39,237 bases of DNA, from contig JACVQK010000001.1 in NCBI GenBank assembly GCA_015661155.1, forward strand, positions 88,261-127,497. Direction: 5' to 3'. The notes below the pieces were generated by a model that saw only the letters and a list, made by a program, of their open reading frames with translations, made no database searches and was not told where the DNA came from. This DNA comes from Dehalococcoidia bacterium. Its GTDB lineage: Bacteria; Chloroflexota; Dehalococcoidia; Lucifugimonadales; UBA2985. The position numbers were made by a program, and so were the translations under genes. Within the stretch, counting starts at the first letter, position 1; every line of letters starts with the position of its first letter. Below are positions 1-39,237 of this stretch, piece after piece.

Positions 1-276
1 GAGGAGATACAGATAATCATCGAGCAGGCCACCGTTCCCGTGGTGGTGGACGCGGGCCTGGGAGTCCCCTCGGACGCCGCTCAGGCCATGGAGATGGGGG
101 CCGATGCCGTATTGGTCAACACCGCCATCGCCCAGGCGGGCAACCCGGCCCTGATGGCCGAGGCCTTCCGCCTGGGGGTGGAGGCGGGACGCAAGGCCTA
201 CTTGGCGGGGCGTATCCCCAGGAAGACCTACGCCTCTGCCAGCAGCCCCCTGGAGGGCATCGTAGGGCGGAGCTGA
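1..276 (+). CDS. thiG: Thiazole synthase ThiG, C-terminal part (truncated by window start)
   Basis: Frame +1 reads [49 protein letters not shown]...[13 protein letters not shown], typical ThiG C-terminus; followed by thiE and thiS. Confidence 0.93.
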
Positions 277-283
277 GGACGGA

Positions 284-949
284 GTGAGGCCGGTGCATTC
301 GCTGCCTGTCCCCTGCCTGTGCCTGGTCACAGACAGGAAGCTGTGCTCCAGCGACTCCCTGGAGGAGCGGGTGGCCGCCGCGGTATCCGGGGGTGTGGAT
401 ATGGTGCAGCTCCGGGAGAAGGACATGCCGGGAGGCGAGCTCCTGGCCCTGGCCCTGAGGCTGCGCTCCATCACCCAGGGGAAGGCCCTTCTCATCATCA
501 ACGACCGCCTGGATGTGGCCCTGGCCGCGGGGGCCGATGGCCTCCACCTTCCCCAGGACTCCCTCTCCGTCCGTCAGGCCAGGCGGGTCGTGCCCTCCCG
601 ATTTCTGCTGGGTAAGTCTGTTCACAATCCAGACAGCGCATCTCTGGCGGCGGCGGAGGGTGCTGACTACCTGGTCCTGGGCACCATCTTTCCAACCTCC
701 TCGCACCCCGGTGCTCCCACCGGCGGCCTCAGCCTCATATCTGCCGTGACGCGCTTGGTGGATACTCCCGTCCTGGTCATAGGGGGCGTTGACTCCCACA
801 ACATCGCGTCGGTTATCGGGGCCGGCGCCCAGGGGATCGCCGTCGTCAGCGCCATCCTCGGCGCTCCAGACCCAGAGCAGGCGACGCTCCAGCTGAAGCA
901 GGCCCTGGTGGCTGTCTGGAAAATATGGAGAGCCACGGTGGAGAGGTGA
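284..949 (+). CDS. thiE: Thiamine-phosphate synthase ThiE
   Basis: CLVTDRKLC, GGVDMVQLREKDMPGGEL, IINDRLDVALAAGADGLHLPQDSL, YLVLGTIFPTSSHPGAP are ThiE motifs; GTG start. Confidence 0.93.
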   Translation: MRPVHSLPVPCLCLVTDRKLCSSDSLEERVAAAVSGGVDMVQLREKDMPGGELLALALRLRSITQGKALLIINDRLDVALAAGADGLHLPQDSLSVRQARRVVPSRFLLGKSVHNPDSASLAAAEGADYLVLGTIFPTSSHPGAPTGGLSLISAVTRLVDTPVLVIGGVDSHNIASVIGAGAQGIAVVSAILGAPDPEQATLQLKQALVAVWKIWRATVER

Positions 950-953
950 CGCC

Positions 954-1157
954 CTGATCACCCTCACCATCAACGGCCAGCGCCGGGAGCTGGATAGACC
1001 CACCCCCCTGGTGGACTTCCTCCGTTCCAGGGGGCTGGACCTTCAGCTCATCGCGGTGGCCTACAATGGGCGGGTTCTGGACAGAGAGAGCTTTCCTGGC
1101 GTCATTCTTGATGAGGGCGACGAGGTGGAGATAGTCCGCCCCGTGGGGGGTGGGTAG
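954..1157 (+). CDS. thiS: Sulfur carrier protein ThiS (apparent CTG start)
   Basis: Reads LITLTINGQRRELDRPTPLVDFLRSRGLDLQLIAVAYNGRVLDRESFPGVILDEGDEVEIVRPVGGG*, with a ThiS-like fold signature and Gly-Gly tail. Not in the ORF track. SD-like GGAGAGG lies 7 nt upstream. Confidence 0.85.
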   Translation: MITLTINGQRRELDRPTPLVDFLRSRGLDLQLIAVAYNGRVLDRESFPGVILDEGDEVEIVRPVGGG

Positions 1158-1173
1158 AGCTCTCTGATGTCAC

Positions 1174-1322
1174 GTCACGCTATTAGAGTAACCCATGAGG
1201 GTGCAGGGGGCGAAGCCCCCGCCGGGGGTCTGGGGGTGTCCCCCAGATTCAATCTCCACCCCCTTCCTGGCCAGGAAGGGGGCCAGGGGGATGGTCGAAA
1301 GAGTTCTTCAGCACCCTGCTAG
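1174..1322 (+). repeat. Family A repeat (A1 hairpin), thiS-thiO intergenic
   Basis: GGGGGCGAAGCCCCC, GGGGGTCTGGGGGTGTCCCCCAGATTCAA, CCCCCTTCCTGGCCAGGAAGGGGG, GGATGGTCGAAAGAGTTCTTCAGCACCCTGCTAG. Confidence 0.9.
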
Positions 1323-1333
1323 GAGGGAGCGTA

Positions 1334-2446
1334 GTGCCGTCTAACAACCACGTCATCATCATCGGAGGGGGAGTCATCGGTTGCTCCGTCGCCTACCACC
1401 TGGCGGGCGCTGGATTGAGGGTCACCGTGGTGGAGCGAGGGAGAGTGGGAGGTGGGGCCTCCGGCGTGGCTGCGGGAATGGTGGCGCCTCTCTCCGAAAC
1501 CCCGTCCCCGGGCCATCACCTCAAGCTGGCCCTCGAGAGTTGCGCCCTGCACCTGGAGCTTCTACCGCGGCTTCAGGAGGAGTCGGGAATCGATGTGGAG
1601 TACCTGCCCTCGGGTATCCTGCACCTGGCCTTCACCCCAGAGGACGAGGATAGGCTCAGGGCGCGCATGGAGTGGCAGGAGCCTCTGGGGATGGGGGTGC
1701 AGTGGCTCTCCTCCCAGGAGGCGCGCCTGGTGGAGCCTGCCCTGGGAGAGGAGGTCACGGGCGCTCTTCTCTCACCCCGGGAGGGGCATCTGAACAGTGG
1801 AAGGCTGGTGAGGGCCCTGGCCCAGGGGGCAGCCAGAAGGGGAGCCGCGATCCTCCAGGACACCGAGGTGTTGGGGCTTCTATCCCATCAGGGCCGCGTG
1901 ACGGGTGTGAAGCTCCCTTCGGGAGACCTGGAGGGCGAGTGGGTGGTGCTGGCCTCGGGAGCCTGGGCCGGCCTGTACGGCGGTTGGCTGGGGGTGGATG
2001 TTCCGGTGCATCCCGTGAGGGGCCAGATACTGGCGACCCGCGCTCTTCCATGCCCCATCTCCAGAATAGTGTGGCACGGATTGACTTACCTGCTTCCCAA
2101 GGCTGATGGCTCTGTCGTCTTGGGAACCACCTCGGAGGAGGCGGGCTTTCGAGACAGGGCCACCCTCCAGGGCATAGCCGGCATCCTCAGAAGGGCCATC
2201 AGGCTGGTGCCCGCGGTCGCCGAGGGGGAGCTGCACAGGGTGTGGGCCGGCCTGCGCCCGGCCTCCCCCGATGGCCTGCCGATTCTGGGCCCCGTGCCGG
2301 GTTGGGAGGGCATCCTCCTGGCGGTGGGCCACTTCAGAAGCGGCATCCTGCTCAGCGCCATCACAGGCAAGATGATTTGCGACTACATCGTCAGGGGCGA
2401 TACCCAGCCCCTTGCGCCCTCCAGCCTCTCGCGGTTCGCATCCTAG
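1334..2446 (+). CDS. thiO: Glycine oxidase ThiO (FAD-dependent)
   Basis: N-terminal GGGVIGCSVAYHLAGAGLRVTVVER FAD motif; RVWAGLRPASPDGLPILGPVPGWEGILLAVGHFRSGILLSAITGKMI C-terminus; sits in a thi cluster. Confidence 0.92.
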   Translation: MPSNNHVIIIGGGVIGCSVAYHLAGAGLRVTVVERGRVGGGASGVAAGMVAPLSETPSPGHHLKLALESCALHLELLPRLQEESGIDVEYLPSGILHLAFTPEDEDRLRARMEWQEPLGMGVQWLSSQEARLVEPALGEEVTGALLSPREGHLNSGRLVRALAQGAARRGAAILQDTEVLGLLSHQGRVTGVKLPSGDLEGEWVVLASGAWAGLYGGWLGVDVPVHPVRGQILATRALPCPISRIVWHGLTYLLPKADGSVVLGTTSEEAGFRDRATLQGIAGILRRAIRLVPAVAEGELHRVWAGLRPASPDGLPILGPVPGWEGILLAVGHFRSGILLSAITGKMICDYIVRGDTQPLAPSSLSRFAS

Positions 2447-2681
2447 GCAGGGCTCGCCCTGCACCCACACTGAAGCTGTCGCTGCCCTGGTTAGACCTGC
2501 TCTGCGATTCGTGAGGTGTGGGTCTGGGCCAAGCCCAGTCTGGGGGACACCCATGTCCCCCCTGCGGGAAAGGGGAGTACAGAGGGGCAACGCCCCTTTG
2601 ACGGGGGTCTGGGGGTGTCCCCCAGATACTCTATCCCCCCTCTCCTGCAGGAGAGTATGCCAGGGGGTGAGGTATACGCCC
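2444..2681. repeat. Composite repeat: family B1 then family A (A2 hairpin)
   Basis: B1: TAGGCAGGGCTCGCCCTGCACCCACACTGAAG...GTGGGTCTGGGCCAAGCCCAG. A2: CGGGGGTCTGGGGGTGTCCCCCAGATACTCTATCCCCCCTCTCCTGCAGGAGAG...GGTGAGGTATACGCCC. Confidence 0.88.
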
Positions 2682-2746
2682 TTGGGGAGAATGAGCTTAA
2701 TGTATCCTCGTTTGGGTGATGCGTCCTAGCACACCTTGCGAGAGAC

Positions 2747-3706
2747 TTACACTCTGGACGGGAAGAGGACGCTCAGGAGGTCGATGATGAGTTGAGCGGC
2801 GACCCGGGTGGTGATCTGGGACGGGTCGTAGGGCGGCGCCACCTCCACCAGGTCGAAGCCCACCACCTGCCCCCGGCGGGTGACCTCCAGCAGGGCGTTC
2901 CGCAGCTCGAAGTAGCTCAGCCCTCCGGCCGCGGGGGTGCCCGTGCCTGGGGCGTAGGCCGGGTCCAGCACGTCGATGTCCAGGGTCACGTAGATACGCC
3001 GAGATGGCGGCACCTGGGCAATGGCCCTCTCAGGCCCCGGGCTTCGCAGCTGCTCCGCGGTGATGACGCGCACCCCTCGCGCCAGGGCCTCCTGGTAGAC
3101 GTCGCCCCGGGCTTTCCTCACGCCGATGGAGGTGATGTTCCTCACGAAGGGCAGCTCCGAGACCCTCCGAATGGGGCTGCCGTGGGCGTAGAGGACTCCC
3201 TGGATATCGTGGGTGAAGTCCATGTGGGCGTCGAAGTGGACGATGTCCAGGGGGGCGTTTCCCTGGAAGGCCCGTACCACCGGGTAGGTGATGGCGTGGT
3301 CGCCTCCCACAACGACGGGGAAAGCACCCCTTTCCAGAATGCGTTTCACCGCGGCACTCACTTTACCGAAGTTTTTCTCAATGTCCGCGGGCAGCACCGT
3401 CACGTTGCCGCAGTCGGCCATAGTTACCCCTCTCAGAAAAACGGCAGGGCCGCGGTCGATGTCGAAGTACCCCTGGGCCTCCTTGTCCTCCCAGGGGTCG
3501 GTGTAGTCGTAGACCCGGTCCACGTCTCTGATGCCATCGGGGCCAAAGCGGGCGCCGGGTCTGCCGTAGGTGCTCTGGTCGAAGGGAACTCCCAGAAAGG
3601 CTATGTCCGCTTTCAGCTCCCTCAAGTCCGGGCAAAGGGGGGCCCGGAAGAAGGTGCGGGGCAGAGCACGGGTTTCGGGCCACTCCTGTCCTTCTGTAGT
3701 AGCCAT
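2747..3706 (-). CDS. Agmatinase/arginase-family ureohydrolase
   Basis: GGDHAITYP, DIVHFDAHMDF, YVTLDIDVLDPAYAPGTGTP, FDLVEVAPPYD metal-binding motifs. Start chosen at MATTEG (SD-like AGGGG upstream); ORF track extends to 3784. Confidence 0.92.
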   Translation of the reverse strand: MATTEGQEWPETRALPRTFFRAPLCPDLRELKADIAFLGVPFDQSTYGRPGARFGPDGIRDVDRVYDYTDPWEDKEAQGYFDIDRGPAVFLRGVTMADCGNVTVLPADIEKNFGKVSAAVKRILERGAFPVVVGGDHAITYPVVRAFQGNAPLDIVHFDAHMDFTHDIQGVLYAHGSPIRRVSELPFVRNITSIGVRKARGDVYQEALARGVRVITAEQLRSPGPERAIAQVPPSRRIYVTLDIDVLDPAYAPGTGTPAAGGLSYFELRNALLEVTRRGQVVGFDLVEVAPPYDPSQITTRVAAQLIIDLLSVLFPSRV

Positions 3707-3823
3707 AGGTGTTACCCCTGTCCTTTCTCTGGAATGCCCTTGAACTGATGTCCCAGTCTGGAGGTCAAGTCTCCTCCTTAACATGACCTGCTATGACCCA
3801 AAAGCTGTTCGGAAACGCCATCC

Positions 3824-3979
3824 TGGGGGAGTGCAGAGGGGGCAAAGCCCCCTCTGGCGGGGGTCTGGGGGTGTCCCCCAGATTCAATCTCCACCCCCTT
3901 CCTGGCCAGAGCCTGCCCTGAGCGGAGCCGAAGGGAAGGGGGTGGAGGATGGTCGAAAGGGTTTTTCCGCAGCCTGCTA
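3824..3979 (+). repeat. Family A repeat (A1 with nested insertion in hairpin 3)
   Basis: GGGGGAGTGCAGAGGGGGCAAAGCCCCCTCT...TCTGGGGGTGTCCCCCAGATTCAATCTCC...GATGGTCGAAAGGGTTTTTCCGCAGCCTGCTA. Confidence 0.9.
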
Positions 3980-4103
3980 TGACCCTGTCCCCTCCTTTCA
4001 TTGTAAATGAGACCGTGCTCACAATGGAAGAACCCCCACAGGATTGCCCTGGTCTCAAACCATGTATATAATTACCCCAGTCGCCTGGAAAGGAGTCAGA
4101 GAT

Positions 4104-5042
4104 ATGGCCGATGCCTTCATGAACGGTGCTTTCCTGCCGTTGTCCGAGGCCAAGGTGGGGGTGATGACCCATGCCCTTCACTACGGCACATCCATCTTTG
4201 AAGGCATTCGGGGGAACTGGAATCCCGAAGAGGAGAGGCTCTTCATCTTTCGGGTCAGGGAGCACTACCAGCGGTTTCTCCAGGGCTGCAAGGTGATGCG
4301 CATGAGTCCTCCCTACACCGCAGAGGAGCTGAGCCGCATCACGGTGGAGCTGGTGGAGCGGTCTGGATACAGGCAGGACATCTACATCCGCCCCCTGGCC
4401 TTCAAGGGGACTGAGAGGGTGGCCGTCCTCAAGCTCCAGGACCTGGAGGACTCTCTGGTGATATTCGCCATTCCCTTTGGAGCCTACCTGGACATGGAGG
4501 CGGCGCTCCGCTGCTGCACCTCCTCCTGGCGGCGCATGGAGGACACCATGATACCTCCCAGCGCCAAAATCGGGGGGCTCTACGTGAACAGCGTCCTGGC
4601 CAAGACGGAGGCCACCCTGGCGGGTTTCGATGAGGCCATTCTCCTCACCCAGGAGGGCTACGTCTCCGAGGGCGCGGCAGAGAACATATTCCTGGTGATG
4701 GATGGCAAGCTGGTGACCCCCTCCATATCGGACAACATCCTGGGGGGGATTACCCGGAGCTCGATAATCCAGCTGGCCAGGAATGAGTTGGGTCTTGAGA
4801 CTGTGGAGCGGAATGTGCGGCGCAGCGAGATATACACCGTCGGGGAGTGCTTCCTCACGGGCACGGCGGCCCACATCACTCCCGTTGGGCACGTGGACAA
4901 CTACCAGATAGGCAGTGGCGAGATCGGCCCCGTTACCAGGGAGCTGCAACGGCTCTACTTTGATGTCATCAAGGGCAGAAACCCCAAGTACCGTCACTGG
5001 TGCACGCCCGTTCCAACCACCGTAGCCAGGGCACATCTTTAG
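4104..5042 (+). CDS. ilvE: Branched-chain amino acid aminotransferase
   Basis: MADAFMNGAFLPLSEAKVGVMTHALHYGTSIFEGIRG, KIGGLYVNSVLAKTEA, LTQEGYVSEGAAENIFLV, ECFLTGTAAHITPV. Start at 4104 has AAAGGAG upstream; ORF track starts at TTG 4044. Confidence 0.93.
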   Translation: MADAFMNGAFLPLSEAKVGVMTHALHYGTSIFEGIRGNWNPEEERLFIFRVREHYQRFLQGCKVMRMSPPYTAEELSRITVELVERSGYRQDIYIRPLAFKGTERVAVLKLQDLEDSLVIFAIPFGAYLDMEAALRCCTSSWRRMEDTMIPPSAKIGGLYVNSVLAKTEATLAGFDEAILLTQEGYVSEGAAENIFLVMDGKLVTPSISDNILGGITRSSIIQLARNELGLETVERNVRRSEIYTVGECFLTGTAAHITPVGHVDNYQIGSGEIGPVTRELQRLYFDVIKGRNPKYRHWCTPVPTTVARAHL

Positions 5043-5125
5043 GGATGCTAGAACCCTTCAGACCACAGGTACAGTATTAGAATGGTTCCAGAGCTAGACC
5101 ATCAGTGCCCCTGGGTGCTGGGAGA

Positions 5126-5560
5126 ATGACCCTCGGCCAGGAGTATCTGCTCCTCGTGTTCCTGTCGTGCTGCGGCGTGGTGCAGGTGGCCGCGGCCTTT
5201 GGTGGGCTGAGGGGCTTGCTGCTCTTTGGGGACAGGCGCTTCTCCGTCGTGATGGGCATGGGCTTGATACTGGGCTCCCTGGCATGGTTTTTCTGGGACG
5301 GGGGCAGAAACATCCCGGATACCGGAGGAGGCATCGCCGGGGCGTCCCAGTTTGGCCTGTTTATCCTGGGTGGATTCCTGGCCCTGCTGTTTACCTTCCT
5401 GGCCACATCTCTTACCAACTTTCGCAGGAGGCCCTCCATCGATACGACAGACGGTCTCCTCTCTCTTCGGGAGACCACCTTTGTTCAGGCGTTATCGAGC
5501 AATCTGAGCACCCTATGGAAGCTGTATCGCAAGCTGACGAAAAAGTATTCCTCTGGATAA
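5126..5560 (+). CDS. Hypothetical membrane protein
   Basis: Four hydrophobic segments; overlaps the downstream PAP2 gene. Start at internal ATG 5126 preferred over GTG/TTG-type upstream start. Confidence 0.65.
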   Translation: MTLGQEYLLLVFLSCCGVVQVAAAFGGLRGLLLFGDRRFSVVMGMGLILGSLAWFFWDGGRNIPDTGGGIAGASQFGLFILGGFLALLFTFLATSLTNFRRRPSIDTTDGLLSLRETTFVQALSSNLSTLWKLYRKLTKKYSSG

Positions 5561-6105
5561 ACCACTGGGTGGGGGACTTTCCCCTCTTCGATAGGGCTAT
5601 CGAGTGGGTGGTGAGCGACTACCTGGTGCCGGTGGTGTTCTCAGTGGTGCTGCTGGGGCTGTGGTTCGGCTGGAGAAGCCAGGCCATGAGGGAGCGGCAT
5701 CAGAGGGGGGTCATGCTGGCTGGCATTGGCGTGGGCACGGTGAGCGCGGCGGTCATGACCATGAACCTCTTCTACTTTCGCCTCCGTCCCTTTGCCACCC
5801 ACGATGTGGAGATGCTGTTCTATGTCCCCACGGACTCCTCTTTTCCCGCCAACCCCGTAGCGGTAACCTTCGCCATGGCTACTGGGGTATGGATGGCTAA
5901 CAGGAAAATGGGCACCGCCATGTACATCATCGCCTCCATTTATGGCTTCTCCAGGGTTTACGCCGGCGTGTTCTACCCCCTGGACGTGGTGGGAGGGGCC
6001 CTCATTGGCGTTGTGGCAACCTGCCTGGTGCACCTCGTCCTCAAGCGCATCGAGCCCCTACCCACCCTGTGCCTCAAGGTGGCGCGATTTCTCTGTATCG
6101 CCTGA
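5515..6105 (+). CDS. PAP2-superfamily phosphatase (membrane)
   Basis: From ATG 5515: FLWINHWVGDFPLFDRAIEWVVSDYLVPV, FYFRLRPF, SSFPANPVAVTFAMATGVW, SRVYAGVFYPLDVVGGALIG match the PAP2 K/RP, PSGH-like and SRxxxGxHxxxDV-like motif pattern (with atypical residues). ORF track extension to 5167 is spurious. Confidence 0.82.
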   Translation: MEAVSQADEKVFLWINHWVGDFPLFDRAIEWVVSDYLVPVVFSVVLLGLWFGWRSQAMRERHQRGVMLAGIGVGTVSAAVMTMNLFYFRLRPFATHDVEMLFYVPTDSSFPANPVAVTFAMATGVWMANRKMGTAMYIIASIYGFSRVYAGVFYPLDVVGGALIGVVATCLVHLVLKRIEPLPTLCLKVARFLCIA

Positions 6106-6251
6106 GGGGGTGTTGAAAGACCCTTTTCGACCATCCCCCTGTCCCCCTTCCTGGCCAGGAAGGGGGTGTAGATTGTATCTGGGGGACATCCCCAGACCCC
6201 CGCCAGAGGGGCTTAGCCCCTCTGGACTCTCCTCTTTCAACAGCCTGCTAA
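6106..6251 (-). repeat. Family A repeat (A1), reverse orientation
   Basis: GGGTGTTGAAAGACCCTTTTCGACCATCCCCCTG...CCTTCCTGGCCAGGAAGG...AGAGGGGCTTAGCCCCTCT...CTTTCAACAGCCTGCTAA. Confidence 0.9.
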
Positions 6252-6256
6252 GGGAT

Positions 6257-7030
6257 TCAGCGGCGCAAGGGCCACCGTTTCTTCCCGGAGGCTCTGGCCA
6301 ACTCCTCCGGGTCCAGCTTCACGTCCTGGAGAATGGCCTGGGGGATATCCACCACCATGCGGAGGGAGGCCTCTTTTCCCACCACCCTGGCCGCCGCGGC
6401 GACTCCCGTGGAGAGAATGGGCTCCCTGTTGCCACGAGCGTCATGGCCGTCTGAGGCGATGATGTGCACCAGACCCCGCCGGAGGAGCTCCCTGGATACC
6501 CTCTGGGTATCCCTCCCGAAGGCACCGGTGATGCTGCTGGCAGTTAGCTGGGCAAGAGCGCCCTTCTGCACCAGGCCGGCCAGGACCTGGGGGTTCTCCT
6601 GGATCGGGGCGTTCCTCTCGGGGTGGACGATGATGGGGTGCAGTCCCTTTATCTGCAACTTGAACAGCACCTCTTCCGTGTAGAGGGGGTAGGACGGGAA
6701 GGGCAGCTCCAACAGGATGTAGTGGGTTCCCTCAATGGGAATGGCCAGGCCCCGCTCCACCTGCTCCGGGGTGTCCATCTCCAGGTGGTTCTCCATGCCC
6801 AAGAGCACCTTCAGGGGCACGGATCGGGTGCGAAGCTCCCCTTTAAGCTGGTCTACCAGAGCCCTCACGGCAGAGAGAGAGGATTTTTCCGCCACATCGC
6901 GGCCGTGGGGTGTGGCCACGATGGTCCGGACGCCGTCCTCGTAGGCCAATCGGGCCATCTCCAGGGTTTCTTCCATGCTGGAGGGGCCGTCGTCCAAACC
7001 AGGGAGCATGTGGTTGTGCAGGTCGAGCAT
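6257..7030 (-). CDS. CpsB/CapC-family PHP tyrosine-protein phosphatase
   Basis: MLDLHNHMLPGLDDGPSSMEETLEMARLAYEDGVRTIVATPHG, PIIVHPERN, HIIASDGHD are PHP/CpsB motifs. Confidence 0.9.
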   Translation of the reverse strand: MLDLHNHMLPGLDDGPSSMEETLEMARLAYEDGVRTIVATPHGRDVAEKSSLSAVRALVDQLKGELRTRSVPLKVLLGMENHLEMDTPEQVERGLAIPIEGTHYILLELPFPSYPLYTEEVLFKLQIKGLHPIIVHPERNAPIQENPQVLAGLVQKGALAQLTASSITGAFGRDTQRVSRELLRRGLVHIIASDGHDARGNREPILSTGVAAAARVVGKEASLRMVVDIPQAILQDVKLDPEELARASGKKRWPLRR

Positions 7031-7041
7031 GGGTTCTTGAG

Positions 7042-7743
7042 CTAGCGCCGGAGCTCTATCACCCGGAAGCCCTCGGCATACTCCAGATTTCCCCTCTCTC
7101 CCATGCGCGCTGCCCCGCTCCGTATGAACTGGCCCGGGTCTCTTTCGGGGTTGCCCACCTGGCTCTTGTGCTTCAGAAAGCTCTTTATCTTCAGATCGAG
7201 GGTGTCCTTGATGTCGATGAAAACCGTGGGTTCATCGGTGCCCCACATGTAGACCCATCCCACCTTGTGAGTCTCCAGGCCCTCCTTAAGGTGCTCAGGA
7301 AAGTGCATCCGGTCCCGGGCGTAGGGGTATACGGCATCCAGGGTGACCTGTCCCGTGACCCGGTGGTCCCGATGAACGGAAGAGGTGCGGCGAAAGGGGT
7401 CGTTGCACAGCACCACGTCCGGCTTAAATTTTCGGATGGCCCGTACCACCTCCCCCCGGAACTCCCGATTGTCCTCCAGCTCTCCATCCGGGTGGCGCAG
7501 ATACACCACCTCTTTCACTCCCAGGGCCCTGGCCGCCGCCGCCTGCTCCCTCTCCCGGGTCCTGGCCAGGCGGGCCGAGGTCATCTTGGGGTCGCTGGAG
7601 CCCTTGTCGCCGTTGGTGGCCAGGACGTAGAACACCTCGACGCCCTGCTTTGTCCAGCTGGCCACCGTGCCTCCACACCCTATCTCGGCATCGTCGGGGT
7701 GGGGTGTAACCACCATGGCTACCTTGGGTAACTCCTCCATCAT
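7042..7743 (-). CDS. PIG-L (LmbE) family deacetylase
   Basis: VAMVVTPHPDDAEIGCGGTVASW, EREQAAAARALGVKEVVYLRHPDGEL, DVVLCNDPFRRTSSVHRDHRVTGQ. Confidence 0.92.
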   Translation of the reverse strand: MMEELPKVAMVVTPHPDDAEIGCGGTVASWTKQGVEVFYVLATNGDKGSSDPKMTSARLARTREREQAAAARALGVKEVVYLRHPDGELEDNREFRGEVVRAIRKFKPDVVLCNDPFRRTSSVHRDHRVTGQVTLDAVYPYARDRMHFPEHLKEGLETHKVGWVYMWGTDEPTVFIDIKDTLDLKIKSFLKHKSQVGNPERDPGQFIRSGAARMGERGNLEYAEGFRVIELRR

Positions 7744-7834
7744 TAAGTGCCTCCTGATGTGGGGAAAGGTAAGGTTGTGTCCCTGTATCTACTCTGCTAC
7801 AACCGACTCTACCTGTCAAGGCTACAGCTGGTTG

Positions 7835-7862
7835 TTGACATTTTCCCCAGGAGAGCTATATT
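7835..7862 (+). promoter_or_regulatory. Putative sigma70-type promoter upstream of sortase
   Basis: TTGACA (7835-7840), 16 nt spacer, TATATT (7857-7862). Confidence 0.45.
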
Positions 7863-7942
7863 GTCGGAGATGGCTGTCTGGGCCATTCAAGAGTTTGCAG
7901 GGAATGAAGTAAGAAGAGATCAGCCCCTCCGGGGATGAGCCG

Positions 7943-8833
7943 GTGGTGGCCGGTCTCTGGCAGGTCTGGGCCATGGCAGTAGGCAAAGACTACATTGTAA
8001 TACGGGCTCTCCGCTCCTGGAGGAAGAGGCGTTGGCTGGCCTATTCCGCGATAGCCCTTGGGGTGCTCCTCATCGCCTTTACCCTGGGATACTTTATCTA
8101 CGCAGCGTTCTTGCGCTCCAATCTGGATGACCTGGAGTACACCGTCCCTCCCCAGGACCTGGGAGGTCCAGGGAATCCAACTCCGACCTCCACGGCAGGC
8201 TCAACCCCCTCTCCCGCCAGGGTAACGCTGCTCTCCAGCAGCTTCATCACCCTCTATCCCGGAAAGCTCCTGCCGTCCCTGTACTGGAACGACCCTCGCT
8301 GGACTGACGTGGCCTACGACTCCTACACCTCGCTTTTCGAGGGGTTCACCCCTCTGGAGGGCGGCGAGGCCACCGACTCTCTCTCTGTCCCCGTCAGGCT
8401 CGCCGTTCCTGCCATATTCCTGGACTCTCCCATAAAAACCCTGGAGATCATCAACCTGGGGGACGCCAGGGCCTGGGAGACTCCCAAGAACGTGGTGGGC
8501 CACATACCTGAGACCGCCAGCCCCGGGGAGGTAGGCAACGTCTACCTCTTCGGCCACCTCCAGAGCCCCATAAAGGGAGAGGGGTCCGTGTTCCGCGATC
8601 TGGTGAAGATTCCAGACCTCCTGCGCCAGGGTCAGAAGGTGTACCTCATCGTGTACAACGAAGAGGGCACAGCCTACCTCTACCAGGTGTCGCACACCAG
8701 CGTGGTGTATAAAGACGACTTCGCTCTGGAGTCCTCCTCGGAGGCCACGGTTATCCTGGTGACCTGTGTTCCCGAGTGGGTGTACGATAACCGCCTCCTG
8801 GTGACTGCCAAACTGGTGGGAGTGAAGAGATAG
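7943..8833 (+). CDS. Sortase-family transpeptidase with N-terminal TM segment
   Basis: TM segment WLAYSAIALGVLLIAFTLGYFIYAAF. Sortase domain has catalytic His in NVYLFGHLQS, Cys in VILVTCVPEW and Arg in YDNRLLVTAKL. True start may be 7973. Confidence 0.85.
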   Translation: MVAGLWQVWAMAVGKDYIVIRALRSWRKRRWLAYSAIALGVLLIAFTLGYFIYAAFLRSNLDDLEYTVPPQDLGGPGNPTPTSTAGSTPSPARVTLLSSSFITLYPGKLLPSLYWNDPRWTDVAYDSYTSLFEGFTPLEGGEATDSLSVPVRLAVPAIFLDSPIKTLEIINLGDARAWETPKNVVGHIPETASPGEVGNVYLFGHLQSPIKGEGSVFRDLVKIPDLLRQGQKVYLIVYNEEGTAYLYQVSHTSVVYKDDFALESSSEATVILVTCVPEWVYDNRLLVTAKLVGVKR

Positions 8834-8859
8834 ACTCAAAGCAGGGAGGGAGCCCAAAC

Positions 8860-10098
8860 GTGGCTATAGGGACGGGGCTAAGACAACGGGTCAGGGAGAC
8901 GTTCTCCTCCCTTGCGTTCCCCAACTACCGGCTGCTCTTCTTCGGGCGGCTGGCCTCCAACATGGGCCGTACCATGCGGGTGTTCGCACGCGCCCTGTGG
9001 GTGTTCGAGGCAACCGGTTCACCCTTGAAAATGGGCATTGTCGTCTCCGCCCTCTCCTGGCCCATGCTGTTCATGCCCCTGGTGGGAGGGGTCGTGGCCG
9101 ACCGGATGGATCGGCGGACGCTGCTCCTCTGGACCGAGGGTATCCTAGTGGTGTTGTGGACTGCCACGTCCCTCCTGATCACCATGGGGCTGTTTGAGTG
9201 GTGGTACTTCATCATCACCGCGGTGGCCAGCGGAGTGGTCCAGTCCTTTGGCCGTCCGGGGCATCAGGCCATGATTGCCAACGTGGTAGATAAGGAGCGG
9301 CTGGCCAACGCCGTTGCCCTGGACTCCATCTCCCAGACGTGGCCAAACATCCTTGGGCCGGCGGTGGCAGGAGCGCTGGTGGGGTCTATCGGGACCGGTG
9401 GTCTGTTCTGGCTCACCGCCGCGGGCCAGATTGTCACCTTCATCACCCTGGTCCTCATCCGCTGGACGCCCCAGGAGCAGAAGGCGGCCAGGGAGGGCAT
9501 GGGCCGCAACGCCCTGGAGGCTCTGCGATACCTTCGCGGCGAGAAGGTCGTTATGGCCATGTTTGGCCTGGGGCTGTTCTCAGCCCTCTTCGCAGGCTCC
9601 TTCAGCTTCCTCCTGCCCATCTTTGCCATCGATATCCTGCACGCCGGGAAGGGAGGGCTGGCGGTGCTGATGACCACCTCCGCCCTGGGGGGTGCGGTTG
9701 GCTCCGCGATGGTGCTGTTGGCCAGCAATGCCCGGCGCAACCGGGGTCGCATCCTGATAGGGATGGCGGTGGTGAAGACCGTCATGCTCATCGTTTTCTC
9801 TCAGTCTGGGCTGTTCCCCCTCTCTATGGTGGCCATGTTCGGCCTGGGAGCGGCGCAGATGATGTTCATGACCATCCTGACCATGGCCATGCAGCAACTC
9901 GCTCCGGACCACATGCGGGGCCGCATCATGAGCCTGCGAATCGTCATCATGGGCATCTCTCCCATTGGGGTGCTCATCATGGGCACAGTGGCCGAGGTGC
10001 GGGGGGCGGTGGACACGGTGCTCCTTGGGGGGATCATCTACGGGCTCACCGCCATCATCATCTTCACGGTGGTGCCGACTCTGCGCAGGTTTCAGTAG
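8860..10098 (+). CDS. MFS transporter
   Basis: NYRLLFFGRLASNMGRTMRVFARALWVFEATGSPLKMGIVVS..., VVADRMDRRTLLL (MFS loop 2-3 motif), about 12 TM segments; MFS_3/EntS-like. Confidence 0.9.
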   Translation: MAIGTGLRQRVRETFSSLAFPNYRLLFFGRLASNMGRTMRVFARALWVFEATGSPLKMGIVVSALSWPMLFMPLVGGVVADRMDRRTLLLWTEGILVVLWTATSLLITMGLFEWWYFIITAVASGVVQSFGRPGHQAMIANVVDKERLANAVALDSISQTWPNILGPAVAGALVGSIGTGGLFWLTAAGQIVTFITLVLIRWTPQEQKAAREGMGRNALEALRYLRGEKVVMAMFGLGLFSALFAGSFSFLLPIFAIDILHAGKGGLAVLMTTSALGGAVGSAMVLLASNARRNRGRILIGMAVVKTVMLIVFSQSGLFPLSMVAMFGLGAAQMMFMTILTMAMQQLAPDHMRGRIMSLRIVIMGISPIGVLIMGTVAEVRGAVDTVLLGGIIYGLTAIIIFTVVPTLRRFQ

Positions 10099-10271
10099 CC
10101 CGGCAGGGCGTTGAAAAAGGGGGAGTGCAGAGGGGAGGGCTCCCATCCAGTGGATGGGAATCCCTTTGCCGTGGGTCTGGGCTTGGCCCAGACCCACACC
10201 TCACGAACCGTAGAACACGGTCAGACCAGGGCAGCGGCAGTTGAGTGTGGGTGCAGGGCTCGCCCTGCCTA
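10099..10271. repeat. Composite repeat: partial family A with alternative palindrome, then B1
   Basis: GCAGGGCGTTGAAAAAGGGGGAGTGCAGAGGGG...CCCATCCAGTGGATGGG...CTGGGCTTGGCCCAGACCCACACCTCACGAACCGTAGAACACGGTCAGACC...GTGTGGGTGCAGGGCTCGCCCTGCCTA. Confidence 0.87.
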
Positions 10272-12329
10272 ACGCAGTATCGCCGCGATGTTGCCGCCGT
10301 CCACGGTGGTCACGTTGGCGGTGGTCTTGACCTCCAGCGCCTGGTGTACGAAGGCCTGTGCCACGTCCCTGGGCGTGACCTCCTTGCCCAGCAGGTTGCC
10401 CTCCATGTACTGCCTTTCGCTCACACCCCTTGCGTTGGCTCTTGCGGAGATCATCTCCGGCGTGAGGAGTCCACCGCGCACCCTGTCGGCGTTCACCGCG
10501 TTGGCGCGAATTCCGTCGGCGCCGTGCTCCAGGGCATACTGGCGAACCAGGAGCAGCGTCGCGGCCTTGGGCAGGCCGTAAGGCCCGAACCCCGGGCCCG
10601 GGTTGATGGCCTGCTTGGAGACGTTGAAGAGCAACGTCCCTCCGTTGCCCTGGGCCCGCATGACCCTGACGGCGTTCTGGGCAACGCTCTGGTGGGCAAA
10701 GAAGTTCAGCTCGAAGCTCTTGCGAAGGACATGGGTGGGCACGTCGGCGATCTCGCCTTGCCAGGCGGCGCCCGCGTTGGACACCACCACGTCAACTCCC
10801 CCAAAACGGTGGCATACGGCATCGAAAGCCCCTCGCACAGAGCTTTCCTCTGTGACGTCGCATCGGAGGGCCAGGGCTGCTCCTCCGATGCGACGGCACA
10901 CCTCTCTGGCCCTATCCACGTCGATGTCCAGCACGGCAACCTCTGCGCCCTCCCGGGCGAAGGCCTCCGCGGTGGCAGCGCCGATGGCTCCGCCCCCTCC
11001 CGTGACCAGGGCCACGCAGCCGGCGAAAGGCTTGCCCAGGGATTTGCCCAGCTTCGCCTGCTCCAGAGACCAGTACTCCATGTCGAAGAGGTCGGCCTCG
11101 CTGGCGGACTCGAAGGTGCCGATGGCCTCGGCATCGGTCACAGTCTCCATGGTGCTCTCTGCGATGTCCGCGACTATTGTAGCGTCTCTGGCGTTCCTGC
11201 CGGCCCCGAACAGACCCAGGCCTGGGATCAGGACCACCCGGGGCAAGGGGTCCAGCTCCATCTTGGGCTGCGGCTGGCGGGAGTTGTGACGTTGGAAGTA
11301 GGCGTGGTACCTCTTTTCGAACTCCTCAACCGCCTCCCTCACGGCCTTCTTGAGCTCGACAATGCTGCCGTCCGTGGGCGTGGGGAGAATCAGCGGCCAG
11401 CTCTTGGTCCTGATGGTGTGGTCGGGAGTGGCGACGCCAGCCTGGGAGTAGCGCCGTAGCTCCTCCCCGTTGACGTAGCTGAGTATCCCTGGGCTGGTTC
11501 GGAATTCGAGGATGAAGCGCCCATTGCCGTCGAATGCGGCCTCGTCGCGCAGGGTGAATGCGCCGCGAATCACGGGCGCGACCTCGGCCGCGGGCAGCAC
11601 CACCCTGGGAAGGGACGCCCCAGGGAAGACACTCCTGCGGCCGGCCTTCAGGCGCTCTTCAACCAGGGTGACCATCTCGATCATCCTCTCGTATGCCTGG
11701 TGGGCGGAGTCGCCGAAGGTGAATACGCCGTGTTTCAGCAGTATCAGGGCCTCGACCTGGGGGGCTTCCTCGAACACAGCCGCCGCCTTCTTGGCCAGGT
11801 CGAAGCCGGCCTTGACGTACGGTACGATGCCGGCGCGACGCCGGAACACCTCGCGGCAGAGCTCCTCCCCGTTGGGCTGGTTCGTGAGGCTCAAAATGGC
11901 GGTGGAGTGGGTGTGATCGACGAACTTGTGGGGCAGGAGGGCGTGGAGTAACGTCTCGATGGAGGGTGTGGGGGCCGAGCTGTCCATGAGGTTGGAACGC
12001 TCGAAGTTGACCAGCTCTTCGTCGCTGAGCCGGTCAAGGCGACGCAGCCTGAGCAGCGGCTGGAGCTTCACCGCCGGCAGACCCTCAGGTTCCATGTAAG
12101 CCATATCCCAGCCGCTACCCTTGACGCAGAGGACGTCGTGCTCCTCGCCCAGGATGTCGGTGGCGCTGGTCTTGACCGATGTGTTGCCGCCTCCGTGCAG
12201 GACGAGCCTGGGGTCCTGACCCAGTAGGCGGGTGGTATAGACCCTCAGGGCGATGTCCTCGGGGACGCCCCTCTCGGCCAGTCTGTCGACCACCTCTCTA
12301 GCTTTCGAGTCGGACCAGGAGCTTTTCAT
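10269..12329 (-). CDS. Bifunctional class II aldolase / short-chain dehydrogenase (rhamnulose-1-P aldolase/SDR type)
   Basis: N-terminal aldolase II domain (LVLHGGGNTSVKT, FVDHTHSTAILSLTN, LLKHGVFTFGD) fused to SDR (ALVTGGGGAIGAATAEAFAREGAEVAVLDID, VVSNAGAA, YGLPKAATLLLVRQYA). Confidence 0.92.
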   Translation of the reverse strand: MKSSWSDSKAREVVDRLAERGVPEDIALRVYTTRLLGQDPRLVLHGGGNTSVKTSATDILGEEHDVLCVKGSGWDMAYMEPEGLPAVKLQPLLRLRRLDRLSDEELVNFERSNLMDSSAPTPSIETLLHALLPHKFVDHTHSTAILSLTNQPNGEELCREVFRRRAGIVPYVKAGFDLAKKAAAVFEEAPQVEALILLKHGVFTFGDSAHQAYERMIEMVTLVEERLKAGRRSVFPGASLPRVVLPAAEVAPVIRGAFTLRDEAAFDGNGRFILEFRTSPGILSYVNGEELRRYSQAGVATPDHTIRTKSWPLILPTPTDGSIVELKKAVREAVEEFEKRYHAYFQRHNSRQPQPKMELDPLPRVVLIPGLGLFGAGRNARDATIVADIAESTMETVTDAEAIGTFESASEADLFDMEYWSLEQAKLGKSLGKPFAGCVALVTGGGGAIGAATAEAFAREGAEVAVLDIDVDRAREVCRRIGGAALALRCDVTEESSVRGAFDAVCHRFGGVDVVVSNAGAAWQGEIADVPTHVLRKSFELNFFAHQSVAQNAVRVMRAQGNGGTLLFNVSKQAINPGPGFGPYGLPKAATLLLVRQYALEHGADGIRANAVNADRVRGGLLTPEMISARANARGVSERQYMEGNLLGKEVTPRDVAQAFVHQALEVKTTANVTTVDGGNIAAILR

Positions 12330-12356
12330 CTTTGCGCTCTGGGTAGGGACGGGATA

Positions 12357-12989
12357 CTAGGGGCTGAAGCGGAAGGGCGGGTACTTGTCTGTGGCCAAAA
12401 GGAAGGCGTAGGCCGTAACTCGGTTAGACCAGCGTATCACGCCCACCACAAAGTCGAACAGGGACCGGGGATAGCGAGTGGTAAAGAGTATGGCGAACCA
12501 CGCTCCTATTACTACCGCTACCAGAGCCAGGAACAGAGCTACCAACACCATGTAGTGGGGGATGGCCAGAAGCCACTTCAGTAGAGGGAGCCACCGGTCT
12601 ATGTCCTTCTTCGCATCGGGATAGGGAACCTCTAGGTGGACAGCCTGCTCTTCGTCCGTAGACGGGTATTCGTCTCTCAGCAGGCAGAGGTAGACACCTA
12701 CGCGATTCCCAAACCTCAGGAGGGCAAGGTTCCAATCAAACCACCACCTGGGATACTTCTGGCGAAAGAGGATCATCAAGACAGGGGCAAATAAGACAAT
12801 CCCGCCTACGAATCCTGCTGTAGACTGTGCATCCTTCCTATCATCAAGAGAGCCTGCACTTACCAGCACCAGGACAATGACGATGGGAATGGCCGCTATT
12901 ACCCGAAAGAACGAGGAAAGCCGGTCAAGGGGCCTGTCAGGATAGTCCACCGAGAACTGTAGCGGGTACGGGTCTTGCTGCTGGGCCAT
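12357..12989 (-). CDS. DUF4389-like membrane protein
   Basis: YPLQFSVDYPDRPLDRLSSFFRVIAAIPI, RQKYPRWWFDWNLALLRFGNRVGVYLCLLRDEYPS, LFTTRYPRSLFDFVVGVIRWSNRVTAYAFLLATDKYPPF. Confidence 0.8.
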   Translation of the reverse strand: MAQQQDPYPLQFSVDYPDRPLDRLSSFFRVIAAIPIVIVLVLVSAGSLDDRKDAQSTAGFVGGIVLFAPVLMILFRQKYPRWWFDWNLALLRFGNRVGVYLCLLRDEYPSTDEEQAVHLEVPYPDAKKDIDRWLPLLKWLLAIPHYMVLVALFLALVAVVIGAWFAILFTTRYPRSLFDFVVGVIRWSNRVTAYAFLLATDKYPPFRFSP

Positions 12990-13042
12990 CTACGCTCCTT
13001 GTCCGAGCTACTTGACTATCTTGTCAGCAAGGTCTGCTTATT

Positions 13043-13117
13043 ACACCTCACGAACCGTAGAACATGGTTAGACCAGTGCAGCAACAACTGAATGTGGGTG
13101 CAGGGCTCGCCCTGCTA
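13043..13117. repeat. Family B1 repeat, left-truncated
   Basis: ACACCTCACGAACCGTAGAACATGGTTAGACCAGTGCAGCAACAACTGAATGTGGGTGCAGGGCTCGCCCTGCTA. Confidence 0.87.
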
Positions 13118-13552
13118 GCGGCGTCTGGCCCATATGGTATGGTAGTTCTCCCCCTGGATCACGGCGGAGAGCTCTTCCCTCTCCAGGCGATACACCTCCT
13201 TCAGGACATCGTTACACGCCCGTACCGCCTCTTTGTGTCCTGAGTAGACAAACCGCTCGAGCACCTTGCGCCAGACCCCCAGGTACACCAGGCTTCGCGC
13301 GTACTTGGGCCAGGGCACAACGGTAACGTTTTGAGGCCTGGGTAGATGGGGCCGCAGTCGCCTCAGGGTGCGGAACCTCTCCTCGGGGGAGTTGACCATG
13401 GGCACCAGCTTCACCATGGGAGGGTCCTCTGCCGTGAAGCGGGTGTCAATGAGGATGCTCTTCCGCAGCACAGGGAAGTATATGGATATCACCTCTGCGG
13501 TGTCGATGTTTCTACGCAACTCCCCCATGTCTATGCGAAAATCGCCATCCAT
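13115..13552 (-). CDS. Conserved-looking hypothetical protein (145 aa)
   Basis: Start at MDGDFRIDMGELRRN with SD-like AGGAAGG upstream; no family recognised. ORF track start at 13762 overlaps etfA and is unlikely. Confidence 0.65.
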   Translation of the reverse strand: MDGDFRIDMGELRRNIDTAEVISIYFPVLRKSILIDTRFTAEDPPMVKLVPMVNSPEERFRTLRRLRPHLPRPQNVTVVPWPKYARSLVYLGVWRKVLERFVYSGHKEAVRACNDVLKEVYRLEREELSAVIQGENYHTIWARRR

Positions 13553-13704
13553 ACCCCATCCTTCCTCGCAGGGAACCGCCTGAGTACGGGGGGACTCACG
13601 AATCTGACAGCAAGCCCCCCTCTTCTCAGGGTTTGCGTGAGAGAGCCTTGGGAAAGACCAGCCTCCTTCTACCGGAGTCCGGAGGCCTTGCCCATCCCCC
13701 CGAG

Positions 13705-14706
13705 TTATCCCGCCAGGAGCTCCTTTACCTTCCGGTGAAAGGCGGGGAGAACGTCCTCCCACTTACCCACCACCCCGTACTGGGACAGCTTGAAGACGGG
13801 TGACTCGGCGTCCTTGTTTATGCACACGATGTGCTTGGAGAAGGACACTCCCCCCATGTGCTGGCTTGCCCCCGAAATGCCCACGGCTATGTACAGCTCC
13901 GGGGCTATGGACTTGGCGGTGATGCCAAGCTGAGTGGCCATTTCACAGTACCCCTCGTCGCATGCTCCCCGGGTTGACCCCACAGCCCCCTTCAGGTCTG
14001 CCGCCAGCGCCTCCAGGCTCTTCCAGTTCGCGATGCTCCCCAGTCCCCTTCCTCCACCCACCACAATGCGGGCGTCTTCCAGCCTTATCCCTTTCACCTC
14101 CACGGTGACCCGGTTCACCACCTGGGTCTTGGCAAGGGCAGCATTCAGCTGCACGGCAATGGGGACAACCGCTCCACGGCGGGAGGAATCAGGCTCCAGG
14201 GGCTCCTGGGACTTGGTCTTTACCGAGGCCATCGCGGGCCGGACTGTCCCACAGTCCACCTCGGCCATGGCCTTCGCCCCGTAGGCCGCGCGCGTTGCCA
14301 ACATGCCCCTGGTCTGGGGATCGATGTTGAGCGCCACACAGTCCGTGGCCAGGCCCGTCTTCAGTCTGCAAGCCAGTTTGGGGGCCAGGTCCCGGCCCAT
14401 GTACGTTGCCCCCATGAGCAGTATGCCAGGGGTCAGCTCCGCGCACACCCTCTCCATGGCAGCGGCATAGGACTCGGGCTGGTACGACGCCAGAAGGGAG
14501 TTATCAACGACGTATACCTTGTCTGCTCCCTGGGCAAAGGCCCCTGCCGCCGTAGCGCCAATCCCACTGCCCAGGAACACCGCCAAAAGCTCCTCTCCCC
14601 GGGCATTGGCCAGCTTGCGGCCCACCCCCAGCAGCTCGCCCGTGATGCCTGCAAGCTCTCTTCCAGCTACCTCCCCTACTATCAGCACCCCTGCTCCATT
14701 GGCCAT
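13705..14706 (-). CDS. etfA: Electron transfer flavoprotein alpha subunit
   Basis: VVGGGRGLGSIANWKSLEALAADLKGAVGSTRGACDEGY, YIAVGISGASQHMGGVSFSKHIVCINKDAESPVFKLSQYGVVG is the EtfA FAD-binding signature. Confidence 0.95.
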   Translation of the reverse strand: MANGAGVLIVGEVAGRELAGITGELLGVGRKLANARGEELLAVFLGSGIGATAAGAFAQGADKVYVVDNSLLASYQPESYAAAMERVCAELTPGILLMGATYMGRDLAPKLACRLKTGLATDCVALNIDPQTRGMLATRAAYGAKAMAEVDCGTVRPAMASVKTKSQEPLEPDSSRRGAVVPIAVQLNAALAKTQVVNRVTVEVKGIRLEDARIVVGGGRGLGSIANWKSLEALAADLKGAVGSTRGACDEGYCEMATQLGITAKSIAPELYIAVGISGASQHMGGVSFSKHIVCINKDAESPVFKLSQYGVVGKWEDVLPAFHRKVKELLAG

Positions 14707-14750
14707 GTCTGTTACCTCCTGTTTCCGATAGGCTACTCGAGTACCAGCCC

Positions 14751-14790
14751 TAGCGTGTCGCTGAAAAACCCGTCCTTCAGCAGCCTGCTA
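14751..14790. repeat. Minimal family A derivative (both ends, no core) between etfA and etfB
   Basis: TAGCGTGTCGCTGAAAAACCCGTCCTTCAGCAGCCTGCTA carries both element termini and folds as a hairpin. Confidence 0.6.
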
Positions 14791-15588
14791 GATTATCTTC
14801 AGCTCCCGTAGCTTGAGGGCCAGGTTCTCCCCCGCCTCAGCGGGGGTCTCCCCCTTCAGAACCTCGCATTGCCCGGCCTTCTCTTCCACGTACAGCCGCC
14901 GCACCTTGGTCAAGGCTCCTTTGGCCCCCACCGTGGAGGGGTCTAGCCCCAGGTCCTTGGCACTCCATATCGTGGGCTGTTTCCGCCCCGCGGCCATGAT
15001 ATCCCTCAGCTTGGGATATCGAGCCCTGCCCACCTCGTTGCCCGCGGTGACCAGGGCAGGCATCGGTGCCTCAACGGTCTCGACGGTATCCCCCACGGTG
15101 CGCTCTGCCCGTATCTTGCCGCTCACCGCCTCCAGCTTTCCCACAATGGTGATGCAGGGGATGCCCAGGGACTCCGCGACGTAGGATCCCACCTGTCCGT
15201 TGTCCCAGTCCCCCGCCTGTCTCCCGCACAGGATAAGGTCGTAGCTGCCTATCTTCTTGACAGCAGCGGCCAGGACCCGAGCGGTGGTGAAGGCATCTCC
15301 CCCCTCAAAGGCCGGGTCCTGGAGGAGGATCAGACTATCCGCTCCCATGGCCAGGGGCTTCTTGATCACGTTCATCACCGGGTCGTTGCACAAGCTTACC
15401 GCCGTCACCTCTCCCCCCAAGGCATCCTTCAGGCGAAGGGCCGCCTCCACCGCCAGCTCGTCCAGGAGGCTCACCGCGGGCGAAGAGCCCTGAGGTGGAG
15501 CCACCGTGTTGGTCCGGGTGTCAACTCTGAACTGAGTTGGCGGGATGTCGGGGTCCGGGATCTGTTTGATGAAGACCAGGCATTTCAT
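14788..15588 (-). CDS. etfB: Electron transfer flavoprotein beta subunit
   Basis: MKCLVFIKQIPDP, NPFD-like start, LCGRQAGDWDNGQVGSYVAESLGIPCIT, PALVTAGNEVGRARYPKLRDIMAAGRKQP. Confidence 0.95.
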   Translation of the reverse strand: MKCLVFIKQIPDPDIPPTQFRVDTRTNTVAPPQGSSPAVSLLDELAVEAALRLKDALGGEVTAVSLCNDPVMNVIKKPLAMGADSLILLQDPAFEGGDAFTTARVLAAAVKKIGSYDLILCGRQAGDWDNGQVGSYVAESLGIPCITIVGKLEAVSGKIRAERTVGDTVETVEAPMPALVTAGNEVGRARYPKLRDIMAAGRKQPTIWSAKDLGLDPSTVGAKGALTKVRRLYVEEKAGQCEVLKGETPAEAGENLALKLRELKII

Positions 15589-15662
15589 GCGCACCCCCTA
15601 AATAGCTCGGCTTCCTGTCCAGAAATCGTGACAAATTTACCACGCTCTTCCCATGGTGTCAA

Positions 15663-15740
15663 GGCAGGGCAAGCCCTGCAGGGAAAGGACGGCAGAGGGG
15701 CGCAGCCCCTCTGCACACCCCTTTTCTAGCACCCTGCTAA
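15663..15740. repeat. Partial composite repeat (B-type palindrome plus family A end)
   Basis: GGCAGGGCAAGCCCTGC...CAGAGGGGCGCAGCCCCTCTGCACACCCCTTTTCTAGCACCCTGCTAA. Confidence 0.75.
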
Positions 15741-15745
15741 ATAGC

Positions 15746-17215
15746 CTAACGCGATACCAGACGTTCAATTGCGGCCCTCAGCCGGCGGGTGCACCTGTCC
15801 CGGCCCAGGACGGCCATGGTCTCGAACAGGGGCGGTGCCGCCCTTTGCCCCGTCACCGCCACCCGGATAGCGCCGAAGAGCTGCCCCGTTTTCATCTCCA
15901 ACTCCCCGGCCAGGGGTCTCAGCACATCCTCCAGGGAGGGAGCAGACCAGGCGTCCAGAGCCGCCACTCGCCCCAGCGCCGCCTCCAGGGCCTTCCGGGT
16001 GCTATCCCTGTCCAGACCCTTCTGAACCAGCTCCTCATGGGGATACTCCAGCTCCTCCAGGAAGAAGAAGTCCATTAGCGGGGGGGCATCGGCCAGGGTC
16101 TTGAGGCGCTCCTGCACCAGGGGAGTGATGGCGTGCACGTACTCCCCTGATAGGGGTCGGGACACCGCGGCGGGCAACGCCTCCTCCAGAGTCGGGAGAA
16201 TACGCCCCGCCAGGGCCTCCTGGCTCATCTGGCGGATGTACATCCCGTTCATCCATGCCAGCTTCTCCTGGCTGAAGATGGCGCCCGCCTTGCCAATGCG
16301 CTCTATGGAGAAGTGCCGTATCAGCTCCTCCCGGGGGATTACCTCGGTGTGGTCGTCCAGGGACCACCCCAGGAGGGCCAGGAAGTTGCCCATGGCCTCC
16401 GGGAGATAGCCCGTGTCCCGGTAGTGGAGCACGGATACAGCGCCGTGACGCTTGCTCAGCTTGGAGCGGTCTGGCCCCAGGATGATGGGCAGGTGGGCAA
16501 AGAGGGGCTTCTCATATCCCAGGGCGTCGTACAGGCGAACATGCCTGGGAGTGCTGGAGAGCCACTCATCGGCCCGCATGACGTGGGTTATCTCCATGAG
16601 GTGGTCGTCCACCACGCTGGCCAGGTGATAGGTGGGATACCCGTCGGACTTGAGGATGACGAAGTCATCCTGGGTCTCATTGGCAAAGGTCACCTCTCCT
16701 CTTATGAGGTCGTCGAAGGGGGTCTGCCCATCCAGGGGCATCTTGAACCGCACCACCGGCGGGATACCCTGGGCCTTTGCCCTAGCGCGCTCCCCCTCAT
16801 CGAGATGGCGGCACCGCCGGTCGTATCCGGTGGGCTGCTTGCGACGCGTCTGCTCCTCTCGCATCTCCTGGAGACGTTGAGGAGAGCAGTAGCAGTGGTA
16901 GGCATCTCCTCCCTCCACCAGCTTCCGGGCCGCCTCTTCATACAGCTTCAGGCGCTGGGACTGCACGTAGGGGCCGTAAGGGCCGCCCACCTCGGGGCCT
17001 TCGTCCCAGTCCAGTCCAAGCCATCGAAGGGAAGCGAGGATGGCTTCCAGGGCCCCTTCCACCTTACGGGCTACGTCGGTGTCCTCAATGCGGAGGATAA
17101 AGACCCCCCCCATGTGCCGGGCGTAGAGCCAGTTGAACAGGGCGGTGCGGATATTGCCCACGTGGGGCTCCCCCGTGGGGCTGGGAGCGAAACGCACTCT
17201 CACCTGCCTTGCCAT
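15746..17215 (-). CDS. gltX: Glutamyl-tRNA synthetase
   Basis: VRVRFAPSPTGEPHVGNIRTALFNWLYAR, FILRIEDTD, class I KMSKS-like LSKRHG. Confidence 0.97.
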   Translation of the reverse strand: MARQVRVRFAPSPTGEPHVGNIRTALFNWLYARHMGGVFILRIEDTDVARKVEGALEAILASLRWLGLDWDEGPEVGGPYGPYVQSQRLKLYEEAARKLVEGGDAYHCYCSPQRLQEMREEQTRRKQPTGYDRRCRHLDEGERARAKAQGIPPVVRFKMPLDGQTPFDDLIRGEVTFANETQDDFVILKSDGYPTYHLASVVDDHLMEITHVMRADEWLSSTPRHVRLYDALGYEKPLFAHLPIILGPDRSKLSKRHGAVSVLHYRDTGYLPEAMGNFLALLGWSLDDHTEVIPREELIRHFSIERIGKAGAIFSQEKLAWMNGMYIRQMSQEALAGRILPTLEEALPAAVSRPLSGEYVHAITPLVQERLKTLADAPPLMDFFFLEELEYPHEELVQKGLDRDSTRKALEAALGRVAALDAWSAPSLEDVLRPLAGELEMKTGQLFGAIRVAVTGQRAAPPLFETMAVLGRDRCTRRLRAAIERLVSR

Positions 17216-17220
17216 GTCCC

Positions 17221-18174
17221 CTAGAACCCTCCCACAAGCTGATGGGGCCCTTTCCCAAGCGGGAGCGCAGCTCTATCTCCCCGCAGCCGGGCAAGAACCT
17301 CCTCCAGGTCCACGGCCAAGGGAGAGGTGAACTCCGTATACACCCCGCTGCTGGGCAGTCGGAACCCCAGGAGATGGGCGTGGAGAAACTGGCGGGCCAG
17401 GCGGGGGTCTTTCCCCCCATAGAGGGAGTCTCCTGCCAGGGGGTATCCCAGCGAGGAGAGGTGCACCCGTATCTGGTGGGTCCTGCCCGTTTTGGGAGAC
17501 GCCTCCACCAGGGTGTAAGGGGGCAGCCTCTCCAGGGTCCGATAGAGGGTCTCTGCCTCACGCCCTCTCTCGACCACAGCCATCCGCTTGCGGTTCCGGG
17601 GGTCTCTCCCGATGCTCCCCAGGATGACTCCCTCCGGCGGAGCAAGGGTACCTTTGACCAGGGCCAGATACACCTTGCGAATGGCTCTCTCCTCCATCTG
17701 CCGCGAGACGTAGCGATGGGCCTGGGAGCTCTTGGCCACCACCATAAGACCGGAGGTGTCCTTGTCCAGCCTGTGCACTATCCCTGGCCTGAGCTCCTCC
17801 CCCACTCCCTTGAGGTCTGGCAGGCGGGAGAGAAGGGCGTTCACCAGGGTTCCCAGGGGATGGCCCGGAGCCGGGTGAACGACCATACCCGCGGGCTTAT
17901 CCACCACCAGCACGTCCTCATCCTCATGGATCACCGTAAGAGGTATATCCTCCGGGGTCAAGGTAGTGGGTAGAGGTGGAGGGACTACCACCTCCACCAG
18001 CTCTCCTCCCTTGAGTCTATAAGAGGCCCTGGCGACGGTGCCATCCACTGTCACCAGGCCCCTTGCCACCAGGCCAGCGACCTGGGAGCGAGACATATCC
18101 TCTTCCCTGAGAGCGAGGAACTTGTCCAGGCGCTCGCCACGGAGGTCAGCCACTACTCTGCGCACCTCTCTCAT
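17221..18174 (-). CDS. rluD: RluD-type 23S rRNA pseudouridine synthase
   Basis: S4 domain followed by VVHPAPGHPLGTLVNALL, GIVHRLDKDTSGLMVVAKS, SPKTGRTHQIRVHLSSLGYPLAGDSLYGG. Confidence 0.92.
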   Translation of the reverse strand: MREVRRVVADLRGERLDKFLALREEDMSRSQVAGLVARGLVTVDGTVARASYRLKGGELVEVVVPPPLPTTLTPEDIPLTVIHEDEDVLVVDKPAGMVVHPAPGHPLGTLVNALLSRLPDLKGVGEELRPGIVHRLDKDTSGLMVVAKSSQAHRYVSRQMEERAIRKVYLALVKGTLAPPEGVILGSIGRDPRNRKRMAVVERGREAETLYRTLERLPPYTLVEASPKTGRTHQIRVHLSSLGYPLAGDSLYGGKDPRLARQFLHAHLLGFRLPSSGVYTEFTSPLAVDLEEVLARLRGDRAALPLGKGPHQLVGGF

Positions 18175-18782
18175 GGACTCCTATCCCCGTCTGAAACGGT
18201 ATCTCTCGCCCCGGATGCGCTCTCCGCTCCAGAACCTGGTGGGCTTTGCTCTCCGGCCATCTCCGCACCCGGGGCAGCCCTCTCCTTGGCGGATACGATG
18301 ATCCAGAGAAGAGTGGCCAGCCCCACCATGATAGCGGAGTCGGCCAGGTTGAACACGGGCCACCACCCCACGTAGATGAAGTCTGTCACGTGGCCGAGGC
18401 GTACCCGGTCCACCAGGTTGCCCAAAGCGCCTCCCAGCTGAAGTCCCAGACTTATGTGAAGAAGGACACCGCTGGCGTGATGAGTGCGATAGAAGAGCAG
18501 CAACGCCCCAATGCCCACAAGGGAGGCGGCGATGAGGAAAAGGGTCTGATTGGGGAAGAAACCAAGGGCGCTGCCCGTGTTGGTAACGTAAGTGAGGCGG
18601 AACACACCGGACTCCGGCACCGACTGCCCAGGAATCAGGGCCAGCCTCACCATCCCCTTGCTCACCTGGTCAGCCGCCAGGGTGGCAATGAGGATGAACA
18701 ACGACATCATGCCTGCTACTCTCCGGGAGCGGCCCGTAGCTGGCTGTGAGCTTTCCATAGCGTCTGAAGCGCGGCGAGACAT
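18171..18782 (-). CDS. lspA: Signal peptidase II (lipoprotein)
   Basis: AADQVSKG, TNTGSALGF, LGGALGNLVDRVRLGHVTDFI, FNLADSAI; ATGA overlap with rluD. Confidence 0.93.
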   Translation of the reverse strand: MSRRASDAMESSQPATGRSRRVAGMMSLFILIATLAADQVSKGMVRLALIPGQSVPESGVFRLTYVTNTGSALGFFPNQTLFLIAASLVGIGALLLFYRTHHASGVLLHISLGLQLGGALGNLVDRVRLGHVTDFIYVGWWPVFNLADSAIMVGLATLLWIIVSAKERAAPGAEMAGEQSPPGSGAESASGARDTVSDGDRSP

Positions 18783-18961
18783 GGGTGGAACTCCGGAGTG
18801 GCGGACCAGATTAAAGGGAGTAACGTTGAACCCTCACGCCCCAGTTTACCATACGCCCAGAGGGCAGGCAACGCGCATCCGCTGAAGCTGTCTTATGTTA
18901 TGAAACATGGGTGACACTCTGCGGTAAGATGGGGTTGTTCAAAGACCCCATAGTAAATGGC

Positions 18962-19112
18962 TTAACAGGGTGCTGAAAAACCCTTTCGACCATCCCCCTG
19001 GCCCCCTTCCTGGCCAGGAAGGGGGGAGAATCTAAATCTGGGGGGACACCCCTAGACCCCCGTCAAAGGGGCTTCGCCCCTCTGCACTCCCCCTTTTTTA
19101 ACACCCTGTTAA
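18962..19112 (-). repeat. Full-length family A element with clear terminal inverted repeats (151 bp)
   Basis: Left TTAACAGGGTGCTGAAAAA; right TTTTTTAACACCCTGTTAA (reverse complement TTAACAGGGTGTTAAAAAA): 17 of 19 matched. Confidence 0.85.
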
Positions 19113-19117
19113 GAAAG

Positions 19118-20179
19118 CTACCCGCCGTGAGCTCTCCTGCCAGCCGGCGACCGTCGCCACAGGCTGGTGGAGGTGAGGGCCCGCACCAGGCCCCATGCCG
19201 CTCCCAGACCATAGCACCAGTGGAGGGCAGCGAAGACTGCCAGCATTATCGCCATATAGCGGGCATTCTTCTGGGCCGCGGCGACCCGAAAGGAAGCCAG
19301 GAGGTTGGCCAGGGAGTGGCTCGCCAGCACCGCCGCAAGGGGCCACAGAAAGGCCGAGTGAACCAGGGCCAGGGCAGCAAGAGCCACCACCGTTGACACA
19401 AAGGCGAGGGGAACCAGATGCCGTCCAAAGAAGGTGACCCTCCTGGTTTTGAGATAGTAGGTCACGAGAAATCCGTTCTGGAGGGTGTGCCTCAGGAAAG
19501 CCAGGAGGCTTGAGCGGGCACGATAGTAGGCCACTATGGTTGGAACCAGGAGAATCTTACCGCCTGCCGCTCTCACCCGGCGATAGAGGTCGGCGTCTTC
19601 ACTCCTGGGCACGCTCTCGTCGAACAGCCCCACTCGCTCAAAGAGGTGACGCCGATAGGAGCCAAAGGGAACGGCGTCCACCTGCCTTGGCTCTGTGGTG
19701 TGGCCGGTCCTGTAGTGGGCGTTACCCACGCCAAAGGAGTCGGACAGGGCCAGGGCAATGGCCCGACCCAGGAGGGAGTCCTCCTCAGGAACAACCTTCC
19801 AGATGCCTCCTACCACATCGGCATTGCTCTCGCTCAATGCCCTCACACACCTGGTCACGTAGTCGGTCTCATAGGTGGTATGGGCATCCATGCGCACTAT
19901 GACCTCGCCGCGGGCGCCCTGGATTCCCACGTTCAGGGCCGCGGGAGTGACCCTCTTGGGGTTGTCCAGCAATCGGATGTGCGGATGGTGGAGGGAGATA
20001 TCCTGCACAATCTCCCTGGTCCCGTCTTCACTCATCCCATCGACCACCAGGACCTCCAGGCGCTCCCTGGGATAGTCCTGCAACAGGATGGACTCAAGGG
20101 CTGCCCCGATGTGCTTACGCTCCCGGAGGCAGGGGATCACGATGGAGACCAGGGGCCTAGTCGGTTCCATGGGATTCAA
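19118..20179 (-). CDS. Family 2 glycosyltransferase, membrane anchored
   Basis: [62 protein letters not shown], plus C-terminal TM segments. Confidence 0.9.
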
Positions 20180-21203
20180 GCTTCGCCCTGAAATACTCTA
20201 TGGTGCGCTTTATCCCCTCCTCCATATCCACCCTGGGCTGCCATCCCACCAGGGCTTTGGCCCTGGAGATGTCGGGCTTGCGTACCCGGGGGTCGTCAGC
20301 AGGCAGGGGGTGAAACTCGATGGCGCTGCGACTACCGGTCAGCTTCAGAACCAGTCTCGCAATCTCAAGGATGGAGCGCTCCTGGGGATTGCCCACGTTT
20401 ATGGGATCGTGGATTGAGGGAGCCTTGCCCAGGGACAGAGAGCCATCGTAGAAGCTCTCCTTGTTGAGCCTCTCCTCCACCGTTTTATCCGAGTCTTTGC
20501 AGAGGATGCGGACTATCCCCTCCACCGTGTCTTCAACGTAGCTGAAGCTGCGTGTCTGGGAGCCATTCCCGTAGACTGTGAGCGGCTGGCCTCGCAGGGC
20601 CTGGACGATGAAGTTGGATACGACCAGGCCGTCGTTGGGCTGCATGCGGGGCCCGTAGGTGTTGAAGATTCGGACAATCCGGGTATCCAGACCGTGATAC
20701 CGGTGATAGGCCATGGTCATGGCCTCGGCGAAACGCTTGGCCTCGTCGTAGACCCCCCGGGGGCCAATGGAGTTCACGTAGCCCCAGTAGGTCTCAGGCT
20801 GGGGGCTCACCAGAGGATCGCCATACACCTCAGAGGTGCTGGCCAGAAGATACCTGGCCCCTTTGGCTCGGGCCAGCCCCAGGGTCATCAGGGTGCCCAT
20901 GGAGCCGACCTTCAGGGTGTCGATGGGGAACTCCAGGTAGTCCCTGGGACTGGCAGGAGAGGCGAAGTGGAGCACTGCGTCCAGGGGGCCTTCGGTGTAC
21001 ACGAAGTTGGTTACGTCGTACCTGGTGAAGAGAAACCGGTCGTTTTCCAGAAGATGAGCGATGTTTGCCGGATCCCCCGTCAGGAGGTTGTCCATGCAGA
21101 TGACCCGGCAGCCCATATCCATGAGGCGATCACACAGGTGACTGCCCAGGAATCCCGCGCCTCCGGTGACCAGGACGCGCTCAAGGGGTCTGCTCTCTGA
21201 CAT
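20157..21203 (-). CDS. NAD-dependent sugar nucleotide epimerase/decarboxylase (UDP-glucuronate decarboxylase-like)
   Basis: [108 protein letters not shown]. Confidence 0.9.
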
Positions 21204-21260
21204 TGGGGATTGCCTCCTTTACTGCGCTCCAGTGTACAGGAGAACCCCTGCACTTTCCAC

Positions 21261-21365
21261 TGGGCACTGCCCAGACCCACATCTCACAGACCCTGAACTA
21301 GGCTTGCCCTTGGATGCCTCTGAGGAGTGTGGGTGCAGAGCCTGCCCTGCCTGGGCCGTGCCCAG
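21261..21365. repeat. Family B2 repeat
   Basis: TGGGCACTGCCCAGACCCACATCTCACAGACCCTGAACTAGG...GATGCCTCTGAGGAGTGTGGGTGCAGAGCCTGCCCTGCCTGGGC. Confidence 0.8.
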
Positions 21366-22766
21366 TTACTGGGACGAGCTCTTGTATATGGACTCTCGGA
21401 TAGCTGCCAGGTCTACCTGAAGGGCGCGGTCGGTGTCCTTCACCTGGGAGATCTTCATCCATGCAAGACGCACCGTCGCATGGTCGCGGCCTCCGAGAAG
21501 AGCGCCGATGTCCGACAGGCTTACCTGGGAGACCTCCCTCAGCAGGTACATGGCGACATGGCGAGCCCGGGCTGTGCTCCTATCTCTCCGTCTGCTCGAG
21601 AGGGTTTCATGGCCTACGCCGTAGAAGGAGCAAACATGGGAGATCACATCCTTGGGCAAGGGCACCTGCTGCTGTTTCGTGTTCAGGAGGTCTGCCAGGC
21701 TCTGACGGGCCATCTCCAGGGTCAGGGGCCGCGAGGTCATGTCCGCGTAGGCGCTCACGCGGTTCAGGGCACCCTCCAGGTCCCTTACGCTGCGGGGGAA
21801 GCTCTCCGTGATCAGCTCCAGGACCTCTTTGGGGACGGTGATCCCCAGACTGTTGGCCTTTGCCTGTAGTATGGCCAGGCGTGTCTCCGGGTCCGGGGGC
21901 TGCATGTCGGCGCTGAGACCCCATTCAAAGCGGGACCGCAGGCGGTCTTCCAGGGGCGACAGCGCCGCCGAGGGCCTGTCGCTGGTGATGACGATCTGGT
22001 GGTTGGCGTTGTGGAGGTCGTTGAAGGTGTGGAAAAACCCCTCCTGGATGGCCTCTTTGCCCCGCATGAACTGGATGTCATCCACCAAGAGGACATCCAC
22101 ACTGCGGTATTTCTTGCGGAACTCTCCAGTCCTTCTTGTCTGGATGGACGTGATGAAGTCGTTGGTGAACTGCTCCGAGCTGGCATAGAGGTAGCTGAGG
22201 CCTTTTTGAGCCGAGGCGTGGCCTATGGCATGGAGAAGATGGGTCTTGCCCAGACCCACGCCAGCGTAGAGGAAGAGGGGGTTATACGCCCTTCCCGGCC
22301 GAGATACAACGGCCTGGGCCGCGGCAAAGGCCAGCTGATTGGACTCTCCCACCACGAAGGAGTCGAGGGTGTACCGTGGGTTGAGCTCGAAGGTGCTGGT
22401 GCCGTTGCTGTAGTGATGGCCGTTGGTTGGCTCCGAAGCCGGCAGCGCCGGGTTTTCAGGACTTGCCTGTCGGGGCTTATAGGTAGCCCTTGGCTCGGTC
22501 ATAACCTGGAAATGCACCGCCATCGGCTGACCAACCACCTGGGAGAGGGTGTTCTCGATGAGGGAGGACATGCGTTTCTCCAGCCATTCAGCCACGAAGG
22601 AGGATGGGGTGCCGACGGTGAAATCGCTGCCATCACCATCAAAGGAGAGGCCAAGGGTGTCTTTCAGCCAGGTGGCAAAGATGGGACGGCTTACCTGAAG
22701 CTCCAGGCTGCCCAGGGTTGCCTCCCACGTCTGGCCTGGGGCCAAGCGGTTTACGGGTATGTTCGT
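21366..22766 (-). CDS. dnaA: Chromosomal replication initiator DnaA (start codon uncertain; candidate ATA near 22758-22760)
   Basis: ARPIFATWLKDTLGL-type domain I; NPLFLYAGVGLGKTHLLHAIG Walker A; VLLVDDIQFM Walker B; IGALLGGRDHATV DnaA signature. ORF track 5' end at 22904 is implausible. Feature 5' boundary is approximate. Confidence 0.93.
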   Translation of the reverse strand, partial: TNIPVNRLAPGQTWEATLGSLELQVSRPIFATWLKDTLGLSFDGDGSDFTVGTPSSFVAEWLEKRMSSLIENTLSQVVGQPMAVHFQVMTEPRATYKPRQASPENPALPASEPTNGHHYSNGTSTFELNPRYTLDSFVVGESNQLAFAAAQAVVSRPGRAYNPLFLYAGVGLGKTHLLHAIGHASAQKGLSYLYASSEQFTNDFITSIQTRRTGEFRKKYRSVDVLLVDDIQFMRGKEAIQEGFFHTFNDLHNANHQIVITSDRPSAALSPLEDRLRSRFEWGLSADMQPPDPETRLAILQAKANSLGITVPKEVLELITESFPRSVRDLEGALNRVSAYADMTSRPLTLEMARQSLADLLNTKQQQVPLPKDVISHVCSFYGVGHETLSSRRRDRSTARARHVAMYLLREVSQVSLSDIGALLGGRDHATVRLAWMKISQVKDTDRALQVDLAAIRESIYKSSSQ

Positions 22767-23010
22767 TCTCCTCAGGGTTCTTTGCAAAGAATCGGCTGGC
22801 CTGGGCGGGGCAAACCCCACCCCCAGCGGGAAGAAAATCCAGGATTGACAGTGCCCGTGGGCACTAAAAAGACGCCTCTCGGTCTGGCGTGTTACGGGCC
22901 GCACGGTGCGGCCCGCTTGAGTGGTGTTTCTTAGACCTTGCCACTATAACAGGGGCTTCTTTGAGGGGATGCAAGGGTCGCTGGGATGAGTTTTAGGGCA
23001 GTTTTCGGGG

Positions 23011-23176
23011 GCAGGGCGAGCCCTGCACCCACACTCAACTGTCGCTGCCCTGGTCTAACCATATTCTACGGTTCGTAAGGCGTGGGTCTGGGCTAAGCCC
23101 AGTCTGGGGGACACCCCCAGACCCCCGTCAGAGGGGCTGCGCCCCTCTGCACTCCCCCCTTTTCAGCAGCCTGCTA
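23011..23176. repeat. Composite repeat: B1 plus partial family A
   Basis: GCAGGGCGAGCCCTGCACCCACACTCAACTGTCGCTGCCC...GTGGGTCTGGGCTAAGCCCAGTCTGGGGGACACCCCCAGACCCCCGTCAGAGGGGCTGCGCCCCTCTGCACTCC...CAGCAGCCTGCTA. Confidence 0.87.
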
Positions 23177-23198
23177 TAATCTCTGATGAGGTGGGTTT

Positions 23199-24140
23199 AT
23201 GAGGTTGGTCTATATGGGAACGCCGGCCTTTGCCATACCGCCCCTGGAGGAGCTCCTGGCCGGGGGGTATGAGGTGGTAGGAGTCTATGCCCAGCCGGAC
23301 AAACCCGCCGGGCGGGGAATGGGTATGGAGGCCTCTCCCGTGAAGGTGTTTGCCCAAGGGCGGGGCTTGAAGGTGCTCCAGCCAACCTCGCTGAGGGCAT
23401 CCGTGGCTCACCAGGAGCTCTTATCCCTGGGCCCGGACCTGATGGTGGTGGCTGCCTATGGGAGGATTCTCCCCAAGGAGGTGTTGCAGATACCCCGGTG
23501 GGGGTGCGTAAACCTTCATCCCTCCCTCCTGCCGCGCCATCGAGGCCCCTCTCCGGTGGCTTACGCCCTCCTGGAGGGCGACGAGACTACGGGAGTTACC
23601 CTGATCCTCCTGGACGAGGGGATGGATACCGGCCCTGTAATAGCTCAGCAGGAGGAGCCTGTGCTGCCCCAGGATACGGCGGAGACCCTGACAGACAGGC
23701 TGTTTTACAGGGCGGCGACACTGCTGGTGAGGAGCCTACCCCTCTACTTCCGAGGGGAGCTGGAGCCCCAGCCTCAGGATGAGACACGGGCTAGTTATAC
23801 CAGCAAGCTAACCAAAGAAGAAGGGGCGATTCGGTGGGAGCTTCCCGCGGTGAGCCTCTGGCGCCAGGTGCGGGCCTACTCTCCGTGGCCTGGGTCGTAC
23901 ACCCGCTGGCGGGGGAAGCTGCTGAAGGTGATGGAAGCGGTGCCCTTGCCGTGGGCGGAGCCGGGTTCCCTTGGAATGGTGGTTTCCCTGGAGAGCAGCG
24001 CCATGGTTCCCGTGGGGGTCATTACCGGAGAGGGCGTCCTGGGCCTGAAGCGGGTGCAGCTTGAAGGGAAGCAGGCCGTGGATGCAACGGACTTCCTCCG
24101 GGGGCACCAGGGGTTTGTGGGCTCTACCTTGCCCAGCTGA
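23199..24140 (+). CDS. fmt: Methionyl-tRNA formyltransferase
   Basis: MRLVYMGTPAFAIPPLEELLAGGYEVVGVYAQPDKPAGRG, VNLHPSLLPRHRGPSPVAYALLEGDETTGVTLILLDEGMDTGPVIAQ. Confidence 0.96.
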   Translation: MRLVYMGTPAFAIPPLEELLAGGYEVVGVYAQPDKPAGRGMGMEASPVKVFAQGRGLKVLQPTSLRASVAHQELLSLGPDLMVVAAYGRILPKEVLQIPRWGCVNLHPSLLPRHRGPSPVAYALLEGDETTGVTLILLDEGMDTGPVIAQQEEPVLPQDTAETLTDRLFYRAATLLVRSLPLYFRGELEPQPQDETRASYTSKLTKEEGAIRWELPAVSLWRQVRAYSPWPGSYTRWRGKLLKVMEAVPLPWAEPGSLGMVVSLESSAMVPVGVITGEGVLGLKRVQLEGKQAVDATDFLRGHQGFVGSTLPS

Positions 24141-24141
24141 C

Positions 24142-24265
24142 TGGGCTTTGCCCAGGCAGGGCGAGCCCTGCACCCACATTCATCAGAGGCATTCATAGAC
24201 AGGCCAAATTCAGGGTCTGCGAGATGTGGGTCTGGTCTAAGCCCAGGCAGGGCGAGCCCTGCCTA
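24142..24265. repeat. Family B2 repeat flanked by two identical GCAGGGCGAGCCCTGC palindromes
   Basis: CTGGGCTTTGCCCAGGCAGGGCGAGCCCTGCACCCACATTCATCAGAGGCATTCATAG...GGGTCTGCGAGATGTGGGTCTGGTCTAAGCCCAGGCAGGGCGAGCCCTGCCTA. Confidence 0.85.
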
Positions 24266-24880
24266 CTGCTTCTCCTGTTCCTCTTGGACAGTCCCTGGCC
24301 GCTCCGCGGTGGGCAGCTCCGCCCTGGGGGGGCTTACCCGGACGATGACCTCTTCGAGGTCGGATGTGATGGTGATCCCCGGCCCTAGGGTGAGGTCTGA
24401 GACCCGGAGGCTCTGGTTCAGCTCCACCAGGATGGATATGTCCACCTCTATCCTCTCCGGCATGTCCATGGGCAGACACTCCACGGAGATGCGGTGGAGA
24501 TTCTGGATGAGGGTGCCGCGGTGGACCTGCACCGCAGGGGCTTCTCCCACCAGGGTGATGGGCACTTCACCCTTTATGCTCTGCCTTACGTCCACTCGAT
24601 AGAAGTCCGCGTGGAGAATCCGGTTCGTGACGGGATGGCGCTGAATCTCTCGCACAAAGGCCAGCTCCCGCTCCTTGCCCCCGTCTAGCTTGAGGTACAC
24701 GGGTATGTGATGTCCCACCTGGCTTATCAGCTTGATGAGGGTGGAGCCATCGGCCTGCAGGGATCGGGAGGACATCCCCTTGCCGTAGAGGTGGAGGGGG
24801 GTTATCCCCTTTCGCCGTAGAGTCTCTACCTTCTTCCCCAGGACGTCCCTGGTGAAAACGTCGATGGTCATAGTATCCAT
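24263..24880 (-). CDS. rplY: 50S ribosomal protein L25/general stress protein Ctc
   Basis: RDVLGKKVETLRRKGITPLHLYGKGM, REIQRHPVTNRILHADFYRVD, EVPITLVGEAPAVQ...GTLIQNLHRISVECLPMDMPERIEVDIS. ORF track start at 25444 runs antisense to the Rrf2 gene. Confidence 0.92.
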   Translation of the reverse strand: MDTMTIDVFTRDVLGKKVETLRRKGITPLHLYGKGMSSRSLQADGSTLIKLISQVGHHIPVYLKLDGGKERELAFVREIQRHPVTNRILHADFYRVDVRQSIKGEVPITLVGEAPAVQVHRGTLIQNLHRISVECLPMDMPERIEVDISILVELNQSLRVSDLTLGPGITITSDLEEVIVRVSPPRAELPTAERPGTVQEEQEKQ

Positions 24881-24932
24881 GGGTTCCCTCCGAGTGAAAG
24901 TCGATTTGCTCCATCTATAATATCCCTTGGGC

Positions 24933-24961
24933 TTGAAGGTGTACAGGGGCCGTGCTATAAT
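24933..24961 (+). promoter_or_regulatory. Putative promoter of the Rrf2 regulator gene
   Basis: TTGAAG (24933-24938), 17 nt spacer, TATAAT (24956-24961). Confidence 0.5.
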
Positions 24962-24991
24962 TTGGCAACGGATGCACTGAGGAGGTGGAGG

Positions 24992-25429
24992 ATGAAGGTG
25001 TCCATGAAGGTAGACTATGGGGTGCGGGCTCTGGTGGAGCTGGCCCAGCGGTATGGAGGAGGAACGGTCCAGACGGTGGAGATAGCGGAGTCCCAGGGCA
25101 TACCTGAGGCCTATCTGGATCAGCTTCTTGCCACCCTGCAAAAGTTCGGGTTTATCCGTAGCCGGAGGGGGCCGCAGGGGGGGCATGTTCTTGCCAGGGC
25201 TCCCCATGAGATAAGCCTGGGGATGGTCATGGCTAGCCTGGAGGGCACGGCAGCGCCCCTGGACTGCATGGAGGAGCCCACCGAGTGTACGCTGTCCAGC
25301 ATCTGCGCGCAGCGCGACATGTGGAGGTCCGTGGAGGATGCGGTCCAGAGCGTGCTGAGCTCCACTACCATCGCCGACCTGGCCAACCGCCAGAGGCAGC
25401 TCCAGGGCCAGGGCGTGTACCAGGTCTAG
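24992..25429 (+). CDS. Rrf2-family (IscR/CymR-like) transcriptional regulator
   Basis: MKVSMKVDYGVRALVELAQRYG, IAESQGIPEAYLDQLLATLQKFGFIRSRRGPQGGHVLARAP; three-Cys cluster DCMEEPTECTLSSIC. Confidence 0.9.
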   Translation: MKVSMKVDYGVRALVELAQRYGGGTVQTVEIAESQGIPEAYLDQLLATLQKFGFIRSRRGPQGGHVLARAPHEISLGMVMASLEGTAAPLDCMEEPTECTLSSICAQRDMWRSVEDAVQSVLSSTTIADLANRQRQLQGQGVYQV

Positions 25430-25582
25430 CCACGGCCTGGCCATACTGGAGGCAAGACCCCGGTTGGACTCTACTCCTCGGCCTCAACCGAGCATGGAGC
25501 GCGGGGCTTTCGTGTTTCAGGCACATCTTTCCCATCGCCCGATGCATCAAACATCTGTCACCATAATCGAGGGAGTGCAACC

Positions 25583-26416
25583 ATGACTCAGACAAAGGCT
25601 CTTACACCGGAGCAGGTCAAACGGTATAGCCGGCACATCATCATGCCCCAGGTGGGAAGCCGGGGGCAGCGCAGGATCATGGAGGCCAGGGTCCTCATCA
25701 TAGGCGCGGGAGGCCTCGGCTCCCCGGTCGCCCTGTACCTGGCCCTGGCGGGGGTGGGCACCCTGGGGATCGTGGATTTCGACACGGTGGAGGTGAGCAA
25801 CCTGCAACGCCAGGTCCTCCACCACCTGCGTGACGTGGGGAAGCCCAAGGTCCTATCGGCCAAAGAGACCATTGCGGAGTACAATCGGGACGTGGAAGTG
25901 GTGCCCTACCAGTTCCCCCTAACCTCCGAGAACGCCATGGAGATCATCTCCCAGTACGACATCGTGGTCAACGGGGCGGACAACTTCGCTGCCAGGTATC
26001 TGATAAACGACGCCGCTTACCTCGCGGGAAAGCCCCTGGTGGATGGCAGCATCCTCCTGTTCGATGGCCAGGCCAGCGTGTTTCTCCCTGGGAAGGGGTG
26101 CTACCGATGCCTCTTTCCCTCTCCCCCTCCTCCTGGCTCGGTGCCAAGCTGTGCCGAGGCCGGGGTGTTGGGTGCCCTGCCGGGGCTGATCGGGAGCGTT
26201 CAGGCGGTGGAGACCATCAAGCTGATCCTGGGGATAGGGGAGACCCTTGCTGGACGCCTGCTCATCGTGGATACCCTCAGCATGGAGTTCCGCACCGTGA
26301 GACTGCGGCGCAATCCCAAGTGTCCTCTGTGCGGGGATAATCCCAGCATCAAGGAGCTTATAGACTACGAGGTCTTCTGTGGGGTCGCGGCCCCTGCCTC
26401 CGTTGGCGGGGAGTAG
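25583..26416 (+). CDS. MoeB/ThiF/HesA-family E1-like adenylyltransferase
   Basis: RYSRHIIMPQVGSRGQRRIMEARVLIIGAGGLGSPVALYLALAGVGTLGIVDFDTVEVSNLQRQ, CYRCLFPSPPPP, CPLCGDNPSIKELIDYEVFCG. Confidence 0.93.
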   Translation: MTQTKALTPEQVKRYSRHIIMPQVGSRGQRRIMEARVLIIGAGGLGSPVALYLALAGVGTLGIVDFDTVEVSNLQRQVLHHLRDVGKPKVLSAKETIAEYNRDVEVVPYQFPLTSENAMEIISQYDIVVNGADNFAARYLINDAAYLAGKPLVDGSILLFDGQASVFLPGKGCYRCLFPSPPPPGSVPSCAEAGVLGALPGLIGSVQAVETIKLILGIGETLAGRLLIVDTLSMEFRTVRLRRNPKCPLCGDNPSIKELIDYEVFCGVAAPASVGGE

Positions 26417-26590
26417 CAGGCTGCGGGGAAAAGGGGAGTGCAGAGGGGTGAAGCCCTCGCCGTCCTTCGGCTGAAGGATGGGGGTGTTCCCCAGACTGGG
26501 CTTGGCCCAGACCCACGCCTTACGAACCGTCCTTCGGCTGAAGGATGGTCAGACCAGCACAGCAGCAGTTGAGAGTGGGTGCAGGGGGAT
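26414..26590. repeat. Composite repeat: partial family A plus B1, each with the same nested 22 bp palindromic insert
   Basis: TAGCAGGCTGCGGGGAAAAGGGGAGTGCAGAGGGGTGAAG...CCGTCCTTCGGCTGAAGGATGG...CTGGGCTTGGCCCAGACCCACGCC...CCGTCCTTCGGCTGAAGGATGG...GTGGGTGCAGG. Confidence 0.83.
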
Positions 26591-26654
26591 GGTCGAAGGG
26601 GCTAGAGGGCATATCGGCTAGGAAAGCCGAAGCATACGCAGGAGGGCGAGGGAT

Positions 26655-27053
26655 ATGGAAGCTGTCTTGTTGATAGGGCGAATCATAGTAGGGGTCTATT
26701 TCCTCTTCAATGCCTTCAACCACTTCACGAAGTCGAAGATGATGGCACCCTATGCCGCGTCCAAGGGAGTTCCCCTCCCCGCCGTGGCGGTCCCAGGGAC
26801 GGGGGTGCTCCTGGCCCTGGGGGGCCTGAGCGTTGCTCTGGGTTTCTACACCTGGGTGGGAGCGCTCCTCCTCGTTGTTTTCCTGGTGCCCGTGGCTTTC
26901 ATCATGCACAACTTCTGGACTGTAAAAGACCCGCAGATGAAGATGTTGGAGATGGTCAACTTCACCAAGAACCTGGGGCTGGCAGGGGCGCTGCTCATGG
27001 TGCTGGCCTACGCCGTGGAAAGCGACTGGAGTCCCTTCACTCTGGCTGGGTAG
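26655..27053 (+). CDS. DoxX-family membrane protein
   Basis: LLIGRIIVGVYFLFNAFNHFTKSKMMAPYAASKGVPLPAVAVPGTGVLLALGGLSVALGFYTWVGALLLVVFLVPVAFIMHNFW. Confidence 0.87.
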   Translation: MEAVLLIGRIIVGVYFLFNAFNHFTKSKMMAPYAASKGVPLPAVAVPGTGVLLALGGLSVALGFYTWVGALLLVVFLVPVAFIMHNFWTVKDPQMKMLEMVNFTKNLGLAGALLMVLAYAVESDWSPFTLAG

Positions 27054-27086
27054 CGCTGGATTGGCAAGAGGGTCAGGCAGCCAAAC

Positions 27087-28022
27087 ATGAAAAAACGAGA
27101 CATCCTTGAGACCATAGGGAACACCCCACTGGTGGAGATAGCCCGGATGAGCCCTCATCCGGAGGTACGAATCTTCGCCAAGCTGGAGGGGAACAACCCC
27201 ACGGGAAGCCTCAAGGACCGCATCGCCAAGTACATGATAGAGCGTGCCCTGGCCGAGGGGAAGCTCACCCCGGACAAGGTCATCCTGGAGCCTACCAGCG
27301 GCAACACGGGGATATCCCTGGCCTTCGTTGCTCGGCGAAAGGGCTTTCGGGTGAAGGTGGTCATGCCGGAGAACGTCAGCCCTGAGAGGGCGCAGATGCT
27401 CCAAGCATACGGGGCGGAGATAGTGTACTCCGATGGCTCCAAGGGCACCAACGGGGCCATCCTGGTGGCCCAGGAGATGGCCGCCAAGGACGACACCTAC
27501 TTCATGCCCTACCAGTACGGGAACGAGTCCAATCCCCGGGCCCACTATGAGACCACGGGAATGGAGATTCTCCAGGATTTGCCAGAGGTGGACGTATTCG
27601 TCGCCGGGCTGGGCACTGGAGGCACCCTCATGGGGGTGGGAAGACGCCTCAAGGAGCACAACCCCAAGGTGAAGGTGGTGGCGGTGGTCCCCCATCCCGA
27701 TGATATGATCCAGGGCCTCCGCAGCCTGGAGGATGGGTTCATCCCCCCTATTCTCAACCTCTCCCTTCTGGATAGCCGCATAATGGTGGAGAGCCAGGAG
27801 GCATTCCGGGTCACCCGGGAGCTGATGCAGAAGGAGGGAATCTTCGCCGGCATCTCCTCCGGGGCCGTGGTGTGCTGCGCCATGAGGCTGGCCCAGCGAA
27901 TGGAGAGGGGGAACATCGTCTGCCTGCTGGCCGATGGCGGGTGGAAGTACCTGAGCACCTCCCTCTGGACCAAGGAGTTCGCCGAGCTGAAGAACACCGT
28001 GGACAACAAGATATGGTGGTAG
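27087..28022 (+). CDS. Cysteine synthase (CysK/CysM family, PLP-dependent)
   Basis: DILETIGNTPLVEIARMSPHPEVRIFAKLEGNNPTGSLKDRIAKYMIE (PLP Lys), EPTSGNTGISLAFVARRKGF, GLGTGGTLMGVGRRLKE, GISSGAVVCCAMRLA. Confidence 0.93.
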   Translation: MKKRDILETIGNTPLVEIARMSPHPEVRIFAKLEGNNPTGSLKDRIAKYMIERALAEGKLTPDKVILEPTSGNTGISLAFVARRKGFRVKVVMPENVSPERAQMLQAYGAEIVYSDGSKGTNGAILVAQEMAAKDDTYFMPYQYGNESNPRAHYETTGMEILQDLPEVDVFVAGLGTGGTLMGVGRRLKEHNPKVKVVAVVPHPDDMIQGLRSLEDGFIPPILNLSLLDSRIMVESQEAFRVTRELMQKEGIFAGISSGAVVCCAMRLAQRMERGNIVCLLADGGWKYLSTSLWTKEFAELKNTVDNKIWW

Positions 28023-28095
28023 CCTCCCTGGTTAGCAGCCCTCAATAGCAGGCTGATTCATCGTAAACCCTGGGCGATCTTCGCGAGAAACGGGC

Positions 28096-28713
28096 ATGTC
28101 AGAAGAGCTGGGCAGAGTAGAGCGACCTCTGGTGTCGGAGTACGAAGGGGCGAGGAAGCTGTACTTCGTGCCCCTGGTTCTTCTTCCCGAAGAGCCCCTG
28201 CCTGACCATTTGGAGATGGTCAACCGGTACTGGGAGCAGGTGGAGGCCCAGGTGGCCAACCTGGAGAGGAAGCTGGGCCAAGTCAAGAGGGTGTATCACG
28301 AGCTGGTGGCCGTGGGTGGAGAGGAAGGCGCGAAGGCCCTTGAGCAGCTGAATGCGGGAAGCTACCTTGTTGCCAAGTCCAGATTGGACAGGGGCGCCGA
28401 GCTACAACCCATCGAAGACGGCGAGCTGCTGGGAGAGTACATGGACTGGGGCAGGTGCCTGGCCCTTGGCCTCCAGAGCGAGAGGGCGTTCACCCAGGTG
28501 TATCAAGCCTATTCAGAGGCGCACAGGAAGAGAAACGAGCACATGGCGAAGCAGATAGACGAAACCCTGCGGAGCGCCGAGGCCGGAGTGCTGCTGATGC
28601 GGGAGGGCCACCAGGTGCAGTTTCCGTCGAGCATCCAGGTCTTCTACGTCGCTCCTCCCGGCCTGGATGAGCTGAAGCGGTGGCTCCGGGCACGTGAGGC
28701 CGAGACACTCTAG
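28096..28713 (+). CDS. Hypothetical protein (205 aa)
   Basis: Intact ORF with coding-like composition; no family recognised. Confidence 0.65.
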   Translation: MSEELGRVERPLVSEYEGARKLYFVPLVLLPEEPLPDHLEMVNRYWEQVEAQVANLERKLGQVKRVYHELVAVGGEEGAKALEQLNAGSYLVAKSRLDRGAELQPIEDGELLGEYMDWGRCLALGLQSERAFTQVYQAYSEAHRKRNEHMAKQIDETLRSAEAGVLLMREGHQVQFPSSIQVFYVAPPGLDELKRWLRAREAETL

Positions 28714-28760
28714 CAGGGGACATCGCGCAGGTGGCGGATTAGCAGGGTGAGAAAAAGCCT
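28711..28760. repeat. Family A terminal remnants
   Basis: TAGCAGGGGACATCG and TTAGCAGGGTGAGAAAAAGCC resemble A-element ends. Confidence 0.45.
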
Positions 28761-28761
28761 T

Positions 28762-29110
28762 GTCATTCCGAACGCCGTTACACATATGTCATTCCGAGGA
28801 GCGGAGCGACGAGGAATCCAGGGCCTACCATACTTGGCAAAGGCACACGCCTTAAATGCTTCGCTGTCGCTCAGCATGACATTCCTCTCTCCGCTGCCGT
28901 GGCGTCCAGGGGCCTGCTCGTGCCCTTCGACAGGCTCAGGGCGAGCGGCCTGTTTTCCTGCCACCCTGTCATTCTGAGCGCCGTTACCCTTATGTCATTC
29001 CGAGTGAGTCCCGACCTGTCGGGACGACGAGGAATCCAGGACTTATGCCGTTAACAAGAATGGTAGGCCCTGGATTCCTCATCCCAATTGCATTGGGATT
29101 CGGAATGACA
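28762..29110. repeat. Cluster of GTCATTCCGA...GAGGAATCCAGG repeat units in direct and inverted orientation
   Basis: GTCATTCCGA at ~28762, 28788 and 28993; inverted unit CCTGGATTCCTC...TCGGAATGAC at 29070-29109; CCCTTCGACAGGCTCAGGGC at ~28923. Confidence 0.8.
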
Positions 29111-29252
29111 TTCAACTATCTGTCACCCTGAATGGAGCAAAGGGTCTCGGATTCTTCGTTCGCCTCAGGCGAAGCCCGTGGCAATCTGGCTGCAGGGTGC
29201 CGATGTTGGCGTGGCGCAGCGAGGGGATGTCGTGCTGGCAGGGCCGGATGCG

Positions 29253-30098
29253 TTACTGCCCGTCTTTAGGAAGGGGGAGAGGAGAGACCCTGATGGCCCG
29301 TAACGCCAGGAAGAGGGGGAACTCTGCCCGGGCACGGTTCTCGGCACGGGCCTTGGGCCCTGGCTGGCTCACCTTGGGGGAGGGCCACTCCTCCAAGGCG
29401 TTGACCCACAGCCCTGCCGACGCCAGCCCATTGACATAGGTCTGAAGGGGCCGATGATAGGTCCATGTCATCTGGCCGGGGTCCCTGAAGGGCTGAGTAT
29501 CAATGGGGACCTTCACGGAAGAAAGGTAACGGTCCACTGCGCGAAACAGGAGCTTTCTCTCCTCGTCCCAGCCCCAGCGGGTCTGCCGGGGAATGCGAAA
29601 GGCCGGGTGGGTCATAACCAGGACCAGCCGGCCGCCGGGCTCCAGGAGGCGGGCACACTGGGCAAAGACCGGCTCGACAGGGTCCATATTCTGGACGGAT
29701 AAGACGCAGGCCACGGCATGGAAGCTCTCGCCGGGCAAGATGCCAGCGAGGCCTCGGGCATCGGCAACGAGGTATCGGATGCCCCTGGACGACCGTTGGC
29801 GGGCGCGTCGGATGAGCTCCCCGGAGAGGTCCACTCCAGTGACCTGGACACCGAGGGGCTGCAAGGCCCTGCATAGGACTCCCTGTCCACAGGCCAGGTC
29901 CAGCACCCGTTCCCCTGGCTGCATTTCCAAGAGCCGGAGGGTGCCAGGAATGATCACTCGCTGGTGGTACTCGCTGCCCTCTCCACCCACGTGGGAATCG
30001 TACCAGGAGGCTACCTGGTCCCAGGGAGTCTGGGGGGGCTTACCTGGAGTTGGTGGCCTGTGGGTATTTGGGGGACGTTCCTGCTCATGAGATTGCAT
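29253..30098 (-). CDS. Class I SAM-dependent methyltransferase (in frame with the upstream metalloprotease ORF)
   Basis: VLDLACGQGVLCRALQPLGVQVTGVDLSGELIRRARQ (SAM motif I), FHAVACVLSVQNMDPVEPVFAQCARLLEPGGRLVLVMTHPAFRIPRQ; internal ATG at 30098. Confidence 0.85.
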   Translation of the reverse strand: MQSHEQERPPNTHRPPTPGKPPQTPWDQVASWYDSHVGGEGSEYHQRVIIPGTLRLLEMQPGERVLDLACGQGVLCRALQPLGVQVTGVDLSGELIRRARQRSSRGIRYLVADARGLAGILPGESFHAVACVLSVQNMDPVEPVFAQCARLLEPGGRLVLVMTHPAFRIPRQTRWGWDEERKLLFRAVDRYLSSVKVPIDTQPFRDPGQMTWTYHRPLQTYVNGLASAGLWVNALEEWPSPKVSQPGPKARAENRARAEFPLFLALRAIRVSPLPLPKDGQ

Positions 30099-32146
30099 GG
30101 GAACATTGTACTCCAGGGCGTCTCGCTGAGGAACGCCTTGACCACGTGCACCGGCACAGCCGTCCCCCGGCTTTGGCACCGGCCCCACGGACAGCACGTA
30201 GGGGGCTGGCTGAGTGGTCCTGGGGGCCACCGGCGCAATGACCACCACCGCTCGCTCCAGCCCGGCCCCAAACCCCTCGACTACCAGGGACCCTCTTCCA
30301 TCTTTGTCCAGGGACATATCCCTCACCACTACACCGTTCCCTATCTCGATGACCTGCACCAGGTATCCCTGGGGCACCTGGTTGTCGGTCCTGACGAACC
30401 CCTGGGCGTCCCAGACCCCCTGGCTCTCGGCGTCGTCGAAAAAGCCGATCTCGCGGACCGAGAGGTCGTCTATGCAGATTCCGTCCCCATTGACGGCCTC
30501 GTCGGTAACGTACTCGAAGCGCAGGAGAATTCTCCTTCCGGCATAGGGGGTCAAGTCCACGGACTCCTCCAGCCACCCTCCACTCTCGCCGGTGTAGCCT
30601 GGGCCAAAGCTGACGCCCACGGGGTTCTCGGGGGAGGCGTGCTTCCCCTCCAGAATATCCCAGGTCTCTCCTCCGTCCGTGGACACCTCCACGTAGGCGT
30701 AGTCCCAGGACTCCTCAATGGCGTACCACGCCCAGAACCCCAGGGTGGCCGCGGAGACCTGGGAGAGGTCGAGCTCCGCCGTCAGGGTCGAGTCGATGGA
30801 GTCCCCCCGGTTTCCCCACCAGCAGTGGCTGCCGCTGTGGGGAGTGGTGGGTAGAAGGGGCGTCGCCACCTGCCCCTGGAAAGCCACCAGGGTGCTGCCC
30901 TCCTTGAGCGTCACCTCCACGTACTCCCCGGCGTACTGGGGCAGGGTGCCTCTGCGCTCGCCGTATCCCGTCATCACCTCTGTGGCCTTGACCTTCACGT
31001 CCAACCCGTCGTAGTAGTAGCCGTTGGTCTTCCGGGAGTCCAGGTAGTTGGCCACCAGCCACTCCTGGAAGACATCCTCAAAGGTCTCCTGGTAGCCCAT
31101 GGAGCGCAGGTAGGCCGTGACTCCTTCAACGCCGTCCTCTGGTCGTTCCACCAGTCTCCAGAGGTTGTCGTGGCCGCCGTAGCGCTGGGCCAGGTACTCC
31201 ATGAAGAGGGTAGCCGCTCCGTAGTAGGGGAAGGTGGACTGGCCATCCGAGGGCCAAGTGGTCAGGGGGGTAGCAGGAGATGAGACGAAGTCGCCGATAA
31301 AGCTGAAGTTGTAGCCGGCAAGACCCTTGGCGACCTCTGAGAGCCCTTCATTGACCCACGTCTCCTCGCCGGGGTCCCTGGCCCAGTGGACGGCGTGCTG
31401 TAGCTCGTGGGCCAGGGTTCCCAGATAGGCGGAGGAGCCCACGGGCAGGTTCGCGGTGTTCATGTAGACCATCTCCCGCTCGTTGCTATAGGGGTAGACC
31501 TCCCGTGGGTACTCGTCCGAGGCGCTGTAGTAGCCCGCTGCCCCCCGGAGGCGAGAGTGAAGGATGGTGATGTGGGGGTCGTTGTCCACCCCAGGAGTCC
31601 ACTCCTGGCCGAAGGCCCCTGTCACCACCGGATAGATGCTCTCTTCCAGGGCCTGGATCGCCCTTTCCAGGGCCTCTTCGGGAGGCTCGGAGCCTCTTTC
31701 GAAGTACCAGTAGGCGTGCTCGCTCACGCGGAGTAGCACAGCCTCCACCTGGTACATCTTCATGTCCGCCAGGTCGGTCACCCAGAACACGTCTCTTCGC
31801 CCCTCCTGGTAGCTTACCGGCTCCGGGTTCACCATCTTTGGTATGGGCTGCCCTGATTTGAGGAGAAGGCGCTGGGCCAGGGAGTACAGGTCCCGGTCTG
31901 GGGCCTCGGGGAGGTATTCCCTCACGGAGGTAGGTGTAGGAGAAGGGGACACTGTCGGAGTGGGGGATGGCGAGAGGCTGGCTTCCGGGTAGGGAGAGGG
32001 GGTTGGTGCTATAGTGCTGGCAGGGGAGGGCTGGGGCGTCCTTGTGCAGCTCAGGGCCAGGGACAGAGCCAGCAGAGCCGATAGTATCGCTACAGCTGGG
32101 CGCGGCCCAGACCCACATCTCACAAACCCTGATTTCAACCTGACCA
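30099..32146 (-). CDS. Lipoprotein metalloprotease with HExxH motif (M6/immune-inhibitor-A-like); no stop codon before the methyltransferase
   Basis: Signal peptide with lipobox ILSALLALSLALSC, PST-rich linker, YLGTLAHELQHAVHWARDPGEETWVNEGLSEVAKGL, MAM/IMA-like beta domain. ORF runs 32219 to 29253; 5' and 3' limits given here are approximate. Confidence 0.82.
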
Positions 32147-32186
32147 TGAATGCCTTTGAGGAGTGTGGGTGCAGGGCTCGCCCCGC
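32096..32186. repeat. Family B2 repeat overlapping the 5' end of the lipoprotein gene
   Basis: CTGGGCGCGGCCCAGACCCACATCTCACAAACCCTGATTTCAACCTGACCATGAATGCCTTTGAGGAGTGTGGGTGCAGGGCTCGCCCCGC. Confidence 0.82.
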
Positions 32187-32252
32187 TTTCATGCTGACTT
32201 TGTTGAATCCAGTCCCCATGTGTGGCCTTCAGTATCGGAGGAAAAGGCTCCC

Positions 32253-32281
32253 TTGTCCACACCTGTGCTCCGTGCTATCAT
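32253..32281 (+). promoter_or_regulatory. Putative promoter for recA upstream of the repeat
   Basis: TTGTCC (32253-32258), 17 nt spacer, TATCAT (32276-32281). Confidence 0.3.
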
Positions 32282-32294
32282 GCTGCCAAGTTGG

Positions 32295-32437
32295 GCTGAT
32301 GAAAAAGGGGGAGTGCAAGGGGGCGCAGCCCCTTTGCCGGGGGTTTGGGGGTGTCCCCCAGATTCAAATTCTCCCCCCTTCCTGGCCAGGAAGGGGGCTA
32401 GGGGGATGGTCGAAGGAGTTTTTCAGCACCCTGCTAA
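32295..32437 (+). repeat. Family A repeat (A1) in the recA leader
   Basis: GCTGATGAAAAAGGGGGAGTGCAAGGGGGCGCAGCCCCTTTGCCGGGGGTTTGGGGGTGTCCCCCAGATTCAAATTCTCCCCCCTTCCTGGCCAGGAAGGGGGCTAGGGGGATGGTCGAAGGAGTTTTTCAGCACCCTGCTAA. Confidence 0.9.
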
Positions 32438-32464
32438 ATCGGGAGGGTTTCACGGAGGTTCGCC

Positions 32465-33484
32465 ATGACCACGGAGAAGGAGAAAGCCCTGGAGCTGGCC
32501 CTCGCGCAGATAGAGCGGCAGGTCGGCAAGGGGAGCATCATGAGGCTTGGGGAGGCCACCCAGAGGCTGGCGGTGGAGGTGATCTCCACGGGTTCCCTCT
32601 CCCTGGACATGGCCCTGGGGGTTGGGGGAGTGCCTCGGGGAAGGGTCACGGAGATATTTGGAGCCGAGTCCGCGGGCAAGTCGACCCTGGCCCACCACAT
32701 CATCGCCGAAGCCCAGAGGGCGGGAGGGACGGCGGTCTACATCGACGCCGAGAATGCCCTTGACCCTTCCTACGCTGCCAACCTGGGGGTCAACATGGAG
32801 GCCCTCTACGTCTCTCAGCCGGACACCGCCGAGCAGGCCCTGGAGATAACCGAGTACCTGGTCAGGAGCGGGGGCGTGGATGTGGTGGTCATAGACAGCG
32901 TGGCTGCCCTGGTGCCCAAGGCTGAGCTTGAGGGGGATATGGGGGACAGCCACATGGGGTTGCAGGCCCGATTGATGTCCCAGGCCCTGCGGAAGCTGGC
33001 GTCGGCTATCAACCGCTCCGGTACCGCGGTGATCTTCATAAACCAGCTTCGAGAGAAGATAGGGGTGGTCTTTGGCAACCCGGAGGTCACCCCTGGCGGG
33101 CGTGCCCTGAAGTTCTACAGCTCGGTGCGCATCGACCTGCGTCGGGTGGACTCCATCAAGCACGGCACCGAGGTCGTGGGCACACGAATCAGAGCCAGGG
33201 TGGTGAAGAACAAGGTGGCTCCTCCCTTCCGCACTGCCGAGTTCGATATCATGTTCAACCGGGGCATCAGCAAGGAGGGTGACATTCTGGACCTGGGTGC
33301 CGCCTGCGGCATCGTCAAGAAGTCGGGCGCTTTCTACTCCTACGGCGAGGTCCGCCTGGGCCAGGGGCGAGAGGCGGCCAAGGAGTACCTCGATCTTCAT
33401 CGAGACATGGCCGGAGAGATAGAGGGCAAGATACGGGGATCCCCAATGCCTCCGAAGTCTGTTGCCGTCGAAGAGCCAGACTAG
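32465..33484 (+). CDS. recA: Recombinase RecA
   Basis: [64 protein letters not shown]-type, [54 protein letters not shown]. Confidence 0.98.
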
Positions 33485-33490
33485 AGCAGC

Positions 33491-33621
33491 GTCAGGCTAT
33501 TAGGGTATCATTCGGGGGTGCAGGGGGCGAAGCCCCCGCCGGGGGTCTGGGGGTGTCCCCCAGATACTCTATATCCCCCCTCTCCTGCAGGAGAGGGGGA
33601 CAGGGGGTGAGGTATACGCCC
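33491..33621 (+). repeat. Family A repeat (A2 hairpin) between recA and recX
   Basis: GTCAGGCTATTAGGGTA left end shared with the 1174 copy; GGGGGCGAAGCCCCC; CCCCCAGATACTCTATATCCCCCCTCTCCTGCAGGAGAGGGGGACAGGGGGTGAGGTATACGCCC. Confidence 0.87.
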
Positions 33622-33631
33622 AGGGAGCTTC

Positions 33632-34105
33632 ATGGATGAAGAGAAGACCCTGGAGAAGGCGACCTCCCTTGCCCTGCGCTACATCTCCTACCGGCCCCGC
33701 AGCGAGGCCGAGGTGAGGAGCCGCCTCCGGCCCAAGCACCCCGGGCAGATAGTGGAGGCTGTGGTGCAGCGGCTCAAGGAGCAGGGCCTTCTGGACGACA
33801 GGGCCTTCGCCCACGCCTGGAGCCAGAGCAGGGCGAACTCCAGGCCCCGCAGCGCTGCGCTGGTACGAAGGGAGCTGCTGCAAAAGGGTGTGGCCCATGA
33901 GACGGCCCAGGCGGCGGCATCGACCCTGGACGACGAGGAGAGCGCCTACAGCGCTGGCCAGCGGGCGGCGAGAACCCTGGCGGGGGCTGACTACACCACC
34001 TTCCGACGCCGTGTGTGGGGCTATTTGCACCGCCGCGGCTTCAGCCAGGCCGTGGTGCGCCGCACTGTGCGCCGCCTGTGGGAGGAGCGGGGGATGGGAG
34101 GTTGA
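33632..34105 (+). CDS. recX: Regulatory protein RecX
   Basis: ALRYISYRPRSEAEVRSRL, VVQRLKEQGLLDDRAFAHAWSQSRANSRPRSAALVRRELLQKGV; directly downstream of recA. Confidence 0.92.
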   Translation: MDEEKTLEKATSLALRYISYRPRSEAEVRSRLRPKHPGQIVEAVVQRLKEQGLLDDRAFAHAWSQSRANSRPRSAALVRRELLQKGVAHETAQAAASTLDDEESAYSAGQRAARTLAGADYTTFRRRVWGYLHRRGFSQAVVRRTVRRLWEERGMGG

Positions 34106-34264
34106 TGGCGTGGGCGTGAAAGGGTAGGCGTGTTATGATGGGGTTCGAGTCCACAGAGGCCCACCAGGGGAATTCGAACTTGTGTTAGCCGATCAGGGCT
34201 TAGCTGTGCGATCTCATGTTGGAGCCCACTTAGATCTTCATTTGAGTCAGGAGGAATTTCACCG

Positions 34265-35056
34265 TTGACCGCGCAACGGGGAGACGGAGGCCGGCAGCCC
34301 TACTACCCTCTGCTGGTCCAGTTGAACTATGACCTTCTGCGTGAAGTGAAGGCCGCGCTACTGCAAGCCCACATCGACCAGAATAATAACTACGCCTCGC
34401 TTGTTTCCTTCTTCGCTGGCAAGGCGTGCAAAAACCATGAGGCCATAGTCATTCTAGCGGAGCGGGGCTATGGTCAGGACGCGGGTATCCTGCTCAGGAG
34501 TTTGGTAAATCTGGTCATCAATGCTTATTGGCTTGCCAAAGACCCGGTGACCCGTTTAGAGCGGTACATGGATTATGACTGGATACTCCGATCGCAGTCT
34601 GCGGGTGTCGGCCGGAGTGCGGATGCACTGGCCCGATTGACCCCTGAGATACGTGCTTCGATGGCTGCCCTTGATGCGGAGATTGAAAAGAAGGCGCGAG
34701 AAGCGAAACAGAAACACCGATACGACCGTCGGGGCTGGTCAGGGAAAAACATCCGAGATATGGCCAAGGAAGTGGGGTTCCAAAACTATTACGACTACGC
34801 CTACCGGCTATTGTCGAATCTTGAACACTCCAACAGCCGTAGCACGACGGCGTACCTTGAGGAGGCCGCCGGTGCCAACCGATTGAACGTTGGGCCGGGA
34901 CCTAAATATGTTCGCGTCGTTCTCGCAACTGCTTACGGCCTACTCATTGACTTATTCGCCCTAGCAGACAAAGTTTTGAGTCTTGGCCTAGCCCAAGCCC
35001 TAGATGATGCGCGTCAAAAAGCCCAGGTCAACAAGACAGCCTTCACTCAGGACTGA
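34265..35056 (+). CDS. DUF5677-like protein
   Basis: AGKACKNHEAIVILAERGYGQDAGILLRSLVNLVINAYWLAKDP...YDYAYRLLSNLEHSNSRST pattern resembles DUF5677; region is visibly less GC-rich than its neighbours. Confidence 0.7.
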   Translation: MTAQRGDGGRQPYYPLLVQLNYDLLREVKAALLQAHIDQNNNYASLVSFFAGKACKNHEAIVILAERGYGQDAGILLRSLVNLVINAYWLAKDPVTRLERYMDYDWILRSQSAGVGRSADALARLTPEIRASMAALDAEIEKKAREAKQKHRYDRRGWSGKNIRDMAKEVGFQNYYDYAYRLLSNLEHSNSRSTTAYLEEAAGANRLNVGPGPKYVRVVLATAYGLLIDLFALADKVLSLGLAQALDDARQKAQVNKTAFTQD

Positions 35057-35188
35057 GAAGTCAGAGGGCAGGGCAGGCCAACAATTGCCTCAGCCTTGTC
35101 ACCAGGTCGGGCCGCAGAAAGCTCGACTGATATCCAGGGAGGCCAATTCTAGGCACGCGATCATGACCCACATAGCATCACGGAGCAG

Positions 35189-35524
35189 GTGCGGATAGCC
35201 ACCTTCGACGGCGAGCCTTTGGCGCGCCTGGGGCAGCAGCGCCTACAGCAAGAGGGCATTCCCTGCGTGGTGAAGAGCCTGGGAGTGGGATATGGCGCAT
35301 GGGGTGGCAGCGCCTTTGTGCCCCACGCTCTCTACGTCCTCGCTCAAGACCGCCGCAGGGCCATCGGCGTGATTCGAGGGACGGATTCGCCGGAGTACCT
35401 CTTGGACTCCGACGCGGTCGTGGAGGACAGGCGGGACAGGGTGGTGGGAAGGCTTCTCGTGGCGGCGGCTGTGGCCATCCTGGGGATGGCCATTCTCGCT
35501 GCTATCTATACGACGCTGAGGTAG
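35189..35524 (+). CDS. Small membrane protein, DUF2007-like
   Basis: VRIATFDGEPLARLGQQRLQQEGIPCVVKSLG...PHALYVLAQDRRRAIGVI then one C-terminal TM; GTG start. Confidence 0.6.
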   Translation: MRIATFDGEPLARLGQQRLQQEGIPCVVKSLGVGYGAWGGSAFVPHALYVLAQDRRRAIGVIRGTDSPEYLLDSDAVVEDRRDRVVGRLLVAAAVAILGMAILAAIYTTLR

Positions 35525-35543
35525 TCTGATCGGGGGCGGTTTC

Positions 35544-36212
35544 TTACAGCGGCCAGCCCTGGAGGTGGTAGGCCATCTCCCAGAAGAGGAACTCGTAACG
35601 GGTGGCCGTCAGGAAATGCTCCTCAAGGCCCTTCATCTCTCTATCCCCCGCCTCCCGTGTGAGGTCGTCCAGCAACTTCCTAAGCCAGCCCACGAAGGAG
35701 CCGAACTCCTGGGAGGAGTAGAGGTGTATCCATTGGGCGTAGGGATTGCCCTCCGAGGTGTCGCCGGTACGAGAGAGATACAGGCCCGTCTCCCAGTAGC
35801 CCCACTGGCATGGCAAGAGGGTGGCGATGATGTCGGTCACGGTGCCCTGGTAGGCCACCCTCAGCAGGTAGTCGGTGTACGCCATGGTGATGGGCGCCGG
35901 AGGGGTGCTCTCCAGCTCCGCGAGGGAGACTCCGAAACTCTGGCAGAAGGAGCGGTGGAGGGACATCTCCCTCTTCAGGGTCTCCGTCAATAGCTCGGCG
36001 AAACGCTCCATGCCCTCCAGGTCCGGTGCCTTGGCCGCAGCCAGGGCCAGCACCCGGCTGTACTGGATGAGGAAGAGGTAGTCCTGCTTCACATAAAACT
36101 GGAACTTGTCCAGGGGCAGCGTGCCATCGCCTATCCCCGCTACGAAAGGATGATGAAACAGCCTTTCCCACAGGTATGCGTGCCTGTCCCGTAGCCTCTC
36201 CGAGGTGCTCAC
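35544..36212 (-). CDS. tenA: TenA-family aminopyrimidine aminohydrolase (thiaminase II)
   Basis: LWERLFHHPFVAGIGDGTLPLDKFQFYVKQDYLFLIQYSRVLALAAAKA, AYTDYLLRVAYQGTVTDIIATLLPCQWGYWETG (catalytic Cys), PYAQWIHLYSSQEF. Confidence 0.9.
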   Translation of the reverse strand: MSTSERLRDRHAYLWERLFHHPFVAGIGDGTLPLDKFQFYVKQDYLFLIQYSRVLALAAAKAPDLEGMERFAELLTETLKREMSLHRSFCQSFGVSLAELESTPPAPITMAYTDYLLRVAYQGTVTDIIATLLPCQWGYWETGLYLSRTGDTSEGNPYAQWIHLYSSQEFGSFVGWLRKLLDDLTREAGDREMKGLEEHFLTATRYEFLFWEMAYHLQGWPL

Positions 36213-36946
36213 GATTGTGCGGCCTCCGCCGGCTTCTCCCCCACGTGCAGGGCCACCATGCCGCTCCCCATTACCTGGTGCTTCACCCGTTGCAGTCCCA
36301 GCCCCTCCATCATCTGCGACAGCTCTTGCGGATTAAGATAGCTATCCACCGATTCCGGCAGGTAAGCGTACCCCTCCCTGTCTCCGGAGAGCAGCGCTCC
36401 CAGCCTGGGTATCACCTTCCGCAGGTAGAGGCGGGAGAGACGGTGGAGAACGCCCCTTCCCTGGAATGGGACTATGTCCAGTATCACCACACGACCCCCT
36501 GGCCTCACGACGCGGGCCATCTCCCCTAGGGCTGCCTCCGCCTCGGAGAAGTTGCGGAGGCCGAACCCGGAGGTGACGCACAGGAACCGGCCGTCGGGGA
36601 AGGGGAGAGCGTGGGCGTCGCCCAGGGCCCAGTGCACCCGTTGGGACAGGCCATGCCTTGCGGCCTTCTGCCGGGCCAGGGATAGCATCTGGGGCGCGAA
36701 GTCCAGTCCTATCACCCGGGTTACTCCGGGCCTGCGGGCCAGCTCCAGGGCAAAGTCCCCTGTTCCCGTGGCCACGTCCAGGGCCTCTCCCTGGCCGTCC
36801 TGGATAGCCAGGTCCGCGGCCCTCCGCCGCCAGGAGTGGTGCCTTCCACCGCTCATCACCGTGTTTAGCAGGTCGTAGCGGCGGGATATGCGGTCGAACA
36901 TGGCCGCCACGTAGCGGGCCTTCTCCTGCCCTCTCAGTCGCGCCAT
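36209..36946 (-). CDS. ubiE: Demethylmenaquinone/ubiquinone methyltransferase UbiE/MenG
   Basis: MFDRISRRYDLLNTVMSGGRHHSWRRRAADLA, LDVATGTGDFALELAR, VTSGFGLRNFSEAEAALGEMARVVRPGGRVVILDI. Start chosen at MARLRG; ORF track extends to 37201. Confidence 0.94.
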   Translation of the reverse strand: MARLRGQEKARYVAAMFDRISRRYDLLNTVMSGGRHHSWRRRAADLAIQDGQGEALDVATGTGDFALELARRPGVTRVIGLDFAPQMLSLARQKAARHGLSQRVHWALGDAHALPFPDGRFLCVTSGFGLRNFSEAEAALGEMARVVRPGGRVVILDIVPFQGRGVLHRLSRLYLRKVIPRLGALLSGDREGYAYLPESVDSYLNPQELSQMMEGLGLQRVKHQVMGSGMVALHVGEKPAEAAQS

Positions 36947-36957
36947 GACCTCATCCC

Positions 36958-37542
36958 CTACTCGCCTCTCCGTCGGTAGCGCAGGCGCTCGTCGAAGCCG
37001 GGCAGCCCCAGGGCGCTGATGGCCTTGGCCACTATGTACTCCACCATGTCCTCTACCGACCTGGGATGCAGGTAGAAGGCGGGCTCCGGCGGGAGGATGG
37101 TGACTCCCAGGCGAGCCAGGGCCAGCATGTTCTCCAGGTGTATGGGCGATAGAGGGGTCTCCCGGGGCACCAGAACCAGCCTGCGCCCCTCCTTGAGGCA
37201 CACGTCCGCGGCCCGCTGGAGCAAATTTGAGGACAGCCCGTGGGCGATGGCCGCCACGGTTCCCGTGCTACAGGGAATGACCACCATGCCCGCGGTGGGC
37301 GTGGTGCCGCTGGCGATGGGGGCTTTCAGGTCGCCTGGGGTGTGATAGGTGAAGTGGGGCGACTCCCGCCAGCGGGCCAGCGCCTCGCGGAAGGGCTCCT
37401 CCATCTCCTCCTGCCACACCATCTGGGCCGCCGAGGAGCAGGTGGCGATGACGGGGATGTCCCGCTCCAGGAGCGCCTCGATGGCGCGTCGGGCCAGGAC
37501 GGAGCCGCTGGCCCCGGATATGCCGACCACTACAGGGTTCAT
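36958..37542 (-). CDS. ubiX: Flavin prenyltransferase UbiX/Pad1
   Basis: VVGISGASGSVLARRAIEAL, IPCSTGTVAAIAHGLSSNLLQRAADVCLKEGRRLVLVPRETPLSPIHLENMLALARLGVTILPPEPAFY. Confidence 0.95.
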   Translation of the reverse strand: MNPVVVGISGASGSVLARRAIEALLERDIPVIATCSSAAQMVWQEEMEEPFREALARWRESPHFTYHTPGDLKAPIASGTTPTAGMVVIPCSTGTVAAIAHGLSSNLLQRAADVCLKEGRRLVLVPRETPLSPIHLENMLALARLGVTILPPEPAFYLHPRSVEDMVEYIVAKAISALGLPGFDERLRYRRRGE

Positions 37543-37555
37543 CTATCCCTCCTCA

Positions 37556-37583
37556 GTAGGGGCAACTCATGAATTGCCCCTAC
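37556..37583. repeat. 28 bp near-perfect palindrome between ubiX and ubiA
   Basis: GTAGGGGCAACTCATGAATTGCCCCTAC. Confidence 0.8.
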
Positions 37584-38464
37584 ACGTAAATGGACGCGAA
37601 GGTGAACACGAATACGATTATCGCGATGTAGCCGTTGACGTTGAAGAAGGCCATGTTGAGCCGCGACAGGTCCGTGGGGGAGACCAGCCGGTGCTCGTAC
37701 ACCAGGAGCGCCGAGGCCAGGGCCCAGCCGATGTAGTAGGGGAAGCCCAGCCCCAGCCAGAGACCCAGGCCCAGGAGAGCCGCCGCGGTGAGGAGGTGCA
37801 TACCCCTGGCCCACACCAGGGCTGCGGCGATGCCGAACCTCTGGGGGATGGAGTGGAGGCCGCGCTCCACGTCGAAGCGGTAGTCCTGGCAGGCGTAGAG
37901 GATGTCGAAGCCGCCTATCCAGGTGGCCACGGCGAAGGCCATGAGCACCGGCTCCCACGCAAGGGAGCCGGTCACCCCGATCCATGCCCCCGCGGGGGCG
38001 ATGCCGTCGGCCCAGCCCAGTATGAAGTGGGAGGCCCATGTGAAACGCTTGGTGTAGGAGTAGCCCACCACCACCACGGCGGCCACGGGGGCCAGGGCGA
38101 GGGCCAGGGCGTTGAGCTGGGCCGCGGCCACGAGGAGCACCGCCAGGGAGACGGCGGCCAGGACAGCCATCTCTCCAAGCTTGAGGCGTCCCGTGGGCAG
38201 GGGCCGCCCCGCGGTGCGGGGGTTCAGGGCGTCCAGTCGACGGTCGATGATGCGGTTGGCGGACATGGCCAGGGTGCGGGCGGAGGCCATGGCGACGGTT
38301 ATCCACAGGAACTGGGGTAGGGTAGGCAGGCCCCTCGCGGCCAGCACCATGCCCAGGTAGGCGAAGGGCAGGGCGAAGATGGTGTGCTCGAACCTTATGG
38401 AGTCCAGGATCAGGCGGAGCTTGGCTGTGGGTGCAATGCCGGTTGATTGTGGTTGCGTTGCCAT
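37580..38464 (-). CDS. ubiA: UbiA-family prenyltransferase
   Basis: RFEHTIFALPFAYLGMVLAARG, SANRIIDRRLDALNPRTAGRPLPTGRL, IGGFDILYACQDYRFDVERGLHSIPQRFG. Confidence 0.94.
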   Translation of the reverse strand: MATQPQSTGIAPTAKLRLILDSIRFEHTIFALPFAYLGMVLAARGLPTLPQFLWITVAMASARTLAMSANRIIDRRLDALNPRTAGRPLPTGRLKLGEMAVLAAVSLAVLLVAAAQLNALALALAPVAAVVVVGYSYTKRFTWASHFILGWADGIAPAGAWIGVTGSLAWEPVLMAFAVATWIGGFDILYACQDYRFDVERGLHSIPQRFGIAAALVWARGMHLLTAAALLGLGLWLGLGFPYYIGWALASALLVYEHRLVSPTDLSRLNMAFFNVNGYIAIIVFVFTFASIYV

Positions 38465-38487
38465 ACTGTTCTCGCTGCTTGCATCCG

Positions 38488-38514
38488 CTCATGGTGAGCC
38501 TGTCGAACCATGAG
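38488..38514. repeat. Hairpin repeat CTCATGGTGAGCCTGTCGAACCATGAG
   Basis: Arms CTCATGGT (38488-38495) and ACCATGAG (38507-38514). Confidence 0.65.
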
Positions 38515-38571
38515 GCTCGCAATACCTGTGGCGTGGAAGGAACCTAAGTCCTACTCGATTATGGGCAAACC

Positions 38572-39237
38572 TCATTCTTCCTGTTTAGCCAACTGGACTT
38601 CTGTCGCCAAAGCAAGCTGACGCCCCCTACGGCGTTGTAGCCGAGGCGCCTGGGCAACCGGTCCGGGCGAGTATGGCGCCAGAGCGGACTTCTTTCCACG
38701 GAGCAGCAAGTCCTCGATGGTGAGAATTTCGATGTGAGGGACGCGGGAGCCGATGCCCGGCATCTGGTACTCGCCCGCGTCCACCGCCTCTTTGCGCATG
38801 GCGGCTGTAGGCTGCTCCAGCGTAATGAGCAGGCCACACTCGGCCTTTTCGCGCTGCATGGTGCCGTGGAGGTCGCGCACATCCCGTACATTCACCCCGC
38901 CGCTCTTGACGGAGACGATGGCCCTCTCAAGCTGGCCGGCCGCCTGGTAGAGGAGATAGCCGTCTATGCCCCGGTCGGGGCCGCGCCTGTCCGGGACGAC
39001 GGCCTGGGCGCCGATGAAGCTCAGGGCCCAGAACTGGAACTGGAAGCGGTCCTTCTGGGCCAAGGCGGCAGCGCCCTCCACGTCCCGGGGCTGGCCGCGC
39101 TCCTCGAACTGGAGGTTGGGGAAATGATCTCGCAGGCGGCGGGCCATGACGTCTATGGCCAGGTAGGTGACGTCAATGCCAATCCAGGAGCGGCCCAACT
39201 CTTCGGCGGCCACCACCGCCGTTCCGCAGCCGCAAAA
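38572..39237 (-). CDS. C-terminal part of a DNA methyltransferase (N4/N6 type) fused to an Mrr-like restriction endonuclease domain; truncated by right edge
   Basis: In-frame edge codons read FCGCGTAVVAAEELGRSWIGIDVTYLAI (DPxxGxGT region of beta-class MTases). Then DRGIDGYL...AIVSVKSGGVNVRDVRDLHG...AECGLLITLEQPTAAMRKEAVDAG...IEILTIEDLL (PD-(D/E)xK/Mrr-like). Confidence 0.82.
   Translation of the reverse strand, partial: FCGCGTAVVAAEELGRSWIGIDVTYLAIDVMARRLRDHFPNLQFEERGQPRDVEGAAALAQKDRFQFQFWALSFIGAQAVVPDRRGPDRGIDGYLLYQAAGQLERAIVSVKSGGVNVRDVRDLHGTMQREKAECGLLITLEQPTAAMRKEAVDAGEYQMPGIGSRVPHIEILTIEDLLLRGKKSALAPYSPGPVAQAPRLQRRRGRQLALATEVQLAKQEE

Follow-up and report, generated by a model that had tools for sequence, protein, structure and literature searches.

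BOX elements of Streptococcus suis carry the same boxB modules between two pairs of ends, boxA/boxC and boxE/boxF, and Correia elements have 26-bp inverted repeats (PMC3049150). TIMEs are Tn3-derived mosaic miniature elements, usually present as single copies, and those known as TIME-RES acquire foreign internal modules (PMC4133298). MITEs are little studied in uncultured bacteria, and our literature search found none described for the group considered here. We analysed a stretch of 39,237 nucleotides (the window) from a Dehalococcoidia bacterium, and comparison of its repeats with related genomes makes it very likely that the element at 18962-19112 is a MITE that an IS5-family DDE transposase, encoded elsewhere, mobilised in trans.

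The repeat is short, non-coding and multi-copy, and has terminal inverted repeats; its ends match those of an insertion sequence (IS) with the same 4-bp target, and empty sites exist. Like the IS5 family and its MITEs, it duplicates a 4-bp YTAR target, and its 15-bp termini are those of the IS5 elements of its order. Two differences stand out: no cognate transposase was found in the host genome, where one is usual for an IS5-family MITE but not required, and the interior is unrelated to that of the IS and common to other element types. With BOX, compared by architecture only (PMC3049150), it shares modular interspersed repeats, hairpins and target duplications; the host is a different one, however, and here there are at least five end types, including one linked to a named IS family, and individual hairpins are swapped. 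Correia elements and NIMEs of Neisseria and enterobacterial BIMEs are likewise high-copy, short intergenic repeats of composite structure, but the ends here, in contrast to those of Correia elements, are IS5-type 15-bp repeats with YTAR. TIMEs are similar in being miniature elements with acquired internal modules and differ in their Tn3 ends and usual single-copy state, whereas here hundreds of copies occur and one core is common to several end types. The MITE is ordinary in kind; what is unusual is the number of ends using one core, for which the BOX of S. suis is a partial precedent.

The element and its copies in the host genome

The initial annotation had described an element with inverted ends of 19 bp and three internal hairpins, exactly as we find it: the ends are TTAACAGGGTGCTGAAAAA ... 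TTTTTTAACACCCTGTTAA, with two mismatches, and hairpins H1, H2 and H3 are present. The element proper is 18966-19108 (143 bp, CAGG...CCTG), with inverted repeats of 15 bp that differ at two positions, and the TTAA outside each end is the target duplication and is excluded from the inverted repeat. Its features are as follows.

18962..18965, plus strand: left copy of the target duplication, TTAA (YTAR class)
18966..19108, plus strand: the MITE proper, CAGG...CCTG, 143 bp, without an ORF
18966..18980, plus strand: left terminal inverted repeat CAGGGTGCTGAAAAA, identical to the end of the IS5-family IS
19002..19025, no strand: hairpin H1, a perfect 24-nt palindrome CCCCCTTCCTGGCCAGGAAGGGGG, the best conserved part
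about 19037..19056, no strand: hairpin H2 TCTGGGGGGACACCCCTAGA, consensus TCTGGGGG ACA CCCCCAGA
19064..19084, no strand: hairpin H3 CAAAGGGGCTTCGCCCCTCTG, with other palindromes in its place in some copies
19094..19108, minus strand: right terminal inverted repeat, read on the minus strand as CAGGGTGTTAAAAAA
19109..19112, plus strand: right copy of the target duplication, TTAA

As a single strand, the 143-bp unit folds much more stably than dinucleotide shuffles of itself (z = -4.1 for the plus strand and -3.0 for the minus strand).

The host assembly (G000) comprises 1.81 Mb in 101 contigs and is 92.9% complete. A DNA search of it gave 337 first-look candidate places, and the 40 that were scored contained 78 matches at E<=1e-3; the repeat is not a product of chance. 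Statistics for this genome come from 702 kb of its 1812 kb (sampled stretches plus the window), where a profile search returned 203 matches, about 50 of them full-length, and a core-only profile (H2-H3) returned 124 copies, or one per 5.7 kb. The genome total would be about 320 core copies (roughly 300) if they are evenly spread. Among the 50 full copies the mean pairwise identity is 86%, the mean divergence from the consensus 8.6% and the identity to the best neighbour 97.9%. Given that the source transposase was not found in this genome and that the copies are about 9% diverged, the IS5-family MITE is probably old and inactive there.

With 11 copies in 39 kb, the window exceeds the sampled genome average, which bears out the high density originally noticed. 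The copy sites lie outside called genes or abut them, and a Pfam scan of the 40 window ORFs turned up no transposase, again as had been claimed. The original list of related copies needs more revision. The repeat is real, but among the listed places both IS5-type ends occur only at 18962 and 6106: the right end at 32295 is decayed, 1174 and 3824 are chimaeras, 33491 is without an IS5-type end, 15663 is a right-end fragment only, and at 2539, 10099, 23103 and 26414 a second hairpin module (B) forms part of a composite. Their extents, together with one further element, are:

1174..1322, minus strand: chimaera with an IS5-type left end and core and a right end of another type (CTAATAGCGTGACGTGACA)
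2446..2681, no strand: composite in which module B is joined by a core copy in opposed orientation that lacks IS5-type ends
3800..3979, minus strand: chimaera with an IS5-type left end, a palindrome inserted in the H1 loop and a right end of another type (TTTCCGAACAGC)
6106..6247, plus strand: the other full IS5-type copy, located where two genes converge; CTGA, its left flank, includes the stop codon of the gene whose end is at 6105
10099..10269, minus strand: composite of module B and the right end of an IS5-type element, with CCCATCCACTGGATGGG in place of H3
14750..14791, minus strand: 34-bp element that has nothing but the two terminal repeats, flanked by CTAG left and right and lying between two electron-transfer flavoprotein genes, of which the upstream one (14788-15594) has its stop codon inside one of the CTAGs
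15690..15740, plus strand: right-end fragment only
23010..23177, plus strand: composite of module B and the right half of an IS5-type element
26414..26602, minus strand: composite with module B, with the palindrome CCTTCAGCCGAAGG present twice
32292..32433, minus strand: full-length copy, right inverted repeat decayed
33490..33625, minus strand: core copy lacking IS5-type ends, situated between recA (32465-33484) and recX (33632-34105)

Module B also stands alone, as a hairpin repeat outside the MITE, at 13043, 21260, 24155 and 32096. Another repeat family (GTCATTCCGAG...GAGGAATCC, with palindromes CCCGACCTGTCGGG and CCCTTCGACAGGCTCAGGGC) occupies 28738-29150, directly after an IS5-type left end TTAGCAGGGTGAGAAAAAG; no matching right end was seen.

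Insertion sites and an IS5-family partner

Element boundaries were examined in 97 copies from eight genomes (G000, G016, G017, G027, G039, G023, G032 and G004). YTAR is mostly found on both sides, just outside CAGG and CCTG, and the composition is much flatter farther out. The left and right 4-mers are identical in 32 of the 97 copies, compared to 18.3 expected when the pairing is shuffled (P=1.5e-4), and the excess is present in the other genomes alone (19 versus 10.8, P=4.5e-4) and in the host genome alone (13 versus 8.3, P=0.037); flanks of widths 2, 3, 5 and 6 gave no significant excess of identity in the 97 copies. The inverted-repeat boundary, by which the initial annotation had proposed that its reading be judged, is consistent across copies. 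The TA/TTAA-like ends that it had reported do exist, but they are actually a 4-bp YTAR target duplication (CTAG, CTAA, TTAG or TTAA), an IS5 signature, YTAR being the target motif reported for IS5 (PMC10359306).

For ten G016 copies, empty-site sequences made by fusing the two flanks around a single target copy were compared with the congeneric genome G051, which has exact empty sites for three, collinear over 338-339 bp at 87-89% identity. At base level G051 has a single TTAG, CTAG or CTAG where G016 has the element, although the flanks at one of the three copies are an imperfect pair (TTAG/CTAG). The presence/absence polymorphism between relatives that had been named as a further test is therefore observed. 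At other G016/G051 sites the element is in both genomes or the G051 sequence is unrelated; the site at L279:11385-11525, a present/absent case of the latter kind, was left out of the count. A same-genus genome for the host itself was sought in the GTDB r220 contigs, where only distant relatives (<=53% protein identity) were found. A tree of copies clusters by genome (17 label changes versus 39.0 by shuffling); it resolves few forks, however, and genomes are mixed in some of the supported groups.

A transposase gene with matching inverted repeats, another item that the earlier reading had asked after, exists in relatives; in the host genome neither PF01609 nor the IS protein found a match. The termini of the MITE (CAGGGTGYTGAAAAA) match those of a 1.33-1.37 kb IS5-family IS in relatives of its taxonomic order, with loci in G007, G008, G101, G116, G133, G141, G151 and G189. 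A PF01609 search of 40 relatives yielded the loci in G007 and G008, with TAGCAGGSTGCGGAARAA-type repeats about 1.34-1.37 kb apart, and a search of 197 genomes of the order yielded long open relatives of the transposase in G101, G116, G062, G151, G189, G133 and G141. With 260 versus 140 bits, the G007 transposase exceeds the cut-off of the NCBIfam IS5 model (NF033581 transpos_IS5_4), and it contains PF05598 (DUF772) and PF01609 (DDE_Tnp_1) domains; intact IS5-family transposases of the order are 367-381 aa long and lie in elements with the same 15-bp termini. Ends of the CAGG[GC]TGCTGAAAAA type are found on IS copies of G101, G116, G151, G189 and others, and the G151 IS has TAGCAGGCTGCTGAAAAA perfect at both ends. 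Ten 1352-bp IS copies in G116 show that the element is CAGG...CCTG and that the outer four bases belong to the target (TTAG/TTAG, CTAG/CTAG, ATAA/ATAA). Perfect 4-bp repeats flank 7 of the 12 IS copies in G116 and G007, including ATAA/ATAA, and four more genomes (G151, G189, G141 and G133) have perfect CTAG or CTAA duplications of the IS. Two pairs of G116 copies (L142/L145 and L149/L150) are identical, opposite in orientation and have their target duplications swapped, as expected for large inversions by recombination between copies.

The similarity of MITE and IS ends spans only about 15-20 bp. No MITE match was obtained in the genomes where the IS is most abundant or its copies are cleanest (G007, G116 and G151), and IS and MITE occur together in a few genomes only, for example G062. 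Multi-copy IS contigs are often lost in MAG binning, and the absence of the transposase from the host genome is for this reason no proof of loss. Elements without a transposase are nevertheless more than a binning effect, as G036, a relative assembled in a single contig, has many weak element matches and no DDE_Tnp_1 transposase. The target of IS701 is also YTAR; as a source, IS701 was rejected, there being one DDE_5 transposase in the host genome and no matching inverted repeats around it. A small ORF adjoins this sole DDE_5 (IS701-like) gene (L080, G000:C12) and is Y1 (IS200/IS605) transposase-like by eye; neither is flanked by MITE ends. Hidden autonomous copies were also sought in the 702 kb as terminal repeats 0.3-4 kb apart, but nearly all such ends belong to MITE copies, so that the pairs look like neighbouring copies.

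Within the order the repeat has a match in 44 of 250 genomes and 33 of 97 genera. In a sample of the phylum the core recurs, with identities reaching 86-87% (G442 and G516), in a small number of further families of the class, and beyond the class only single hairpins or short pieces match. As the cross-family identity equals the within-genome mean, these matches suggest horizontal spread or strong constraint, with binning errors being possible. The best protein matches of one window gene are in Dehalococcoidales and Dehalococcoidia MAGs. Phage and plasmid collections contained no match to the repeat; one contig filed as viral (L274, IMGVR_UViG_3300009373_000582) has one copy with the right end and H1 intact. 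Copies also occur at contig ends in related MAGs (e.g. G027 C28, C37 and C46) and for that reason probably limit assembly.

A hairpin core shared by several element types

The core with its three hairpins is modular and forms a cassette common to different kinds of element, a feature that the first reading had overlooked. We call it a shared cassette because the hairpin middle is also found inside other, unrelated transposon ends. At least 60 of the 124 core copies in the 702 kb have IS5-type termini at both ends and 78 have an IS5-type right end, the remainder having other ends or none recognised (the lax IS5-end pattern has a background of 6.8% per 95 bp). Matches that are not full-length are not random fragments. 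About 40 core copies carry an extra hairpin module; in some copies module B (roughly 105 bp, GGCAGGGCGAGCCCTGCACCCACACTC...GTGTGGGTCTGGGCCAAGCCCAG) lies between the left and right halves of the IS5-type element, and both IS5-type ends are kept in 18 of these.

Smaller sets of core copies in the host genome have four other terminal inverted repeats, and another genus has one further type. The four are CATGAANYYATCCYA, TAGARGCTGTTCGGAAA, GTGYCGCGTCA and CTATCTCAAAA, for which inward versus outward pairs number 10 versus 3, 2 versus 0, 1 versus 0 and 1 versus 0, respectively. Each of these non-IS5 shells has few copies (4 III/III, 2 V/V, 1 IV/IV and 1 VI/VI), including three shell III (CATGAANYYATCCYA) elements of exactly 159 bp. 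Inverted-repeat scores of individual non-IS5 copies are barely above control, and the case for the other shells consequently rests on recurrent motifs. The further type is that of G122 (genus g73), where GGCYTTGCCTCAAAA encloses the core, being found in 13 of 29 copies on each side against a background of 2.6%; the reversed pattern, used as a control, had 0 matches. Autonomous elements for the minor end types were absent among the fetched transposase loci and, by spacing of terminal repeats, in G122.

Chimaeras between end types occur at 1174 and 3824 in the window and at L063:1603, L062:5841, L056:3928, L075:8142 and other places. Single hairpins are exchanged as well: H3 may be TCCCGACAGGTCGGGA or CCCATCCACTGGATGGG instead of AGGGGCTTCGCCCCT, and CCTTCGGCTTCGCTCAGGGCAAGCTC-like sequence is present in some H1 loops. 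At one site common to G016 and G051 the orthologous copies differ in H3 by such a swap, and hairpin exchange thus seems to continue after insertion. We tentatively raise the possibility that the core is a parasite of transposons, a cassette that could pass, aided by its hairpins, between unrelated miniature-element shells and bacterial lineages. This reading predicts the same core in five or six shells, chimaeras, and cross-family identity equal to within-genome identity, and all of these are seen; if it is true, each new pair of ends would give the core a new transposase to exploit.

Conservation of the core and rival explanations

In 45 aligned copies the hairpins are better conserved than the linkers and H1 is almost invariant, as it nearly is across genomes. 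H2 has undergone a paired change from G-C to A-T in 7 of the 45, with no broken intermediate, and 95% of stem cells are paired, compared to 44-70% in slid controls. This pattern fits either constraint or arm-to-arm correction, which are indistinguishable here. With regard to location, which was scored with simple gene calls made in-house, 8 of 36 placed copies lie between convergent genes, showing no strong preference. A called stop codon falls inside a target copy in 12 of the 41 full copies on the sampled stretches, exceeding the 169 of 1094 free intergenic YTAR sites (15.4%) that have one (binomial P=0.018). Part of this preference for gene ends follows from target choice, since YTAR contains TAA and TAG.

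One could argue from these data that the true unit is the structured core, maintained under selection for a function of its RNA or DNA fold (for example as a bidirectional terminator or an insulator at gene ends), and that transposon ends are its passing carriers. The conserved hairpins, the near-invariance of H1 and the paired change in H2 are in keeping with this explanation, as are the association of the core with several unrelated ends, its occurrence in other families of the class and the slight excess of insertions on stop codons. We nevertheless consider it unlikely. Neither a terminator signature, intrinsic or other, nor a promoter signature was found, and Rfam had no match in the window above its gathering score; three sites are empty without an obvious replacement, copies are about 9% diverged from one another, convergent pairs are few, and the paired change in H2 may reflect a single subfamily or the correction of one arm by the other.

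Much less probable is an old, fixed repeat with no mobility of its own, spread for the most part by gene conversion or recombination. Such a history would account for mosaic copies, for chimaeric ends and for swapped cassettes at orthologous sites, but transposition is required to explain exact empty sites and the target duplications seen at unrelated loci; the empty sites refute the idea for IS5-type copies, evidence that does not extend to the minor end types. A REP/BIME-like family moved by a RAYT (Y1) transposase, with palindromic units of 20-40 bp and no target duplication, would share the short palindromes, high copy number and intergenic location but can practically be dismissed, as a discrete 143-bp unit with terminal inverted repeats matching an IS5 DDE element, a 4-bp YTAR duplication and exact empty sites bears the hallmarks of a DDE transposon. 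Of the two possibilities in the initial annotation, a non-autonomous transposable element is upheld by the boundary, the empty sites and the IS with matching ends, and the REP-like alternative is not needed.

Our working model is therefore that of an IS5-family MITE. The transposase would bind the 15-bp termini common to MITE and IS, cleave at CAGG/CCTG and join these ends to a staggered 4-bp cut at YTAR, a target choice that would allow copies to insert at the stop codons (TAA/TAG) of genes, where harm may be least. It would later have been lost from the lineage of the window (or be missing from the assembly), following a burst whose copies are now about 9% diverged from the consensus. The interior would be a modular hairpin cassette of H1, H2 and H3, sometimes with module B between H1 and H2, that recombination or gene conversion in the shared core sequence may have transferred from one element type to another, and its hairpins may be structurally constrained or continually corrected.

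The case gives a complete chain from MITE to IS to target to empty site in an uncultured lineage. With one cassette in several terminal types, a change of transposase partner by non-autonomous elements becomes testable, and the shared core makes the exchange of hairpin cassettes by recombination testable likewise.
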